A stretch of 64,000 bases of DNA from NCBI RefSeq assembly GCF_025979705.1, contig NZ_CP110136.1, forward strand, positions 186,001 to 250,000, in the 5' to 3' direction. This stretch comes from Hymenobacter sp. YIM 151858-1. Lineage in GTDB: Bacteria; Bacteroidota; Bacteroidia; Cytophagales; Hymenobacteraceae. Position numbers and translations under genes: made by a program. This document shows, piece by piece, positions 1 to 64,000 of this stretch (the first letter of the stretch is position 1; every line of letters starts with the position of its first letter). Below the pieces are notes generated by a model. The model did not search any database and was not told where the DNA came from. It was given only the letters and a program-made list of their open reading frames with translations.

Positions 1-47
1 AAGCTTTCAGCCGATAGCGGCAAGCCATTGGCCGAAAACTTCGTCAT

Positions 48-80
48 AAACTAACAGCTAAAAGCCAACAGCTAATAGCT
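48..80. repeat. Short AT-rich repeat upstream of parA
   Basis: This stretch is built from near-repeats of TAACAGCTAAAAG and CAACAGCTAATAGCT. Closely similar words occur at 29138-29169, before another gene. It looks like a dispersed intergenic repeat; the parA promoter must lie in or just before it, but no clear promoter can be assigned. Confidence 0.45.
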
Positions 81-88
81 CAGAACAC

Positions 89-898
89 ATGGGTAAAATT
101 ATTGCGGTAGCAAACCAGAAAGGCGGCGTGGGCAAAACCACCTCGTCCATCAACCTCGCGGCGTCGTTGGCTGCGCTGGAATACCGCACCCTGCTGGTAG
201 ATGCCGATCCGCAGGCCAACGCCACCTCCGGCGTGGGCTTCGATCCGAAGGACATCCAACACAGCATTTACGAGTGCATGGTCGACGGCATCAACGCCCA
301 GGACATTATCCTGCAGACCAATATTCTGCCTCACCTCGACCTGATGCCTTCGCACATCGACCTGGTAGGGGCCGAGGTGGAAATGATCAACCTGCCCAAC
401 CGCGAGGAAAAGATGAAGCAGGCGTTGGCGGCGTTGGCCGATCAGTACGACTTCATCATCATCGACTGTTCGCCCTCCCTAGGTCTGATCACCGTAAACG
501 CCCTCACGGCCGCCAACTCGGTGATTATCCCGGTGCAGTGCGAGTACTTTGCCCTGGAGGGCCTGGGCAAGCTGCTGAACACCATCAAGATTATCCAGAG
601 CCGCCTGAACCCGCAGTTGGAAATCGAGGGCATCCTGCTCACGATGTACGACGTGCGTTTGCGCCTCTCCAACCAGGTGGTAGAAGAGGTAAAGCTGCAC
701 TTCCAGCAACTGGTGTTCGATACCATCATTCCGCGCAACGTAAAGCTGTCGGAGTCGCCGAGCTTCGGTATTCCGGTTATCCTGCACGATGCCGAAAGCA
801 AAGGCTCGATCAGTTACCTGAACCTGGCCCGCGAAATCGTGGAGAAAAACGCCGTAACCCAGGACGGCGCCGCTTACGCCGAAGGCGACGCCGCGTAA
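89..898 (+). CDS. parA: ParA/Soj-family chromosome partitioning ATPase
   Basis: A 269-residue P-loop ATPase of the ParA/MinD class, which with ParB and parS sites segregates the chromosome; it binds ATP, dimerises and coats DNA. The deviant Walker A box KGGVGKTT is at residues 11-18 with the signature lysine Lys11. The switch motif DADPQANAT is at 38-46 and Walker [11 protein letters not shown] at 123-132. Length and motifs are typical of complete chromosomal ParA. The ATG at 89 places the P-loop 10 residues in, as usual. The odd point is context: a strong terminator follows 27 bases after the stop and no parB is present downstream, although the two are commonly adjacent. Confidence 0.95.
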
Positions 899-924
899 AC
901 GTTATTTGCTACTTCAGCCTGCAA

Positions 925-954
925 GGGCAGCTCCTACCTAGGAGCTGCCCTTTT
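925..954 (+). terminator. Rho-independent terminator of parA
   Basis: Eleven-base perfect arms (925-935 and 940-950) enclose a four-base loop and are followed by TTTT. The hexamer CCTAGG spans loop and right arm (937-942). It ends parA as a single-gene unit. Confidence 0.85.
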
Positions 955-1260
955 GCTTTGCCTCAAAAACCCGCGCCGGGGAGTGCGAAGCCGGACAGCG
1001 TGCGGCTGGGATTATCGGGTGTTGGTGGTGCGCCGATTAGCCGAAAACCCACGATCAAGCATCTCATCAGTAGGCAATTATGATTTATTGTAGAGGTATT
1101 GTATTTGTTATATTATTCCTTGATGAAATAAAATTTAAAGATTAAATTATCTAAACAAAACATCAAACCGTACAAGGTATGGCTCCCTACAGCTACTGCT
1201 TTTCCGCCGTGGCGCACTCGTGCTCTTCGCTATTACCCGCCCACCTCTTCTCCACCCGCT
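955..1260. other. Non-coding interval, AT-rich in its second half
   Basis: No convincing gene. From about 1080 to 1170 the sequence turns strongly AT-rich, which fits a promoter region and leader for the secreted protein at 1261. No exact match to the Bacteroidota promoter consensus (TTG, about 19 bases, TAnnTTTG) was found. Confidence 0.4.
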
Positions 1261-2217
1261 ATGAAGCATGCTTTACTGTTATTCCTCCTGTCGGTAGGGC
1301 AGGTGGGATACTTACAGAGTTCGGCTTCGGGGCAAAACCTGATCCAGAACGGAACCTTTAGCAAGTACCCGGCGCACTCGGCCACTGCCGCCGAACTGCC
1401 GCCCGGAACCGACCTAGGCGGCTGGAGCAGTGGTTTGGGGTATGCCGGCACCAGCATGTACCCGCCCGATACCAAGATATCGGTGCAAACGGGCTCCGTT
1501 GTTTACTACTACAACATGGTGCGCCAAGGTACTTTCCCCGGCGACCCGGCCAACCGCGTGCCGCCGTCCAGCACTTGGCTGTACTCCAACGGCAATATCA
1601 GCGGCTTGCCCATGACGGTGTGGATTCAGCGCGTGGAGGTGAAGCCCAATGCCGATTACCTGTTCAGCTTTTATACCTCCAACGCCATCAGCTCGGAGCG
1701 CGACCTGAAGTCGGACCCGGTGCTGCGCATCGAGGTGGATGGCAAGCAGGTAGGAAAAGACATGCAGGTGTACGACGAGGCCGATCCGCGCTCGGGCCAC
1801 AACGGCCGCGACGGTTGGGACCGGCGCGTAGTGCACTTTCAAACCGGGCCCACCACTACCAGCATCGAGCTGAAGATTATTGACCTGGCCACCGATAGCA
1901 ACGGCGACGACCTGGCCCTTACCGCCCTGGACTTGCACCAGGCTACCAAGGAAGAAATTATTCGGGCCACCGCGCCCAGCGGGCTGGCGCTGTTTCCTAA
2001 CCCCGCCGTGCGCTCTACCCGGCTCGACCTGCGCACCCTGCCCTTGGGCAAGTACGAGGTTATGTTTATCGACGCGGTGGGGCGGTGGGTACGCACCGAG
2101 CAACACCTGGGCGGCGAAATGCAGGCCATTGATTTGCGCGACCTGCCCGTGGGCACGTATTTGGTGCGGATACGCGGCGGCAAAAACAGCCACACCCTGC
2201 GCCTGCTAAAAGAGTAG
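1261..2217 (+). CDS. Secreted protein with T9SS type A sorting domain
   Basis: A 318-residue exported protein. Residues 1-24 form a signal peptide (MKHALLLFLLSVGQVG onward). The middle part, beginning LIQNGTFSKYP, resembles the beta-sandwich carbohydrate-binding modules that start with an N-G-x-F/E motif, but no catalytic residues are apparent. Residues 242-318 form a T9SS type A sorting domain: FPNP near its start, then the LPxGxYxVRI pattern twice, and a basic end. Such proteins cross the outer membrane by the type IX system and become surface-attached or released. The ATG at 1261 directly precedes the signal peptide. The ligand is unknown. Confidence 0.85.
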   Translation: MKHALLLFLLSVGQVGYLQSSASGQNLIQNGTFSKYPAHSATAAELPPGTDLGGWSSGLGYAGTSMYPPDTKISVQTGSVVYYYNMVRQGTFPGDPANRVPPSSTWLYSNGNISGLPMTVWIQRVEVKPNADYLFSFYTSNAISSERDLKSDPVLRIEVDGKQVGKDMQVYDEADPRSGHNGRDGWDRRVVHFQTGPTTTSIELKIIDLATDSNGDDLALTALDLHQATKEEIIRATAPSGLALFPNPAVRSTRLDLRTLPLGKYEVMFIDAVGRWVRTEQHLGGEMQAIDLRDLPVGTYLVRIRGGKNSHTLRLLKE

Positions 2218-2264
2218 GCCCGGCCCGCCACCCAGGGGGCTAAGACCACGAATTCTTGTGTCTG

Positions 2265-2302
2265 GCGGGGGCCGGGAACACCTATGTGTTTCCGGCCCCC
2301 GC
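2265..2302 (+). terminator. Terminator-like hairpin after the T9SS protein
   Basis: Sixteen-base arms (2265-2280, 2287-2302) with one mismatch make a very GC-rich stem. The T-run after it is weak, but it lies 48 bases after the stop at 2217. The following 2303-2573 holds no gene that can be supported. Confidence 0.6.
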
Positions 2303-2573
2303 TTGGTATTTTAGGCCAGGTTGCCTATTGGCCGAGGTGCTACCGGCTGTTGGTAACCTAGATAGAAAAACATTAATTATAATTTTTCTTATTGGGAAAT
2401 GCTCACTCCAGAGCCTCTGATGGCGAGTGTCAGCTTAGTGAGGTACCCTGGGTAGCGGGATGCTGAAAATTTACCCGCATGGCAAAAGCAGTTGAAAAAC
2501 AGCTTTTAAGCGCCTTGATGCGGGTTTTTGATAGGACACGCGCTGTTGGCAAACCCGGCGGCAAGCCAGTAGG

Positions 2574-2606
2574 TTGCCGCTGGCTCGGCTATAAACCGTA
2601 ATTTTG
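2574..2606 (+). promoter_or_regulatory. Candidate Bacteroidota promoter
   Basis: TTG at 2574-2576 and TAATTTTG at 2599-2606 match the Bacteroidota -33 and -7 elements. The 22-base gap is slightly longer than the usual 19 or so. It would start transcription about 45 bases before the gene at 2655. Confidence 0.35.
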
Positions 2607-2654
2607 TGCACTATCCGGTACTTTGCCGGTAATATCACTCTTAATCATAACACG

Positions 2655-4304
2655 ATGCGTAGTCTGATATTCTGCACAGTACTGGCCGGGCTTGCTGCCG
2701 GCCCGTTTGGGTTGGTTGGCGCTGAGGCACACGCAATGAGAGGGGAAGGGGCAGCTCGGATGTTCGGGAACGCAGCAATGCGGATAGCCCGCCCGGCGGC
2801 ATTGCCCGTGCAAGGCGCCGGCAGCGGCCTTACGGCCAGCTACTTTGCCAACGGCACGCTGGCTGGCGCTCCGAGCGTACGCCGCATCGATGCAGCCATT
2901 GACTTTAACTGGGGCACCGGCGCCCCCGCCGAAGGCCTGCCCACCGATAACTTTTCGGTGCGGTGGGAGGGGCTGCTGGCCGCGCCCAGCACCGGCCGTT
3001 ACCGCTTTCTGGCCCGCACCGAGGACGAAGTACGCGTGTGGGTAAACGGTAAGCAAATGCTCGACACCTGGAATGGACGCAAGCCCAGCGCGGGTGAAGG
3101 CTACGTGGAGCTGGCTGCGGGCGAGAAAACCAGCATCCGGATTGAGTATGCCGACTCCGAGGGCGATGCCCGCCTGCAGCTGCAGTGGGTGCCACCGGGC
3201 CAGGCGGCGCAGGTTATCGGCACGAGCTACCTTTACCCGCTCGGCTCGCCCACCACGCCCGACCCGGTAAACCCCGCCGCGGCCGTAGCGGCCGCGCCGG
3301 TTGCCAAACCGCAGCCCACGCCGGTAAAGAAGCCCGCGGCTGCCAAGCCGGCTCCCAAAACGGCAGCCGCCAAGCCAGCCGAAACCAAACCCGTAGCCAA
3401 AGCGGCCCCGAAGCCCGAAGCCCCCAAAGCTGAGGCCAAGCCCAAGCAAAGCAAAGCCGACGCCAAAGCGGCCGAAACCGCGGCCGCACTGCCGGCCGGT
3501 GTATACATTCTGACCTCGCGGGCGGGCAACAAGCCGCTGGAGGTAATTGAGCCCGGCCGCCCCAACCGCCGCGCTTACTCCGAAGCCGGCGCCGGCGGCC
3601 CCACCGTGGAAGGCCGCAGCACGGCCCCGCAGTGGCGCATCGAGAGCCTGGGCAACGGCTTCTACCGCATCGGCGTGCAAGGCAGCAACAAAGTGCTCGA
3701 AGTGCTGGGCAGCGCCACCTCCAACGGCACGCCCATGAGCCTCTGGACGTACTACAGCGGCAACAACCAGCTGTGGCGCATCGAGCCGGCCGAAGGCAGC
3801 TACTACAAGCTGATTGCCAAGCACAGCAACAAAGCCCTGACGGCCAAAGACTCCATCGAAGGCGGCTTGCAGCAGTGGCGCTACAGCGCGCGTGTCGATC
3901 AGCAGTGGAAACTGGAGGCCGTAGCTACCGAAGACGAAGTAGCCTCCGTGGCGGCCGCCGCACCGGCCGACCTCAAAGGCACCGGCTCGTACAACATGAG
4001 CATTTACCCCAACCCCAGCAACGGCGTGGTGCAGCTGCGCTACTCGCTGCCCGAAGAAATTCCGATGGGTTGGGTGCTTTACAACCAGAACGGCGCCCCG
4101 GTGCGCGTGTCGGACTACCGCCGCAAAAACGCCGGTGCCCACCACCAGACGCTCGATTTCACGGGCCTGCCCGCCGGCGACTACAACCTGCGCATGACAG
4201 TAGGTGCCAACACTACGCGTGTGCAACTGCAATTGCGCAAGCCGTCGGCCGGCGAGGCCGCAACAGCCGACGAAGCTTCGGCCTCGGGCGCCAAGCAGCC
4301 CTAG
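2655..4304 (+). CDS. Secreted PA14 / ricin-type lectin protein with T9SS domain
   Basis: A 549-residue exported multidomain protein. The ATG at 2655 begins the signal peptide MRSLIFCTVLAGLAAGPFG; an in-frame upstream start at 2604 would place residues before it. Residues 57-195 are a PA14 domain (ASYFANGTLAG, then RVWVNGKQMLDTW), commonly a glycan-binding fold. Residues 205-278 are an Ala/Pro/Lys-rich linker. Residues 281-422 look like a ricin-B lectin with QW repeats near 326, 372 and 417. Residues 448-530 are a T9SS type A sorting domain (YPNPSNG), followed by an unusual 20-residue tail. It probably displays two sugar-binding modules at the cell surface; no catalytic domain is visible. Confidence 0.85.
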   Translation: MRSLIFCTVLAGLAAGPFGLVGAEAHAMRGEGAARMFGNAAMRIARPAALPVQGAGSGLTASYFANGTLAGAPSVRRIDAAIDFNWGTGAPAEGLPTDNFSVRWEGLLAAPSTGRYRFLARTEDEVRVWVNGKQMLDTWNGRKPSAGEGYVELAAGEKTSIRIEYADSEGDARLQLQWVPPGQAAQVIGTSYLYPLGSPTTPDPVNPAAAVAAAPVAKPQPTPVKKPAAAKPAPKTAAAKPAETKPVAKAAPKPEAPKAEAKPKQSKADAKAAETAAALPAGVYILTSRAGNKPLEVIEPGRPNRRAYSEAGAGGPTVEGRSTAPQWRIESLGNGFYRIGVQGSNKVLEVLGSATSNGTPMSLWTYYSGNNQLWRIEPAEGSYYKLIAKHSNKALTAKDSIEGGLQQWRYSARVDQQWKLEAVATEDEVASVAAAAPADLKGTGSYNMSIYPNPSNGVVQLRYSLPEEIPMGWVLYNQNGAPVRVSDYRRKNAGAHHQTLDFTGLPAGDYNLRMTVGANTTRVQLQLRKPSAGEAATADEASASGAKQP

Positions 4305-4330
4305 GTCGGGTTAGGCCAATGAACACCAAA

Positions 4331-4360
4331 GGGCTGGCTCCTACTCGGAGCCAGCCCTTT
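4331..4360 (+). terminator. Terminator of the PA14/lectin gene
   Basis: Perfect 11-base arms (4331-4341, 4347-4357) with a five-base loop and TTT follow the stop codon by 26 bases. Between it and 4485 are only short repeat-like words (GTCATGTTGAGC near 4402, related to the repeat at 57494). Confidence 0.75.
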
Positions 4361-4485
4361 GCGTTAGTACGGATTAGGTTATGTCTGGAAAGTACGAAAC
4401 GGTCATGTTGAGCCCTTGCGACGACCTAGGGGTCGACAAGCCCGGCATGAGGGTCAAGAAACCCAAATGACCCTACAGCCGCGAC

Positions 4486-6393
4486 TTAATACAGCACCCG
4501 GAACTTAATCGTCTGCTCTACCTGCCGGAGGGCTTTAATCACCTCCTGGTCGTACTCGCGGTTCACGTCGGTAATCACGTAGCCGATGTGCTCGTTGGTT
4601 TTGAGGTACTGACCCAGGATGTTGACGGCGTGCGCTGCCAGCACGTTGTTGATGTGGGCCAGCACGCCGGGCACGTTGTGGTGAATGTGAATGAGGCGGT
4701 GGGCCTGCTGCTGCGGCGGTAGCTGAATGTTGGGCAGGTTCACGCTCTGCAGGGTGTTGCCGGTGTTCACGTAGCCCATGATGCGCTCGGGCACAAACTC
4801 GGCAATGTTGCGCTGCGCCTCGGCCGTGCTGCCGCCCACGTGCGGCGTAAGCAGCACGTTGGGCAAGCCGCGCAGCGGGCTTTCGAAAGGCTCGTCGTTG
4901 GTTTTGGGCTCGTAGGGAAACACATCCACCGAAGCACCGCCTAGGTGCCCCGAGCGCAAGGCATCGGCCAGAGCCGTGATATCGACGACGTGGCCGCGGG
5001 CGTTGTTGAGCAGCAGCGCGCCGGGCTTCATCAGGGCCAACTCAGCGGCCCCGATGAGGTTGGTGTTTTCGGGTCGGCCATCCACGTGCAGCGTTACCAC
5101 ATCGGCCTGGCGCAACAGCTCCTCCAGGGTGCGGCACTTGGTGGCGTTGCCGAGCTGCAGCTTTTCGGCAATGTCGTAGTAGAGCACCTGCATGCCCACG
5201 GCTTCGGCCACCACCGAAAGCTGCGACCCGATGTTGCCGTAGCCCACAATGCCCAGCTTTTTGCCCCGGATTTCGAACGCGCCGCGCGCCGACTTGTCCC
5301 ACACGCCGCGGTGCATTTGCTCCGACTTCACGGGCAGGCGGCGCGCCAGGGCGATGATTTCACCTAGGGCCAGCTCCACCACCGAGCGGGTGTTGGAGAA
5401 AGGCGCGTTGAATACAGCAATGCCGCGCTGCATGCAGCCGAGCAAATCAATTTGGTTGGTGCCGATGCAAAAGGCGCCCACGGCAATGAGGCGGTTGGCG
5501 CGCTCCAGTACGCGGGGCGTAACCTGCGTTTTCGACCGGATGCCCAGGATGCTGATGCCCTCGATGCGCTCCATCAGCTCCTCCTCATCGAGGCCGCCGG
5601 GCACCACCTCCACCTGGTAGCCCTCCTCGCGAAACAGGCGCTCGGCCGTAGGTTCGATGTTTTCGAGCAGCAGCGCGCGGATGCGGTTTTTGGGGTAGGA
5701 GAGAGTCATCGGCAACTTGTTTTGGTAGAGAAACTCGTCGAAGGAAGGCACTACCTCATCGGCTTGGGCCACCACGGCCGGGCGGGCCACGTTTTCGGTG
5801 AAGGCGTAGAAGCGGGCGGCCAGGCCGGCCTCGCGAATCTGGTAATCGGTAATGCCGTCGCCGAGCACGTACACCGGCGCGTCGTCGAGGCCCAGCAGGT
5901 GCAGTTGCAGGATTTTGCCGCCGTCCTGGCTCAGCGGGTTTTCGGGGTCGAAACCGGTGATGCGGCCCTCGGCATCGAAGGTGAACGTGTTGGCCAGCAC
6001 CTGCTCGGGCGGAATGCCGAACTCGGCCACCACCGGCTCGATGAACTCGCGAAAACCGCTGCTCACGATGTACACGCGGTCGGCGTGCTGCTGAAAAAAC
6101 GCCTGGTTGCGCCGGATGCTCTCGGTAACCTTGGTGCGCAGGTGCTGCACCAGCTCGTGCAGGTGTTCGCGCCGGGCCGGCAGCAGCTCGATGCGCCGCC
6201 GCAGCGACTCGCTGAACGACACGGAGCCATCCATGCCGCCGTCGGTGAGGGCCTTGATCTGGGCCACTACCTGCTCGCGCTCGGGGCGGCCGCGCAGGGC
6301 AATATCAGCCAGCTCATCAAGCGCCTCTACCTGCGTAAAGGTGCTGTCGAAATCGATAACGATGTAAGGAAACGGCGGGGCGGTGTTGCTCAT
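4486..6393 (-). CDS. serA: Phosphoserine phosphatase / 3-phosphoglycerate dehydrogenase fusion
   Basis: A 635-residue fusion carrying the first and last steps of serine synthesis. Residues 1 to about 228 are a HAD-type phosphoserine phosphatase: nucleophile motif DFDST at 14-18, IVSSGF and GDGITDYQ later. From about 232 to 540 it is a D-3-phosphoglycerate dehydrogenase with Rossmann motif GYGNIGS, arginine in NNARGHVVD and catalytic histidine in LTPHVGGSTAEAQ. The last 75 residues resemble an ACT domain (HHNVPGVLAHIN), the usual serine-feedback site. The transaminase SerC is not in the window. ATG at 6393 is the only sensible start. Similar fusions occur in other Bacteroidota. Confidence 0.93.
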   Translation of the reverse strand: MSNTAPPFPYIVIDFDSTFTQVEALDELADIALRGRPEREQVVAQIKALTDGGMDGSVSFSESLRRRIELLPARREHLHELVQHLRTKVTESIRRNQAFFQQHADRVYIVSSGFREFIEPVVAEFGIPPEQVLANTFTFDAEGRITGFDPENPLSQDGGKILQLHLLGLDDAPVYVLGDGITDYQIREAGLAARFYAFTENVARPAVVAQADEVVPSFDEFLYQNKLPMTLSYPKNRIRALLLENIEPTAERLFREEGYQVEVVPGGLDEEELMERIEGISILGIRSKTQVTPRVLERANRLIAVGAFCIGTNQIDLLGCMQRGIAVFNAPFSNTRSVVELALGEIIALARRLPVKSEQMHRGVWDKSARGAFEIRGKKLGIVGYGNIGSQLSVVAEAVGMQVLYYDIAEKLQLGNATKCRTLEELLRQADVVTLHVDGRPENTNLIGAAELALMKPGALLLNNARGHVVDITALADALRSGHLGGASVDVFPYEPKTNDEPFESPLRGLPNVLLTPHVGGSTAEAQRNIAEFVPERIMGYVNTGNTLQSVNLPNIQLPPQQQAHRLIHIHHNVPGVLAHINNVLAAHAVNILGQYLKTNEHIGYVITDVNREYDQEVIKALRQVEQTIKFRVLY

Positions 6394-6474
6394 GGTGCGG
6401 GCAAGGTAGGGCAGAAACGTTTAGGCCGCTACTGCTGCCGGAGCCAGCCAAACGGGCAAGGCAGCAGCGGGCAC

Positions 6475-6507
6475 AAAAAAGCCCGCCGGCAACAAGTGCC
6501 GGCGGGC
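6475..6507 (-). terminator. Terminator of the Thr-rich small gene
   Basis: Ten-base perfect arms (6481-6490, 6498-6507), with six A at 6475-6480 that read as a T-run on the minus strand. It lies 30 bases after the stop of the gene at 6537. Confidence 0.8.
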
Positions 6508-6536
6508 TAGGCTTTGAAGTGCCGAAGCAGGGCGAC

Positions 6537-6869
6537 TTAGTCGTCGATTTTGGCTTTCGACTTCTTCTTCTTGTTTTTGATTTTGGCATCGGCCTTAGCG
6601 CCCGGGGCCGTCATTACCGAGGTGCCATCGGTGGTGCCGGCGGCGGGCTGGGTGGTCATCGAGCCACCGGTGGTGGTCGATTCTACCGTGGTGGTAGTGG
6701 TTTCGGTGGTAGCCGGCGTGGTGGTGGGCGTTGTTACCGGGGTTTGCGGTGCCGTTTGGGCCGGAGTCGTGGTCGATTGCTTGGTGGTAGTGGTGGTAGT
6801 GCTGGTTTGGGCATTGGCAGCATAGGCACCACCTACAAGCAGGGCGGCAAGAACAACAAACTTTTTCAT
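6537..6869 (-). CDS. Small secreted Thr-rich low-complexity protein
   Basis: A 110-residue protein with a clear signal peptide (MKKFVVLAALLVGGAYA, cleavage after ANA). The mature part up to about residue 85 is almost only Thr, Pro, Ala and Gln (runs of TTTTTT), and the end is Lys-rich (KIKNKKKKSKAKIDD). It has its own terminator, and an AT-containing upstream region at 6870-6960 that is shared with the divergent gene at 7066. No known family is recognised. A wall- or surface-associated, possibly O-glycosylated spacer protein is one possibility, since Bacteroidota glycosylate Thr/Ser in D-S/T motifs, but this is inference. Confidence 0.75.
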   Translation of the reverse strand: MKKFVVLAALLVGGAYAANAQTSTTTTTTKQSTTTPAQTAPQTPVTTPTTTPATTETTTTTVESTTTGGSMTTQPAAGTTDGTSVMTAPGAKADAKIKNKKKKSKAKIDD

Positions 6870-7065
6870 GGGTAGGGGGTTAAAAAACGCTCACACATAA
6901 GAAGCTCCGGCGCGAAGCTCCTCTTTAGATTAGCCTTTAACGATATTTGGTAAGCGGGGTTACAAAGCCGCCTGATTATTTGTCGGGCTGGCGCCTGTGG
7001 CCCGTATACGGTGGGGCCTCAAGGCAGCGGCAGGCAATAAATCGGTTGTCGCGAAGCGCGGGCAC

Positions 7066-8103
7066 ATGCAGCCAGGGCCGCTGGTCCTTTATCTTGTCGT
7101 TGTTTTGATTGTACAAAGAATACTACTCGCGTTGTCGGCATTGCTGGGTTCAGCAGCGCAGCCGCAGGCTGCAACCGGGCAGCCGGTGCGCACGCGCACT
7201 TTTGGGCTGGAGTGCAAAACCACCGTAAGCCCTGCCAGTGGTGGCGCGCTGGAGCTGTGGGTGCCCGTGCCGCACTCCGATGCTTCGCAGCAAATCACGG
7301 CCCTGCAGGTAGAAACCGCTTACCCGTACGAGTTGGTAGAGGGCCGCTACGGCAACCGCATGCTGCACATGCGCCTGGCACAGCCGCCGGCTGCGGAGTT
7401 TACCGTGATGCTACGCTGCCGGGTAAGCCGGCAGGAGCACATCAACCCGCTGCTGCCCAGGGCCGCCATGCGCAAGCTGCCGAAACCGCCGCCCGACCCC
7501 GAGCTGAAGCGCTGGCTCGGGCCCGACCGCCTGGTACCGCTCGACGACCAGATCCGGCTGTGGGCGCACGAGGTGGCCGCCCAAGCCAACGCCAAAACCG
7601 ACCTCGAAAAAGCCCGCGCCGTGTACGAGCACGTGGTAGGCACCGTGCAGTACGACAAAAGCGGGCAGGGCTGGGGCCGCGGCGACATTTACTACGCCTG
7701 CGATGCGCGCCGCGGCAACTGCACCGATTTTCATGCGGTGTTTATCGGCTACTGCCGGGCCCTAGGTATCCCGGCGCGGTTCAGCATCGGGCTGCCACTG
7801 CCCCCGGAGCGCGGCACCGGCGAGGTAAAAGGCTACCACTGCTGGGCCGAGTTCTACACCAAGCAAACCGGCTGGGTGCCCATCGATGCCTCCGAAGCCG
7901 CCAAGAACCCCGATAAGCGCGCGTACTACTTTGGCACCCACGACGAAAACCGCGTGGAGTTCAGCCGCGGCCGCGACCTGGTGCTGACGCCCGCGCAGCA
8001 GGGCGAACCGCTCAACTACTTTGTGTTTCCGTACGCCGAGCTCAACGGCAAGCCTTACAGCGGCGTGAGCTACCAATACCGCTACCGCGACGCAGCCGAG
8101 TAA
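7066..8103 (+). CDS. Transglutaminase-like cysteine protease-fold protein
   Basis: A 345-residue protein of the transglutaminase-like superfamily. After a hydrophobic N-terminal segment (LVLYLVVVLIVQRILLAL) comes a beta-rich domain and then the papain-like core. The catalytic triad is visible: Cys219 in RRGNCTDFHAVF, His258 in GYHCWAEFY and Asp274 in VPIDASE. In bacteria these proteins cleave or cross-link peptides, often outside the membrane. The ATG at 7066 starts just before the hydrophobic segment; an in-frame start at 6997 would add 23 residues with no export character. It stands alone, divergent from the Thr-rich gene. The substrate is unknown. Confidence 0.85.
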   Translation: MQPGPLVLYLVVVLIVQRILLALSALLGSAAQPQAATGQPVRTRTFGLECKTTVSPASGGALELWVPVPHSDASQQITALQVETAYPYELVEGRYGNRMLHMRLAQPPAAEFTVMLRCRVSRQEHINPLLPRAAMRKLPKPPPDPELKRWLGPDRLVPLDDQIRLWAHEVAAQANAKTDLEKARAVYEHVVGTVQYDKSGQGWGRGDIYYACDARRGNCTDFHAVFIGYCRALGIPARFSIGLPLPPERGTGEVKGYHCWAEFYTKQTGWVPIDASEAAKNPDKRAYYFGTHDENRVEFSRGRDLVLTPAQQGEPLNYFVFPYAELNGKPYSGVSYQYRYRDAAE

Positions 8104-8251
8104 CACCGCTGGGGTGGCTGCCGCAGTACGCTTCGGGAGCAGTTGCCGGAGGGTGATTTATGCCATAATCAGCTAAAAAACTTAGCGGGTAATAGCTATA
8201 TATTTTAGCTTATATTATCTTCGGTTTATCAACAGCAAAGGGGTAAAGCTC

Positions 8252-8653
8252 ATGGATATACGTGCGGTTAGTACACTCGAGCTAGGGGCTTGGTCGGAGG
8301 AAACCTACCAGGGAGCGGCCGATGCGCCGGCTATGGCCCGGGCCACCGCAACCCAGGTGTTCAGCGGCGACATTGAAGGCGAAAGCCGGCTCGAAATGCT
8401 CATGACCTACCACCCCGATGGCTCGGCCAGCTCGGTGGGGTTGGAGCGCGTGGTGGGTCGGGTAGGAGGGCGGGCCGGCAGCTTTGTGCTGCAGCACAGC
8501 GGCAGCCTCGAGGACGGCGTAACCAAGGCCAACTTGGCGGTGGTGCCCGGCTCGGGTACGCACGAGCTCAACGGCCTGCATGGCCACGGCTGGTGCGTGC
8601 GGCCCGCAGGCAAGCCCGGCGCTATTACGCTGGAGTACAGCTTCGAGGGGTAG
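8252..8653 (+). CDS. DUF3224 family protein
   Basis: A 133-residue cytosolic protein that fits the DUF3224 pattern: FSGDIEGES near residue 37, a repeated GR.GSFVLQHSG segment near 75 and a closing GSGTHELNGLHGHG near 108. These are small beta-barrels of unknown function. It is preceded by a short AT-rich leader (8170-8230). No partner gene is evident; the hydrolase that follows begins about 110 bases later and may be co-transcribed. Confidence 0.85.
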   Translation: MDIRAVSTLELGAWSEETYQGAADAPAMARATATQVFSGDIEGESRLEMLMTYHPDGSASSVGLERVVGRVGGRAGSFVLQHSGSLEDGVTKANLAVVPGSGTHELNGLHGHGWCVRPAGKPGAITLEYSFEG

Positions 8654-8762
8654 CCCCGGCCCCGCCCTAGGTGCAGCAGCCGTGCCGGGCAAGCAACAGC
8701 TGGGCAATACCCATTTGCGGCGCTGGCAGTACAACGGAGGCCAACCAGGTACCTCCGCCAAC

Positions 8763-9440
8763 ATGCCCAGCCAGCGCCTGCCCCACGCGTTTATCCTCCG
8801 CACAGTAACCCTGCACCAAGAAGTACACGGGGTCGAAGAACTAACCCTGCATACCAACGCCGGCGACATGCCGGCGCGCTTTCATGCGGCTGGCCCCTAT
8901 GCCAGCGTAGTGCTGTGGGTGGGCGGCGCGGGCGGCGGCCTCGATGGCCCGGCCTGGGGCATGTACCCCCGGCTGGCGGCGCAGCTGCAGCTGCATGGCA
9001 TAGCCTCGATGCGCCTGCATTACCGCTTCCCCAACGATCTGGAAGCCTGCGTTTACGATGTGCTGATGGCCGTGCAGTACCTTGTGCAGCAGCGTGCCCT
9101 CGGCAGGGTGGCGCTGGTGGGGCATTCGTTTGGCGGAGCAGTGGTGATTTCGGCCGGCGCCGTAGCCGATGAGGTAACGGCCGTGGTAGCCATGAGCAGC
9201 CAAACCTACGGCACCAACCTGGCGCCCAGGCTCAGCCCCAAGCCGCTGCTGCTCCTGCATGGCACCGACGACGAAGTACTGCCACCCGCCTGCTCCGAAA
9301 ACATCTTTGCCCGCTCCGGCGAGCCGAAGCAGTTGCTGCTGTACCCGGGCTGCCGCCACGGCCTCGACGAGTGCCGCGACCAGGTGGACGAGGACGTGGC
9401 GGCCTGGCTCACCCACCACCTGATGCAGCCCAGCACCTAG
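8763..9440 (+). CDS. Alpha/beta hydrolase (dienelactone hydrolase-like)
   Basis: A 225-residue single-domain alpha/beta hydrolase. The nucleophile elbow GHSFGG holds Ser122; the acid is Asp169 or Asp170 in HGTDDEVLP and the base His199 in CRHGLDE. The order and spacing are as in small esterases and the KANL3/Tex30-type hydrolases. The ATG at 8763 is chosen because the open frame before it (to 8580) overlaps the DUF3224 gene and lacks family-like sequence. It converges on proC, with five bases between the stops. No signal peptide, so probably cytosolic. The substrate cannot be read from the sequence. Confidence 0.85.
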   Translation: MPSQRLPHAFILRTVTLHQEVHGVEELTLHTNAGDMPARFHAAGPYASVVLWVGGAGGGLDGPAWGMYPRLAAQLQLHGIASMRLHYRFPNDLEACVYDVLMAVQYLVQQRALGRVALVGHSFGGAVVISAGAVADEVTAVVAMSSQTYGTNLAPRLSPKPLLLLHGTDDEVLPPACSENIFARSGEPKQLLLYPGCRHGLDECRDQVDEDVAAWLTHHLMQPST

Positions 9441-9445
9441 GCGGC

Positions 9446-10264
9446 TTAGCCTTCTTTGTAGAGCTTGCCTGCTTTTTCGGCCGACACCTTAATGCCCTTG
9501 ATCATGGCCGAGCTAAAGCCCTGGTGCTCCATTTCGTTGAGGCCGGCAATGGTGCAGCCCTTGGGCGAGGTCACTTTGTCGATTTCCTGCTCGGGGTGCG
9601 AGGCCAGCTGCAACAGCAAATCGGCGGCGCCTTTGGCGGTTTGGGCAGCCATTTTCAGGGCGTCGTGGGCATGAAAGCCGATTTCGGTGCCGCCCTGCGA
9701 AGCCGCCCGTATGGAGCGCAAAAAGAACGCGATGCCGCAGGCGCACAGGGCCGTGGCCGAGGTCATCAGCTCCTCGTTGATGCGGATGCTCACGCCCACC
9801 GTATCGAACAGGCGCTCTACCAGGGCCAGGTCTTCGTCGGTGGCCTCGTCGGCTGCCACGCACGTCATCGATTGGCCGATGGCAATGGCCGTGTTGGGCA
9901 TGGCGCGCACCACCCGCACCGCCCGCCCCAGGTGCTGGCGGATGTCGGCGCAGCTCACCCCCGATACCACCGAAATCAGCAGCGGCTGCCGGCTTTGCAA
10001 GGCCGGGGCTATTTCATCGAGCAGCTTATTCAGCTGCTGCGGCAGCACGGCCAGCACCACGATATCGGCGCCCTGCACGGCCCCTAGGTTGTCGGCGGTG
10101 GTGGCGTAGCCGGCAGCGGCCAGCGGGGCCAGGGCAGCGGTGTTGCGGCGCGTGAGGGTAATGTTGCCGGGCGCAGCCATACCGGCTTTCACAAGGCCTT
10201 TGGCCAGCGAAAGGCCGATGTTGCCGCTGCCCAGAATGGCAATGTTGGGGTTGGTGCTGTTCAT
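9446..10264 (-). CDS. proC: Pyrroline-5-carboxylate reductase
   Basis: A 272-residue NAD(P)H-dependent reductase that makes L-proline from pyrroline-5-carboxylate, the last step of proline synthesis. The N-terminal Rossmann motif ILGSGNIGLSLAKGL is at residues 9-23, VVRAMPNTAIAIGQS near 118 binds cofactor and substrate, and the C-terminal helical domain carries TSPKGCTIAGL, the family signature. The length is standard. The gene is alone on its strand, and the region upstream (10265-10476) holds no other gene. No regulation is visible. Confidence 0.95.
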   Translation of the reverse strand: MNSTNPNIAILGSGNIGLSLAKGLVKAGMAAPGNITLTRRNTAALAPLAAAGYATTADNLGAVQGADIVVLAVLPQQLNKLLDEIAPALQSRQPLLISVVSGVSCADIRQHLGRAVRVVRAMPNTAIAIGQSMTCVAADEATDEDLALVERLFDTVGVSIRINEELMTSATALCACGIAFFLRSIRAASQGGTEIGFHAHDALKMAAQTAKGAADLLLQLASHPEQEIDKVTSPKGCTIAGLNEMEHQGFSSAMIKGIKVSAEKAGKLYKEG

Positions 10265-10476
10265 GCAGGAGTAAAGCCGTTACGGGTGCCGCCGATGGCA
10301 ACGGGCCCACAACAGCGCGGGCTCCCGGTAAAAATGCAGCCCGGCCGCCGAAGGTTGCAGCCCGGCCCGGGCTTTGCGGTGCAATCTTAATACTGCCGTA
10401 ACGTGCAAGCGCGCTCCGTGCCAGACCTTTGCCGCGAGGATTGCCCGCTTCTGAGCTGCGGGCATAGCCTATACTG

Positions 10477-10506
10477 AAAAGCCCCGGCGCCCGGCGCCGG
10501 GGCTTT
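10477..10506 (-). terminator. Terminator of the DUF421 gene
   Basis: GC-only arms (10481-10491, 10493-10503) with four A at 10477-10480, read as T on the minus strand; a TTT on the plus side makes it roughly bidirectional. It follows the stop at 10522 by 15 bases. Confidence 0.75.
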
Positions 10507-10521
10507 GCGTTGGGGGCCGGG

Positions 10522-11247
10522 CTAGCTCGCCGGTTCGCTTTGGCGCAACGCCGTGCAGGCGGGTATCCAGGCATCGGCCTGGCACTCGGGGCAAATGGCT
10601 GCGGCGCCGCGCGCTAGGTGCTGCACGTAGCCGCACCGGCAGCAAGCATGCAGGCCCGTTTTTTCGATGCGTTTGCGCTCCTGCCCCAGCCGCTCGGGCC
10701 AAATGGACAAACCGGGCTGCACTTCGTCGGGTGGGTAGAAATAGGCGCTGATGTTGCCGGTGGCCTCGATGTAAGCGCGTCGCACTTGACCCAGGTGCTC
10801 TACCTGGAGCTGGCGCAGCTCGCCGAACAGCTCTTTCTGCGTCAGGTTTTGGCGCTGAAAGTTGGGCAGGTGCACGCGGCCTTCCTCAATCAGCAACACC
10901 GGCGCGCCCTCGAGCCAATCGCTGAAGCGGGGCAGCTTTTCGGTGAGGCGGTTGAACAGCGCGTACAACCCGGCAACCATGGCAAACACCACGGCCACGT
11001 GCAGCAAGGGCACGTCGTCGTAAAACATGGCGTCGCCGGCGGCCGAGCCCAGGGCCAGGATGATACTTAGCTCGAAAATCGAGAGCTGGCGCACCCCGCG
11101 GCGCCCCGTAAGGCGCAACACGCTGAGGGTGAGTAGGTAGGCGACAAAGCAGCGGAAAACTACTTCGAGCAGATAAGCGGGCGGAGCCTCCTCCGACAAC
11201 AGCACGCGCTGCCAGTCGAATGGCTCGATGGACGAAAGCAAAAGCAT
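10522..11247 (-). CDS. DUF421 (YetF/YcaP-like) membrane protein with C-terminal zinc ribbon
   Basis: A 241-residue protein. Three membrane helices lie roughly at 25-47, 53-72 and 78-97, with the family motif LTGRRGVRQLSIFELSIILA between the first two. A cytosolic DUF421 domain follows, including QRQNLTQKELFGELR and an aromatic tail motif. Beyond the usual end, residues 198-224 add two CxxC pairs (CCRCGY and CPEC), a likely rubredoxin-like zinc ribbon. The function of DUF421 is poorly defined; envelope stress or sporulation roles are known for YetF relatives. Single gene with its own terminator. Confidence 0.85.
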   Translation of the reverse strand: MLLLSSIEPFDWQRVLLSEEAPPAYLLEVVFRCFVAYLLTLSVLRLTGRRGVRQLSIFELSIILALGSAAGDAMFYDDVPLLHVAVVFAMVAGLYALFNRLTEKLPRFSDWLEGAPVLLIEEGRVHLPNFQRQNLTQKELFGELRQLQVEHLGQVRRAYIEATGNISAYFYPPDEVQPGLSIWPERLGQERKRIEKTGLHACCRCGYVQHLARGAAAICPECQADAWIPACTALRQSEPAS

Positions 11248-11286
11248 AGCGGCAACTATGGAGCCCGGGTGTGGCCAGGCGGTAGC

Positions 11287-11321
11287 AAAAAAAGCGCAGC
11301 ACCGGTGTGGCGGTGCTGCGC
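11287..11321 (-). terminator. Terminator of the aldo/keto reductase gene
   Basis: Arms 11294-11304 and 11311-11321 (GCGCAGCACCG and its complement) with seven A at 11287-11293, giving a T-run on the minus strand. It sits about 150 bases beyond the stop at 11471. Confidence 0.75.
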
Positions 11322-11470
11322 TCTTGTACGCGGCCGCGGTTCGCGCGGCTGCCGTTAAGCTGCATTTTGGCCCGGGGGCCTCGGCCCTAGGTGGCGCGGC
11401 GGCCCGCCCGGCAGGGGAGCTTGGCTAGCCGGGCAAGGTGCCTGCCGGCCACCGCACGCCGCCTCCCCAC

Positions 11471-12421
11471 CTAGGCGCTGGCCTGGTTTAGCTGGCGCAA
11501 ATCCGGGCCGCTCAGCTCCAGGTGCATCGACTTGAGCAGCTCCCGCACTTGCTCGGGGCTGGTGGCGCTGGCAATGGGGGCGGTGAGGCCGGGTTGGGCC
11601 ATAATCCAGGCCAAGGCTACCTGGGCCGGCGTGGCACCCAGGCGGCCCGCTATTTCGTCGAGCGCGGCCAGAATGCGCAGGCCGCGCTCGTTGAGGTACT
11701 TAGCGCCTACACCGCCGCCGCGGGCGCTTTTCTGCAGATCGGCCTCGGAGCGGTACTTGCCCGTAAGGAAACCCGCGGCCAGGCCGTAGTACGGAATTAC
11801 GCCCAGGCCGTGCTGCTGGCACACGGGCAGCAGGTGCGTTTCGAAATCGGCGCGGTCGTAGAGGTTGTAGAGGGGCTGCAGGCTTTCGTAGCGCGGCAAG
11901 CCGTGTTGCTCGCTGGCCTGCAGGGCTTCGGCGAGGCGCTCGGCCGAAAAGTTGGAGGCCCCGATGGCGCGCACCTTGCCCTCTTTGATAAGCTGGGCGT
12001 AAGCTTCGAGCGGCTCCGATACGGGCACCGTGGGGTCGTCTTTGTGCGACTGGTACAAATCGATGTAATCCGTTTGCAGGCGCTTAAGCGAGCCTTCCAC
12101 GGTGCGCAGGATGTAGTCTTTGGAGAGGCCTTTCTGATCGGGGGCTACTTCCCAGCCTACTTTGGTGGCAATCACGATATCGTCGCGGCGGCCGCGCTGC
12201 TTTAGCCACTTGCCAATCACGGTTTCCGACTCGCCGCCGTTGTGGCCCGGCACCCACACCGAGTAGCCGTGGGCCGTATCAATGGCGTTGCCGCCACCGT
12301 CGACAAAAGCATCGAGCACCCGAAAGGAGGTGGCTTCGTCGGCCGTCCAGCCGAAAACGTTGGTGCCCAGTACCAGCGGCGCAATGGAGAGGCCCGAGTG
12401 GCCTAGTTCGCGTTGTTGCAT
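11471..12421 (-). CDS. Aldo/keto reductase
   Basis: A 316-residue NADPH-dependent oxidoreductase of the AKR superfamily ((beta/alpha)8 barrel), of the YajO/Tas-like group. The catalytic tyrosine lies in DTAHGYSVW with Asp before it, the lysine in IATKVGWEV and the fourth residue in YQSHKDD. GASNFSAERL and the C-terminal PIASATSPEQ bind cofactor. The ATG at 12421 gives the classical start MQQRELGHSGL; a longer frame to 12490 adds 23 unlikely residues. It is divergent from the amidohydrolase at 12587, with 165 bases of shared upstream sequence. The substrate is unknown. Confidence 0.92.
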   Translation of the reverse strand: MQQRELGHSGLSIAPLVLGTNVFGWTADEATSFRVLDAFVDGGGNAIDTAHGYSVWVPGHNGGESETVIGKWLKQRGRRDDIVIATKVGWEVAPDQKGLSKDYILRTVEGSLKRLQTDYIDLYQSHKDDPTVPVSEPLEAYAQLIKEGKVRAIGASNFSAERLAEALQASEQHGLPRYESLQPLYNLYDRADFETHLLPVCQQHGLGVIPYYGLAAGFLTGKYRSEADLQKSARGGGVGAKYLNERGLRILAALDEIAGRLGATPAQVALAWIMAQPGLTAPIASATSPEQVRELLKSMHLELSGPDLRQLNQASA

Positions 12422-12586
12422 AGTCGAATCAGAGGAAAACAAAGTAGTACCAACCCGCCGGAAACCGCAAGGTTTAAGCAGCCGCGGCACCGGCTGGCCA
12501 AGCGGGCGGGCTTGTGCATACGCAAACCACGCCGGCCGCGCCGATAAGTTGCCGGGCCATGCGCACCGTGCCGTATCTTGGGCCCT

Positions 12587-14233
12587 ATGCCCTTCGATAA
12601 CGCCATTGCGCTCCTGCCCCGCCGCTTTGCCTACGGCTGCCGGGCCTGCCTGCCCGGGGCGGCGGCCGCGCTGCTCCTCTTTGCTGCCGGCAACGCCCGG
12701 GCCCAGCAGGCACCTAGGGCTTCACTCATCATCCGCGACGGGCGCGTGCTCGATGGCTCCGGCAACTCCTGGTTGCGGGGCGATGTGGCCGTGCGCCTAG
12801 GGCGCATTGTGGCCGTGGGGCGCCTGCCGGCTGATTTTCCGGCCGATACGGTTATCGATGCCAAGGGCTTGGTAGTAGCGCCGGGGTTTATCGATGTGCA
12901 CACCCACATCGAGGACGACGAGCTGCGCCAACCCACCGCCGACAACTTCATTTACGACGGCGTAACCACCGTGATTACCGGCAACTGCGGCTCCTCGCGC
13001 CCCGACCTGGGCCGCTACTTTCAGGTGCTCGATAGCGCGAAGCTGTCGGTAAATGTGGCCTCGCTAATAGGCCACGGCGATGTGCGCAAGGCCGTGCTGG
13101 GTCGCGCCAAACGCCAGGCCACCGAGCCCGAGCTGCAGCAGATGGAGCAGCTGGTAGCCCGCGCCATGCAGGCCGGCGCCATGGGCCTCTCCACGGGGCT
13201 GATTTACATACCCGGCACCTACACCCGCACGCCCGAGCTGATACGCCTGGCGCGCGTGGCCGGCCAGTACCGCGGCCTCTACGCCACGCACATGCGCAAC
13301 GAGGGCGACAGCGTGCTGCAGGCCATTGAGGAGGCCCTGCTGATCGGCCGCGAGGCAAACTTGCCCGTGCAGATTTCGCACCTGAAAATCGGCGGGCAGC
13401 AGAACTGGGGCCGCGCTCCGCAGGCCCTGGCACTGATTGAGCAGGCCCGGCAAGCAGGCCAGGAGGTTACCATCGATCAGTATCCGTACACGGCCAGCTC
13501 TACCTCGCTCAGCACCATTATTCCCGACGATGTGCAGGCCGATGGCCGCGACTCGCTGCGCGCCCGGCTGCAGCGCCCCGCCGTGAGGGCCGCCGTGGAA
13601 GCCGCGATGGTGCGCCGCCTGCGGCAACGTGGCCTGAAGCATTACGACTACGCCGTGGTAGCCAGCTTCCCGCCCCAACCCAGCTACCAGGGCCTGAGCA
13701 TCGAGCAGGTAAACCAGCGCCTAGGCCGCAAGCACAAAGCCGCCGCCGAAGCCGCCACCATTCTGGATCTGGTACTGCAGCACGACGCGGGCATGGTGTT
13801 CCATGGCATGAGCGAGCCGGATGTGCAGCAGATCATGCGCTACCCCTTCAACATGGTGGCCTCGGATGCCAGCGTGCGGGTGTGGCAGGAAGGGGCGCCG
13901 CACCCCCGCGGCTACGGCTCCAACGCCCGCGTGCTGGGCCGCTACGTGCGCGAGCTGCGCGTCATCAGCCTCGAAGAAGCCGTGCGCCGCATGACGTCGT
14001 TACCGGCGCAAACCTTCGGCCTCGCCGACCGCGGCCTGCTGCGCCCCGGCATGGCCGCCGATATCGTGGTGTTCGACCCCGCCACGGTGCAAGACCGCTC
14101 CACCTTCGAGCAGCCGCACCAGTACAGCACCGGCATGCACTACGTGCTCGTGAATGGCCGCCTGACGGTGGTGCAAGGCAAGCACCTAGGCACCCGCGCC
14201 GGGCGGGTGCTGTACGGCCCCGGCAAGCAGTAG
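12587..14233 (+). CDS. N-acyl-D-amino-acid deacylase-like amidohydrolase, exported
   Basis: A 548-residue metal-dependent amidohydrolase of the D-aminoacylase family, which removes N-acyl groups from D-amino acids. Residues 1-39 are a long signal peptide (LPGAAAALLLFAAGNARA). The metal site shows His105 and His107 in FIDVHTHIED, Cys135 in TGNCGSS (the unusual cysteine ligand of this family), HGDV, ATHMRNEG and SHLKIGG. FHGMSEPDV and ASDASV close the active site. The ATG at 12587 is preferred to the TTG at 12578. A periplasmic role in D-amino-acid or peptide salvage is inferred, which fits the other cell-wall enzymes in the window. Confidence 0.88.
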   Translation: MPFDNAIALLPRRFAYGCRACLPGAAAALLLFAAGNARAQQAPRASLIIRDGRVLDGSGNSWLRGDVAVRLGRIVAVGRLPADFPADTVIDAKGLVVAPGFIDVHTHIEDDELRQPTADNFIYDGVTTVITGNCGSSRPDLGRYFQVLDSAKLSVNVASLIGHGDVRKAVLGRAKRQATEPELQQMEQLVARAMQAGAMGLSTGLIYIPGTYTRTPELIRLARVAGQYRGLYATHMRNEGDSVLQAIEEALLIGREANLPVQISHLKIGGQQNWGRAPQALALIEQARQAGQEVTIDQYPYTASSTSLSTIIPDDVQADGRDSLRARLQRPAVRAAVEAAMVRRLRQRGLKHYDYAVVASFPPQPSYQGLSIEQVNQRLGRKHKAAAEAATILDLVLQHDAGMVFHGMSEPDVQQIMRYPFNMVASDASVRVWQEGAPHPRGYGSNARVLGRYVRELRVISLEEAVRRMTSLPAQTFGLADRGLLRPGMAADIVVFDPATVQDRSTFEQPHQYSTGMHYVLVNGRLTVVQGKHLGTRAGRVLYGPGKQ

Positions 14234-14258
14234 CGCAGTGGCGCTACAAAGGGCTACA

Positions 14259-15698
14259 TTACTGAGCCGCCTTGCCGCGCTCCAGCACGCGGTAGCTGTG
14301 CGGCGGTACGGGCAGCGTTACATCGGGCGCAATGGTATAGGCCTGATCCACGAACACATCCTGGTAGTTGCCCGCCCACTGCCGGGGTATTTTCACCTCC
14401 TGCAGCTCGTTGCCCATGTTCACGGCTACCAGCACGGCATCGGGGCCTTTGCGGCGCACGAAGGCATACACCGAGGCCGGCGAGGCCAGGCGCACGAATT
14501 GGCCGCACGCGTCGCCGTTGGCCAGGGCGGGGTTGCGCTTTTTCAGCTGCAGCAAGCGGGTGTAAAAATCCTGCAGCGGGTAGTTGCCCCACGCAATGGG
14601 GTCTTTGTCGAAAAACTTGAGGCGCTTTTTCAGGGCCGACTCCTGCCCGCTGTACACCATGGGAATGCCCGGCAGAAGGCCCGTGAGCACGGCCTGCGGC
14701 ACGGCGTTTTGGCCCAGGCGTTCGTACTCGGTGCCGTCCCAGGTGTTGATGTCGTGCGAGGTGGTGAAGTACATGAGGTACGCCGAGGCCGGGTACCTGG
14801 CGCGCTCGGCCTGCAGGTACGTATCGATGGCCGCTACGGGCTGCTGGCCGCGGGCTACGCTATCGAGCAGGTAGCGCAGGCGCAGGGCGTAGGTGGCATC
14901 AAAAGCCTTTTCGAGCATGCGGGTGTTGGGGTCGAACTCGCCCGGTTTCAGGAAGGGCGGGTTGTGCAGCTCGTCCCACTCGGCCAGCATAAACACCGGC
15001 TTGATTTTCTCGAGCTCCTGGCGCGTGTTGTTCCAGAACTCCATGGGCACCAGCCCGGCCACGTCGCACCGGAAACCGTCGACATCAGCCTCGCGCACCC
15101 AGTAGGCCATGCTTTCCGTCATGTACCGGCGCAGCTCGGGCTTGCTGAAATCGAGGTCGATTACATCCTGCCAATCGGCTACGGGCGGCACGGGCTGGCC
15201 TTGCGCGTTGCGCGTAAACCACTCGGGGTGCTCCTGGGCCAGCTTACTATCCCAGGCGGTGTGGTTGGCCACCCAGTCGAGGATTACGTGCATGCCGCGC
15301 TTGTGCGCCTCCCGCACCAGGTGGCGCAAATCGTCGAGGGTGCCCATTTCGGGGTTCACGGCGCGGTAATCCTGCACCGAGTAGTAGCTGCCCAGGCTGC
15401 CCTTGCGCTTTTCCTGCCCAATGGGGTGCACCGGCATCAGCCACAAAATGCCCACGCCCATTTTTTGCAGGCGCGGCAGGTGCTGCTCGAAGGCCCGAAA
15501 CGTGCCCTCGGGCGTGTATTGCCGGATGTTCACCTCGTAGATGCTGGCCTGGCGGGCCCACTCGGGGTGCTTAATGGTGTACTGCGGCGGGGTGGGGGCG
15601 CAGCTGGCGGGGGCGGAGGTTTCGGGTTGGCGCTGCTGGCAGGCGCCGAGCAAAGCGGCCGATAGCAGCCCCAGCGAAAGAACGGTGACGGAACGCAT
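14259..15698 (-). CDS. GH13 alpha-amylase family lipoprotein
   Basis: A 479-residue exported lipoprotein: signal peptide with lipobox LLGAC, lipidated Cys20. The GH13 barrel shows IYEVNIRQYTPEG at the start, DWVANHT (region I), DGFRCDVAGLVP with the nucleophile aspartate, FMLAEWDE with the acid/base glutamate, and TTSHDINTWDG with the third carboxylate. This points to retaining hydrolysis or transfer on alpha-1,4-glucans; the family cannot be narrowed from sequence alone. It converges on the amidohydrolase gene and is divergent from the sensor kinase. Surface or periplasmic maltodextrin breakdown is the likely role. Confidence 0.92.
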   Translation of the reverse strand: MRSVTVLSLGLLSAALLGACQQRQPETSAPASCAPTPPQYTIKHPEWARQASIYEVNIRQYTPEGTFRAFEQHLPRLQKMGVGILWLMPVHPIGQEKRKGSLGSYYSVQDYRAVNPEMGTLDDLRHLVREAHKRGMHVILDWVANHTAWDSKLAQEHPEWFTRNAQGQPVPPVADWQDVIDLDFSKPELRRYMTESMAYWVREADVDGFRCDVAGLVPMEFWNNTRQELEKIKPVFMLAEWDELHNPPFLKPGEFDPNTRMLEKAFDATYALRLRYLLDSVARGQQPVAAIDTYLQAERARYPASAYLMYFTTSHDINTWDGTEYERLGQNAVPQAVLTGLLPGIPMVYSGQESALKKRLKFFDKDPIAWGNYPLQDFYTRLLQLKKRNPALANGDACGQFVRLASPASVYAFVRRKGPDAVLVAVNMGNELQEVKIPRQWAGNYQDVFVDQAYTIAPDVTLPVPPHSYRVLERGKAAQ

Positions 15699-15837
15699 GG
15701 CCTAAACATACGCGGTTGCGCTTGTTGTGCCGCCGCCCCTGCTGCCGCGGCACTGGCAGCAATCGTTTGGAAGTGTACCTTTAAAGCACACCCTCAGCCG
15801 CTACGGGCAGGCTGGGGGCGCTTTCGGTTGTTTGCTT

Positions 15838-17847
15838 ATGAAATACCTCTATTGGCTTTTGGCCGGAACAGTGCTGCTGGCTTTCGTAATGTGGGCCCTG
15901 GTGCCGGCACCCGAGCCGGCCGCTACGGCTACGTTGGGCGGGCAGGTAGTAGAGTTTTTTGCGCTCCTGCTCGATCCGACGGGCTTTCCGGCGCGGTGGC
16001 GCTGCGGCCGCTGGACGGACTTTCACGGCTGGCTCTACATCCTGTCCGATCTGCTGATCTGGGCGGCGTACTTCACCATTCCGTTTCTGCTGATCAACTT
16101 TGTGCGGCAGCGGCGCGACATCCCCTTCGACCGGCTGTTCTGGGCCTTCGGCTTGTTCATTTTCGCGTGCGGGGCCACCCACCTGATTGATGCCATGATT
16201 TTTTGGGTGCCGGTGTACCGCCTCAGCGGGTTGGTGCGCCTGCTCACGGCCGTGGCCTCGTGGGGTACGGTGTGGGCCTTGGTGCTGGTGCTGCCCAGGG
16301 CCTTGCTGCTGAAAACGCCCACCGAGCTGGAGCAGGTGGTGCAAGCCCGCACCGCCGAACTGGGCGTCGCCAACGAGCAACTGCGCCAGCGCGAGGCCGA
16401 GTTCAGCACCTTGGCCAACGCCATTCCGCAGCTGGCCTGGATGGCCGAAGCCACCGGCGATATTTTCTGGTACAACCAGCGCTGGTACGAGTACACCGGT
16501 ACCAACTTCGAGCAGATGAGCGGCTGGGGCTGGGAAAAAGTGCACCACCCCGAGCACCTAGGGCATGTGCTCGAGGTGTGGCGCCGCCACCTGGCCACCG
16601 GCGAGCCGTGGGAGGACACCTTTCCGCTGCGGCGCCACGACGGCGTTTTTCGCTGGTTTCTGTCGCGCGCGGTGCCCATCCGCGACGAGCACAACCGGAT
16701 TGTGCGCTGGTTTGGTACCAACACCGACGTAACCGACATGCGCGAGCTGCAGGAGCAGGTGCAGCGCAGCGAGGCGCAGTACCGCGTGCTCATGGAAAGC
16801 ATTCCGCAGCTGGTGTGGTCGGCCGATGCGCAGGGCCAGCTTACCTACTGCGACGGCCGCACCACCGACTACACCGGCCAAACCCCGGAGCAGCTGCGCG
16901 GCCAGGCCTGGCACACGCTGCTGCACCCCGACGACCAAACCGCTGCCCTTGCCCAGTGGGCCGAGGCGCGCCAAACCTCGGGCCTGCTCGCGGGCGAGTA
17001 CCGCCTGCGCCGCCACACCGGCGAGTACCGCTGGTTTCTGGTGCAGGCGCGCCTGCTGGGCAGCACGGCCCCGGAGGCCACGGGCCAGTGGTTTGGCACC
17101 TGCACCGATGTGCACGAGCAGCACACGCTGCGCGAGGCCCTGCAGGTGCAAAACGCCGAGCTGGCCCGCACCAACCGCGAGCTTGACACCTTTGTGTACG
17201 CCGCCTCGCACGACCTGAAGCAGCCGGTACAAAACCTCACGGGCCTTTTTGCCGAGCTGAAACGCACCGTTACTTTCAGCGACCCCGACGCCGAACGCAT
17301 GCAAGCCATGGTGGATGACTCGCTGACCCAGCTGCTAAGCACGGTGCAAGCCCTGGGCGAAGTAGTGCGCGTGCAGCGCCAGGTAGAGAAGCTGCCGCCC
17401 GAGCCCGTGCTGCTGCAGCCCTTGGTGGAGGAGGTAATCCGGGCCGTGCAAGACCTAGGCACCACGCCGCCCACCTGGCAGCTCGATTTCTCGGCCCTTT
17501 CGGCCGTGGTGTTTGTGCGCGCCAACCTGCGCTCGGTGCTCTACAACCTGCTCAGCAACGCCGTGAAGTACGCCGACCCCAGCCGCCCGCCGGTAATTGC
17601 GGTGCGCACGGAGGTGGCCGATGGCGTGCCCGTACTGGTGGTGCAGGATAACGGCCTCGGCATCGACCTAGGGCGCCACGGGCGCGAGCTGTTCCACCTG
17701 TTTCGCCGGTTCCACGACCACGTGCCCGGCACCGGCGTGGGCCTGTACCTGGTGCAGCGCCTGGTAGAGCAAGCCGGCGGGCGGCTTGAGGTAGAAAGCG
17801 CTGTGGGGCAGGGCACCACGTTCAGGGTGTATCTGCACGTGGCCTAG
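15838..17847 (+). CDS. Ethylene-receptor-like hybrid of EBD, two PAS domains and histidine kinase
   Basis: A 669-residue membrane sensor kinase. After a first hydrophobic helix (4-24), residues 64-150 give three helices matching the ethylene-binding domain of plant ETR1. Asp71, Tyr78, Pro82, Cys111 and His115 reproduce the ETR1 residues Asp25, Tyr32, Pro36, Cys65 and His69 with identical spacing, and CGATHLI is identical around the Cu(I) ligands. Two PAS domains follow (about 195-312 and 318-438). The kinase core has phospho-acceptor His458 in AASHDLKQP, the N box NLLSNAVKYAD and GTGVGLYLV. ATG at 15838 begins MKYLYW; an in-frame start at 15727 adds 37 unlikely residues. No response regulator is adjacent. 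Confidence 0.9.
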   Translation: MKYLYWLLAGTVLLAFVMWALVPAPEPAATATLGGQVVEFFALLLDPTGFPARWRCGRWTDFHGWLYILSDLLIWAAYFTIPFLLINFVRQRRDIPFDRLFWAFGLFIFACGATHLIDAMIFWVPVYRLSGLVRLLTAVASWGTVWALVLVLPRALLLKTPTELEQVVQARTAELGVANEQLRQREAEFSTLANAIPQLAWMAEATGDIFWYNQRWYEYTGTNFEQMSGWGWEKVHHPEHLGHVLEVWRRHLATGEPWEDTFPLRRHDGVFRWFLSRAVPIRDEHNRIVRWFGTNTDVTDMRELQEQVQRSEAQYRVLMESIPQLVWSADAQGQLTYCDGRTTDYTGQTPEQLRGQAWHTLLHPDDQTAALAQWAEARQTSGLLAGEYRLRRHTGEYRWFLVQARLLGSTAPEATGQWFGTCTDVHEQHTLREALQVQNAELARTNRELDTFVYAASHDLKQPVQNLTGLFAELKRTVTFSDPDAERMQAMVDDSLTQLLSTVQALGEVVRVQRQVEKLPPEPVLLQPLVEEVIRAVQDLGTTPPTWQLDFSALSAVVFVRANLRSVLYNLLSNAVKYADPSRPPVIAVRTEVADGVPVLVVQDNGLGIDLGRHGRELFHLFRRFHDHVPGTGVGLYLVQRLVEQAGGRLEVESAVGQGTTFRVYLHVA

Positions 17848-17915
17848 GTGCCGCGCGCCTGCCCAGCCCGGCAACTGCCCGTAATGCTTGCCTGTAATCG
17901 GCGCGCCAGGCTGCC

Positions 17916-19112
17916 CTAGGCCAGCAGCCCTAGGTGCTGCAATGCGTAGCCCGCGGCGGCACCGCCCAGCACCAGCCACGCCGAGTTTACCTTGTAGCGC
18001 AGCAGGAGCACCGCCGCCAGCCCGGCCAGCAGCAGGGAGGGCGCATCAACCACGGCCGTGCGCGCCAGCCCCACCGATACGGCCGCCATCAGCGCCCACG
18101 AGGCCACGTTCAGGCCATCCAGAAAAGCCGCGGCCACGGGCGAGCGGCGCAGCTCGGCCAGCAGCGGAATGCTTAGCGCCACGAACACAAACGCCGGCAG
18201 AAATATGCCCACGGTGGCCGCCAGCGCCCCGCGCCACCCCAGCAGCACGTAGCCGATAAACGTAGCCGTGGTAAACACCGGCCCCGGTGTAACCTGGCCC
18301 ACCACCACGGCATCGAGCAGTTGCCCGTGCGTAAGCCAGCCAAAGCGCAGCACCAGGTCCGCGTTCAGAAACGCCAGCAGCACATAGCCGCTGCCGTACA
18401 GCACCGAGCCTATTTTGCCGAAGGCCAGTAACAGGGCACCTGGGCTGAGCGGGGCCGCCGCGGCGGCAGGCGCAGCGCGCAGGCCCAAGGCCCACGGCAG
18501 CAGCGCCAGCACCGCCACCGCCCCAAACAAAATCGGCAACGCTGTTGGCACGGTGCGCGTGGGCAGTTGCGGCCAGCGCAGGGCCACGGCCACCGCGCCG
18601 GTAGCAAACAGCACCAGCAGCTCGTTGGCGCCGAGCAGGCTTGCGGCCAGCGCCGCTACGGCCAGCACCTGCAGCCCGGAGGTACGCAGCGCCGAGCGCC
18701 CCAGGCTCCAGAGCGCCTGCGCCACCACGGCGACAATCACGGGTTTTACGCCGTAGAGCACTCCGCTAAAAGCCGGCAGCGTACCAAAGCGCACGTACAC
18801 CCAGGCCAGCGCCATCACGATTAGCATAGCCGGCAGAATAAAGCAGCTGCCCGCCACCAGCAACCCGGCCCAGCCCCGCCGCTCGTAGCCCAGATGAATG
18901 GCCAGCTCGGTGGAGTTGGGCCCCGGAATAAGGTTGGCCGCGCTCAGCAAATCCAGGAAACGCTGCTGCGTAAGCCACTGCCGACGGCGCACCACTTCTT
19001 CCTCCATCAACGCCACGTGCGCCGCCGGCCCCCCAAACGCCGTAGCACCTAGGCGTAAGAACAGGAAAGCCAGTTCGGCCAACGAGGTGCGCGCTTCGGG
19101 AGGCTGGGGCAT
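17916..19112 (-). CDS. chrA: Chromate transporter (ChrA/CHR family)
   Basis: A 398-residue polytopic inner-membrane protein with two homologous halves. The first half has FLRLGATAFGGPAAH and NLIPGPNSTELAIHLG; the second has FGKIGSVLYGSGYVLLAFL and GQVTPGPVFTTATFIGY. These paired FGGP/PGP motifs mark the long-form CHR family, which exports chromate in characterised members. About ten or more membrane helices are predicted by eye. The start at 19112 (MPQPPEART) is preferred; 19145 is possible. It is divergent from the bestrophin gene with roughly 210 bases between, the likely shared promoter region. The true anion is not shown by the sequence. Confidence 0.9.
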   Translation of the reverse strand: MPQPPEARTSLAELAFLFLRLGATAFGGPAAHVALMEEEVVRRRQWLTQQRFLDLLSAANLIPGPNSTELAIHLGYERRGWAGLLVAGSCFILPAMLIVMALAWVYVRFGTLPAFSGVLYGVKPVIVAVVAQALWSLGRSALRTSGLQVLAVAALAASLLGANELLVLFATGAVAVALRWPQLPTRTVPTALPILFGAVAVLALLPWALGLRAAPAAAAAPLSPGALLLAFGKIGSVLYGSGYVLLAFLNADLVLRFGWLTHGQLLDAVVVGQVTPGPVFTTATFIGYVLLGWRGALAATVGIFLPAFVFVALSIPLLAELRRSPVAAAFLDGLNVASWALMAAVSVGLARTAVVDAPSLLLAGLAAVLLLRYKVNSAWLVLGGAAAGYALQHLGLLA

Positions 19113-19325
19113 GCGGCGTGAGTTGCTTCGGTCAGTAATATGCATTCCCGAAAAAGCGGCTGCATTAGTGGTTGTGGATCAGTTTGTTACCAGTGTCGTT
19201 GGCCGGGTGCAGCCGCGCCGGGGCCACCAACAAGGCCCAAGGGTACGTAGTTATACGCCGAAGTCCGTTTTAATCCCTGCGGTTTGCAGGTGCCCTGAGG
19301 GAGGGCAAGTTTACGCCCGTTTGTT

Positions 19326-20240
19326 ATGCTGCTCGAAACCAGGTTGCCGATCCGTTACATCTTCCGGCGCATCATGCCCGATGTGCTGCGGGTGTTGTTT
19401 ATATCCATTGTATTTCAGTTGATTAAGGAGGTATTCGGGCCGTACTTGCCGCCCGTGCCGCTGCAGCTGCCCACCATTTTGGGTAGCTCGATTTCGTTGC
19501 TGCTGGCTTTTAAAATCAGCCAGTCGTACGACCGGTGGTGGGAGGCCCGCCGCATTTGGGGCGCCATCGTGAACGACTCCCGCTCGTTGGTGCTGCAGCT
19601 CAGCAGCTTTCTGAAGCCCGAAGCGCAGGTGCCCGGCCCCGACGCACGCACGCCGGTGCAGGCCGTGGCCTACCGCCAAATTGCCTGGGCCTACTGCCTG
19701 GGCCAGGCGTTGCGCGGCCTCGATCCGCTCGAGGGCCTGCAGCACTTGCTTACCGACCACGAGCTGACCTACATCAAAGCGCACAACAACAAGCCCCTGG
19801 CCCTGATGGCGCTGCACGTGCAGCAGCTGCGCGAGCTGGCCAACGGCCAGTTCCTCAACTCGTTTCAGCAAATTCAGCTCGATGCTACCCTGGTGCGCCT
19901 CACCGAATCGATGGGGGCGGCCGAGCGCATCAACAGCACCATCTTCCCGACGAGCTACCGCCTGATGGTGTACTACTTTATCTACCTGTTTCTGCTGACG
20001 TTGTCCCTAGGTCTGGTAGAAACCATCGGGCTGTGGGAGGTGCCCGTGCTGCTGCTCACGGCCTCCACGTACTTCCTGCTCGAGCGCACCGCCCGCTACC
20101 TGCAAGACCCCTTCAACAACAAGCCCACCGACACCCCCGTGACGGCCATTGCGCGCACCATCGAAATAAACCTGCGCCAGCTGCTCAACGAAACCGACGT
20201 GCCCAAGCCGCTCCAGCCCGGCCCGTATTACCTGATGTAG
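19326..20240 (+). CDS. Bestrophin-like (UPF0187) membrane channel
   Basis: A 304-residue protein of the bacterial bestrophin family, pentameric ion channels of the inner membrane. Characteristic stretches are SSISLLLAFKISQSYDRWWEARRIWG (written here only as landmarks near residues 56-81), where RWWEAR is the family signature, and a C-terminal DPFNNKPTDTPVTAI-like segment near residues 262-276. The first helix (MPDVLRVLFISIVFQLI) and later YYFIYLFLLTLSLGLVETI are hydrophobic. The start codon gives a family-typical N-terminus. It stands alone; the stop is 50 bases from the convergent gene at 20291. Confidence 0.9.
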   Translation: MLLETRLPIRYIFRRIMPDVLRVLFISIVFQLIKEVFGPYLPPVPLQLPTILGSSISLLLAFKISQSYDRWWEARRIWGAIVNDSRSLVLQLSSFLKPEAQVPGPDARTPVQAVAYRQIAWAYCLGQALRGLDPLEGLQHLLTDHELTYIKAHNNKPLALMALHVQQLRELANGQFLNSFQQIQLDATLVRLTESMGAAERINSTIFPTSYRLMVYYFIYLFLLTLSLGLVETIGLWEVPVLLLTASTYFLLERTARYLQDPFNNKPTDTPVTAIARTIEINLRQLLNETDVPKPLQPGPYYLM

Positions 20241-20290
20241 CGCGGAAATCCGTTGGCTACGCTGGCCTTCGGTTCCGCGCTGCGGTTGCC

Positions 20291-20746
20291 TCAATGAAAT
20301 TTGCGCAGGCGCTTTTTGCTGAGCTCGTAGCTGATGATGGCCGGCACGTAAAACGTAACATCGGCCAGTAGCTTGGCCAGCAGTATGCCACCCGACAGGC
20401 TGCCCACCATGGCTGGCAACGTGTACATCAGCGCCGGCCGGATAACGAAGCTGTCGGCCAGCTCGGCCACGCCAAACTCTACGAACAAAGCCCGCAGGTT
20501 TTTCAGGAAAGTGCGGCCGGTGTAGCGCTGGCCGTGGGCGTGGCGGGTGCGGCGGGCATACAGCACATCAATCAGCAAAATGTAGCCGAAGTAGGCCACG
20601 TTGCCGCCCCAGGTGCCCGCCAGTGCCGTGGTAATGCGGTTGCCGGTGGCCCAGTGCGCCCAGGCCGCGCACGCCAGCGTAGCCACCACCGAGAGTATTT
20701 CGGCGGGCAGGTAGCGGCGCAGCCATTCTTTTACTTTTTGCTTCAT
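20291..20746 (-). CDS. Conserved-looking small membrane protein, function unknown
   Basis: A 151-residue protein with a basic N-terminus (MKQKVKEWLRRYLP) and several hydrophobic helices, at roughly 16-32, 46-64 and two between 105 and 137. A charged loop between (YARRTRHAHGQRYTGRTF) lies on one side. I do not recognise the family; small four-helix membrane proteins of this size are common in GC-rich bacteria. The start at 20746 abuts the AT-rich island that begins about 20762, so its original upstream region may have been disrupted by that insertion. Confidence 0.75.
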   Translation of the reverse strand: MKQKVKEWLRRYLPAEILSVVATLACAAWAHWATGNRITTALAGTWGGNVAYFGYILLIDVLYARRTRHAHGQRYTGRTFLKNLRALFVEFGVAELADSFVIRPALMYTLPAMVGSLSGGILLAKLLADVTFYVPAIISYELSKKRLRKFH

Positions 20747-20761
20747 GCCGGTAGTGGGCAG

Positions 20762-21040
20762 GGCTATTGGGGCTTTTTATACCTACACGATGACAATAGA
20801 TTGACTTATATATTTAGAGCAAAGAAGGGGCATATCGCTCCACCTGCCACGGACGCATTCGTAGATCGATACTTGTCCCTGTTTCATAGAGTAGCATCAA
20901 ATCCCGGGAGCAAGGTTCCCGTTATACATCCTGAAAAAATACGGCAAGGCATACAGAGGGTCAAGCAACGTTTTAGAGCAGGACAAATTTGGGTCGAGAC
21001 AATGGCAGGCAAGATCGTAGATGCTGGAATAAACCCTTAA
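20762..21040 (+). pseudogene. Truncated C-terminal domain of a polymorphic (RHS-type) toxin
   Basis: The open frame reads GYWGFLYLHDDNRLTYIFRA and ends with stop TAA at 21038-21040. Its key pattern is FR..KGHI.PP, then DRYLSLFHRVASNPGSK, then GIQRVKQRFRAGQIWVETM and the ending GKIVDAGINP. This pattern of FR-GH-P, VA-N, G.Q.WV and AGIN resembles toxin tips at the C-terminus of RHS and other polymorphic toxins, as far as memory allows. There is no start codon context or carrier protein: the region before it belongs to the opposite-strand gene at 20746. It is AT-richer than its surroundings and lies 14 bases before a probable immunity gene. Read as a transferred toxin tip without its delivery module. 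Confidence 0.65.
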
Positions 21041-21054
21041 CAAAGAACTACTCC

Positions 21055-21564
21055 ATGTCTTTTTTTCAAGAAGGCTTAAGATTTGAGTTACTTGATGATA
21101 TTAAGTCTGCAATAAAGTGTTACAACCATTCTATTGAATCAGGGGAAAACATATCCGGATCATTCTTAAATCTATCGATCATATACTGGTATATAACATT
21201 TGATTTCGGAGTTTATTCATATTATGAAAAAAAAGGTGTAGTCAGCGAGCATAACATTGTTGAATACGGCAAAAAAGCCATGGAGATACTCGATCATGGA
21301 CTTGATAAGTTTCCGGACAATCCAGAATTTATATTTTGGAAAGTTCACTTAGAAGAAGAATTGAATTACATAGAATATAGTAGTAATGATATTATGTTAA
21401 ATTTATTGATTCGATACCCCAATTTTAATCTACCATATTTGTATTTAATATTAAGTCAATGCAAGCCTGTTGACAGAGTATTCTTAAATAATTTTCGAAT
21501 TGAATGCGCTAAACTACCCGCCATAAAAAATAAGTATATTATTGAATTAATAGATTCATTATAG
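21055..21564 (+). CDS. TPR-like probable immunity protein
   Basis: A 169-residue protein, strikingly AT-rich against its neighbours (codons such as ATA, TTA, AAT dominate). The N-terminus MSFFQEGLRFELLDDIKSAI, then CYNHSIESGENISGSFLNLS, reads as one tetratricopeptide-like helix pair. Later parts repeat the pattern (EILDHGLDKFPDNPEFIFWK). Such short TPR-like proteins often follow toxin tips as immunity proteins. ATG at 21055 is 14 bases after the toxin stop, as expected of a toxin-immunity pair; an in-frame start at 20989 overlaps the toxin frame. Function as antitoxin is inference from position and composition. Confidence 0.75.
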   Translation: MSFFQEGLRFELLDDIKSAIKCYNHSIESGENISGSFLNLSIIYWYITFDFGVYSYYEKKGVVSEHNIVEYGKKAMEILDHGLDKFPDNPEFIFWKVHLEEELNYIEYSSNDIMLNLLIRYPNFNLPYLYLILSQCKPVDRVFLNNFRIECAKLPAIKNKYIIELIDSL

Positions 21565-21596
21565 GGCATTGCTAAGATGATGGTGCTGGACGAGCC

Positions 21597-21738
21597 TGTA
21601 GCGTGGGCTTGGCTACGCCTTCCTTCGGTTTAGCCCGCGTTTGCCAGAACGAAATCGTTGGGGCAAAACCGCGCGGCACCAGTCGTGCTGGCAAACGCGG
21701 GCTAAACCGAAGGAAGGCGTAGCCAAGCCCACGCTACA
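21597..21738. repeat. Perfect 51-bp inverted repeat with 40-bp centre
   Basis: Arms 21597-21647 and 21688-21738 are exact reverse complements over 51 bases (TGTAGCGTGGGCTTGGCTAC at the outer end). The centre has no gene. It starts 32 bases after the immunity gene and forms one edge of the AT-rich island. It resembles a small non-autonomous hairpin element; a cruciform or strong RNA hairpin is expected. Confidence 0.85.
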
Positions 21739-21808
21739 ACAAAGCAAGTAGCCCCGCCCTAGGTACGTAACCGGGGGCGGGGCTGCTGCAGTTGGCGGAG
21801 TTAAGCGG

Positions 21809-24730
21809 TTAGCGCATCACCAGAATGCGCTGGCGCTGGCCCTGGGCCTCGAAGTAGTACACGCCGGCGGGCACGGGCTGCTTACGGTCGTTTTGGGTAT
21901 CCCAGCGCAGGGTACGCTCGCCGGGCTTGGTGCCGTCGGCTGCCAGGGTGCGCACCACCTGGCCGGCGGCGTTGCGCACTTGCACCGCGTACTGGCCGGG
22001 CGTATGCACCTGGTACTGCACCTCGGTACCGCCGTTGGTGCTGCGGTCGGCTACGGCACCTAGGGTAAAGGCCACGGGCGAGCGGTCGGGTTGGGCGGTT
22101 TCGGTGGGCAGCAGGCGCACACCGCGCAGGGCCAGCTCCACGTTTTGGCCGCGCTGCTGCGGCGTGTTGATGCGCAGCGTGCGCGTGGCGGCATCGTACT
22201 GCCACGCCGACGAGGCCAGGGGTTGCCCATTCAGCGTAGCCGCGGTGGGGGCGGCGGCTACCCTAGGTATCCACCACTGCACGGTGCGGCGGGCGGGCTC
22301 GTTGGGGTAGCCTTTGCCGGGGTACAGCTCGGTGCCCAGCGTCAGCTGCAGCTCGGTGCCGGTGTTGTTGGCGCGCAGGGCCCAGCGGCGGTACTGCTCA
22401 GCAGCAAGGGCTTGGGCATTTTTGCCGTCGTCTTCGTACAGCTTGCTTTCCGTGAATTTGACGCCCGGAGCCGCGTAGTAGCGCACGTACAGCGTATCGG
22501 TGGGGGCTTGCGTGGTGTTGGGGCCCACTTGTGCCATGGGCAGCAGCGCCCCCGCGCGCACCAGCAGCGGAATATCTCCTAGGGGCGACGAGGCGCCGAT
22601 GGTTTGGCCGCCGCGCACGGGCGTGCCGGTGCGGTAATCGGCCCAGGTGCCGGCGGGCAGCACCACGTTGCGGCGGCGCTGGCCGGGCTGCGTTACGGGC
22701 GCTACCAGCAAATCACGTCCGAGCAGGTACTGGTCGTTGAGGTTGGCCAGGCGTTCGTCGGTGGGGTGCTCGTAGTTCATGGGGCGGGCCAGCGGCGCAC
22801 CCGTAATGGTGTTGTCGTGGGCGAGGGTGTAGAGGTAGGGGAGCAGCGAATAGCGCAGGCGCACGTAGCGGCGCACAATGCTTTGGTAAGGCTCGGGGTA
22901 GTAAATGGGCTCGGGCGGCACGCCTTCGCCGTGCGGCCTGAGGATGGGCGACAAGGCCGAGTGCTGCAGCCAGCGCGTGTAGAGCTCGGCATCGTAGGGG
23001 CCTACGCAAAAGCCGCCCGCATCGGAGTGCATATAGCCCACGCCCGAAAGGCCCATGCCCAGCATAATGGGCACCTGCGCCTGGTAGCCGCTCCACGAGC
23101 GGTTAATGTCGCCCGACCACGGGAAGATGCTGTGCCGCTGCATGCCCGCCCAGCCCGAGCGCGCCAGCAAAAACAGGCGCTCCTCGGGGTATTTGGCGTA
23201 GTGGTTTTCGCTCAGGATCGAGGCCCAGGCCTGTCCGTAGGCGTTGTGAATCTGGCGGGTGGTGCCGCCGTCGTACACCATATCAAAAGGCTGGTTTTCG
23301 GGCTCGCCCAGGTCGAACCACCAGCCGCCCACGCCGTCGCGCTTCAGGCGGTCGTACTGTTCCCACATCCACTGGCGCGTGCGGGGCCGAAACATATCGA
23401 GCAGCGTGGCCGGCCCGGCCCAGAATGACTCGACGGTGTAGGGCTTACCTGCCTTGTCGCGGCCCACCAGGCCCTGGCTGCGCACCAGCGCATCGTTGCG
23501 GGAGGTGCGCATTACGTAGGGCTCCGAAATAAGCACGGTTTTCACGCCCACCGAGTCGAGCCGGCGCATCATGCGGGCGGGGTTCGGGAAGTTGGGCTGG
23601 TCCCAGGCAAAGTCGCCCTGCCGCTTGGTGCCGCCAAACCAGTACAAGTCGAGCACCACGCCATCAATGGGGAAACCTCCGGCGCGCATCTTGCGGGCAA
23701 TGCCTTCGGTTTCGGCTTCGGTGCGGTAGCCAAAGCGGCTCTGAATCAGGCCCAACGCCCAGCGTGGCGGCAGCGGCTGCGTGCCCGTGAGGGTGGTGTA
23801 GGCTTCGAGCACCTGCTGAAAAGGCTGCGACTCTACATCGGCGGTGCCGCCCTGGTTGGGGCGCGGCGCTTCGCCTACCAGCAGGTAATAGGTCAGGTTT
23901 TCGAGGCCTTCGCCGTCGTAGCGCAGCACGTTGGGCTCGGTAGCGCCTAGATCGAAAGTGCCGGGCGCGTGATTGTCGAAGAACAGGCCATACCCGCGCG
24001 ACGACAGCACCACCGGCAGGGTGGTATTCAGCTGCGGGTCGCCGTTTTGGTAGGCGTAGTGCGCCACGTTGTAAAGCGCCAGCTTGCGGCCGCGGCGGTC
24101 GACGGGCAAAGCGCGCGAGCCCGTGCCGTACAGGTGCTCGGTGGGGCTGAGGCGGAAGCTGGCGCCCGCGCCACCGGCAGCGGTAGCCAGGTTGGCCTGG
24201 CGCGTATACAGCCCGCCGGCGTCGGCCAGCAGCGTATCGGCGCCGCGCATAAAGCTGATGCGCAACGGGTTCTTCTGCACCAGCACTTCGAGCAAACCAC
24301 CTAGGGGCTGCGGGTTTACGCGCAGCGAGTTGGCCGATTGCTGCAGCTTGGGCTGCTGCGTAATGGCCTGGCCGCGCCCCGGCGCCGAGCTGAATGCCGT
24401 AATGGGCCGCTGCAGGCGCAGGCTTACCGAAGAGTCGCGGGGTGCGGGCGAGCCGCTAGGGTAAAAATCGACGCGGTAGGCCTCGCCGCTAAAGCCCGCT
24501 CCGGGCGCAAACCACGGCTGCACGCGCACGGTGGCGCCGGTGGTGGTGCGGATGGTAAGCACCCGGCCCTGCAACGCGTGGCTTTGGTAGTTGCCAATGC
24601 TGCTGATGGGCGCTTCGGGCCGCTGAAACGGGTCGTCGGCGGGCGGGCCGCCGCCTTCGCGTTGGGCCACGGCAGCGGTGGCGGCTGACAAAAACAGCAA
24701 GGGCAACAGGCGGCGGAAATGCGCGGGCAT
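21809..24730 (-). CDS. Secreted GH31 alpha-glucosidase-like hydrolase
   Basis: A 973-residue exported glycoside hydrolase of family 31. The ATG at 24730 begins the signal peptide MPAHFRRLLPLLFLSAATAA; the frame runs open to 24862 but without export character. The catalytic barrel has the nucleophile aspartate in GGWWFDLGEPEN and the acid/base in FPWSGDINRSWSG. The N-terminal beta-sandwich precedes it. The C-terminus ends in a FlgD/T9SS-like segment (QPVPAGVYYFEAQGQRQRIL), suggesting passage through type IX secretion. The substrate may be starch-, xyloglucan- or sulfoquinovose-type glycosides; the motif GEPEN differs from the cytosolic GH31 at 35735 (NDMNEP), so the two are probably not redundant. 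Confidence 0.9.
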   Translation of the reverse strand: MPAHFRRLLPLLFLSAATAAVAQREGGGPPADDPFQRPEAPISSIGNYQSHALQGRVLTIRTTTGATVRVQPWFAPGAGFSGEAYRVDFYPSGSPAPRDSSVSLRLQRPITAFSSAPGRGQAITQQPKLQQSANSLRVNPQPLGGLLEVLVQKNPLRISFMRGADTLLADAGGLYTRQANLATAAGGAGASFRLSPTEHLYGTGSRALPVDRRGRKLALYNVAHYAYQNGDPQLNTTLPVVLSSRGYGLFFDNHAPGTFDLGATEPNVLRYDGEGLENLTYYLLVGEAPRPNQGGTADVESQPFQQVLEAYTTLTGTQPLPPRWALGLIQSRFGYRTEAETEGIARKMRAGGFPIDGVVLDLYWFGGTKRQGDFAWDQPNFPNPARMMRRLDSVGVKTVLISEPYVMRTSRNDALVRSQGLVGRDKAGKPYTVESFWAGPATLLDMFRPRTRQWMWEQYDRLKRDGVGGWWFDLGEPENQPFDMVYDGGTTRQIHNAYGQAWASILSENHYAKYPEERLFLLARSGWAGMQRHSIFPWSGDINRSWSGYQAQVPIMLGMGLSGVGYMHSDAGGFCVGPYDAELYTRWLQHSALSPILRPHGEGVPPEPIYYPEPYQSIVRRYVRLRYSLLPYLYTLAHDNTITGAPLARPMNYEHPTDERLANLNDQYLLGRDLLVAPVTQPGQRRRNVVLPAGTWADYRTGTPVRGGQTIGASSPLGDIPLLVRAGALLPMAQVGPNTTQAPTDTLYVRYYAAPGVKFTESKLYEDDGKNAQALAAEQYRRWALRANNTGTELQLTLGTELYPGKGYPNEPARRTVQWWIPRVAAAPTAATLNGQPLASSAWQYDAATRTLRINTPQQRGQNVELALRGVRLLPTETAQPDRSPVAFTLGAVADRSTNGGTEVQYQVHTPGQYAVQVRNAAGQVVRTLAADGTKPGERTLRWDTQNDRKQPVPAGVYYFEAQGQRQRILVMR

Positions 24731-24934
24731 TGGCAGAGCAGAAATACTTGAGCTAGCAAAATACGTGTTCGGGAAGCATTGGGCAGAGTTGCGCGCAAAA
24801 AGGCTTTGGGCTGCCCTTGCTGCCGATACCGCACCTAGCTGCTGCCAGGCTGGCATAACCACAACAGTAACAACGATAAAGCCGGTCCCGCGTACGCCTT
24901 AGGTACGTTCTGCAACCAAACCACACCCGCCGTT

Positions 24935-25279
24935 ATGCAAGCATCCGGAAGTGAAAATACTCCGCAACTAAACGCCACTGTGCAAGCGCTGCAATCGGCC
25001 GACCTGCTGCAACAAGGCCCGCAAGCCCAGCAGTACATTCGCGAATGGGCACAGGCCCTGCGTCGCTCCGCCAACACGCAGCTCTCCGATATTGCCTCCG
25101 AGCTCGACCGGCTCAACGACCTGCTGCAAACCGCCGCGCCCGACAAAGCCCGCGTGCGCCAATCGCTGCAAACCCTGGCCGAGTACACCGAGCGCGCCGC
25201 CGAAAGCATCGGCGGTTCGGGCGGCGACATTCAGCAGCTCAGCCAGGCGCTTAGCAGTGCGGCCGATAAGCTGCGGTAG
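24935..25279 (+). CDS. Small helical hypothetical protein
   Basis: A 114-residue acidic, Gln- and Ala-rich protein with no signal peptide. Heptad-like hydrophobic spacing runs through residues 30-75 (SDIASELDRLNDLLQTAAPD) and near the end, so a helical bundle or coiled coil is likely. The gene is divergent from the GH31 gene; its ATG at 24935 gives codon use like its neighbours. No family is recognised. It could be a small cytosolic regulator or chaperone-like protein, but nothing decides this. Confidence 0.65.
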   Translation: MQASGSENTPQLNATVQALQSADLLQQGPQAQQYIREWAQALRRSANTQLSDIASELDRLNDLLQTAAPDKARVRQSLQTLAEYTERAAESIGGSGGDIQQLSQALSSAADKLR

Positions 25280-25460
25280 CAGCACCTAGGGATTTTGGTA
25301 TACGGAGCTGGTGTTCCGGTAGACTAAGTGAATATTAAGCCGATAATATATTATTCGGCTAGGGCAACTGTGCGCCATCGGCAAGCATCTGCCCAGCTAC
25401 AAGTGCGCTTCAGCACCTGCAAATCAGCTTACATCCTTAGTCTTACTTATCACCAACCTC

Positions 25461-26942
25461 GTGAAAAAACGTTTCCGCTTATTCTCCTTTGTAATCAGTG
25501 GCGCTGTTGCACTGCTGCTGAGCAGCCCTGCCGCCGCGCAGGCCCAAGCACCCGCCGACAGCGTTGATATGCTGGTAAAGCAAGCCATGCAGCAATTGCG
25601 CATACCTGGCCTGCAACTGGCCGTGGTGCGCCACGGGCAAGTGGTGAAGTTGGGCAACTACGGCCTGAGCAACGTGCAGGACTCGGTGCCGGTAACCAGG
25701 CAAACGCGCTTTTTCCTGAACTCCATTACCAAAGCCTTTGTGGGCGTGGCCGTAATGCAGCTGGCCGAGGCCGGTAAGCTCGATGTGGCCGCGCCGGTGG
25801 GCCGCTACCTGCCCGAGCTGCCCGCCGCCTGGCACCCCGTTACGGTGCGGCAGCTGCTTACGCACACCTCCGGCCTGCCCGATATCATGCCCGAAGACGC
25901 GTTGGTAACCGAAAACAACGAAAAAGCCGCCTGGGCGCAGGTGCAAACCCAACCGCTCGACTTCCCGGCCGGCCAGCGCTTTGCCTACAACCAAACCAAC
26001 TACCTGCTCCTGGGTAAGCTCATCGACAAGCTCAGCGGGCAGCCCTTTGCACAGTTCATTCGGCAGCGCCAGCTCGAGGTAGTGGGCATGCCCCGCACCA
26101 GCGCCGGCGACGCCCACGATGTGCTGCCTCGCATGGCCCGTGGCTACACCTTCACGCAGTACGTCGATGGGCAGGTGCGTCGCGGCAAGGAGATGCGCAA
26201 TTTGTTCGAGGTGTTTCCGCCCTCGCTGCGCACGGCAGCGGGCATGAGCTCCACGGCCGAGGAAATGGCCCGTTGGGTAATTGCCCTGCAACAAGGCAAA
26301 CTGCTGCAACCCGCCAGCCTGCCCGTGCTCTGGACGCCCGGCCGCCTCAACGACGGCTCGCAGCGCAGCTTCGGCGGCAAGCTCACCGGCTACGCCCTAG
26401 GTTGGCCCACGGTCGATCGGCCCGAGCACCCGGCCGTGGCGCCCGTAGGGGGCGGCCGTTCCGCCGTGTTCGTGTACCCCCACGACGACCTCGCCATTGT
26501 TGTGCTCACCAACCTGCAAGGCGCCAGCCCCGAGCGGTTCATCGACGAGCTGGCTGCTTGCTACATCCCCGATATGCGCGCCGCCGATGGCTTCGGCTTA
26601 CCGCCCGTAGTCCGCACCCTGCACCGCACGCTGCGCCAGCGCGGTTTTCAGCACGCCGAGGCCGAGGTACGCAAAGCCAAGCGCCAGAACCCCAACTACC
26701 AGCTAACCGAAGCCGACGTGAATACCTGGGGCTATATGCTGATGCAGCAAGGTCAAATAGCCAATGCCCTGTCTGTGTTTCAGCTGAACGTACGCCTGTA
26801 CCCCAACAGCGCCAACACCTACGATAGCCTGGCCGAAGCCTACGCCGAGATGGGCAACAAAAAGCTGGCAACCCAGAACTACGCCCGCGCCCTGCAGCTA
26901 AACCCGCAGAACAAAGCCGCCGCCGAGTACCTGAAGAACTGA
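25461..26942 (+). CDS. Exported serine hydrolase (class C beta-lactamase fold) with TPR-like tail
   Basis: A 493-residue exported protein. Signal peptide MKKRFRLFSFVISGAVALLL with cleavage near AQA. The serine hydrolase domain (about 35-370) has Ser88 and Lys91 in the SxxK motif NSITK; the second motif is FAYNQTNYLLLG, where the usual Y-x-N reads Y-N-Q, a variant often seen in Bacteroidota; the third region is APVGGGRSAVFVYP. Residues 400-493 contain two TPR-like repeats (YDSLAEAYAEMGNKKLATQN). These enzymes act as D,D-peptidases or esterases in the periplasm. The gene stands alone and has a strong terminator. Confidence 0.88.
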   Translation: MKKRFRLFSFVISGAVALLLSSPAAAQAQAPADSVDMLVKQAMQQLRIPGLQLAVVRHGQVVKLGNYGLSNVQDSVPVTRQTRFFLNSITKAFVGVAVMQLAEAGKLDVAAPVGRYLPELPAAWHPVTVRQLLTHTSGLPDIMPEDALVTENNEKAAWAQVQTQPLDFPAGQRFAYNQTNYLLLGKLIDKLSGQPFAQFIRQRQLEVVGMPRTSAGDAHDVLPRMARGYTFTQYVDGQVRRGKEMRNLFEVFPPSLRTAAGMSSTAEEMARWVIALQQGKLLQPASLPVLWTPGRLNDGSQRSFGGKLTGYALGWPTVDRPEHPAVAPVGGGRSAVFVYPHDDLAIVVLTNLQGASPERFIDELAACYIPDMRAADGFGLPPVVRTLHRTLRQRGFQHAEAEVRKAKRQNPNYQLTEADVNTWGYMLMQQGQIANALSVFQLNVRLYPNSANTYDSLAEAYAEMGNKKLATQNYARALQLNPQNKAAAEYLKN

Positions 26943-26966
26943 GGTAGCACAAGCACGCGTACCAAC

Positions 26967-27000
26967 AAAAGGCCTCACCGACAGCCGGTGAGGCCTTTTG
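26967..27000 (+). terminator. Terminator of the serine hydrolase gene
   Basis: AAAAGGCCTCACCG pairs with CGGTGAGGCCTTTT around a short loop (26967-27000), ending in TTTT. It lies 25 bases after the stop at 26942 and just before the hairpin element at 27031. Confidence 0.85.
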
Positions 27001-27030
27001 CCTCCTGAACCTTGCCCTGGCTACTGGCCA

Positions 27031-27256
27031 CTGGCGCGAGTCTTAGCCCGCAGGGCGCGACTCGTGCCGCAGCATGGCGGGGAGTCTCCAGACTCCCGTG
27101 CCGTGAACGACGCGGCCTAGGTGCCGTTGGGGCCAGAGCAGTCAAGGAGCTTACGCCAGCAAGTGGTTCCCTAGGCGCTGTTCACGCGACGGGAGTCAGA
27201 GACTCCCCGCCATGCTGCGGCACGAGTCGCGCCCTGCGGGCTAAGACTCGCGCCAG
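27031..27256. mobile_element. Hairpin element A, non-autonomous relative of the RAYT unit
   Basis: A 226-bp unit with long terminal inverted repeats: left arm 27031-27108 and right arm 27180-27256, nearly perfect complements beginning CTGGCGCGAGTCTTAGC and ending GCGCCAG. Each arm contains two smaller palindromes (CGAGTC with GACTCG, and GGGAGTCTCCAGACTCCC). The 71-bp centre has two CCTAGG sites and no gene. The same ends flank the transposase at 48201-48981, so this is probably a MITE- or REPIN-like derivative. Confidence 0.85.
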
Positions 27257-27291
27257 GGTAATGCTTCCGCCGAACTTGGGCGCACACAAGC

Positions 27292-29046
27292 CTAATACCC
27301 AGCCGCCGTATCGTCGCCGCGCGGGTCGGCGCCGCCTACGAGCGTGCCGTCTTTGCGCCGCTCAATCATGTCGATGCGGCCCCAGGGGTTGCGTGGGTTT
27401 AGCTTGTAGCCGCGGCGCTCCAGCTCGGTGCGGGCAGCAGGGGAGAGGGCGCCTTCTTCCACATCAATGTGGTCGGGGAGCCACTGGTGGTGCAGGCGCG
27501 GGGCCGCCACGGCTTGCTGCGGATCGAAGCCGTAGTCGAGCACGTTGAGCACCGCCTGCAGCACCGAGGTGATGATGGTGCTGCCGCCCGGCGTGCCCAC
27601 TACCAGGCGCACCTGGCCGTTTTCGGTAACGATGGTGGGCGTCATCGACGAAAGCATGCGCTTGCCGGGCTGAATGGCGTTGGCCGTGCCGCCAATTACG
27701 CCATACATATTCGGTACGCCGGCTTTCACCGAGAAATCGTCCATTTCGTTATTCAGCAGGAAGCCTGCACCTTGCACCACCACCAACGAGCCGTAGCCGC
27801 CGTTGAGCGTGGTGGTGCAGCTCACGGCGTTGCCCTGCGCGTCCACAATGCTGTAGTGGGTCGTCTGGTCCGACTCGTAACCGGGCAGGCCCGCGCCGGC
27901 TGTTACCTGCGATGAGGGAGTGGCCGGGCCGCCGGGCGTGATGCCTTGCATGCGTTGTTTGAGGTACTTGGCATCGAGGAGCTGCGCCACGGGCACCCGG
28001 CCAAAATCCGGGTCGCCGAGGTAGGTGGCGCGGTCGGCGTACACGCGGCGCTCGGCCTCGGTAATGAGATGCACGCTCTCAGTCGAGTGCCAACCCAGGC
28101 GACCTAGGTTATAGGGCTCCAGCATCTGCAGCATTTGGAGCAGGGCCACGCCCCCCGACGAGGGCGGTGGCATGCTAATGATGTCGAATTGGCGGTAGCG
28201 GCCGCGCACGGGCTCGCGCCACGCGGGTTGGTATTGGTCGAGGTCGGCCTGGCTGATGATGCCCCCGCCGCGCTGCATTTCGGCCAACAACAAGCGGGCA
28301 GTTTCGCCCTGGTAAAAGCCCGCGCGGCCGTTTTGCTGAATCCGACCTAGGGCCGCGGCCAGCTCAGGGTACTTGATAACGTCGCCGGCTTGCCAAGGGC
28401 GGCCTTCGGGGTGGGCATAGGCCGGCACGTGCTTGTTCACGCTTAGCATATGCGGCCGAACCGAGTTCAGCCCTGCGGCTTCCTTAGCCGTTAGCTGCAA
28501 GCCTTGGGCAGCCAACTCGGCGGCGGGGCGCACCAAATCGGCCCACGGCAGCTTACCCAGTTTCTGATGCAGCGCTACCATACCCGCCACCGTGCCGGGC
28601 ACACCGGCGGCCAAGTGGCCCCGCGTGCTCAGGCCGGCGCGCACGTTGCCTTGGGCATCGAGGTACATATCCTTGCTGGCCGCCAAAGGCGCCTTCTCCC
28701 GAAAATCAAGCGCGCCCACCGAGCCATCGGCATTACGGTACACCACAAAGCCGCCGCCGCCAATATTGCCCGCCGCAGGCAGCGCCACGGCCAAGGCAAA
28801 CTGCACCGCCACCGCCGCATCGTACGCATTGCCGCCTTTTTGCAGCACCTCCAGGCCAATGCGCGTGGCCTCGGGGTGCGCCGAAACCACCATGGCCTGG
28901 CGGGCCGTAACGGGCGCCGCGGCCCTAGGTGCTGGCAGGGCAGTAGCATCGGCAGCAGCAGTATGGGTGGCCGGCTGGCGCTGGCAAGCGGGCGAGCCAA
29001 CCAGCACGGCGGCCAGGCCCAGAGCAAGTAAGGAGCGGTGGAGCAT
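27292..29046 (-). CDS. ggt: Gamma-glutamyltransferase
   Basis: A 584-residue Ntn-hydrolase that cleaves or transfers the gamma-glutamyl group of glutathione and related peptides. Signal sequence with lipobox-like GSPAC (Cys21) suggests a lipoprotein. The precursor splits itself before the catalytic threonine in ESDQTTHYSIVD, giving large and small subunits. Typical motifs are AGNIGGGGFVVYRN, PPPSSGGVALLQML, LNNEMDDFSV and GTPGGSTIITSVLQ. The length is standard. It is divergent from the OmpA-type gene at 29176, with 129 bases between that hold a small inverted repeat. Confidence 0.95.
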   Translation of the reverse strand: MLHRSLLALGLAAVLVGSPACQRQPATHTAAADATALPAPRAAAPVTARQAMVVSAHPEATRIGLEVLQKGGNAYDAAVAVQFALAVALPAAGNIGGGGFVVYRNADGSVGALDFREKAPLAASKDMYLDAQGNVRAGLSTRGHLAAGVPGTVAGMVALHQKLGKLPWADLVRPAAELAAQGLQLTAKEAAGLNSVRPHMLSVNKHVPAYAHPEGRPWQAGDVIKYPELAAALGRIQQNGRAGFYQGETARLLLAEMQRGGGIISQADLDQYQPAWREPVRGRYRQFDIISMPPPSSGGVALLQMLQMLEPYNLGRLGWHSTESVHLITEAERRVYADRATYLGDPDFGRVPVAQLLDAKYLKQRMQGITPGGPATPSSQVTAGAGLPGYESDQTTHYSIVDAQGNAVSCTTTLNGGYGSLVVVQGAGFLLNNEMDDFSVKAGVPNMYGVIGGTANAIQPGKRMLSSMTPTIVTENGQVRLVVGTPGGSTIITSVLQAVLNVLDYGFDPQQAVAAPRLHHQWLPDHIDVEEGALSPAARTELERRGYKLNPRNPWGRIDMIERRKDGTLVGGADPRGDDTAAGY

Positions 29047-29077
29047 GCAGCTAAATTACGTTTGTTGGTGTCTGGAT

Positions 29078-29169
29078 AGCTATTAGTTGTCAGTTGTTAG
29101 CTGTCAGTGGTCAGGCCTAGGTCGAAAGCCAGCAACGGACCACTAACAGCCAATAGCTAAAAGCTAATT
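29078..29169. repeat. Imperfect AT-rich inverted repeat
   Basis: Left part 29078-29112 (AGCTATTAGTTGTCAGTTG onward) pairs imperfectly with 29138-29169 (GACCACTAACAGCCAATAGC onward). Related words occur at 48-80 upstream of parA. A CCTAGG lies in the centre. It sits between two divergent genes and may include their promoters. Confidence 0.55.
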
Positions 29170-29175
29170 GCCTCC

Positions 29176-31263
29176 ATGCCCCACCGTTTCTGCCTGCCCT
29201 TTGTGCTTTTGCTTGGCGTGCTGGCGCCGGCCGCTTCGGCCCAAACGCTGCCGCCCAACTTGTTGCTCGATGATTCTTTCGACGACAACCGGCAGGGCTG
29301 GCGCGTGGGCTCCGATGCCAACGGTAGCTTTGCCCTGGAGGCCGGAACCTACCGCGTGCGCAACCAGCAGGGCGTGAGCCTCGAGCTGAAAACCCTGCCC
29401 CTGAACCTAGGAGCCGATTACGCCCTCGAGGCTACGGTGCAGCAGCAGGGCGCGGGCCGCGGCGGCCTGTTTTGGGGCGCTGCTGATGACGACAACGGCA
29501 ACGTATTCGCCCTCGAAAACGACGGCCGCAGCTACGTAATTGGCCGCTGGCAGAAAGGCAAGTGGGAAGAGCTGCGCCCCGCCACCGCCGTGCCGGGCAA
29601 CGCCGCGGGCAAGCCGCACACCCTGCGCGTGCTGGTGCACGGCAACGAAGCCCGCTACTACATCGATGGCGCCGAAGTCTGGAAGCAAACCGCCCTGCGC
29701 ACCTACGGCACCGACCTAGGTCCCTACGCCAGCCGCCAGGCCGAGCTGCGCCTCGATCGGCTGCGCGCCTGGCACAAAGCCAGCATCCGGCTAGCGCCCG
29801 ATCTGCCGCTTACCATGCAGCGCGAACACCTGGGCGTGGTGATAAACGAGCCCGACGTGCGCGAAACCAACCCCCGCGTCAGCCCCGATGGCCGCCAGCT
29901 GTACTTTGCCCGCGACGTGCGCCAGGGCCCCGCCCTCAGCCTCGACGTGTTTGTGGCGCAGCGCCAGCCCGATGGCCGCTACGCCGACGTGCAGCCCCTG
30001 GGTAAGCCGCTCAACAACGAGGGCAACAACGCCGTGGAAAGCATTACGCCCGACGGCAACACGGCCTTGCTCATGAACCTGTACCAGCCCGATGGCAGCA
30101 GCCGGCCCGAGCGCGGCGCCTCCGTGGCGCGCCGCCGGCCCGATGGCACGTGGGGTACGCCCGAGCCGGTGCGCTTCCGGGCTTTGCCGCCCGGCGCCGA
30201 GCGCGCCGATTACTTTCTGGCCGCCTCGGGCAACGTAATGCTGCTGGCCCTCGATGCGCCCACGCACCCCCAGAAGTGCGACCTGTACGTGAGCCACCTC
30301 ACGCCGCGCGGCGACTGGACCGAGCCCAAGCCCCTGGGTGCCACCATCAACACGCCCGGCGACGACTACGCGCCCTTTCTGGCGCCCGATGGCCGCACGC
30401 TGTACTTCGCCTCCAGCGGCCACCCCGGCTTCGGCGGCGACGATATTTTCGTGACCACGCGCCTCGACGAAACCTGGACGAAGTGGAGCCAGCCGCTGAA
30501 CCTAGGGCCCGGCATCAACACCCTGCAGGACGACGGCTACTTCTCGGTAACGGCCTCCGGCGATTACGCCTTTCTGGTAGGCACCAACGACCGCGGCAAC
30601 TACGACCTCTACCGCGTGGCCCTGCCACCTGCCCTGCGCCCCAAAGCCACCATTCTGGTGCGGGGCCGCACCCTCGATGCCCGCACCAACCAGCCCATAG
30701 TGGCCGATATCAAAGTAGAGCTGCAGCCCAAAGGCACCGCCGCCGGCGAAGCCCGCGCCGCTACCGCTGGCAAGTTTCAGCTGACCTTGCCCGGCGGCGC
30801 CACCTACACCGTGCGCGCCACCGCCCCCGGCTACCTGCCCACCAACGAGCCGCTCGACCTTACGAGCAACACCCAGTACACCGAAATCAGCCGCGATATT
30901 CTGCTCACGCCGCTATCGGCCGGGCAACGCATTGCGCTCAACAACCTCTTCTTTCAGCAGAGCAAGCCCGATTTGCTGCCCACCTCGCAGCCCGAGCTCG
31001 ACCGGCTGGTGCAGGTGCTCAAGGACAATCCCGAGCTAAAAATTCGCCTCGAAGGCCACACCGACAACCAAGGCGACCCCAAGCTGAACGTAAAGCTCTC
31101 GGAAGAGCGCGTGCAGCACGTGCAGCAGTACTTGGTAGGGCAGGGCATTGCCGCCACGCGCCTGCAAACCATGGGCTTTGGCGGCAGCAAACCCGTAGCG
31201 CCCAACGACAACGAGTACAACCGCCGCAAAAACCGCCGTGTGGAGCTAGTGGTAGTGCAGTAG
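29176..31263 (+). CDS. OmpA-type protein with beta-propeller, PorE-like
   Basis: A 695-residue exported protein. Signal peptide 1-23 (MPHRFCLPFVLLLGVLAP). Residues 30-195 look like a concanavalin-type sugar-binding sandwich (GRGGLFWGAADDDNG). Residues 215-470 contain PD40-type propeller blades (SPDGRQLYFARDV, APDGRTLYFASSGHPG). Residues 490-575 resemble a carboxypeptidase-regulatory domain. The end (about 585-695) is an OmpA peptidoglycan-binding domain (EGHTDNQGDPKLN, then NRRKNRRVELV). The order propeller, CRD, OmpA is that of the T9SS component PorE, but the N-terminal TPR of PorE is replaced. It may anchor a surface complex to the wall. Confidence 0.88.
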   Translation: MPHRFCLPFVLLLGVLAPAASAQTLPPNLLLDDSFDDNRQGWRVGSDANGSFALEAGTYRVRNQQGVSLELKTLPLNLGADYALEATVQQQGAGRGGLFWGAADDDNGNVFALENDGRSYVIGRWQKGKWEELRPATAVPGNAAGKPHTLRVLVHGNEARYYIDGAEVWKQTALRTYGTDLGPYASRQAELRLDRLRAWHKASIRLAPDLPLTMQREHLGVVINEPDVRETNPRVSPDGRQLYFARDVRQGPALSLDVFVAQRQPDGRYADVQPLGKPLNNEGNNAVESITPDGNTALLMNLYQPDGSSRPERGASVARRRPDGTWGTPEPVRFRALPPGAERADYFLAASGNVMLLALDAPTHPQKCDLYVSHLTPRGDWTEPKPLGATINTPGDDYAPFLAPDGRTLYFASSGHPGFGGDDIFVTTRLDETWTKWSQPLNLGPGINTLQDDGYFSVTASGDYAFLVGTNDRGNYDLYRVALPPALRPKATILVRGRTLDARTNQPIVADIKVELQPKGTAAGEARAATAGKFQLTLPGGATYTVRATAPGYLPTNEPLDLTSNTQYTEISRDILLTPLSAGQRIALNNLFFQQSKPDLLPTSQPELDRLVQVLKDNPELKIRLEGHTDNQGDPKLNVKLSEERVQHVQQYLVGQGIAATRLQTMGFGGSKPVAPNDNEYNRRKNRRVELVVVQ

Positions 31264-31330
31264 CGCTGAGTGATACTCGGCGCGGCGGCAGACAGCCGCC
31301 ATCCGGAACCGCGCAGCCCCAACCCATAAC

Positions 31331-31559
31331 CTGGCGCGAGTCTTAGCCCGCAGGGCGCGACTCGTGCCGCAGCATGGAGGGGAGTCTCCGGACTCCCGTG
31401 CCGGGAACGACGCGGCCTAGGTGCCGGTGGCGTCTGAAGCGTCAGGCACCTCACGCCAGTAAGCCGTCCCCTAGGTGCCGCGCGGGCGACGGGAGTCTGG
31501 AGACTCCCGCCCATGCTGCTGGCACGAGTCGCGCGCTCACGCGCTAAGACTCGCGCCAG
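31331..31559. mobile_element. Hairpin element B, non-autonomous relative of the RAYT unit
   Basis: A 229-bp copy of the same family: left arm 31331-31408 and right arm about 31484-31559, with ends identical to element A (CTGGCGCGAGTCTTAGC / GCGCCAG). The right arm carries a few differences (GCGCTCACGCGC in place of GCCCTGCGGGC), so it has drifted from A. The centre has two CCTAGG sites and no gene. Confidence 0.85.
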
Positions 31560-31588
31560 CCTTACTAAATCGTTGTTGATGCCAGGCT

Positions 31589-31617
31589 CCCCCTCTCCCT
31601 CGGAGAGGGAGAGGGGG
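31589..31617. repeat. C/T-G/A hairpin between element B and glgB
   Basis: CCCCCTCTCCCT (31589-31600) pairs exactly with AGGGAGAGGGGG (31606-31617). It may act as a terminator for upstream transcription or be another dispersed repeat; a T-run (TTTTTATTT) follows about 8 bases later. Confidence 0.55.
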
Positions 31618-31704
31618 TGAGGCCCTTTTTATTTGCGTCATTTATTTAACAAATTCACCCGCCCCCGCTGGCTTACCTTTGCCCGAAACCAAACGCCTGC
31701 TTTG

Positions 31705-33762
31705 ATGGATACTGCCGAAGTTACTGCCCCGGTTACTGCTGCCGAACCGCAACTGCCCTTGGTGCAACAAGACCCCTGGCTGGCTCCTTTTGCCGACGTA
31801 ATTCAGCGGCGCCTTGCGCGCTTTGAGCAGCGGCTGGCCGAAATTCAGGCCGAATGCGGCTCCTTGGCGCGCTACGCCTGCCGTCACCAGCAGTTTGGGC
31901 TGCACTACGATGTCCGCCGCCGCGGCTATTGGTTCCGGGAGTGGGCGCCGGCCGCCGAAGCCGTTTCCATCATGGGCGACTTTAACCAGTGGGACCGGCA
32001 CTACACCCCGCTCACGCGCCGCGCCGATGGCGTGTGGGAGGTATTTCTGAGCGAGCAAACCTTTCCGAACCTGGTGCACGGCTCACGCTACAAAGTGCAC
32101 ATAGTGGCCGCCAACGGCTCGCGCGACCGACTGCCCGCCACCGTGCGCCGCGTGGTGCAAGATGAGCACAGCAAGGATTTTGCGGCCCAAGTGTGGCGCC
32201 CCGAGCAGCCCTTCCAGTGGACAGACCAGCAGTTCCGCGTCAACAACTACGTAAAGGAGCCGCTTATTTACGAGGCGCACGTAGGCATGGCCCTCGAAGA
32301 AGGCCGCGTAGGCACCTGGCGCGAGTTTGCCGACTACATTCTGCCCCGCATTCAGGCCGATGGCTACAACGTGGTGCAGTTGATGGCCGTGGCCGAGCAC
32401 CCGTACTATGGCTCGTTTGGCTACCACGTGGCCAACTTCTTCGCGCCCTCGGCCCGCTTCGGCACCCCCGAAGACCTGAAGTACCTAGTAAACGAAGCGC
32501 ACCGCCGCGGCCTGGCCGTGGTGATGGACGTGGTGCACTCGCACAGCGTGAAAAACGAAGCCGAAGGCCTGGGCAACCTCGATGGCTCCGATAACCTGTA
32601 CTTCCACAAAGGCGAGCGGGGCCGTCACCCCGGTTGGGATTCGCTGCTGTTCGATTACGGCCGGCCCGAGGTACAGCAGTTCCTGCTCAGCAACTTGCGC
32701 TACTGGCTCGAGGAGTTCCACTTCGATGGCTTCCGGTTCGATGGCGTAACCAGCATGCTGTACCACCACCACGGCGAGGGTACGGCCTTCACGGAGTACG
32801 GGCAGTACTTCGGCCCCGAAGCCGACGACGATGCCATTTTGTACCTGCAATTGGCTACGGCGCTGGTGAAGGAATGCAAGAAATCGGCCTTACTGATTGC
32901 CGAAGACATGAGCGGCTTACCCGGCCTGGCGCGCCCCCTAAAAGAAGGTGGCATTGGCTTCGACTACCGCCTGGGTATGGGTTTGCCCGATTTCTGGATC
33001 AAGACCCTGAAGCACCAACGCGACGAGGACTGGAACCTAGGTGGCCTGTGGCACCAGCTGAGCAACCGCCGCGCCGGCGAAAAAACGGTGGCTTACGCCG
33101 AGTCGCACGACCAAGCCTTAGTAGGCGACAAAACCCTCTCGCACTGGCTGCTCGATGCGCGGGTGTACAGCAGCATGTCGCGCCTCAACTCGCCCGACAT
33201 CGAAACCGTGCGCGGCGTGGCCCTGCACAAGATGATTCGGCTGGTAACCCTAGGTGCCGGCGGCGAGGCCTACATGAACTTTATCGGCAACGAGTTCGGG
33301 CACCCCGAATGGGTCGACTTTCCGCGTGAAGGCAACAACTGGAGCCACCACCACGCCCGCCGGCAGTGGTCGTTGGCCGATAACCCCGACCTGTACTACC
33401 ACGCCTGGCTGCAGTTCGACCACGCCATGATTGCCTTGGAGCGCCGTACGCGTTTCTTGAATGCCGGCCCGGCCCGCCTGCTCCACATCGACGAGGATAA
33501 CAAAGTAATGGCCTTTGAGCGCGGCAGTCTGGTGTTTGTGTTCAACTTTCACCCCGAGCGCAGCCTGCCCGATTACCGCTTCTTTGCCGGTACCGCCGGC
33601 ACCTACGTACCCGTTCTTGATTCCGATGAGTCGCAGTTCGGCGGCTTCGGGCGCATCACAGCGGGCATCAAGCACTTCACCCAGCCCGACGAGCACGGCA
33701 CGCCGTTCCTGAGCCTGTACCTGCCCACCCGCACCGCCCAAGTGCTGCAGCGGGTGAAGTAG
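31705..33762 (+). CDS. glgB: 1,4-alpha-glucan branching enzyme (eukaryote-like GH13)
   Basis: A 685-residue GH13 enzyme that makes alpha-1,6 branches in glycogen. An N-terminal CBM48-like module (FREWAPAAEAVSIMGDFNQW) precedes the barrel. The catalytic residues are Asp346 (DGFRFDGVTSML), Glu400 (LIAEDMSG) and Asp469 (AESHDQALVG). HPYYGSFGYHVANFFAPSAR and VVMDVVHSHS resemble the eukaryotic (GBE1-type) branching enzymes more than the E. coli type, which reads differently here; a tree would decide. The ATG at 31705 starts MDTAEVTAP; an in-frame start at 31633 is less likely. It begins the alpha-glucan gene group reaching to 38194. Confidence 0.93.
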   Translation: MDTAEVTAPVTAAEPQLPLVQQDPWLAPFADVIQRRLARFEQRLAEIQAECGSLARYACRHQQFGLHYDVRRRGYWFREWAPAAEAVSIMGDFNQWDRHYTPLTRRADGVWEVFLSEQTFPNLVHGSRYKVHIVAANGSRDRLPATVRRVVQDEHSKDFAAQVWRPEQPFQWTDQQFRVNNYVKEPLIYEAHVGMALEEGRVGTWREFADYILPRIQADGYNVVQLMAVAEHPYYGSFGYHVANFFAPSARFGTPEDLKYLVNEAHRRGLAVVMDVVHSHSVKNEAEGLGNLDGSDNLYFHKGERGRHPGWDSLLFDYGRPEVQQFLLSNLRYWLEEFHFDGFRFDGVTSMLYHHHGEGTAFTEYGQYFGPEADDDAILYLQLATALVKECKKSALLIAEDMSGLPGLARPLKEGGIGFDYRLGMGLPDFWIKTLKHQRDEDWNLGGLWHQLSNRRAGEKTVAYAESHDQALVGDKTLSHWLLDARVYSSMSRLNSPDIETVRGVALHKMIRLVTLGAGGEAYMNFIGNEFGHPEWVDFPREGNNWSHHHARRQWSLADNPDLYYHAWLQFDHAMIALERRTRFLNAGPARLLHIDEDNKVMAFERGSLVFVFNFHPERSLPDYRFFAGTAGTYVPVLDSDESQFGGFGRITAGIKHFTQPDEHGTPFLSLYLPTRTAQVLQRVK

Positions 33763-33786
33763 GGGCCTAGGGCACCGTTCCTTCAG

Positions 33787-34030
33787 GCTGTCATTGCGAG
33801 GAGGCACGACATTCCGCGCATCAAGCGGCGTCAATCGGTCCTGGGTTGGGCACAACTCCTAAGTGAGCAGCAACCGAAAAACAAGTAGCGCGGACTACAA
33901 AGTCCGCGCTACTTCGTGCGGGCGGCCCCTAGGTCGTTTTCGCTTAATGCTGGGTGAAGAGTTGTGCCTAGCCCAGGACCGATTGACGCCGCTTGATGCG
34001 CGGAATGTCGTGCCTCCTCGCAATGACAGC
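33787..34030. repeat. Long inverted repeat element with internal hairpin
   Basis: Two 72-base arms, 33787-33858 and 33959-34030, are reverse complements with about one or two mismatches (outer end GCTGTCATTGCGAGGAGGCA). The 100-bp centre has its own perfect hairpin around GTAGCGCGGACTACAAAGTC at 33887 and a CCTAGG. No gene is inside. This is a different family from elements A/B; similar GTCATTGCGAGGAGG repeats are widespread in bacterial intergenic regions. Confidence 0.85.
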
Positions 34031-34041
34031 GTGGGGAACGG

Positions 34042-34530
34042 TTAGCTGCGCTTCTTACCAGCCTTAATCATGCCCACCGCTTTGCGCATGCGTTCGTACC
34101 GGATTTCGGTGCTCTTGGCAGCCTCAATCCAGCGGGTGTATTCTTTTTGGTGGGTGTAGGAGAGCAGGTCGAATTTCTCGCGGGCGCCGGGCTCGGCGGC
34201 CAGTACGCGGGCAAACTCTTCGGATACTTCCACCACGCGCGGGTTGGTGTCGCGGGCAAGCTCCACGTGTACTTCGTGGCCCCAGGTTTTGTCGATGGCA
34301 CCGCGCACTTGCTTGGGCACCACCAGCACGTGCGTGCCGTCGCCGAGGGGCATAAGGCTGCCTTGGTACGGGAAACCATCAAACGTTGCCAGCACTTTCA
34401 CCTGCCCGCGGGTGCCGTACACCTCTTTTACATCGAAGGGCATAAGCACAAACACGCCGCCGCTTTCGCTATCAAGTTCAAGCTGGGCGTCGAAGGTGTG
34501 TTCGGGGGTGAAAGCGGGTACGTTGGACAT
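34042..34530 (-). CDS. DUF1905 / YdeI-OmpD-associated domain protein
   Basis: A 162-residue protein. Residues 10-95 match DUF1905, a small beta-barrel (FTPEHTFDAQLELDSESGGV and GTRGQVKVLATFDGFPYQGS), and the C-terminal part is the YdeI/OmpD-associated helical region (REKFDLLSYTHQKEYTRWIE, ending in basic KAGKKRS). These proteins are cytosolic and of unknown function. The ATG at 34530 (MSNVPAFTP) is chosen over 34545. It follows the GT4-like gene on the same strand after 15 bases, so the two are probably one operon. Confidence 0.88.
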   Translation of the reverse strand: MSNVPAFTPEHTFDAQLELDSESGGVFVLMPFDVKEVYGTRGQVKVLATFDGFPYQGSLMPLGDGTHVLVVPKQVRGAIDKTWGHEVHVELARDTNPRVVEVSEEFARVLAAEPGAREKFDLLSYTHQKEYTRWIEAAKSTEIRYERMRKAVGMIKAGKKRS

Positions 34531-34545
34531 GGGGCAAAGGTACAA

Positions 34546-35583
34546 TTAAGCAAAAAGGCGAGGGTCGAGCACCAAGGCGGCCGTAAGGTCGGGGGCCGAG
34601 CCGGGGGCTTGCACGTGCAGGCGCTCGGCGGGTATGCGGTACATGGCTTGCAGGCGCTCAGCGGTATGCTGATCGGGCACCAGCACGCGGTCGGCATGGG
34701 GGAGGGCCAGGCGTTCCAGCGCTTCGCCCCAACCCCTATCGACGGGCGACGGACGGTCGGAGGCCAGCTGCGTAACGCGCAACACCAGCGGGCGGTGGGT
34801 GATATGCCGGATTTCGACGCCGGCCAGCCACACCGGCCAATCCGGCGCGAAAACCACATCAAAGGTAGCGCTGTGCGCCAAACGCACGGCGTGGCGGGCG
34901 TACTGAATGATGCGGAAATTCATGCCGTCGAGGTCGGCGGCCCAGCTCAGCAGGGGTTCAGGCTGCGCCGAAACCGACTCGTTGCGCTGCTCCGGAGTGG
35001 GCTCCACGGCTGGCACCTCAGCTGGCGCCAATTGCCCGGGTACTGCCGAAGCGAAAATGGGTGCGTCGGCTTGGGTGGTTTCGGGTTCGGGGGCCGATGC
35101 GGCTGCCTCCGGTGCGGCGTTGTCGGCCGGCGCACCTAGGGGCAAGTCGTCGGCTTGCTCATCGACGGTAGTGTACTGGCTGCTTAGCTCGGCGGCTTCC
35201 AGCACGCCGGGTTCGGAGGCGGGTTGCCGCTCCAGCAATTCGGTGGTTGGCGTGCTGCCGATGTAGGGCGTGGCGGGTACCTGAAAGCCGTTTCGCTGCT
35301 CGTTGGCCAGGTTGCTGCGGGCCGTGGTGTAGGTGCTGCTCCCGATGTAGGGGTAGGCCGGGGCGGCGGTACCTAGGGTGGCGAAATCGGGAGCCGGGGG
35401 CAAAGCGCCGCCTAGGTGCTGGGCGGTGGCATTGCCGGGCAGGGCAGCGGCCGCAACCGGCTCGGCAAGCCATAGCTGAACACCTGTAGTAGCGGGCAGC
35501 GCGTGGGCCAGCGGCAGCGCTTCGGACGCGGCGTCCCAGCCCAGTAGCAGCACAGAAGCAGAAGCGGGGTTGAGCATAGGCAT
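34546..35583 (-). CDS. Half-length GT4-like glycosyltransferase N-domain protein
   Basis: A 345-residue protein (start 35583, MPMLNPASA; 35637 also open). The first 60 residues (VLLLGWD..., LPATTGVQLWL) and the last 120 (IIQYARHAVRLAHSATFDVV, then HADRVLVPDQHTAERL) resemble the N-terminal Rossmann half of GT4 transferases such as glycogen synthase-like enzymes. Between them is a roughly 130-residue Ala/Pro/Glu-rich insert carrying the repeat PYIGSSTYTT / PYIGSTPTT. The C-terminal nucleotide-sugar-binding half, with the E-x7-E motif, is absent. Position beside glgB and GH31 suggests an alpha-glucan link; catalysis by this protein alone is doubtful. Confidence 0.7.
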   Translation of the reverse strand: MPMLNPASASVLLLGWDAASEALPLAHALPATTGVQLWLAEPVAAAALPGNATAQHLGGALPPAPDFATLGTAAPAYPYIGSSTYTTARSNLANEQRNGFQVPATPYIGSTPTTELLERQPASEPGVLEAAELSSQYTTVDEQADDLPLGAPADNAAPEAAASAPEPETTQADAPIFASAVPGQLAPAEVPAVEPTPEQRNESVSAQPEPLLSWAADLDGMNFRIIQYARHAVRLAHSATFDVVFAPDWPVWLAGVEIRHITHRPLVLRVTQLASDRPSPVDRGWGEALERLALPHADRVLVPDQHTAERLQAMYRIPAERLHVQAPGSAPDLTAALVLDPRLFA

Positions 35584-35734
35584 GAGCAGTGTACGAGGCA
35601 GCGCTAACCTAGCACCCGGGAGGTGGGCAAACAACATAAATCGGCCGAAACCTGCTTACCTTGCAGGCTAGCCCGGCCAGAGTCCTCTGGTCGGGCGTCT
35701 TTCTTCACCTAGTTTGCCGCAACCCTGAACTGAC

Positions 35735-38194
35735 ATGGACAATACCACGATTCAGGAAAACAATTACATGATTAACGACTTGGCCCAAAAGGCTAAGCAG
35801 GATTTTACGCCTGGCCAAGTCGTAAGTGCCGAAGTCGTTCCGGGTACCGCCGATTTTCGTTTCTCGGCCGACAACGGGGTGGTGCTGCTCGTGCAGGTTA
35901 TCACCGACAAAATAATTCGTTTCCGCTACAGCACCGACGGCTACTTCGCGCCCGATTTCAGCTACGCCTTCGAAGGGGGCGTGCCGCCGCGCGAAACCCC
36001 CGCGCTGCTCGAGTTTGTGGAAAAGGACGACCACTACCGCCTCACCACGGGCCGCCTCATTTGCATTGTGGGCAAAGAGGGCATGCACGTGCGCCTGCTC
36101 AACCGCTCGGGCGTGGTGCTGTGCGAGTACGAGAAGGGCTTCCACTGGGAGTACGACTACGAGACCGGCAACGACATCGTGAAGATGAGCCAGCAGGTGC
36201 AGCCCGGCGTGCACTACTTCGGCCTCGGCGACAAGCCCGCCAACATGAACCTGCGCGGGCACCGCTTCTGCAACTGGGGCTCCGATACCTACGGCTACGT
36301 TAAGGGCTCCGACCCGCTCTATAAGAACATTCCGTTCTTCATGGCCCTGCACCAAAAGCTGGCCTACGGTCTGTTCTTCGACAATTCCTTCAAGAGCTAC
36401 TTCGACTTTGCCGCCGAGCGCGCCGACGTAACCTCGTTTTGGGCGCACGGGGGCGAGATGAACTTCTACTTCATCTACGGCCCCACGCTGCTCGAAGTAA
36501 CCCAGCAGTACACCCACTGCCTCACGGGCACGCCCGAACTGCCGCCGCTGTGGGCGCTGGGTTACCACCAGTGCAAGTGGAGCTACTACCCCGAAAAGCT
36601 GTTCCGCGGCATCGGCGAGGAATTCCGGAAGCGCCAGATTCCGTGCGACGCGCTGTACCTCGACATCGACTACATGGACGGGTACCGCTGCTTTACCTGG
36701 CACCCCGAGCACTTCCCCGAGCCCAAAAAGATGGTGCAGGAGCTGGCCAACGACGGCTTCAAGACCATTGTCATTATCGACCCGGGCATCAAAATCGACC
36801 CGCAGTACCCGGTGTGGCAGCAGGGCTTCGAGAACGACTACTTCTGCCGCCGCGGCGACGGGCCGCTGATGAAAGGCTCGGTGTGGCCTGGCCTGTGCCA
36901 CTTCCCCGATTTCACGCGCACCACGGTGCGCGAGTGGTGGAGCGGCCTGTTTAAGGGCCTGATTGAAGACGTGGGCGTGCGCGGCGTGTGGAACGACATG
37001 AACGAGCCGGCCGTGTTCGAGAAAGGCACCTTCCCCGACGACGTGCGCTTCGACTACGACGGCAACCCCTGCACGCACAAAAAGGCGCACAACGTGTACG
37101 GCATGCAAATGGCCCGCGCCACCAACGAGGGCGTGAAGCGCTTCAGCTACCCCAACCGGCCCTTCACCATCACGCGCAGCACTTATTCGGGCGGGCAGCG
37201 CTACTCCTCCGGCTGGACCGGCGACAACGTGGCTTCCTGGGAGCACCTCTGGCTGGCCAACATCCAGTGCCAGCGCCTGAGCATTTCGGGCTTCTCGTTT
37301 ATCGGTTCCGATGTGGGCGGCTTCATCAACACACCCGATGGCGAACTGTATGTGCGCTGGGTAGCCCTGGCGGCGTTCCACCCGTTCTTCCGCACGCACA
37401 GCTCCGGCGACCACGGCGACCAGGAGCCCTGGTCGTTCGGCGAGGAGTTTACCGACCTGGCGCGCCAGTTCATCGAGCTGCGCTACCGCCTGCTGCCCTA
37501 CATGTACACCACATTCTGGCAGTACGTGCAGCACGGCACGCCCATGCTGCGCCCCTTGGCTTTCCTCGACCAAAACGACATCGAGACGTACCAGCGCATG
37601 GCCGAGTTTGCCCTCGGCGACCACCTGCTGGTGTGCCCCGTAACGCAAGCCGGCGTGGATGGCCGCTGGATGTACCTGCCCAAAGGCCAGTGGTACTACT
37701 GGTGGACCGACGAAGCCCGCGACGGCGGCTCGGAAGTGTGGGCCTCGGCCGGCCTCGACCGCATTCCGCTGTACGTGCGCGCCGGTGCCGTAATTCCGCT
37801 GCGCCCCGTGATGCAGTACGTGGAGGAGCTGCCCGTAACCGAGCTCACGCTGCACGTGTACTACAAAAACGGCAAGGAAACCAGCACCCTCTACGACGAC
37901 GGCGGCGAAGGCTACGGCTACCAGCAAGGCCAGTACACGCTGCGCCGCTACACCGTAACCGGCAACGCTACCAGCCTGCAGCTGCAGCAGGAAACCGAAG
38001 GCGAGCTGACGCCCAGCTGGGCCACCTGCCGCGTGGTGCTGCACGGCTTGCCCCTAGGCGCCGAACTGCTTGCCGTGACGGCCGATGGCCAGGAGCTGAA
38101 AGTAGAAGTAGCTCCTTCGGCCAACGGCGGCCAGGACCTGCCCCAAGTGGTAGTGCCGGCCGGCTTTGCCGAGCTAGTGGTGCGCACGGCCTAA
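35735..38194 (+). CDS. Cytosolic GH31 alpha-glucosidase
   Basis: An 819-residue family 31 hydrolase without a signal peptide. The catalytic nucleophile is Asp421 in GVWNDMNEPAVF and the acid/base Asp497 in SGWTGDNVASWEHL, both canonical. The N-terminal sandwich contains VHYFGLGDKPANMNLRG, and SDVGGF and FFRTHSSGDHGDQEPW follow the barrel strands. Members hydrolyse the terminal alpha-glucose of malto- or isomalto-oligosaccharides. ATG at 35735; an internal ATG at 35768 is possible. Together with glgB and the GH13 lipoprotein it points to alpha-glucan storage and use. It has its own terminator. Confidence 0.95.
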   Translation: MDNTTIQENNYMINDLAQKAKQDFTPGQVVSAEVVPGTADFRFSADNGVVLLVQVITDKIIRFRYSTDGYFAPDFSYAFEGGVPPRETPALLEFVEKDDHYRLTTGRLICIVGKEGMHVRLLNRSGVVLCEYEKGFHWEYDYETGNDIVKMSQQVQPGVHYFGLGDKPANMNLRGHRFCNWGSDTYGYVKGSDPLYKNIPFFMALHQKLAYGLFFDNSFKSYFDFAAERADVTSFWAHGGEMNFYFIYGPTLLEVTQQYTHCLTGTPELPPLWALGYHQCKWSYYPEKLFRGIGEEFRKRQIPCDALYLDIDYMDGYRCFTWHPEHFPEPKKMVQELANDGFKTIVIIDPGIKIDPQYPVWQQGFENDYFCRRGDGPLMKGSVWPGLCHFPDFTRTTVREWWSGLFKGLIEDVGVRGVWNDMNEPAVFEKGTFPDDVRFDYDGNPCTHKKAHNVYGMQMARATNEGVKRFSYPNRPFTITRSTYSGGQRYSSGWTGDNVASWEHLWLANIQCQRLSISGFSFIGSDVGGFINTPDGELYVRWVALAAFHPFFRTHSSGDHGDQEPWSFGEEFTDLARQFIELRYRLLPYMYTTFWQYVQHGTPMLRPLAFLDQNDIETYQRMAEFALGDHLLVCPVTQAGVDGRWMYLPKGQWYYWWTDEARDGGSEVWASAGLDRIPLYVRAGAVIPLRPVMQYVEELPVTELTLHVYYKNGKETSTLYDDGGEGYGYQQGQYTLRRYTVTGNATSLQLQQETEGELTPSWATCRVVLHGLPLGAELLAVTADGQELKVEVAPSANGGQDLPQVVVPAGFAELVVRTA

Positions 38195-38218
38195 GTATTG
38201 CTCCCGCTGAACAAGAAA

Positions 38219-38251
38219 GCCCTAGGTGCGACGCCGCACCTAGGGCTTTTT
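38219..38251 (+). terminator. Terminator of the cytosolic GH31 gene
   Basis: Perfect 12-base arms GCCCTAGGTGCG (38219-38230) and CGCACCTAGGGC (38235-38246) followed by TTTTT. A CCTAGG site lies in each arm. Confidence 0.9.
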
Positions 38252-38289
38252 GCTTATTGTTGTGCTGATAAGCTAAACCATACAGGCTC

Positions 38290-38814
38290 TTGCAACAGCA
38301 AAATACGGATGCGCCCAAGCAATGGCTGAGGCTATCCGCAGCAGCATTGTGTGCGCTGATGTGGACTGCTGCACCGGTTGCAGCCCAACGCATAGTGCTG
38401 CCCAAAGGCGAGTACATGGATACCACCAGCCTGCGAAACCCTAGGTGCGGTGCGCCCTTTTACCAGTACTATCAAGTGAAGGGCAAGTATCCGGCTAGTT
38501 CGGGCACGCTCGCACAACAAGCGCAGGCCTTTTTGCAGCAGCGCAAGCGCAATTACACCGGCTCGGGGCTGATAACTTTTCGCTTTGCCATCGACTGCGA
38601 AGGCAAGCGGCTGCCCTGGACCAAAGTATTCCAGACCGACGCGGCTTACCGACCGACGCATTTCGCCCCGGCTTTGGTTGAGGAGCTCTATGCCTTTCTG
38701 CAGACGCTGCCCAACTGGCCCCGGGCCTCCGGGGCCAACCGCGAACCGGCCAACTACCTCACGCTGCTAAGCTTCCGCATTCGGGATGGAAAAGTTGTGG
38801 CCGTTACTCCTTAG
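38290..38814 (+). CDS. Exported small protein with TonB-C-like end
   Basis: A 174-residue protein with an N-terminal hydrophobic segment after a charged start (WLRLSAAALCALMWTAAPVAA), so exported. The second half (SGLITFRFAIDCEGKRLPW, VEELYAFLQTLPNWPRA, LSFRIRDGKVVAVTP) resembles the C-terminal domain of TonB-family proteins, in which a beta-strand, a helix and a W-P motif recur. There is no TonB proline linker and no ExbBD nearby. Its 3' end overlaps the next gene by 29 bases, so the two are translated together. Function unknown. Confidence 0.7.
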   Translation: MQQQNTDAPKQWLRLSAAALCALMWTAAPVAAQRIVLPKGEYMDTTSLRNPRCGAPFYQYYQVKGKYPASSGTLAQQAQAFLQQRKRNYTGSGLITFRFAIDCEGKRLPWTKVFQTDAAYRPTHFAPALVEELYAFLQTLPNWPRASGANREPANYLTLLSFRIRDGKVVAVTP

Positions 38815-39649
38815 CCTAGGTGGCCTGCTGAGCCTGGGCAGCTGCCAGACCGAAGCCAGGCCCACCGCCGTTGCCGACCCGTGCCTCGATCGGGCGTACC
38901 AGGCCAAGCTTATCGAGCGCTACATTGATAATGGCGCGCAGCGCTACGGCTACAACCACCCCAACTGGGAAGTGTACTGCGACAGCCTGATTGCCGCTTG
39001 CCCGAATATTGCCGTGGCGTATCAGGAGAAGGCCATTCCGTACCTTAAAAACGGCGACTACGCCCAAGCCTTCGCCCTCGAAGACAAAGCCGTAAGCCTC
39101 GACCCCAAAACCTGGACGGCCTACCGCGGCTTTCTGTACTGCATCTTCACGAAGGACTACCCGGCCGCTCTGCGCGACTTCGAGCAAGCCGAAAAGCTGG
39201 TGCCAGGCGGCTACCAGATGGACCACACCTACTGGTTTTACCGCGGTTTGTGCCACCTGGAGCTGGGCGACCTGAAAGCCGCAGAAGCTGATTTGCTCCG
39301 CGACGTAGCCACGCAGCAGCAAGGCAAAACCAATACTGCGCCGCACTTCAACTCGCTGTTTTACCTCGGCGTAGTGGCGTACGAGGCCAAGCAACTGCCC
39401 AAAGCAGCCGACTACCTAGGGCGTGCGCTGCAACAGTACCCCCAGCACCCCGATGCGCATTACTACCTAGGGCTAACCGAGCAGGCACTTAGCAAAACCG
39501 GCAGCGCCAGGAAGCACCTTGCGCAGGCACGCCGGTATCTGCAGCAGGGCTACAGCATGAGCGAGGATAACTTGTTCTACGTCAACTATCCGCACCAAAT
39601 TACAGCCCACGAGGCCGAGCAGGCACTAGTTGCCAAACAGGCGCCCTAG
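38786..39649 (+). CDS. TPR lipoprotein
   Basis: A 287-residue lipoprotein: signal MEKLWPLLLSLGGLLSLGSC, lipidated Cys20. At least four TPR-like helix pairs follow between residues 70 and 250 (AVAYQEKAIPYLKNGDYAQA, PKAADYLGRALQQYPQHPDA). TPR proteins hold protein partners; an envelope scaffold is likely. The ATG at 38786 lies inside the previous gene's end (29-base overlap), which suggests translational coupling and a shared job with it. No specific family is recognised. Confidence 0.85.
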   Translation: MEKLWPLLLSLGGLLSLGSCQTEARPTAVADPCLDRAYQAKLIERYIDNGAQRYGYNHPNWEVYCDSLIAACPNIAVAYQEKAIPYLKNGDYAQAFALEDKAVSLDPKTWTAYRGFLYCIFTKDYPAALRDFEQAEKLVPGGYQMDHTYWFYRGLCHLELGDLKAAEADLLRDVATQQQGKTNTAPHFNSLFYLGVVAYEAKQLPKAADYLGRALQQYPQHPDAHYYLGLTEQALSKTGSARKHLAQARRYLQQGYSMSEDNLFYVNYPHQITAHEAEQALVAKQAP

Positions 39650-39655
39650 GTTGGT

Positions 39656-40747
39656 TTACTGCGGCAGTGGCCGGGCAGCTGCCAGCTGCGCCCGCAGGTA
39701 CTCGTACACCTCGGGGTTGGCCAGCAGGGTGCCGTGGTGCTGCCGCGAAAACACCTGCACGCGCACCTGGCCCAGGTCGGAAGGCATTGTTTTGAACACG
39801 CTGCCCGTGGCCGAGTTGCTGCCTACGAGCCCATCGCCGAAGTACTGCGTTAGCCATGATTCGGCATTTTTCAGCAGCGAAGCGGCCAGCACGTGGTACT
39901 GCACGCCGGGTAGGGGCGGTACCTCGGTGCGCGGGGGCAGCAGGTCGTCGGCGTGCGGGTTCAGCCAGTCTTCGTCAACTAAGCGGGCGTGGCGCAAGTC
40001 GCGGATGCCATTGCTGCGTCGGTCGATGGTATCGGCCAGCAGGCGCGCCAGACGCAAATCGAAACGGCGGAGCATCAGGGCCGTCAGAAAGCTGTGCTGC
40101 TCCAGGAACGAGCCCTCGTTGGGCACAGCCAGCAAAAACACCTGGCGCAGTTGGCTAAGCCAGGGGGCTTGCGCTTGTTGCCCGTAGTAGCCGGCGCTCC
40201 GGATTACCAGCCCGCCCATGCTGTGGCCCACCAGCACCAGCTCCGATATGGCCTCGGGCCAGTGCGTAACCAGCGCGGTAAGCAGTTGGCTCAGCTCGCG
40301 GCCGTTCTGCGAAATATGGCGCCCCGAGTTGTAGCGCACGTACAGGCTGCGCACGCCCAGGTCGTGCTCGAGGCGCGGGCCGTAGCGGGGCACCTCGGGC
40401 GAGCCGGTTTGCCAGATGTGCTCGTCGCCCATCAGGCCGTGCACCCACACCACCGTGCGCTTAAGGCCGTCGGTGAGGCCTAGATCGGCCACGGCTACAT
40501 CGGTGCCTTGGCGCCGGAAGCTCAGGCGAATGGCGCGGTGGTCGCCGCGCGCTTCGAGCTGGTCGCCGATGGCGCCGTTGAGGGCCGGCAGCAGAAAGTG
40601 GCGGTAGCTCCGGCCGGTTTGGTACAATGCCTCGGCGCCGGTAAGCGGGGCGGTAGCGGCACGGCGCAGTGCCGATGCGGCTCGGCGCCAGCGCGGCTTA
40701 TCGTCGGCTGAGTCATACTCGGAAGAGCTGCGGTTGAGGCTGGCCAT
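39656..40747 (-). CDS. Alpha/beta-hydrolase, lipase/PGAP1-like
   Basis: A 363-residue alpha/beta hydrolase. The region TVVWVHGLMGDEHIWQTG starts the fold, the nucleophile serine is in LVLVGHSMGGLVIRSAG, and a histidine near the end (RQHHGTLLANPEVY) is the probable base. Residues 75-115 suggest N-terminal helices. The arrangement resembles PGAP1-like and triacylglycerol lipases that act on membrane lipids. No signal peptide from the ATG at 40747 (MASLNRSSSEYD), which is preferred over the open 40864 start. It converges on the TPR lipoprotein gene, six bases away. Confidence 0.85.
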   Translation of the reverse strand: MASLNRSSSEYDSADDKPRWRRAASALRRAATAPLTGAEALYQTGRSYRHFLLPALNGAIGDQLEARGDHRAIRLSFRRQGTDVAVADLGLTDGLKRTVVWVHGLMGDEHIWQTGSPEVPRYGPRLEHDLGVRSLYVRYNSGRHISQNGRELSQLLTALVTHWPEAISELVLVGHSMGGLVIRSAGYYGQQAQAPWLSQLRQVFLLAVPNEGSFLEQHSFLTALMLRRFDLRLARLLADTIDRRSNGIRDLRHARLVDEDWLNPHADDLLPPRTEVPPLPGVQYHVLAASLLKNAESWLTQYFGDGLVGSNSATGSVFKTMPSDLGQVRVQVFSRQHHGTLLANPEVYEYLRAQLAAARPLPQ

Positions 40748-40869
40748 GTACGGAGGAGCTTGAGGGCATGCAAAGGTACGTGGGTTGCCAATATTCCGTT
40801 CGGGTAAGTGCTTGCATCTGAGCGCTCTGAATAAGCCGCTTGCCGTGTTTGCCCCGGTGGCCAAATGAC

Positions 40870-40909
40870 AAAAACGCCGAGGCCAGCTCCCTTTGTTAGC
40901 TGGCCTCGG
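40870..40909 (-). terminator. Terminator of the T9SS gene at 40993
   Basis: Arms CCGAGGCCAGCT (40877-40888) and AGCTGGCCTCGG (40898-40909) with five A at 40870-40874, a T-run on the minus strand. It lies 84 bases beyond the stop at 40993. Confidence 0.75.
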
Positions 40910-40992
40910 GGTTTCCTTTACCCTAGGTCACCTCGGTGTCATTTGCACCTGAGCAGGGTTAGCGAAAGCCCATCAGCCTAACGCGTGGCTCG

Positions 40993-41913
40993 CTAGCGAA
41001 TTACCAAACGGCGCGTAACCAGGCCGGTCGGCGTTTCGAGGCGCAGCAGGTACAGGCCCGGCTGTTGGTTTTGCAGGCGCAGGGCCCGGCCGTTGTAGAG
41101 GCTGCGCGGGGCGGCGCCCTCGCGGTACACCTCCCTGCCCAGGGCATCGGTTACGCTGAGCGGGGCCGTAGCTACGGCCGGGTTATCGAGCGAGGCCAGG
41201 GCAAACTCGCCGGTGCTGCTGGGGTTGGGGTACACGCTGAGGCTTGCGGCCAGTGCGGCCGATTGCTTGTTGGAGGTAACCCGCGCGCCAAACGTAACCT
41301 CATCCACAATCAGCGTGGAGCCGGCCGAAACGCTGCCGGTGCCCACCACAAACCCCAGGCGCAGGGTGTCGGGCGTGAGCGTGCCGGGCGCGTACTCCAT
41401 GTTGTAGGCGGCTTGCCCAAAGGTGCTGCGAGCGGGCAAATCGAGGCCGCCGGTGCCGATGAAATTGCCCTGCGCCGAGCGCGGCCCGCGCGAAAGCGCC
41501 GCCAAAGCCACGGCCGAATCGTTGGGCGCCAGCGTGAGCTTGTACCAGAAACGCACGCTGCCCGGGCGGCTGGTGAACGGGATGCCGCCCGCCGTTTCGG
41601 GGTTTTGCGGGTTGATTTTGGCGCCCACGAACAGCACCGAGGGCACGTACCCCGTGAAGGGCAAGCCCGGAAACGCAACCTGCTTGCTTTGCAGCTGCAC
41701 GGCAAAGTTGCCCGCGTGGCGGTCGGTGGTTTTGGTGGCGAAGCCCAGGGAAATGGGCAGCTGCGTGGCCACCAAATCATCCAGCGAGTACCAGCCGTTC
41801 GGGCTTTCGCGCAGGCCGGTGGTGGTCCAGGTTTCGAAGCCGTTGTTGGGCAGGGTTTGGGCTTGCAGGGCAACAGGAGCAAGCAGGCCGAGTAAGAGTA
41901 AGAGTTTTTTCAT
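40993..41913 (-). CDS. Secreted protein with T9SS type A sorting domain
   Basis: A 306-residue exported protein; the ATG at 41913 starts the signal peptide MKKLLLLLGLLAPVALQAQ, while the open frame upstream is not coding-like. The body begins NNGFETWTTTGLRESPNGW and continues as a beta-sandwich (FWYKLTLAPNDSAVALAALS, STLIVDEVTFG), like the PCMD or CBM-type modules of Bacteroidota. The end, from about SLSVYPNPSSTGEFALA, is a T9SS type A sorting domain finishing QPGLYLLRLETPTGLVTRRL. No catalytic residues were seen; it probably binds a glycan. Confidence 0.85.
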   Translation of the reverse strand: MKKLLLLLGLLAPVALQAQTLPNNGFETWTTTGLRESPNGWYSLDDLVATQLPISLGFATKTTDRHAGNFAVQLQSKQVAFPGLPFTGYVPSVLFVGAKINPQNPETAGGIPFTSRPGSVRFWYKLTLAPNDSAVALAALSRGPRSAQGNFIGTGGLDLPARSTFGQAAYNMEYAPGTLTPDTLRLGFVVGTGSVSAGSTLIVDEVTFGARVTSNKQSAALAASLSVYPNPSSTGEFALASLDNPAVATAPLSVTDALGREVYREGAAPRSLYNGRALRLQNQQPGLYLLRLETPTGLVTRRLVIR

Positions 41914-42029
41914 AGCGTGCGGGGCTTGGGCTAGGCGAGCGGCGGTCGGGCTCGGGCGGATATACGTAAACGGAAGGTCTGGTTTCGGCCCGACATTCTC
42001 AATGACCTCCGTTACTGAGGTTGAATAAA

Positions 42030-42815
42030 TTACGGATGCGTTTTGGCGGCGCGCGGTTGCAGCAGCGGCCACGCCAGCAGCGCCCCGGCCAGCAAACCCC
42101 CTAGGTGCGCCGCGTGGTCGACGTTGGGGTTGAGGTTGCTGGCGAAGTTGGTGCCCACCAGGTACACCGTGTGCACAAACAAAGCGGCCCGGGCCGAGCG
42201 GCTGAGGCGCGCCGCGTTGGTAGCCGCCAGCGTAAGCATGGCCCCGTACAGCCCGAAAATGGCCCCCGATGCGCCTACGCTGTTTACGCCCGCGCTGTGC
42301 CACCACAAGCTCGCCAGGCTGCCACCCAGGCCGCTAAGCCAATACAGCACCAGCAGGCGCCAGCGGCCTACCAGCGGCTCGAGCAAAGCCCCGATAAACA
42401 GCAGGGCATAGGTATTCAGCAACAAGTGCCACAAGCCGCCGTGCAGGGCGCAGGCCGTGAGCAGCCGCCACCACTGGCCACCTAGGGTAAGCGGCGTAAA
42501 GTTGGAGCCCCACAGGATCAGGTCGCGGCCGGCGGGCTGCACGGCATCTACGCCGCTGGCTACCATCAGCAGGTACACCAGCACGTTCAGGCCGGCTAGC
42601 GCCAGCGTTACGGCTACTACGCCAATGCCGGGCAGGGTAGCGGGTGGGGTGGGGCGGGCAGGTTCGGGCTTGGGCACTTGGCCGCGGCGCTGCAGCTCGG
42701 CCCAGGCTGCCTGCACCAGCTGGGGCGCAAACGACCTAGGGTGCTGCGTAAGGTAGAGCAGCTCGGCGTCGGTTTTGCGGGCAAAGGCCTCGGCCAAAGG
42801 CGAACCTGGTTCCAT
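42030..42815 (-). CDS. Rhomboid family intramembrane serine protease
   Basis: A 261-residue rhomboid protease with a cytosolic N-terminal tail and six to seven membrane helices. The catalytic serine is in GVNSVGASGAIFGLYG and the catalytic histidine in NPNVDHAAHLGGLLAGALL. The oxyanion-side histidine/asparagine pair is in HGGLWHLLLNTYALL, with WRLLTACALHG before it. The first 60 residues (AEAFARKTDAELLYL, then VQAAWAELQRRG) form a small helical domain seen in some Bacteroidota rhomboids. Start at ATG 42815; 42833 is possible. Substrates are single-pass membrane proteins, not identifiable here. Confidence 0.92.
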   Translation of the reverse strand: MEPGSPLAEAFARKTDAELLYLTQHPRSFAPQLVQAAWAELQRRGQVPKPEPARPTPPATLPGIGVVAVTLALAGLNVLVYLLMVASGVDAVQPAGRDLILWGSNFTPLTLGGQWWRLLTACALHGGLWHLLLNTYALLFIGALLEPLVGRWRLLVLYWLSGLGGSLASLWWHSAGVNSVGASGAIFGLYGAMLTLAATNAARLSRSARAALFVHTVYLVGTNFASNLNPNVDHAAHLGGLLAGALLAWPLLQPRAAKTHP

Positions 42816-42950
42816 GCCAAAGCGCCCCGCCACAAGCAGGCCAAGTAGCTGAAGCCCGACAACTTGGCAACCCCGCGGGGCGAACTACGGCTGAACCGCG
42901 GCGCCAGCCTGCCGTATAGCCAGAGCCACACCACCCGAACCGAATACACC

Positions 42951-43310
42951 ATGGAACAGGATCCAATTCAGCAAGAGCCCTACAACCAGGAGATGAACGC
43001 CCGCGAAGCCGGACCCGAGTACGACGCGCAGGCCACAGCCTCGGGCCAGTCGCCGGCCGAGCAGGAGCGCGACCCGCAGGGCCGCTTTGGCATGGGCGAC
43101 CGGATGGGCGTGCTCACGGGCGAAAACGCCGACGATAACTCCGGCAGCGGCGGCAACGTGGGTGGCCAGGCAACCAAAGGCCCCAACGTAAGCCGCAGCA
43201 CCGAGCACCACAACCCCGGCAACGCCGCCGAAGGCGATGTGGGCGGCAGCACGGCCTCGGCCGGCACTGGCACCTCGGCCGGCCAACCAGGGCAAGTACC
43301 CGGTCTGTAA
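42951..43310 (+). CDS. Disordered Gly/Gln/Asp-rich small protein 1
   Basis: A 119-residue hydrophilic protein, nearly free of large hydrophobic residues, with acidic N-terminus (MEQDPIQQEPYNQEMNAREA) and Gly/Ser/Thr-rich end (GGSTASAGTGTSAGQ). No signal peptide and no fold predicted by eye. One motif, RFGMGDRMGVLTGENAD at about residues 46-62, is the only non-simple part. ATG at 42951 is preferred over upstream starts inside the open frame. It heads a run of three such genes; hydrophilin-like stress protection is a guess. Confidence 0.7.
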   Translation: MEQDPIQQEPYNQEMNAREAGPEYDAQATASGQSPAEQERDPQGRFGMGDRMGVLTGENADDNSGSGGNVGGQATKGPNVSRSTEHHNPGNAAEGDVGGSTASAGTGTSAGQPGQVPGL

Positions 43311-43414
43311 ACCAACATCTACCGGGGCCAAGCCTGTAATTAGTTGGCCACAAGGCCGCTGTGCTTACAGCTTCCCGGTGTTTCTTTCAACCTACCCCAA
43401 CCACCCCTACAGCT

Positions 43415-43639
43415 ATGAACAAAGGACAAGGCAATTCGACCAACCAGGAGAGCAGCGGCGCCGATAAAGTAGGCGTTGCCAACAGCGGTCAGAACCAGTT
43501 TCCCCTGAAAAAAGACGCGCAGCAGGACACCGAGCAGCAGAACAAGCAGGACGGGCCGGCCAGCGCAGGTTCGCAGGTGCGCGACGAAGCCAAGCAGGTG
43601 AACAGCGGCAGGCACGATTCCAACCAAGGCAATCAGTAA
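43415..43639 (+). CDS. Disordered small protein 2
   Basis: A 74-residue protein composed almost wholly of Gln, Asn, Asp, Gly, Lys and Ser (MNKGQGNSTNQESSGADKVG, then KDAQQDTEQQNKQDGPASAG). It has no cysteine and hardly any aliphatic residues. ATG at 43415 follows a short C/T-rich leader. It resembles bacterial hydrophilins or KGG-type stress proteins in composition, not in any clear motif. It lies 104 bases after gene 1 and 12 bases before gene 3, so it is likely co-transcribed. Confidence 0.7.
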   Translation: MNKGQGNSTNQESSGADKVGVANSGQNQFPLKKDAQQDTEQQNKQDGPASAGSQVRDEAKQVNSGRHDSNQGNQ

Positions 43640-43651
43640 CGTACCGCAACC

Positions 43652-44092
43652 ATGAGCAACGCATCGAAAAACCAGTCGGGCAACGACCCGAACGCCAACC
43701 GGCAAGTAGCGCCGGGTTCGGCCCCCATCGATAAAACCAGCCCCGACGGCAACATCAACCGCAGCGAGGCCAAGCATGTGGGCGGCGCCAGCCCGAGCAG
43801 CACCGGCAGCCCCGAGGCCAACCGCAGCACCACCGGCCAGCACGGCGGCAACCACGGCAACGACCGCGACAACCGCAACGAGCAGCCAGCCTCGGGCGAA
43901 AACGCCAAAGGCAGCTCCAACCGCGGCGGGCAGCCCTCAGCCGACCAACGCAACCAAGGCGGCGGGCAGGATTCGGAGAAAAAGCAGAACCAAAGCCAGG
44001 CCAAAGGCGAGTCGGATTACTACGCCAACGGCAGCCTCTCGCGCAGCTCCGCCAACGACGGCGGCACCATTGAAGACTCGCAGAATCAGTAA
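43652..44092 (+). CDS. Disordered small protein 3
   Basis: A 146-residue hydrophilic protein rich in Asn, Gly, Ser and Gln (MSNASKNQSGNDPNANRQVA). A GNHGNDRDNRNEQPAS segment is typical. The only aromatic patch is ESDYYANGSLSRSS near residue 120. No signal peptide, no membrane segment and no recognised domain. Its start is 12 bases after the stop of gene 2. All three proteins share composition and lack of order, so the group probably arose by duplication or serves one purpose. Confidence 0.72.
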   Translation: MSNASKNQSGNDPNANRQVAPGSAPIDKTSPDGNINRSEAKHVGGASPSSTGSPEANRSTTGQHGGNHGNDRDNRNEQPASGENAKGSSNRGGQPSADQRNQGGGQDSEKKQNQSQAKGESDYYANGSLSRSSANDGGTIEDSQNQ

Positions 44093-44106
44093 GCGAATGG
44101 AGTTGG

Positions 44107-44215
44107 TGAGTTAGCGAGTTGGGAGTTTAGGAGTTATTGCGAAATGCTGTGCTGAAGCGTTTAGCCCACAAACGACAATAACTCTTAAACTCCCAACTCC
44201 TTAATTCATTAACTC
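44107..44215. repeat. AT-rich imperfect inverted repeat
   Basis: The left part (44107-44139, GAGTTGGGAGTTTAGGAGTT) pairs with 44176-44215 (CAATAACTCTTAAACTCCCA). The centre is 36 bases without a gene. It separates the disordered-protein run from the hydrolase at 44260 and could end transcription of the first group. Confidence 0.6.
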
Positions 44216-44259
44216 TCTCGGGTCCGGTTCATCGGCGCCATGAAGTATCTTCCGGCACG

Positions 44260-45537
44260 ATGAACCGGTTTTTTGTGCTCCTGCCGTTGCTGGCAGCCTG
44301 GCCCGCGGCGGCCGCTCAGGCTCAATTGGGCAACCCGCTCAAGCAGTTGCTGCGCCGCGACACCACGGCCGCCGTGCGCCGCGTAATGGCCAACCCCGAT
44401 GCGCACCGCGTGCAAATCATTTACACGCAAATTCGGCGCGATGCCGCGGGCAAGCCGCACTTCAAATCGTACGCGTACCGGCTGAAGCCCAGCGAGTACT
44501 TTTACCCGGCCAGCACCGTGAAGCTGCCCGCCGCAGCTGTTGCCTTGCAGAAAATGCGCCGGCTGAACGCGGCCAAACTGGAGCGCGAAACCCCCTTGCG
44601 TATCGATTCGGCCTTTGCCGGCCAAACCCGCGTGCTGCTCGATAGCAGCGCCCTGGGTTACCGGCCCACCATCGGGCAGTACATCCGTAAGGTGTTGTTG
44701 GTGAGCGATAATGAAGCATTTAACCGGTTGTACGAGTACGTAGGGCAGCAGGAGCTCAACCGCAGTTTACAGCAAGCCGGCCTCGCCAACACGCGCATCA
44801 TCCACCGCCTTTCAGTAGGCGACAAAGAGCCGGGTTCGCGCCACACCAATCCGGTAACATTCTTCGCCGATACTACGCTGCGCACCGAGCTGTACCGCCA
44901 GCCCGCCGCGTTCAACGAAAGCGCGCTGCCGCCTATGTCGGCAACCAACATCCGCATCGGCAAAGCCTACATGGAGGGCAACCGCCGCGTGGAGCAGCCG
45001 CTCGATTTCAGCACCAAAAACGAGTTTCCGTTGCGCGACCAGCAGCAGGTGCTGCGCCTGTTGCTCTTTCCCGAATCGGTGCCGCCGCAACAGCGCTTCG
45101 ACTTGGCACCCGACGAATATGCCTTTCTGCGCAAGTACATGCGCCTGCTGCCGCGCCAAAGCCGCTACCCTAGGTACAACCCCACCGAATACCCCGACAA
45201 CTACGCCAAGTTTCTGCTGGCCGGCGGCAAATCGACCGCGCTGCCCGAGGGCGTGCGCATCTACAACAAAATCGGCCAGGCTTACGGCTTTCTGATTGAC
45301 AATGCCTGCATCGTCGATTCGCTGCGTGGCGTGGAGTTTATGCTATCGGCCGTGGTGTACGCTAACCACGACGAAGTGCTCAACGACGACCAGTACGACT
45401 ACGACACCGTGGGTTTTCCCTTTTTGCGGCGCCTGGGCGAGTTGGTGTACCAGTACGAGCTGGGCCGCACCTCGGAGCGCCGCCGCGAGCAGGTGCGCAC
45501 ATATTGGAGCGAGCAACACGAACGCGCCACGCCCTGA
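44260..45537 (+). CDS. Exported penicillin-binding-type serine hydrolase (class A beta-lactamase-like)
   Basis: A 425-residue exported protein (signal peptide MNRFFVLLPLLAAWPAAAA). The active-site SxxK is Ser85-Lys88 in YPASTVKLPAA, and the SDN triad is Ser149-Asn151 in LVSDNEAFNRLYEYVG. The third box, KTG in classical enzymes, reads YNKIGQAYGFLID. No deacylating Glu166-type loop is obvious, so beta-lactam hydrolysis is uncertain; a D,D-carboxypeptidase or a cell-wall hydrolase is equally possible. The stop TGA overlaps the ATG of the next gene in TGATG (45535-45539), so both are translationally coupled with the VanX-type dipeptidase. Confidence 0.88.
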   Translation: MNRFFVLLPLLAAWPAAAAQAQLGNPLKQLLRRDTTAAVRRVMANPDAHRVQIIYTQIRRDAAGKPHFKSYAYRLKPSEYFYPASTVKLPAAAVALQKMRRLNAAKLERETPLRIDSAFAGQTRVLLDSSALGYRPTIGQYIRKVLLVSDNEAFNRLYEYVGQQELNRSLQQAGLANTRIIHRLSVGDKEPGSRHTNPVTFFADTTLRTELYRQPAAFNESALPPMSATNIRIGKAYMEGNRRVEQPLDFSTKNEFPLRDQQQVLRLLLFPESVPPQQRFDLAPDEYAFLRKYMRLLPRQSRYPRYNPTEYPDNYAKFLLAGGKSTALPEGVRIYNKIGQAYGFLIDNACIVDSLRGVEFMLSAVVYANHDEVLNDDQYDYDTVGFPFLRRLGELVYQYELGRTSERRREQVRTYWSEQHERATP

Positions 45538-46181
45538 TGCCCGCTCCCGAAATACCCCTGAACCGCTACGGCCTGCCCGTGCTCACCGATGCCGCGCAGT
45601 ACTGGCACCTGGTGCACCTCAACCCCGAGCACGAGCTCATCGACCTAGGCGCGTGCATCCCCGGCGTGCAGCTTGATATCCGGTACGCCACTTCCAACAA
45701 TTTTCTAGGCGAAGCCGTGTACGCCGAGCCTGCCGCTTACCTGCGCCGCCCCGTGGCCGAGGCCCTAGGTGCCGCGCAGCAGGAGCTGGCCAAAGTAGGA
45801 GTGGGGCTAAAGGTGTTCGATGCCTATAGGCCGTACAGCGCCACGGTGCGCTTCTTCGAGAAGATACCCGACGAAACCTACGCCGCGCCGCCGTGGCGGG
45901 GCTCGCGGCACAACCGCGGCTGCTCGGTTGATGTGGCTTTGGTGGACCTAGGCACCGGCGCCGACCTCGCCATGCCCACCGAGTTCGATGCCCTAGGCCC
46001 CGAAGCGCACTCCGATTACCTGGAGCTGCCAACGCCCGTGCTGCAACACCGCGCGCTGCTGCACACCGTGCTGGCGCAACACGGCTTTGCGAACTACCGC
46101 GCCGAGTGGTGGCACTTCGACCACCAGCGCTGGGCCGATTTTCCGCTGCTCGACCTCGCTTTTGCTGAGCTGCGGCGTTGA
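45537..46181 (+). CDS. D-Ala-D-Ala dipeptidase (VanX/DdpX-type, M15D)
   Basis: A 214-residue zinc peptidase that splits D-alanyl-D-alanine. The zinc site is His125 (GSRHNRGCSVDVAL), Asp132, and His193 in EWWHFDHQRW, with catalytic Glu190 two to three residues before. FDAYRPYSATVRFF is the substrate-arginine region. The start at 45537 overlaps the previous stop (TGATG). Most VanX family members outside glycopeptide resistance recycle wall D-Ala-D-Ala, which fits the SxxK partner just upstream. No VanA/VanH is in the window, so glycopeptide resistance is not suggested. No signal peptide: cytosolic. Confidence 0.92.
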   Translation: MPAPEIPLNRYGLPVLTDAAQYWHLVHLNPEHELIDLGACIPGVQLDIRYATSNNFLGEAVYAEPAAYLRRPVAEALGAAQQELAKVGVGLKVFDAYRPYSATVRFFEKIPDETYAAPPWRGSRHNRGCSVDVALVDLGTGADLAMPTEFDALGPEAHSDYLELPTPVLQHRALLHTVLAQHGFANYRAEWWHFDHQRWADFPLLDLAFAELRR

Positions 46182-46271
46182 GCCTCGGCCGTATGGTGCG
46201 TAAATTGCACCGAGTTTCGGTGGGCGGCCAGTATAGGCCGCTGGTTGGTTGTTGCTTGTTATATTTTGTTG

Positions 46272-48077
46272 ATGCGCTGTTGTTTGTCGTTTGCCGCCGC
46301 GGCGGCAATGTTGTTTTCGTCGGGTGCCGCGTGGGCGCAGCCATCGGCCGCCGCGCCGCCGGCCGCCAAGTTTAAGAGCTCGGTTCTTACCACACCCATT
46401 CCGGCGCCGCCGCCCAAGCGCGAGCTGCGCGGCGTCTGGATTGCCACCGTTGAGAACATCGACTGGCCGAGCCGGCGCAACCTCACGCCCGAGCAGCAGC
46501 GGCAGGAGTACGTGCGCATGCTCGATCAGCAGCAGCGCACGGGCATCAACGCGGTGTTTGTGCAGGTGCGGCCCGCCTCCGATGCGTTCTACCAAAGCAG
46601 CCTCGAGCCTTGGAGCAAGTGGCTCACGGGCCAGCAGGGCAAAGAGCCGGGCTGGGATCCGCTGCCCTTCCTGATCGAAGAGGCACACAAGCGCAACATG
46701 GAGTTCCACGCGTGGTTCAACCCGTACCGCGCCAGTACCGATACCACTTCGGCGCGCCTCGCGCCCAACCACCCGTACCGCCAGCACCCCGAGTGGTTTT
46801 TCCGCTATTCGGGTAAGTTGCTCTACAACCCCGGCCTGCCCGAGGTGCGCAACTACATTACCAAGGTTATCATGGATGTGGTGCGCCGCTACGACATCGA
46901 CGGCGTGCACTTCGACGACTACTTCTACCCGTACCCCGACCCCGGCCAGGTTATCCACGACGAGCGCGCCTACGCGCAGTTCAACGACCAGGGCCTGAGC
47001 GTACCCGATTGGCGCCGTCGCAACGTAAACCAGCTGGTGCAGCAGATGCACGACTCCATCGACAGCGAAAAGAAGTGGGTGAAGTTCGGCATCTCGCCCT
47101 TCGGCGTGTGGATGAACCAGGTAAACCACCCCGACGGCTCCGATACCAAAGCCTTCCAGGGTCACACCGGCCTCTACGCCGATGCCCGCGAGTGGCTGCG
47201 CCAAGGCTGGGTCGACTACGTATTGCCGCAGCTGTACTGGAGCACCAACTTTAAGCTGGCCAGCTACGCTACCCTGATCGAGTGGTGGTCGCGCAACCGC
47301 TACGACCGGCACCTGTACATCGGGCACGGCGCCTACCGCATGTTCGAGAGCACCAAGTCGGATACCACGTGGCGCAATCCCGGCGAGCTGCCCAAGCAAG
47401 TGCGCCTCAACCGCTCGTATCCCACCGATATCAGCGGCAGCGTGTTTTTCTCGGCCAAATCGGTGCTGAACAACCCGCTGAAAACCACCGACTCGCTGCG
47501 CGAAAACTTGTTCCGCTACCCGGCGCTGCTGCCCACCATGCCTTGGAAGGACGCCGTGCCGCCCCGCACGCCGCAAGGCCTTACGTTGGTGCGCGCCGGC
47601 GGCCCCGTTACGCTTACCTGGCACCCCGGCCCCGCCGCCGCCGATGGCGACTCGGCCCACGCCTTTGTGGTGTACCGTTTTGCCCGCGGCGAGCAGCCCA
47701 CCCCCGACAACCCCAGGCACATCCTGCTAATCCAGCCGCGCGCCGGCCGCAACAGCCTGGCTTTCATCGACACCACCGCGCAAGCCGGCATCGACTACGC
47801 CTACTACATCACCGCCATCGACCGCCTGCACAACGAGAGCGGCCCCACGCGGGTAACTACGCTGGGTTCAGCTGCTGGCCCAGTGGTGGCGCAAACGGCA
47901 CCCGAGCCTGCCGCCGCGCCGCCCGCCGCACCCGCCCCGCCGGTGGCCACCGTACCCCCAGCGGTTACCGAAAAGCCGGGTACCACCAAGGTTACCAGCA
48001 GCGCCGGCAACGTCACTATCAAAACGAAAACTAAGACCAAGAAGCGCGGCTTCTTCGGCCGGTTGTTCGGGCGGTAG
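46272..48077 (+). CDS. Exported GHL10/YddW-type glycoside hydrolase-like protein
   Basis: A 601-residue exported protein. The ATG at 46272 begins the signal peptide MRCCLSFAAAAAMLF. The (beta/alpha)8 domain of GHL10 (DUF187) starts at ELRGVWIATVENIDWPS, with INAVFVQVRPASDAFY, FHAWFNPYRAS, and the putative catalytic aspartates in DGVHFDDYFYPYP; KFGISPFGVW follows. Family members are thought to act on wall or other glycans. A fibronectin-III-like part comes around residues 430-540, and the end is Pro/Lys-rich (KTKTKTKKRGFFGRLFGR). A strong hairpin terminator lies 27 bases after the stop. Confidence 0.88.
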   Translation: MRCCLSFAAAAAMLFSSGAAWAQPSAAAPPAAKFKSSVLTTPIPAPPPKRELRGVWIATVENIDWPSRRNLTPEQQRQEYVRMLDQQQRTGINAVFVQVRPASDAFYQSSLEPWSKWLTGQQGKEPGWDPLPFLIEEAHKRNMEFHAWFNPYRASTDTTSARLAPNHPYRQHPEWFFRYSGKLLYNPGLPEVRNYITKVIMDVVRRYDIDGVHFDDYFYPYPDPGQVIHDERAYAQFNDQGLSVPDWRRRNVNQLVQQMHDSIDSEKKWVKFGISPFGVWMNQVNHPDGSDTKAFQGHTGLYADAREWLRQGWVDYVLPQLYWSTNFKLASYATLIEWWSRNRYDRHLYIGHGAYRMFESTKSDTTWRNPGELPKQVRLNRSYPTDISGSVFFSAKSVLNNPLKTTDSLRENLFRYPALLPTMPWKDAVPPRTPQGLTLVRAGGPVTLTWHPGPAAADGDSAHAFVVYRFARGEQPTPDNPRHILLIQPRAGRNSLAFIDTTAQAGIDYAYYITAIDRLHNESGPTRVTTLGSAAGPVVAQTAPEPAAAPPAAPAPPVATVPPAVTEKPGTTKVTSSAGNVTIKTKTKTKKRGFFGRLFGR

Positions 48078-48104
48078 TAGCGCCTAGGCCGGAAACCGAA
48101 ACGC

Positions 48105-48172
48105 CCTAGGTCGGAGAAACGAAACGCCCGCCCGGCAGCTGCCGGGCGGGCGTTTCGTTTCTCCGACCTAGG
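48105..48172 (+). terminator. Perfect 68-bp palindrome, terminator after the GHL10 gene
   Basis: Both 34-base arms are exact complements, from CCTAGGTCGGAG at one end to CTCCGACCTAGG at the other, around CAGCTG. The core (CGCCCGCCCGGCAG) is nearly shared with the palindrome at 48987-49056. It follows the stop at 48077 by 27 bases. Confidence 0.8.
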
Positions 48173-48200
48173 CAGGTGAGAGCTGGCACGAGTCGGGGAA

Positions 48201-48981
48201 CTGGCGCGAGTCTTAGCCTGCAAGGCGCGACTCGTGCCGGCAGCATGGAGGGGAGTCTCTGACTCCCGTGCCGTGAACGATTACAAGTGTAATACCGGCA
48301 ATATAGCCTCACGCCCCGCGTACTGCGCCGCGCTGCTGTACACGTACTCTTCGGGCAGAAAGCAAATACCGGCGCGCACCGGGTTATCGTGCACGTAGCG
48401 CAAACGCTGTTGCACCAATTCATCTGAAGTCAGGGCTACCGGATGGCTGCGCTGCTGCCACACCTGTATGTGCTGGTTGTGCGCGTTTCCCATGCCGTTC
48501 CTCTCGAACATCCAGCGCAACCAGCTTCGGCGGCTTTCCTGCGGGTTGGTTTCAAGCTCCAGCATCAGCGTCCTGGCAGTGAATTTCTTAAAGTCGCGCA
48601 CGATGCCGGAAAGCGTGGCGGGCGGCGTAGCGCGTGCAATCAGGTGCACGTGGTTTGACATGATGCAGTACGCATACAGCTCCAAGCCTTTGTGGGCTTG
48701 GCAGTAGGCGAGGCTGCGAACAATGATATCCTTGTATGATTTACGAGTAAATAAGTCGACCCATTCGACGAGCGTAAACGTCAGAAAATAAACCTCATCG
48801 GACGACCTGACTTTATACTTTTCGCTCATAAATAGCTTGTTGGGGCGATTTCTTGATACTACGTACGAAAGTGTGCTGGCTGATGGCGCCCTAGGTCGCA
48901 TCGTTCACGGCACGGGAGTCTGGAGACTCCCCTCCATGCTGCCGACACGAGTCGCGCGCTACGCGCTAAGACTCGCGCCAG
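48201..48981. mobile_element. RAYT-bearing hairpin element (copy C)
   Basis: Left arm 48201-48279 and right arm about 48902-48981 carry the same ends as elements A and B (CTGGCGCGAGTCTTAGC, GCGCCAG) and bracket a transposase gene. Each arm holds the two smaller palindromes seen in A and B. It lies between two convergent genes and two copies of a near-identical palindrome (48105-48172 and 48987-49056). No clear target duplication was seen. Confidence 0.85.
48281..48829 (-). CDS. REP-associated tyrosine transposase (IS200-like Y1)
   Basis: A 182-residue Y1/HUH single-strand transposase. The HUH motif His60-Val-His62 is in CIMSNHVHLIARA, and the probable catalytic Tyr145 in RLRYVHDNPVRAG; RDFKKFTAR and PEEYVYSSAAQY are family-typical. 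RAYTs act on short palindromic repeats and are usually single copies, kept for a housekeeping-like role. The ATG at 48829 (MSEKYKVRSSDEVYFLTF) is chosen; an open frame to 48901 adds 24 unlike residues. The stop is two bases inside the left arm's end, so gene and inverted repeats form one unit. Confidence 0.93.
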   Translation of the reverse strand: MSEKYKVRSSDEVYFLTFTLVEWVDLFTRKSYKDIIVRSLAYCQAHKGLELYAYCIMSNHVHLIARATPPATLSGIVRDFKKFTARTLMLELETNPQESRRSWLRWMFERNGMGNAHNQHIQVWQQRSHPVALTSDELVQQRLRYVHDNPVRAGICFLPEEYVYSSAAQYAGREAILPVLHL

Positions 48982-48986
48982 TTTCC

Positions 48987-49056
48987 CCTAGGTCCGAAGA
49001 AACGAAACGCCCGCCCGGCAGCTGCCGGGCGGGCGTTTTGTTTCTTCGGACCTAGG
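48987..49056 (-). terminator. 70-bp palindrome, terminator after the Sus lipoprotein gene
   Basis: Arms of 35 bases with a single mismatch, from CCTAGGTCCGAAG to CTTCGGACCTAGG. It lies just after the stop at 49064 in minus-strand reading and shares its 40-bp core with 48105-48172. Confidence 0.75.
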
Positions 49057-49063
49057 GCGCCGC

Positions 49064-50365
49064 TTACAGCGCCTTAACGTCCATCGTCAGCGTAACGCCC
49101 GTGGCCGTACGGTTGATGCCCGTAACGGTGAAGATGGCGTACTGATCGGCGCCGCGCAGGCGGGCAATTACCACGTCGCCGACGACTACGTTATCCAGCT
49201 GGGCTACCTGGTTGGCGGTGCCGGCCAGTTGGTACGTCTGGCGGATGCTGTTCAGGGTAGCGCTGTTGTAAGCCGCCGCGCCGCCCGTGGTGTAGCGGAA
49301 GAAGCGCGTGGCGTTGAGGGCGCGCAGCTGCACGGCATTGCTAGCGGTGCTGGTAATGGCCACATCCTTGCTGGCCGGTGCGCCCGCTTGAGCTACCGTC
49401 GCAAAAGTGGTCAGGTCGAAGGCGGCCTGGTCGCCGCCGGTGGCGCCGGTGTAGGTAAGCGTAGCCGTGCGGGCCGCGGCCAGCGCCGTGGTGGTGCCGG
49501 GCACGATGGGCGCTGCCGTGGCCGAAGCCGAGCGGGTGCTGGGGGCAGCGGCCGGCAGGGGCAGGGTGGGCTTGTCCTGGAAGCGCGTCTTGGCCTCGAA
49601 GCGGTACACCACCTCCTGGCCGCTCGAGCCCGCGGGCAAGGTTACGTCCACGTTCACGGTAGTGGCCGCGCCCGTTTGGGCCGCCGTGCCCACCGGCACG
49701 CGCTGGCGCGCTACCCGGCGCTCGGCGCCCGTACCCACGCGCATGTAGGTAATCAGGCTGTCGATGTCCTTGTAGAGCGTGCCGGCCGCGGTAAGCGAGG
49801 TGGCCGAGGTGATGCCGCCGGTGTTGATGCGCACCGGAAAGCGCACCACGTCGCCGGGTACGCGGGCGGCGTTACTGGGCGCGGTTACGTTGGTGGGCGC
49901 ATCCACCGCAATGGTGGGCACGGCCTCGGCCAGCCGGAAGCTGAACGAGCGGGTTTTCACCTGGGTGTTCTCCGACACCACCACCGCATCCACGCGCACG
50001 TTGGCTTTGTTTTGCCCGGCCGGCACGGTGTAGTTTACCACCAGCGTATCGGCGTTGCGCAGGCGCGAAAAGGCCGCCCGGTACGGAATGGTTTGCACCA
50101 GCGTAGAGTCGCGGTTCGGCTCGATTTTTTGCAGAATGCGGATTTCCTTGATGGGCGCCGTTTGCGGGGCAAAGCGCAGCTCAAAGCTTACCACCTCGCC
50201 GGTGGCGTACTTGGTGGCGGTGCCCAGGGCATTTTCAATAAACGTCGGAAACTGGCCGTCAACCTCGTTGTAAAAGGTATCCAGTTCCGATTCGCAGCCG
50301 GCCAGCAGCGGGCCCGCCAGGGCCAGCAGCATAGCGCCGCGGCGCAGATATATCGTTGATTTCAT
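49064..50365 (-). CDS. Surface lipoprotein of the Sus operon, possibly SusE/F-like
   Basis: A 433-residue lipoprotein: lipobox LAGC (signal MKSTIYLRRGAMLLALAGPL). After the lipid anchor come four-strand beta domains with Thr/Ala-rich repeats (TVPAGQNKANVRVDAVVVS, VTLPAGSSGQEVVYRFEA). No family is certain; third genes of Sus operons often encode a surface glycan-binding protein. It is the last gene of the minus operon susC-susD-this, with 45 bases after susD. A strong terminator follows. A binding role is inferred only from position. Confidence 0.8.
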   Translation of the reverse strand: MKSTIYLRRGAMLLALAGPLLAGCESELDTFYNEVDGQFPTFIENALGTATKYATGEVVSFELRFAPQTAPIKEIRILQKIEPNRDSTLVQTIPYRAAFSRLRNADTLVVNYTVPAGQNKANVRVDAVVVSENTQVKTRSFSFRLAEAVPTIAVDAPTNVTAPSNAARVPGDVVRFPVRINTGGITSATSLTAAGTLYKDIDSLITYMRVGTGAERRVARQRVPVGTAAQTGAATTVNVDVTLPAGSSGQEVVYRFEAKTRFQDKPTLPLPAAAPSTRSASATAAPIVPGTTTALAAARTATLTYTGATGGDQAAFDLTTFATVAQAGAPASKDVAITSTASNAVQLRALNATRFFRYTTGGAAAYNSATLNSIRQTYQLAGTANQVAQLDNVVVGDVVIARLRGADQYAIFTVTGINRTATGVTLTMDVKAL

Positions 50366-50410
50366 GAAAGTAGATTCGGCGGAAGAAGCTGAAACAAAAG
50401 CCTGCGGGCA

Positions 50411-51988
50411 CTACTGCTGGTCCCACCACATGGGCTTGGTGATGTAGTCCTCGGAGTTGGCGGCGCCCACCGACGAGAACAGCAGCGCCACGTTCTGCGG
50501 GTTGTACTGCACCTCCGTCAGGGCCGGCAGCATGCGGCGCGGCCACCGGTCTTTGTAGTCGGGCTTGGTGGCCAGCAACGGGTTGGCGTTGTTGGGGTAG
50601 CGCAGGTTCACGTAGATGTCGGTGCTGAAATCGAAGCGGCGCAGGTCCGACCACGACTCCGGGTTCAGGAACATGGCAATGTACTTCTGCTCCATAATGC
50701 GCTTCAGATCCAGCTCGCCCTCGTTCTGGGCTACGGCCGCGCTGGCCATGTAAGCATCAATCTGCGCCTGCGTAATCACCGGGAAGGTTACGGCCGGCAC
50801 GGCGTTCGAGCCGCCCACGCCAATCTTGCGCATGTGCGCCTGAATGCCCTCGCGGTACGCGCGCAGCGCACGCGTTTTGTCGCCGGCCCGGAAAGCCGCC
50901 TCAGCCTCGATGAACTTCAGCTCGTGGTAGGTAATCACCTCAAAGTACCCTAGGTCGCGGGCGTACCAGCTCGAGTAGAAGTCGGTGGCATTGCCGGTAG
51001 CGGCGCTAATGGGCGTGCCGCCCCCCACGCCGGGGTCGCCGCCGGTGCTGTTGGCCGTGGCGATGATGGGGAAGCGCGGGTCGGTTACGCCGGGGTAGGT
51101 GGCTCCGGGCGCGCTGCCGTTCAGGTACTTAATGATGTTGGTGGAGAACGTAGCCGAAAACGCCGCCGACGCAAAGTTGGCGCGCGTGGTACCGAAGATG
51201 TTGGTGCTGCCCGCTACCGGCGCCACGGCCGTTTCGAACTGCAGCTGCGCATCGTCGGCCGAGGTGCGGAAGCCCTTATCTACCAGCGCCAGCACGGCCT
51301 GCGGGTTGTAGCTGCTCTTTTTGGTGAGGTGGTTTAGCTGGCGGGCCTTCAGCGAGTTGGCCAGCCGAATCCACTTCTGCACGTCGCCTTTGTACAGAAT
51401 GTCGCCGCTGATGCTGGGCGAGGTAACGTAGAGCGGGCGGAAGTTGGCCGAAGCCGGCTTCTGCATTTCCACGATGCCCTCGTCGAGCAGCTTGTCGATG
51501 GTGGCGTAAATCTGCTCCTGCGGGTCGTACTTGGGGGTGTAGTTGGCCGCTCCCTGAAACGCCTCCGAGTACGGAATGTCGCCGAGCATGTCGGTGGCGT
51601 GGGCCATCGTCATGGCCAGCACAATTTTGCCGGCGCCCACGTAGTACGGCGAGCCTTCTTTCTGGCCTTCGTCAATCACATACCGCCCGTTGCCGGCCGA
51701 GTAAAAGTACAGGTAGTTGAAGGTGTTGGTGCTGTTGCCGTTCGAGAGGTAAAACTGATCGGTGCTGGCCAGCGCCGGGCGGCGCACAATGTACTGCGAG
51801 ATGTACGAGGTCGTCAGGGCCGTGAACATCTGCTGCTGAATGCCCTGCGAAATAGCGCCGGGCAGCAGGAAATTGGGCGTGGCCGTGATGGGGTTGTTGG
51901 GGTCGGTGTTTACGTCCAGAAACTTTTCGCACGACGTAAGCACCCCGCTGCTCATCAGCAGGCCCAACGCGAGAAGGTATTTTTTCAT
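50411..51988 (-). CDS. SusD/RagB-family nutrient-binding lipoprotein
   Basis: A 525-residue outer-membrane lipoprotein of the SusD-like_2 group. Lipobox near MSSGVLTSC, then EKFLDVNTDPNNPITA, the standard SusD-like_2 opening. Helical TPR-type segments follow (AATIDKLLDEGI-type, and YHELKFIEAEAAFRAGDKTR near residue 380), and the C-terminus ends GYRPRRMLP-like (WPRRMLPALTEVQYNPQNVA). It caps its SusC partner to capture the nutrient. ATG at 51988 starts MKKYLLALGLL; 52000 is possible. It lies 72 bases after susC. Confidence 0.92.
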   Translation of the reverse strand: MKKYLLALGLLMSSGVLTSCEKFLDVNTDPNNPITATPNFLLPGAISQGIQQQMFTALTTSYISQYIVRRPALASTDQFYLSNGNSTNTFNYLYFYSAGNGRYVIDEGQKEGSPYYVGAGKIVLAMTMAHATDMLGDIPYSEAFQGAANYTPKYDPQEQIYATIDKLLDEGIVEMQKPASANFRPLYVTSPSISGDILYKGDVQKWIRLANSLKARQLNHLTKKSSYNPQAVLALVDKGFRTSADDAQLQFETAVAPVAGSTNIFGTTRANFASAAFSATFSTNIIKYLNGSAPGATYPGVTDPRFPIIATANSTGGDPGVGGGTPISAATGNATDFYSSWYARDLGYFEVITYHELKFIEAEAAFRAGDKTRALRAYREGIQAHMRKIGVGGSNAVPAVTFPVITQAQIDAYMASAAVAQNEGELDLKRIMEQKYIAMFLNPESWSDLRRFDFSTDIYVNLRYPNNANPLLATKPDYKDRWPRRMLPALTEVQYNPQNVALLFSSVGAANSEDYITKPMWWDQQ

Positions 51989-52060
51989 CTTGAATGACAT
52001 AGTAGAAACGGTGCGCTGCCTAGGTGCTTGCGGCGGCCTAAGCGCTGGGCACCTAGGGAG

Positions 52061-55000
52061 TTAGAAAGTGGCCCGCAGCGACATATCTACCCCGCGGGTA
52101 GCGGGCACGCTGCCGTAATCGAAGCCCGTGGAGCCGCCGCCGCGCACGCCGGCCCCGGCGGCCGAGGTTTCGGGGTCGACGCCGGAGTACTTCGTGAAGA
52201 GCAGCAGGTTGCGGCCCGTTACGCCCAGCTCGATGCTCTTGATGGTGCCCGAGTTGCCAAGCCAGGTTTTGGGCAGGCTGTAGGTAAGCGTGGCGTAGCG
52301 CAGGCGCGTCCAGGAGGCATCCTCGATGAAGGGCGTACCCACGGCACCCAGGATGCTGGTGAAGTAAGCCTGCGTCAGCTCCACGGGGCGCGTGTTCTGC
52401 GAGAAAGTGCCGTCGCCGTTAGCTACTACGCCATCAAATACCACTTCCTTGTAACGGTCGAGGGTACGCTCGCTCAAGCCGTTGCGGGTAGTCAGCCAGT
52501 CGTTGCCGTTTACCACTTTGCCGCCTTTGCGGAAGTCCCACATAAAGCTAAACGTGAGGCCGTTGTAGCTGAAGGTGTTCGTAACCTGCGTGGTGTAATC
52601 GGGGGCGCGGTTGCCGGCATACTGGTACACCGCCGTGTTGATGGTGGGGTAGCCATTGGCGCCAATGATGATTTTGCCCGCGTTCGGGCCCGATTGCACG
52701 CGCTGGAAATCGTAGGCGGCAATAGAGGTGATGGGGCGGCCTGGGAATGCACTGCCACGAGCAACGTCGATGATGGAGGCATCCGATTGGTTTACCTCCG
52801 TCAGGAAGCCGGGCAGCTGCTTGGCTTTGTTGCGGTTGGCCGTAAAGTTGGCAAGGGCCGTCCACTCGAAGCCATTCGCCAGCTTCACGGGCGTACCCGA
52901 CAAAGCCAACTCAATGCCGCGGTTAACTACCGTACCACCATTGATGTACTGCAGAATAAAGCCCGAAGCCTGGCTTACGCGCGGTGCAATTAGCTGGTCG
53001 CGCGTCTCCTGGTGGTACACGCTGGCATCCAGACCCAGGCGGCCACGCAGGAACTGCAGGTCGAGGCCGGCTTCGTAGGCGCGGGTGCGCTCGGGTTTCA
53101 GCAGGCGGTTCGAGCCGAAGAAGCCTTGGCGGAAACCGGCACCGATGTACGTCGACTGCGCCAAGGGCGAATCGACGCGGTACGGGCCGGTATCCTTGCC
53201 CACCTCCGCTACCGAAGCGCGGATTTTGCCGTAGTTGAGCACGGGGTTGGTATCGAGGCCCAGGGTGCGGCTAAACTCCCAGCCTGCCGCCACCGAGCCG
53301 TAGAAGAAGCCCTTGCCGTAGTTCTTGTTCAGGTTGGGGCGGGGCAGGGTAGAGGAGAGGTCGTAGCGGCCGTTCAGCTCCAGCGTGGCTTGCTTGAAGA
53401 AGTCGAAGCTCAGGCGGCCGAAGTTGCCCACCAAACGCCGGATGCGGTTGTTGGTAAGCGCGTTGCGGTTCACTGTGTTGTTAATCGAAACGAAGTTCGG
53501 GTTCTGGAAAATCAACCCGATAACGTCGGTGGTTTCGTACACGGCCTGCTCCACGGTGTTGCCGAGCACCAACGAGGTACCCACGTTCTCACTGAAATCG
53601 TGGTTGAAGGTGGCCAGGAAGTTGGAGTTCAGCAGGCGCACGAAGTTGGTGGTTTCGGCAATGCCCCCGTTCTGGTTGTTGGGCTGCGAAGTGCCCACGG
53701 CGCGCACCGAGCGGAACTTCTCGGTGTACACGTCGGTGCCTAGGTTGTAGCTCAGGCGCACCCACTTGGCAGGGTCGTAGGTGAGCTGCGTGTTGGCAAT
53801 TACGCGGTTGGTGCGGTCGGTTTGGGGGTTAAACTCCGTCGTCCAGTACGGGTTGTCGGCGTCGTTGGTGCCTACCGACAGGGGCGTGAGGCGGCGGCGC
53901 GTGCCGTCGGGGTTCAGGTAGTTGCTGGCGTCGTCGTTGCGGGGCCAGTTCAGCAAGCTCACGAAAAAGCCGCCCGTACCGCCAAACAAGCCGGGGCCTT
54001 GCAGCGGCCGGCGGCCGCCCGAGTTCATGTACTGCGCCGAGCCCGAGGCGCCCAGCTTGGGCGACAGCTGCACCTGCCCGCTCAGGCGCACGGTGGTTTT
54101 GTCGTAGTTGTTTTGCGGCGTTACCCCCTTGGTATCCTGGTGCGAGGCCGACACCATGAAGTTGGCCTTGTCGTTGCCGCCCGACATAGTGAGGTAGTTC
54201 TGGAACGAGGTGCCCTTCTCGAAGAAGTTGCCCACGTTGTCGTACACCGGCTCGCCGGGGGCAAAGCGCGGGCCCCACGAGTTGCGGGTGGTGGGGTCGA
54301 ACACGCCGCCCGCGCCCTGCTTGTACTGGTTTTGCAGCTTGGGCAGGCGGTTTACCTCATCCACCGAAAACTGCGTGCGGTACGTGATGTTGGTAGCGCC
54401 TGCTTTGCCGCGCTTGGTGGTGATGATAACGGCCCCGTTGGCGGCGCGCAGGCCGTAGAGCGCCGCGGCGGCCGGGCCCTTCAGCACCGTCATGCTCTCG
54501 ATGTCCTCGGGGTTGATGTCGGCTGCCCGGTTGGTAGAGGCCACCGAGCGACCTAGGATGCCGTTGAACGCCGAGCCGCCGCCGGGAGCCGTTGACTCCG
54601 TGAACGACGAGTTATCCATGATGACCCCGTCAATCACGAACAGCGGCTGGTTGTCGCCGTCGAGCGAGTTGCCGCCCCGGATTACGATGCTGGCGCCTTC
54701 GCCGGCGCCACCGCCCGAGGAGGTAATCTGCACGCCGGCCACCTTGCCCTGCAGCGCGTTCACGATGTTGGTCTGGCGCGTCTCGATGATGTCCTTCGAG
54801 GTAACCTGCTGGGCGGCGTAGTTAATCTCGCGGCGCTCCTGCTGAATGCCGTAGGCCGTGGTAATCTGTACTTCCTGCAGCGTGGTAGAGGAGGCTTCCA
54901 GCGCTACGTCGATGGTGCCATCGGCGCCCACGGTGCGCTCCAGGGTATTGTAGCCGATAAAGCTGAACACCAGCGTGGTGCCCGGCGCCACCTGCAGCGA

Positions 55001-55186
55001 GTAGCGGCCATCGGCGCCGGTTTGGGCGCCGGTGGTGCCGCCCTTTACCACCACGTTCACCCCGGGCAAGGGCGAGCGGTCGGCCGCGGCCGTTACCACG
55101 CCGGTAACGGTGCGCGTTTGCTGGGCCTGCACCTGCTGCGCCAGCAGTACGCCGGGCAGCATGATAGACCATAAAGATTTCTTCAT
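52061..55186 (-). CDS. SusC/RagA-family TonB-dependent transporter
   Basis: A 1041-residue outer-membrane transporter. Signal MKKSLWSIMLPGVLLAQQV; residues 25-105 form the carboxypeptidase-like N-terminal extension (GVVTAAADRSPLPGVNVVVK); the plug follows with LQEVQITTAYG and the SusC signature FVIDGVIMDN; the rest is the 22-strand barrel ending RGVDMSLRATF. It imports a sugar oligomer or peptide by TonB energy, with the SusD lipoprotein as lid. The ATG at 55186 starts the signal peptide. A hairpin attenuator and a promoter are seen in its leader. The substrate is not readable from this sequence. Confidence 0.93.
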   Translation of the reverse strand: MKKSLWSIMLPGVLLAQQVQAQQTRTVTGVVTAAADRSPLPGVNVVVKGGTTGAQTGADGRYSLQVAPGTTLVFSFIGYNTLERTVGADGTIDVALEASSTTLQEVQITTAYGIQQERREINYAAQQVTSKDIIETRQTNIVNALQGKVAGVQITSSGGGAGEGASIVIRGGNSLDGDNQPLFVIDGVIMDNSSFTESTAPGGGSAFNGILGRSVASTNRAADINPEDIESMTVLKGPAAAALYGLRAANGAVIITTKRGKAGATNITYRTQFSVDEVNRLPKLQNQYKQGAGGVFDPTTRNSWGPRFAPGEPVYDNVGNFFEKGTSFQNYLTMSGGNDKANFMVSASHQDTKGVTPQNNYDKTTVRLSGQVQLSPKLGASGSAQYMNSGGRRPLQGPGLFGGTGGFFVSLLNWPRNDDASNYLNPDGTRRRLTPLSVGTNDADNPYWTTEFNPQTDRTNRVIANTQLTYDPAKWVRLSYNLGTDVYTEKFRSVRAVGTSQPNNQNGGIAETTNFVRLLNSNFLATFNHDFSENVGTSLVLGNTVEQAVYETTDVIGLIFQNPNFVSINNTVNRNALTNNRIRRLVGNFGRLSFDFFKQATLELNGRYDLSSTLPRPNLNKNYGKGFFYGSVAAGWEFSRTLGLDTNPVLNYGKIRASVAEVGKDTGPYRVDSPLAQSTYIGAGFRQGFFGSNRLLKPERTRAYEAGLDLQFLRGRLGLDASVYHQETRDQLIAPRVSQASGFILQYINGGTVVNRGIELALSGTPVKLANGFEWTALANFTANRNKAKQLPGFLTEVNQSDASIIDVARGSAFPGRPITSIAAYDFQRVQSGPNAGKIIIGANGYPTINTAVYQYAGNRAPDYTTQVTNTFSYNGLTFSFMWDFRKGGKVVNGNDWLTTRNGLSERTLDRYKEVVFDGVVANGDGTFSQNTRPVELTQAYFTSILGAVGTPFIEDASWTRLRYATLTYSLPKTWLGNSGTIKSIELGVTGRNLLLFTKYSGVDPETSAAGAGVRGGGSTGFDYGSVPATRGVDMSLRATF

Positions 55187-55210
55187 TGAGTGGGAAGGAA
55201 TAGGTGGGGA

Positions 55211-55253
55211 AAAAGGCAAAAAACAAAAAGCGCGCAGCTATATAGCCGCGCGC
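55211..55253 (-). promoter_or_regulatory. Terminator-like hairpin in the susC leader (possible attenuator)
   Basis: On the minus strand the order is GCGCGCGGCTATATAGCTGC, then GCGC, then TTTTTGTTTTTTG: a GC stem of about 10 bp followed by a T-rich run, 25 bases before the susC start. No gene lies upstream on this strand (nagB is divergent from 55533), so it cannot be the end of another gene. This is the expected form of a transcription attenuator. Confidence 0.6.
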
Positions 55254-55405
55254 CGGTATGCTTCAGAAAACGAGGGTGCCGCAGTACAACAGGAAGCGAA
55301 AACAGCTGACATAGAGGTGGATCAGCAAGAATAAGTGAAACCTGACGTGTAAAAAGAGAGCCGAAACCGGCGCCCCGAAAGCGTAATGCGGCACAAAACA
55401 GGGTT

Positions 55406-55436
55406 TAAAGCTAAGCGTAGGCCGGGGTTAAGTCAA
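55406..55436 (-). promoter_or_regulatory. Candidate promoter of the susC operon
   Basis: On the minus strand TTG (55436-55434) is followed after 20 bases by TAGCTTTA (55413-55406), matching seven of eight positions of the TAnnTTTG element with near-ideal spacing. Start would be near 55399, leaving a leader of about 210 bases before the ATG at 55186, including the hairpin at 55211-55253. Confidence 0.45.
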
Positions 55437-55532
55437 GGTTAAAGCCTGGGGCGGCGGCCGAATTGTGCAAACGGTTGCAGAGGGGGCGCAAAAGCGTTTA
55501 CATTACCGGTGTCTACCATCCCTTCCGTCGCT

Positions 55533-57449
55533 ATGCACCCCGTAATCACTCCCGAGCGCGTACCCGTCAGCATTTACTCCGATTCGGAGCAGGCATCGGT
55601 GGCTGTGGCCCAGCAAATTGCCGACCTCATCCGGCAGCGCCACGGCGAAGGCCAGCCTTGCGTACTGGGCCTGGCCACTGGCTCGTCGCCCACGCGGGTG
55701 TACGAGGAGCTGGTGCGCATGCACCGCGAAGAAGGATTGTCGTTCCGCAACGTCATCACCTTCAACCTCGACGAGTACTACCCCATGCCGCCCGATTCGC
55801 TGCAGAGCTACGTGCGCTTTATGCACGAGTACTTGTTCGACTATGTGGATATTCCGGCCGAGAACATTCATATCCCCAACGGTACCATCCGGCAGGAGGA
55901 GGTAGCCGAGTATTGCCGCCGCTACGAGGCCGATATTGAAGAGGCCGGCGGCATCGATTTGCAGCTGCTGGGCATTGGCCGCACGGGCCACATCGGGTTC
56001 AACGAGCCAGGCTCGGGCGCCAGCTCGCGCACCCGCCTCATCACCCTCGACCACATTACGCGCACCGATGCGGCCTCCGATTTCTACGGCGAAGAGAACG
56101 TGCCGCGCCGCGCCCTCACGATGGGGGTAGGCACCATCTTGGAAGCGCGGCAAATCGTGCTGCTGGCCTGGGGCGAAGGCAAAGCGGCCGTAATCAAACG
56201 CATGGTAGAGGGCGAGCCTACCGACTCGGTGCCCGCTACTTACCTGCAGCGCCACCCCGCCGTGCAGGTAGTGCTCGACGAAGCCGCGGCCGCCGAGCTG
56301 AGCCCGCGCAAAACGCCATGGCTGGCCGGCATTGCCTGCAACTGGCACGATGAGGCGCTGGTGCGCAAGGCCGTAACCTGGCTGGCCCGCCACCTGCAAA
56401 AGCCCATTCTGAAGCTTACCGACGAGGATTACAACGAAAACGGCTTGTCGGATCTGCTCGCCGAATCGGGGCAGGCGTACGGCATTAACATCCGGGTGTT
56501 CAACCAGCTGCAGCACACCATTACGGGCTGGCCCGGCGGCAAGCCCAACGCCGACGACTCGCACCGGCCCGAGCGCGCTACGCCTTTCCCGAAGCGCGTG
56601 CTCATCTTCTCGCCGCACCCCGACGACGACGTAATATCGATGGGCGGCACCTTGCTGCGCCTCGTCGACCAGGGCCACGAGGTGCACGTGGCGTACCAAA
56701 CCTCGGGCAACATTGCCGTGTTCGACGACGAAGCCATCCGGTTTGCCGAGTTCGTGGCCGACTACGACGCTGCCCTGGGTTTGCCGGGCGGGCAACCCGC
56801 CGAGAGCCTGTACCAGCGCGTGGTGGATGCGCTGCGCCAAAAGGCCCCGGGCCAGGTAGATACGCCCGAGGTGCAGCAAATCAAAGGGCTGATTCGGCGG
56901 GGCGAGGCCAAATCGGCATGCCGCCTGGCCGGCATCCCCGACGAGAATGCGCACTTCATGGATTTGCCTTTCTACGAAACCGGGCGCGTGCGCAAAAAGC
57001 CCCTAGGTGAAGAGGACATTCAGCTGACCATGGACCTGCTGAACCGCATCCGGCCGCACCAGATTTACGCCGCCGGCGACTTATCCGACCCGCACGGCAC
57101 GCACCGGGTGTGCTTGTCGGCCATTTTTCAGGCCGTGGAGCGCCTGAAAGCCGAGGGCACCGCGTGGCTGCAGGATTGCTGGGTGTGGCTGTACCGCGGC
57201 GCGTGGCAGGAGTGGGACATCGACCAGATTGAAATGGCCGTGCCGATTTCGCCGGAGGAACTCACGCGCAAGCGCCGCGCCATCTTCAAGCACCAGTCGC
57301 AGAAAGACCGGCCGCTGTTCCCCGGAGCCGATCAGCGCGAGTTCTGGCAGCGCGCCGAGGAGCGCAACCGCACCACCGCCAAAGTTTACGACCAGCTGGG
57401 CCTGCCCGAGTACGAAGGCATCGAGGCCTTTGTGCGTTGGAAATACTAG
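55533..57449 (+). CDS. nagB: Glucosamine-6-phosphate deaminase (NagB) fused to PIG-L deacetylase
   Basis: A 638-residue bifunctional protein. Residues 1-260 are NagB: LATGSSPTRVYEELV, NVITFNLDEYYPMP with the general-base aspartate, and GIGRTGHIGFNEPGS with the catalytic histidine, making fructose-6-phosphate and ammonia from glucosamine-6-phosphate. Residues 365-610 are a PIG-L/LmbE-type Zn deacetylase with PHPDDDVISMGG (the zinc motif) and DLSDPHGTHRVC. Such fusions occur in Bacteroidota. ATG at 55533 is used; GTG at 55509 is possible. It lies opposite susC and before the second Sus pair, suggesting amino-sugar use. Confidence 0.92.
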   Translation: MHPVITPERVPVSIYSDSEQASVAVAQQIADLIRQRHGEGQPCVLGLATGSSPTRVYEELVRMHREEGLSFRNVITFNLDEYYPMPPDSLQSYVRFMHEYLFDYVDIPAENIHIPNGTIRQEEVAEYCRRYEADIEEAGGIDLQLLGIGRTGHIGFNEPGSGASSRTRLITLDHITRTDAASDFYGEENVPRRALTMGVGTILEARQIVLLAWGEGKAAVIKRMVEGEPTDSVPATYLQRHPAVQVVLDEAAAAELSPRKTPWLAGIACNWHDEALVRKAVTWLARHLQKPILKLTDEDYNENGLSDLLAESGQAYGINIRVFNQLQHTITGWPGGKPNADDSHRPERATPFPKRVLIFSPHPDDDVISMGGTLLRLVDQGHEVHVAYQTSGNIAVFDDEAIRFAEFVADYDAALGLPGGQPAESLYQRVVDALRQKAPGQVDTPEVQQIKGLIRRGEAKSACRLAGIPDENAHFMDLPFYETGRVRKKPLGEEDIQLTMDLLNRIRPHQIYAAGDLSDPHGTHRVCLSAIFQAVERLKAEGTAWLQDCWVWLYRGAWQEWDIDQIEMAVPISPEELTRKRRAIFKHQSQKDRPLFPGADQREFWQRAEERNRTTAKVYDQLGLPEYEGIEAFVRWKY

Positions 57450-57493
57450 GCCGTCGGTAGCGCAGGGCCGTGTGCCCGGCCAGTCAAAAGCTC

Positions 57494-57761
57494 GTCATGT
57501 CGAGCGCAGTCGAGACATCTCGCGTGCCGATGCTGGATAGTAACTTGATAGCATTTGGATGGTAACTGTCATCCTGAGCACAGCGAAGGACCTTATCACG
57601 TTGGCTGACGTTGAACCTAACCCCAGCGTCCTCTACAAAAGAGATGGGGCAGCGTTTACTATCCAGCATCAGCACGCGAGATGTCTCGACTGCGCTCAAC
57701 ATGACAAGGACCTTGAAAAACTCAGATTTAGTAAGGTCCTTCGCTTCGCTCAGGATGACAG
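57494..57761. repeat. Two interleaved inverted repeats
   Basis: Pair 1: 57494-57543 with 57656-57705 (50 bases, about two mismatches, GTCATGTCGAGCGCAGTCGA at the outer edge). Pair 2: 57566-57595 with 57732-57761 (30 bases, about two mismatches, CTGTCATCCTGAGCACAGCG). The order is left1-left2-right1-right2, so the pairs interlock, not nest. No gene is inside. Confidence 0.8.
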
Positions 57762-57813
57762 GTAATGGTTTGTAACCAATTGTAAGCTTGCCGAATAAGG
57801 CCGTTTTCAGCGA

Positions 57814-57905
57814 TTGCAGACGGGCTTAATGCTTAATTATAATGTTTGCATTTTTAATAGGTTAAATATTATAAATTGACGGAGAGTAGCATGCAATTCC
57901 CACAC
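57814..57905 (+). promoter_or_regulatory. AT-rich leader of the second Sus pair
   Basis: TTG at 57814 and a TAATGTTTG-type box (57840-57848) approximate the Bacteroidota promoter but with one extra base in the -7 box. The region 57830-57890 is strongly AT-rich. It lies just upstream of the SusC start at 57923. Confidence 0.35.
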
Positions 57906-57922
57906 CTTACTCCCTGTCAACT

Positions 57923-60900
57923 ATGCCCAACACCTACTCGCTTGCGAGGCGGCCCCTGCTCTGGAGCTGGCTTTCGCTATGCCTATTGCTTTGCCTAGGT
58001 GCCGCCGCTTCGGCCTACGCCCAGCAGCAAGCCTATACCCTGCAAGGCCGCGTTATCGACGAGCGCGGCCAGGGCCTGCCCGGCACCACCGTGCTGGTTG
58101 GCGGCACCACGCAAGGCGCCTCCACCGATGCCGACGGCAACTACAGCTTTAGCGCGCAGCTAGCGCCCGGGGCTTATTCGCTCACGTTTTCGAGCATCGG
58201 CTACACGGCCCAAAGCCGCTCCCTTACCCTGGGTAGCGCCACCAGCATCACCACCAACGTAACCATGCGCGAGGCCCGCCAAAGCCTCGACGACGTGGTG
58301 GTGGTGGGCTCCACGGTGAGCACCAACCGGCGCGAGCTCGGCAACGCCATCAGCACAGTATCGGGGCAGGAGCTGACGCGCAGCGGCACCGGGGCGGTGC
58401 TGAACTCGCTGCAGGGCAAGGTGCCCGGCGCGCAAATCGTGCAGAACTCCGGCGACCCGGCCGGCTCCATTTCGGTGCGCCTGCGCGGCATCAAGTCGCT
58501 TTCGGGCTCCTCCGACCCCTTGTACGTTATCGACGGCGTCATCATCAGCAACAGCAGCACCAACGTGTCGCAGCTGGCCTTGTCGAACGACGTGGGCTCG
58601 GCGCAGGTAGGCCAAAACCGCCTCGCCGACCTCAACCCCAACGACATCGAGAGCATCAACGTGCTGAACGGGGCCGCCGCGGCGGCCATCTACGGCTCCA
58701 GGGCCGCCAACGGGGTGGTGCTGATTACCACCAAGCGCGGCCGCGCCGGCGAGGTGCGCGTATCGGCCTATGCCAGCTTTAACATGAACGAGCTGCGCAA
58801 ATCGGTGCCGGTAAATACCTACGGCAAGCAGTTCGGCTTCAGGGATTTGCGCCTGTATACCATTGCGGGCGTGTCGCCGGCGCAGGTGGCGGCCAACCCC
58901 GGCACCACCACCGTGCCCATCGTCCGCGCGGGCGTAACCACGCAGCTGGCCTCCAACCTGGTAGACGTGGAGCGCTACAACTACTTCGACGAGATTTTCC
59001 GGCGCGGCTACGGCACCGACAACGGCGTGTCCGTATCGGGCGGCTCCGAGAACACGCAGTACCTCGTGTCGGTGGGGTATTTCCAAAACCAGGGCATCAT
59101 CCGGGGCACCAATTTCCGGCGCTACAACATCCGCACGCGCCTCGATCAGCGCCTCACCAAGTGGGCGCGCCTGACGGCCGGCGTGGCCTTCAACAACAGC
59201 GACGCCGACGAAAAAGCCAACGGCAACGTGTTCTACAGCCCCATCAACTCTGTCAACATCACCAACAACATCTACGACATCCGGCGGCGCGACGCCAACG
59301 GCAACCTGCTGGCCGTGGAGCCCACCCGCGTAAACCCCTTGTCGACCATCGAGGACATGGATTTTACGCAGCGCATCAACCGCACCATCAGCGACTTGCA
59401 GCTGAAGCTAACGCCGGCCAAAGGCCTGTCGGTTGATTACCTGATTGGGGCCGACATCATCGGGCAGGCCGGGCAGAGCTACATCCGGCCGTACCCGTAC
59501 CAGGCGCAGGCGGGCTTGCCGCTGGCCCGCTACCCGTTTGGCTTTGCCTCCAACGCCCAGCTGAACGCCCTGCAGCTCAACTCCGACCTGAACGTGGCCT
59601 ACGACCGGCAGGTGGGCGAAAACTTCAAGACCACTTTGCTGGCCGGCTACAGCTACCAGTACGTGCGGCAGGAGCTGACGCAGGCCCGCGGCCAAAACCT
59701 CACGCCGTTTATCACCACCATCAGCGGGGCGGCCAACAACACGCTCGTCAGCACCTTCGGCCTGCCCGAGCAGTTCGATTTGAGCGGCGCCTACGTGCAG
59801 GGCACGCTGGGCTACCGCAACCTGGCGTTTGTAACGGCGGCCGTGCGCCGCGATGGGTCGTCGAAGTTTTCCAGCTCCGAAACCAACCAGTACTACCCCA
59901 AGGTAAGCGGCTCGTTGGTGCTTTCGGACCTAGGCTTTTGGCAGAACGCCGGCTACGCTAAGGCGTTTAACTCGCTGAAGCTGCGGGCCAGCTACGGGCA
60001 GGCGGGCGGCCTCACCGGCATCGGCTCCTACGACCGGTTTTACCAGTTTACGCCGGTGCCCTTTTTGGGGCGCAGCACCTACCTGCCCAGCGCGCGGCTG
60101 GCCAACGAGCGCGTGCGCCCCGAGCGCCTGACGGAGCTGGAAGTGGGCGGCGACCTAGGGTTTCTGAACGACCGCATCGGCCTGGGCATCACGGCGTACT
60201 GGCAGGAAACCAAGCAGCTGCTGGCCAACCGCAACGTGGCGCCTTCCACGGGTGGCCTCACCATCGTAACCAACGTGGCCAGCATCGAGAACAAAGGCGT
60301 GGAGCTGCAGCTTACGGCCACGCCCGTGCGCACCGCCAACTTCAGCTGGGACGTTACGGCCCTGTTCAACCGCAACCGCAACAAAGTGCTGGAGCTGCCG
60401 GGCTCGGGCGGGCAGCAGCAGGCCATTGCCATTGATAACGTGGCCGGGGCGCCGGTGTACCTGCTGGCCGGGCAGCCGGTGGGCGTGTTCTACGGCTCGG
60501 GCTACGCCCGCAACCCCGATGGCTCGCTGCTGCTCACGCCGCAGGGCTTTCCGCAGGACGAGCGCACCCGCGGCCAGGCCGTGGGCGCCACCACCTACGT
60601 GCCCGCCCGCGAGGGCAACGGCCAGCCCGCCTACGGGCCCGGCACGGCCATTGCCAACATCGTAATCGGCAACCCCAATCCTAAATGGACGGGCTCGTTC
60701 AGCACCAACGTGGCCTACAAGAAGCTCTCGGCCCGCATCCTGCTCGATGCCGTGCAGGGTGTGGATGTGTTCAATGCCGACTACCGCACCCGGCAGGGCG
60801 TGGGCCTGGGTGATTTGGCCGAAAAAGAGCTGCGGGGCGAGCTGCCGCGCGGCTACATTTTTGCGGTGTACAACACGCAGGAGTTCCGCATCGACGACGG

Positions 60901-61135
60901 CTCGTTTGTGAAGCTGCGCGAGGCCTCGCTGAGCTACGATTTGCCCACGTTCACGCCGCTGATCCGCAACCTCAACGTGTCGCTGATCGGGCGCAACCTC
61001 GTGTCGTGGGACAATTACAAGGGCTTCGACCCCGAAACCAGCGCCGGCGGCACCAGCGACCTGCTGCGCGCCATCGACTTTGGCAACGTGCCCATTCCGC
61101 GCACTTACCAGGTGCGGCTGGCGGCTTCGTTCTAA
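57923..61135 (+). CDS. SusC/RagA-family TonB-dependent transporter (second)
   Basis: A 1070-residue outer-membrane transporter. Signal peptide within 1-33 (LLWSWLSLCLLLCLGAAASA), extension with GRVIDERGQGLPGTTVLVGG, plug with LDDVVVVGSTVSTNRREL and the SusC signature YVIDGVIISN, and a barrel ending IPRTYQVRLAASF. The ATG at 57923 gives the signal peptide. It is followed after 24 bases by its SusD partner. Sequence differs clearly from the first SusC, so a different nutrient is expected. No hydrolase lies beside it to reveal it. Confidence 0.93.
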   Translation: MPNTYSLARRPLLWSWLSLCLLLCLGAAASAYAQQQAYTLQGRVIDERGQGLPGTTVLVGGTTQGASTDADGNYSFSAQLAPGAYSLTFSSIGYTAQSRSLTLGSATSITTNVTMREARQSLDDVVVVGSTVSTNRRELGNAISTVSGQELTRSGTGAVLNSLQGKVPGAQIVQNSGDPAGSISVRLRGIKSLSGSSDPLYVIDGVIISNSSTNVSQLALSNDVGSAQVGQNRLADLNPNDIESINVLNGAAAAAIYGSRAANGVVLITTKRGRAGEVRVSAYASFNMNELRKSVPVNTYGKQFGFRDLRLYTIAGVSPAQVAANPGTTTVPIVRAGVTTQLASNLVDVERYNYFDEIFRRGYGTDNGVSVSGGSENTQYLVSVGYFQNQGIIRGTNFRRYNIRTRLDQRLTKWARLTAGVAFNNSDADEKANGNVFYSPINSVNITNNIYDIRRRDANGNLLAVEPTRVNPLSTIEDMDFTQRINRTISDLQLKLTPAKGLSVDYLIGADIIGQAGQSYIRPYPYQAQAGLPLARYPFGFASNAQLNALQLNSDLNVAYDRQVGENFKTTLLAGYSYQYVRQELTQARGQNLTPFITTISGAANNTLVSTFGLPEQFDLSGAYVQGTLGYRNLAFVTAAVRRDGSSKFSSSETNQYYPKVSGSLVLSDLGFWQNAGYAKAFNSLKLRASYGQAGGLTGIGSYDRFYQFTPVPFLGRSTYLPSARLANERVRPERLTELEVGGDLGFLNDRIGLGITAYWQETKQLLANRNVAPSTGGLTIVTNVASIENKGVELQLTATPVRTANFSWDVTALFNRNRNKVLELPGSGGQQQAIAIDNVAGAPVYLLAGQPVGVFYGSGYARNPDGSLLLTPQGFPQDERTRGQAVGATTYVPAREGNGQPAYGPGTAIANIVIGNPNPKWTGSFSTNVAYKKLSARILLDAVQGVDVFNADYRTRQGVGLGDLAEKELRGELPRGYIFAVYNTQEFRIDDGSFVKLREASLSYDLPTFTPLIRNLNVSLIGRNLVSWDNYKGFDPETSAGGTSDLLRAIDFGNVPIPRTYQVRLAASF

Positions 61136-61159
61136 CTCCACCTCATTCGGCATTCTGTC

Positions 61160-62482
61160 ATGAAAAAATACCTTCTGCTGCTGTCGGCGTTGCTGAGCAT
61201 TGGCCTGGGCAGCTGCGACAAAGAATACCTCGACCCCAGCGCCGCCCGCCAGCAAGATGTGCTGGCCACCGCCGACGGCCTGATTACCGTGTGCAACGGC
61301 CTGCAGTACCGCTACACCGTGGGCGGCGCCCTGAGCGTGCTCTACAACAAAGTGGCGGCCGGCGGGCTGGCCACCCGCGAGCTGGCCATCCTGAACGTGG
61401 GCAACATCGAGGAGTTTAACGTGAGCGAGGGCGGCACCAGCCTGCGCATCGACAACGGCGTGGTGCGCAACCTCTGGAGCCAAACGCAGCTCATCCGCTC
61501 GAACGCCGATCTGGTGCTGGCCAACGCCGGCAACGCCGGCGATGCGGGCACGCGCAGCGGCATTGTGGCGTACGCCTCCATCTTCCGGGCGCTGGCCCTA
61601 GGTACGCAGGCGCAGTTTTTCGAGCAGGCACCCCTGGTTACCGGCCCCAACGCGCCGTTTGTGCCCCGGCTGGAGGTGCTGCGCTCGGCCATTACGCAGC
61701 TGGAGGCGGCCGCCACTCAGCTGAGCGCCAACCCCGTTTCGGCCGATTTCAACAGCAAAATCGTGCCCGGCATCGACCTGGCCAACACCCTGCAGGCGCT
61801 CATTGCCCGCTACAGCCTGATGGCCGGCGACTACGACCGCGCCATAGCCGCGGCCGGCCGCGTATCGCCCACGAGCCGCTCGGTGTTCAATTTCGACGAA
61901 AACACCCGCAACCCGCTGTTTGAGGCGGCTTTTGGCAACCGCAACGTGTTTGAGCCCACCGATGCCAACCTGGGCCTGACCGGCGCGCTGGCCCCCGAAG
62001 CCGGCGACCGGCGCATTCCGTTTTACGTGCGCCTGAGCCCCACGGCTACCCAAAACCGCGGCCTGGGCTTTTACACGGCGGCCAGCGCGCCCATTCCGGT
62101 GTACGTGCCCAACGAAATGCTGCTGATTCGGGCCGAGGCCTACGCCCGCAAAAACGACCTCGTCAACGCCGTAACCGAGCTCAACCGCGTGCGCACCAGC
62201 ACGGCGGCCGCGCAGCTGAACTCGAGCAACCTGCCGGTGGCGCCCCCCGGCGCGGGCCTGGCGCCCTACGCCGGTCCGCTTACCCAGGAGGCCATTCTGC
62301 TGGATATTTACCGCAACCGCCTGGTGGAGCTGGCCTTTCAGGGCTTCCGGCTCGAGGACAGCCGCCGTTTCGGGCGGCCCGGGCCGGGCGCGGCAGGCGC
62401 CGAGCGCAACCGCAATTTCTTTCCGTACCCGCGGGTAGAGCGCGAAAACAACTCGGCCACCCCCAACGACCCGGCCATTTAA
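61160..62482 (+). CDS. SusD/RagB-family lipoprotein (second), short form
   Basis: A 440-residue outer-membrane lipoprotein: lipobox LGSC after MKKYLLLLSALLSIGLGSC, opening DKEYLDPSAARQQDVLA. TPR-like helices occur in the middle (YSLMAGDYDRAIAAAGRVSP) and the C-terminus carries RNRLVELAFQGFRLEDSRRF, the usual SusD ending. It is about 60-90 residues shorter than many SusD proteins, so a smaller lid or binding site is possible. It is in one operon with the SusC at 57923 and ends in a strong terminator. Confidence 0.9.
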   Translation: MKKYLLLLSALLSIGLGSCDKEYLDPSAARQQDVLATADGLITVCNGLQYRYTVGGALSVLYNKVAAGGLATRELAILNVGNIEEFNVSEGGTSLRIDNGVVRNLWSQTQLIRSNADLVLANAGNAGDAGTRSGIVAYASIFRALALGTQAQFFEQAPLVTGPNAPFVPRLEVLRSAITQLEAAATQLSANPVSADFNSKIVPGIDLANTLQALIARYSLMAGDYDRAIAAAGRVSPTSRSVFNFDENTRNPLFEAAFGNRNVFEPTDANLGLTGALAPEAGDRRIPFYVRLSPTATQNRGLGFYTAASAPIPVYVPNEMLLIRAEAYARKNDLVNAVTELNRVRTSTAAAQLNSSNLPVAPPGAGLAPYAGPLTQEAILLDIYRNRLVELAFQGFRLEDSRRFGRPGPGAAGAERNRNFFPYPRVERENNSATPNDPAI

Positions 62483-62500
62483 CCGGCCCCCTTCAGCCAC

Positions 62501-62536
62501 AACGGCCCGCCTAAACCTAGGCGGGCCGTTGTTTTG
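62501..62536 (+). terminator. Terminator of the second Sus operon
   Basis: AACGGCCCGCCT and AGGCGGGCCGTT (62501-62530) form a 12-base perfect stem, with CCTAGG at its junction, followed by GTTTTG. It lies 19 bases after the susD stop. Confidence 0.85.
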
Positions 62537-62584
62537 TGGAGTGAAGGCAACGGGCCTCCTGGGTGCCGACGGCGCCGTCGGTAC

Positions 62585-64000
62585 CTAGGCCGGAAACGTA
62601 ACGGTGAAGGTGGTGCCCACATCGGGCTGGCTGGCCACCGTAATGCTGCCCCCGGCGTTTTCGACCAGGCGCTTCACGATGTACAGGCCTACGCCGGTGC
62701 CGTCGACGTGCGTGTGCAGGCGCTGAAACAAGCCGAACAGTTGCGTCAGCTGCTGCTCGCTCATGCCCAGGCCGTTGTCGGTTATGGTTAGCACCACGGC
62801 CTGCGGGCGGCGCGTGGCTTGCACGCTTACCTGCGCGGGGCGCTTGGGCGAGCAGTACTTGATGGCGTTGCTGATCAGGTTGTAAACAATGCTGCGCAGG
62901 TTGGCCGGATGAAACGACACCACGATATCGGGCGCCACATCGAGGGTGAGCCGGGCCTCGCTGAGCTGCAGGGCCGGCCCTAGGTCGTGGCACACATCGG
63001 CCACCACGGCAGCCAGCGGCACCGGTTCGGTGGGGCCCGCCTGCGCCAGCTGCAGCTTCGATACATCGGTGAGCTGCGCGATGGTGTTCTGAAACCGCGC
63101 CACCGTGGTTTGCAGCATATCCAGCAGCTGGGCCACCCAGGCATCTTGCTGCACGGCCGCGGGCAGCTGCTCGCGCAAGGCCAGCAAAATGCCCTCGATG
63201 TTGGCAATGGGCGCTTTCAGGTCGTGCGAGGCCGTGTACACGAAGGTGTCGAGGTCGATGTTGGAGCGCGTGAGCTGGGCGTTGGTGTCGTGCAGCTCGT
63301 CGTTGGCGGTGCGCAGCGCAGCATTGATGCTCGCCAGCTCCTCGTTGAGGGCATGCACCTGCTGCCGCGCCAATACCTGATCGGTTACTTCGGTGGCTAC
63401 CACCGTAACGGCGGCTACCCGGCCGTTGTCCTGCTCGCGCAGGGGCTGGTACACAAAGTTCCAGTACACCAAATCGCGGCGGCCGTGGCGGTGGATGTAG
63501 GAGGGCAGCTCGGTGGCGATGTGCGGCGTGCCGGTGGCCATTACCGCATCAAGCAGCTGCTCAAAGCCTTGGCCTGCAGCCTCGGGCAAAAGCTCGAACA
63601 AGGGAGTGCCGATGGCCTGCTGTTGGGTGCGCCCCCAAATGGCGCACACCGCCGGGTTGGCCACCTCGATTACGTATTGCGGACCCCGGAAAATAGCAAT
63701 GGCAACGGGGGCCTGCTCGAACAGCTCGTTTAGCTGCTGCTGCCGCATCTCTCGCTCGCGCCGCGCCATTACGCGCTGCGTTACGTCGTAGGCGTAGGTT
63801 ATCAGGCCGTCGATCTGGCCTTCCTCGTTGTAGCGGGCCTGGTAGGTTAGGTCGAAATAAGTGTCCTCCACGGGGCCACCGGTGGTATGGGCCAGCGGCA
63901 CCAGCACCTCCCGGCCTTCAAAGGTTTGCCCGGTTTCGTACACGCCCCGCAAAATGGCCACCAGGGGGTGGTCGGCAAACTCTGACAGGGCATCAATCAG
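62585..64000 (-). CDS. PAS-domain sensor histidine kinase, N-terminus outside the window
   Basis: The visible 472 codons are the C-terminal part of a kinase; the frame stays open through the window end (an internal Met is at 63961). One PAS domain (about residues 90-200 of the visible part) is followed by a coiled linker and the kinase core: phospho-acceptor His in YTASHDLKAPIANIEG, N box YNLISNAIKYC, G1 TDNGLGMS, and GTGVGLYIVKRLVENAGG. It is close in style to the kinase at 15838. No receiver gene follows. Its sensor region cannot be seen. Confidence 0.9.
   Translation of the reverse strand: MIDALSEFADHPLVAILRGVYETGQTFEGREVLVPLAHTTGGPVEDTYFDLTYQARYNEEGQIDGLITYAYDVTQRVMARREREMRQQQLNELFEQAPVAIAIFRGPQYVIEVANPAVCAIWGRTQQQAIGTPLFELLPEAAGQGFEQLLDAVMATGTPHIATELPSYIHRHGRRDLVYWNFVYQPLREQDNGRVAAVTVVATEVTDQVLARQQVHALNEELASINAALRTANDELHDTNAQLTRSNIDLDTFVYTASHDLKAPIANIEGILLALREQLPAAVQQDAWVAQLLDMLQTTVARFQNTIAQLTDVSKLQLAQAGPTEPVPLAAVVADVCHDLGPALQLSEARLTLDVAPDIVVSFHPANLRSIVYNLISNAIKYCSPKRPAQVSVQATRRPQAVVLTITDNGLGMSEQQLTQLFGLFQRLHTHVDGTGVGLYIVKRLVENAGGSITVASQPDVGTTFTVTFPA

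Follow-up and report, generated by a model that had tools for sequence, protein, structure and literature searches.

Does the histidine kinase encoded in the stretch of the Hymenobacter sp. YIM 151858-1 genome analyzed here (hereinafter the window: 64,000 nucleotides, C1:186001-250000, GC content 63.2%) contain a genuine ETR1-type ethylene-binding domain, and what might such a domain sense in a member of the Bacteroidota? The preliminary description had singled out Asp71, Tyr78, Pro82, Cys111 and His115, spaced by 7, 4, 29 and 4 positions, and the segment CGATHLI; both are present in the translation, the latter beginning at residue 111. A multiple alignment showed the ethylene-binding set to be complete (D71, Y78, I81, P82, I108, C111 and H115), with Thr137 and Ser141 additionally aligning with ETR1 Thr94 and Ser98. 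The ETR1 residues used for comparison are Asp25, Tyr32, Pro36, Cys65, His69, Lys91, Thr94 and Ser98, Tyr32 being one of those needed for ethylene binding. The accessible parts of the literature name ETR1 Asp25 and Cys65/His69, list Ile35, Pro36 and Ile62 among the residues needed for ethylene binding (PMC6586836), and implicate Lys91 in output.

Profile searches agree with the proposed ETR1-type domain: the Pfam model ETR1_N (PF25487) matches residues 63-156 (e-value 4e-35; 120.4 bits against a cut-off of 27), which excludes a chance motif, while the same model is found in 0 of 14 control genomes. ETR1_N is the only Pfam family on this segment, and no profile in that search placed residues 60-155 in another membrane-sensor family; among the NCBIfam matches listed (25 of 75), none covers residues 63-156 alone. 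The observation is thus real and was correctly named, and assignment to this family, with a predicted Cu(I)/ethylene function, is the best reading of the sequence. Pfam likewise bears out the two PAS domains and the histidine kinase (HATPase_c) noted before (Table 1); none of the 9 Pfam families matched is a receiver domain. The reading frame upstream of the annotated ATG stays open as far as a GTG at 15727.

Table 1. Features of the kinase gene, its flanks and the related ATPase fusions (window positions, except where a locus is named)
Feature	Coordinates	Strand	Remarks
EBD-PAS-PAS-histidine kinase gene	15838..17847	+	single open frame, 669 aa plus stop; ATG start
N-terminal hydrophobic helix, residues 2-21	15841..15900	+	signal peptide or additional membrane helix
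Lead-in motif RWRCGRW, residues 53-59, including Cys56 and Trp59	15994..16014	+	
Three-helix ETR1-type ethylene-binding domain (61-91, 98-120, 127-157)	16018..16308	+	Pfam PF25487 and model
Asp71, equivalent of ETR1 Asp25	16048..16050	+	
Cys111 to His115, aligned with the copper ligands Cys65 and His69 of ETR1	16168..16182	+	
Arg134, at the place of ETR1 Lys91	16237..16239	+	
PAS domain 1, residues 194-302	16417..16743	+	Pfam
PAS domain 2, residues 314-425	16777..17112	+	Pfam
His458, presumed phospho-acceptor in FVYAASHDLKQP	17209..17211	+	
HATPase_c catalytic domain, residues 563-667	17524..17838	+	Pfam, E 1.8e-20
Alpha-amylase-family protein, divergent neighbor	14259..15698	-	there also where the kinase is absent; not thought part of the system
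Chromate transporter, convergent neighbor	17916..19145	-	missing at this site in G005 and G004; not thought part of the system
ATPase-receptor fusion	L230:1940-6535	+	
ATPase-receptor fusion	L231:2892-7592	-	
ATPase-receptor fusion	L233		ends at contig end

A structural model of residues 1-165, computed with 99 aligned domains, is confident (mean pLDDT 93.3) and predicts helices at 2-21 and 33-42, an ordered loop, and then the three long helices of the ethylene-binding domain (block pLDDT 94-98), which hydropathy likewise reads as transmembrane. The RQRR segment following the first long helix would, by the positive-inside rule, place Cys56 on the outer side and the PAS domains on the inner side of the membrane. 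The hydrophobic stretch at the very N-terminus is paralleled in several host-family rows, with no counterpart in L005, L009 and L015 and an ambiguous case in L013. A PDB sequence search up to an e-value of 10 gave no match to the ethylene-binding domain, and Foldseek against solved structures (best e-value 0.85) found no solved ethylene-binding domain on which to overlay the model, and it seems that no such structure has been deposited; a search of a viral library returned one match lacking a name (e-value 6.4e-3). In the accessible text of one review the structure of the ETR1 domain "has been elucidated" (PMC10452086), whereas that of a later one refers to ETR1 domain models instead (PMC13012798). 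A compact bacterial domain with a confident model may make an easier structural target.

The kinase core of the window protein looks intact, judged by its sequence: H458, N570, N574, D604, G606, G608, G633 and G635 all fall in columns at least 90% conserved across 81 proteins of the subtype defined below, the window protein included. All 81 match ETR1_N, with HATPase_c in 78, HisKA in 54 and a receiver in 2; the window kinase is below the HisKA threshold. With ETR1 it shares the seven ethylene-binding residues, the equivalents of Thr94 and Ser98 and the three helices; it differs in having Arg134 for Lys91, a lead-in RWxCGxW whose single Cys stands against Cys4 and Cys6 of ETR1, an additional N-terminal hydrophobic stretch, PAS domains in the place of the GAF domain that ETR1 contains, and no receiver domain. 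Such receptors had been described as a plant and cyanobacterial feature, which does not hold, as a functional ethylene receptor, AzoEtr1, is reported from the proteobacterium Azospirillum brasilense Sp7 (PMC11819568, section 7). The alignment with AzoEtr1 (L131) is gapless across the lead-in motif and the ethylene-binding domain; this receptor has the same domain and kinase class, and its copper Cys, Asp, and lead-in Cys and Trp all align; unlike the window kinase, it has a PHGxC lead-in, a Lys at the Lys91 place and an adjacent regulator gene. SynEtr1 of Synechocystis is likewise a bacterial kinase whose ethylene-binding domain is functional according to the accessible text, which describes it as differing by a cyanobacteriochrome-type module and by signaling to the regulator slr1213.

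How common is the domain? It had been called unusual in Bacteroidota, which fails because its distribution across the sampled genomes is broad: PF25487 occurs in 21 of 395 sampled Bacteroidota genomes (two of the copies are doubtful, L007 for a stop codon and L022 for the want of the copper Cys), and in 34 of 200 genomes of the host family, 15 of these 34 belonging to genus g175 with degenerate-looking copies (11 of the 15 had loci, which were read). Within the host genus it is present in 2 of 8 genomes. Further afield it was recovered in 53 of 194 genomes of a sample centered on a Caenarcanales genome (called Cyanobacteriota here after its center genome; 30 places with loci were aligned) and in 8 of 99 of a planctomycete-centered sample. 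A pattern scan of species genomes for the window subtype retrieved 249 relatives. The domain is ordinary for its family and commoner than had been supposed. The best 80 of the 249 (L051-L130, selected by the patterns FHGWLYIxS or [AP]RWxCGxWT[DSE]) include Hymenobacter, Mucilaginibacter, Dyadobacter, Niastella and other Bacteroidota, together with four Planctomycetota, one Polyangia MAG, one cyanobacterium MAG and one Caenarcanales MAG; since this set is pattern-picked, residue conservation within it is partly built in. As a separate observation, the last two (L057 and L116, Candidatus Caenarcanales) have the RWxCGxW lead-in, unlike the PHGxC of the cyanobacterial rows, reflecting either transfer or wrong MAG binning. 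The L007 copy (G378:C12:287246-287527) has an in-frame TGA within the first helix of the ethylene-binding domain gene.

We assign the window protein to what we here name the "RWxCGxW...HGW" subtype of Bacteroidota and Planctomycetota. In a phylogenetic tree it falls in a group of seven rows (SH-aLRT 99), the five nearest being from its own family, nested in a group of 79 rows (SH-aLRT 98), 76 of which have RWxCGxW; this was a quick tree (129 columns, 168 rows) with 78 of 165 inner branches open, and ETR1 sits on a long branch whose placement was not used.

Conservation was counted on an alignment of 167 domains from several phyla, from which twelve duplicate domains had been taken out. All seven ethylene residues are kept in 136 of the 167, and the copper Cys in 155; none of the 165 rows tallied by group lacks the copper-ligand His. 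The position of Lys91 is R in 60 and K in 8 of the 73 rows from the pattern-picked set. The Asp position varies where the His, and partly the Cys, is conserved: N, S and G occur there, and E in a degenerate clade. A smaller alignment (A6, 99 rows) was assembled without the degenerate clade L040-L050, L007, L022, L177, the five rows from plasmids and some near-copies; columns invariant in it thus describe a selected set of rows.

Outside the helices, the lead-in motif RWRCGRW directly precedes the first long helix in the window kinase, and its Cys and Trp extend well beyond the subtype. Cys56 is matched in 30/30 rows of the cyanobacterial sample, 5/5 plasmid rows, 7/9 of the planctomycete sample and 23/28 Bacteroidota rows without RWxCGxW; the corresponding figures for Trp59 are 30/30, 5/5, 9/9 and 25/28 (both residues are matched in 73/73 of the pattern-picked rows). 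Across the 167 rows, the lead-in and the copper Cys are both present in 149 and both absent in 12, with only the lead-in missing in 6 and only the copper Cys in none; 11 of the 12 rows lacking both are one clade, and the joint loss therefore reflects few events. From this pattern we infer that the lead-in Cys aids copper loading or ties the dimer. ETR1 itself is reportedly a disulfide-linked dimer, going by the title of a study. Cys4 and Cys6 are the residues of the ETR1 disulfide.

The clade in question, L040-L050 of genus g175 in the host family, has the lead-in Cys or Trp in 0/11 members and the copper Cys in 0/11; it has also lost the Pro36 equivalent, and in 11/11 the phospho-acceptor His is replaced by Arg (ASRDLK or a similar sequence). 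The two members scanned still match HATPase_c. Another host-family protein (L034) is a canonical ethylene-binding kinase except that its phospho-acceptor His is an Asn (ASNDLK).

Does the kinase have a partner? The preliminary description had found no cognate regulator beside it, and this stands: the genome yields 39 receiver-domain matches (e-value up to 0.001), of which 0 are in the window. The window kinase differs in this from its subtype, where a stand-alone receiver gene lies on the same strand at most 260 bp past the end of the kinase at 41 of 80 loci (the best 80 of 249); with another profile and a distance of up to 700 bp the count is 43 of 80, three loci leaving no room to tell. Neighbors were counted with profiles, single-sequence searches being too insensitive. 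No adjacent stand-alone receiver occurs at the sister-species locus (L051) or at the Hymenobacter loci L052-L055, while in Hymenobacter coccineus (L056) one lies 83 bp downstream of the kinase; the missing neighbor is a feature of the lineage of the window kinase. Comparison of the host's receivers (30 of the 39 through their loci and three more through sequence stretches) named no specific partner. The one closest to the H. coccineus receiver (G000:C1:2848912-2849301) was rejected, as it follows its own 949-aa PAS/GAF kinase. A second (C1:2473023-2473436) has no kinase among the neighbors scanned and was set aside as not specific, because it is present in 8/8 genomes of the genus as against 2/8 for the ethylene-type kinase.

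The surroundings of the gene, an amylase and a chromate transporter, offer no visible tie to ethylene physiology. The sister species (G005) has its kinase, 96% identical in the ethylene-binding region with all key residues kept, in the same place between amylase and bestrophin genes, without the chromate transporter; among L051-L056, only this locus shares the neighbors tested. In a further species (G004; amylase 92% identical) kinase and transporter are both absent, about 225 bp separating the equivalents of window positions 15749 and 19314. The kinase was either gained in the ancestor of both carriers or lost in G004. The interval 15750-19313 is a variable site: sister species differ in whether they have the kinase there, and likewise in the chromate transporter.

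Elsewhere in Bacteroidota the domain is physically joined to a copper pump. In genus g120, three of four genomes encode in one frame a copper-exporting P1B ATPase, the ethylene-binding domain, a PAS domain and a histidine kinase; in the fourth (G950) the domain was not matched. The order is an HMA-type GMTCTNC, the P1B ATPase (CPC, DKTGT, GDGIND), ETR1_N, PAS, HisKA and an ATPase-type end. Two of these domains (L006 and L008) are each part of a 1567-aa frame, the two frames being 94% identical. They score 560-562 bits against TIGR01511 (copper-translocating P-type ATPase; cut-off 397), and their best solved relatives are copper ATPases. In the third genome (G951) ATPase and domain share a frame of 1028 aa that extends towards the end of its contig, with 68% identity over 658 residues spanning the junction. 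Two of the genomes (G191 and G380) additionally encode a separate CopA of normal size. The domain is present in 6 of 80 genomes of the family of g120, and the fusion only in the three. Both fully read fusions have Asn at the Asp position and Asp at the Lys position, so their ligand may differ. By analogy, the fusion looks like RAN1 plus ETR1 in one chain; we count it as separate evidence that Bacteroidota domains hold copper, though it proves nothing about the window protein. Judged by title and abstract, the papers retrieved in searches for such a fusion did not deal with it. The fusion would make copper delivery to a receptor testable within one chain.

Taking sequence, model and analogy together, we regard the window protein with moderate confidence as a membrane-bound ethylene-receptor-type histidine kinase, whose role would most likely be Cu(I)-dependent ethylene sensing. 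Following ETR1, SynEtr1 and AzoEtr1, the dimeric membrane domain would hold Cu(I) at Cys111 and His115, and ethylene, reaching the copper from the membrane, would bind there; Asp71, paired with Arg134 in place of Lys91, would relay the change to helix 3, from where it might pass via the PAS domains to alter autophosphorylation of His458. The phosphate would then go to an unlinked stand-alone receiver protein, a step that is probable because many relatives have one adjoining. Copper could be supplied by two host ATPases that score above the cut-off of the CopA-type family. In the open-access text searched, where absence is no proof, we found neither copper nor ethylene binding by any Bacteroidota protein nor a report of Bacteroidota ethylene receptors, the one mention of Bacteroidetes concerning ACC deaminase.

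Against ethylene sensing stand the occurrence of the gene in only two of the eight genomes of the genus, the Arg in place of Lys91, the failure to reach HisKA, the neighboring genes, the lack of a nameable specific regulator and of a solved structure for overlay, and the silence of the searched text on Bacteroidota proteins. The domain might instead sense Cu(I) itself, with copper loading of the Cys-His pair switching the kinase and ethylene incidental at most. The variation at the Asp position where the His, and partly the Cys, stays would fit this, as would the copper exporter fused to the domain in three species, two of them with the Asn for Asp that cuts the ethylene affinity of a plant receptor about 100-fold according to PMC13012798. 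However, the window protein retains all seven ethylene residues, the ten neighboring frames scanned include no copper gene, and the femtomolar copper affinity of ETR1, as stated in the accessible text of PMC6586836, is more in keeping with a permanently bound cofactor than with reversible sensing. On balance we consider direct Cu(I) sensing unlikely. Since Cu(I) binds several pi-acids, and could do so in a site of this kind, a Cu(I)-based sensor for a different small gas or alkene, such as carbon monoxide or acetylene, is also conceivable; the hosts of the subtype are for the most part Bacteroidota that are not known to make ethylene or to partner with plants. The intact seven-residue pattern of ETR1, and the response to ethylene described in the accessible literature for AzoEtr1, SynEtr1 and the Geitlerinema receptor, make this quite improbable.

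The membrane domain could, finally, be a vestigial anchor, with the two PAS domains of the window kinase as the true sensor. The degenerate clade of the host family, devoid of copper Cys, Pro and lead-in motif, shows that such loss can happen; yet the window protein and its 96%-identical sister keep every key residue, and we hold a vestigial role to be very improbable here.

Building on the preferred reading, Cu(I)-dependent ethylene sensing, we tentatively raise the possibility of a separate, widespread Bacteroidota/Planctomycetota subtype of such sensors, in which the Cys-Trp lead-in on the outer side, found in other bacterial members too and disappearing together with the copper Cys, would act in copper loading or dimer locking; the window kinase would be an orphaned member signaling to an unlinked receiver, and the ATPase fusion a one-chain counterpart of plant RAN1 plus ETR1. 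The accessible parts of the literature discuss ethylene sensing as belonging to plants, to cyanobacteria and to proteobacteria that associate with plants. If the Bacteroidota domains bind ethylene, the capacity would be common across a large phylum whose members live mostly in soil and freshwater, and what the domain did ancestrally would become an open question. The points of interest are the ligand in Bacteroidota, the lead-in motif and the ATPase fusion.

Members of the wider family are also carried on plasmids. A DNA search of plasmids gave no match, while the domain searched as protein against 72,556 plasmid records matched 19, all below 60% identity. On a Novosphingobium plasmid typed as conjugative, an ethylene-binding kinase and a receiver gene (L134:2962-4429) lie near a Cas9 gene. 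Two short proteins, in Hymenobacter daecheongensis (L055:5812-6528, + strand) and at L078:5962-6540 (+ strand), have an intact ethylene-binding domain without a kinase match; the tail of the former, judged by eye, resembles a coiled coil.
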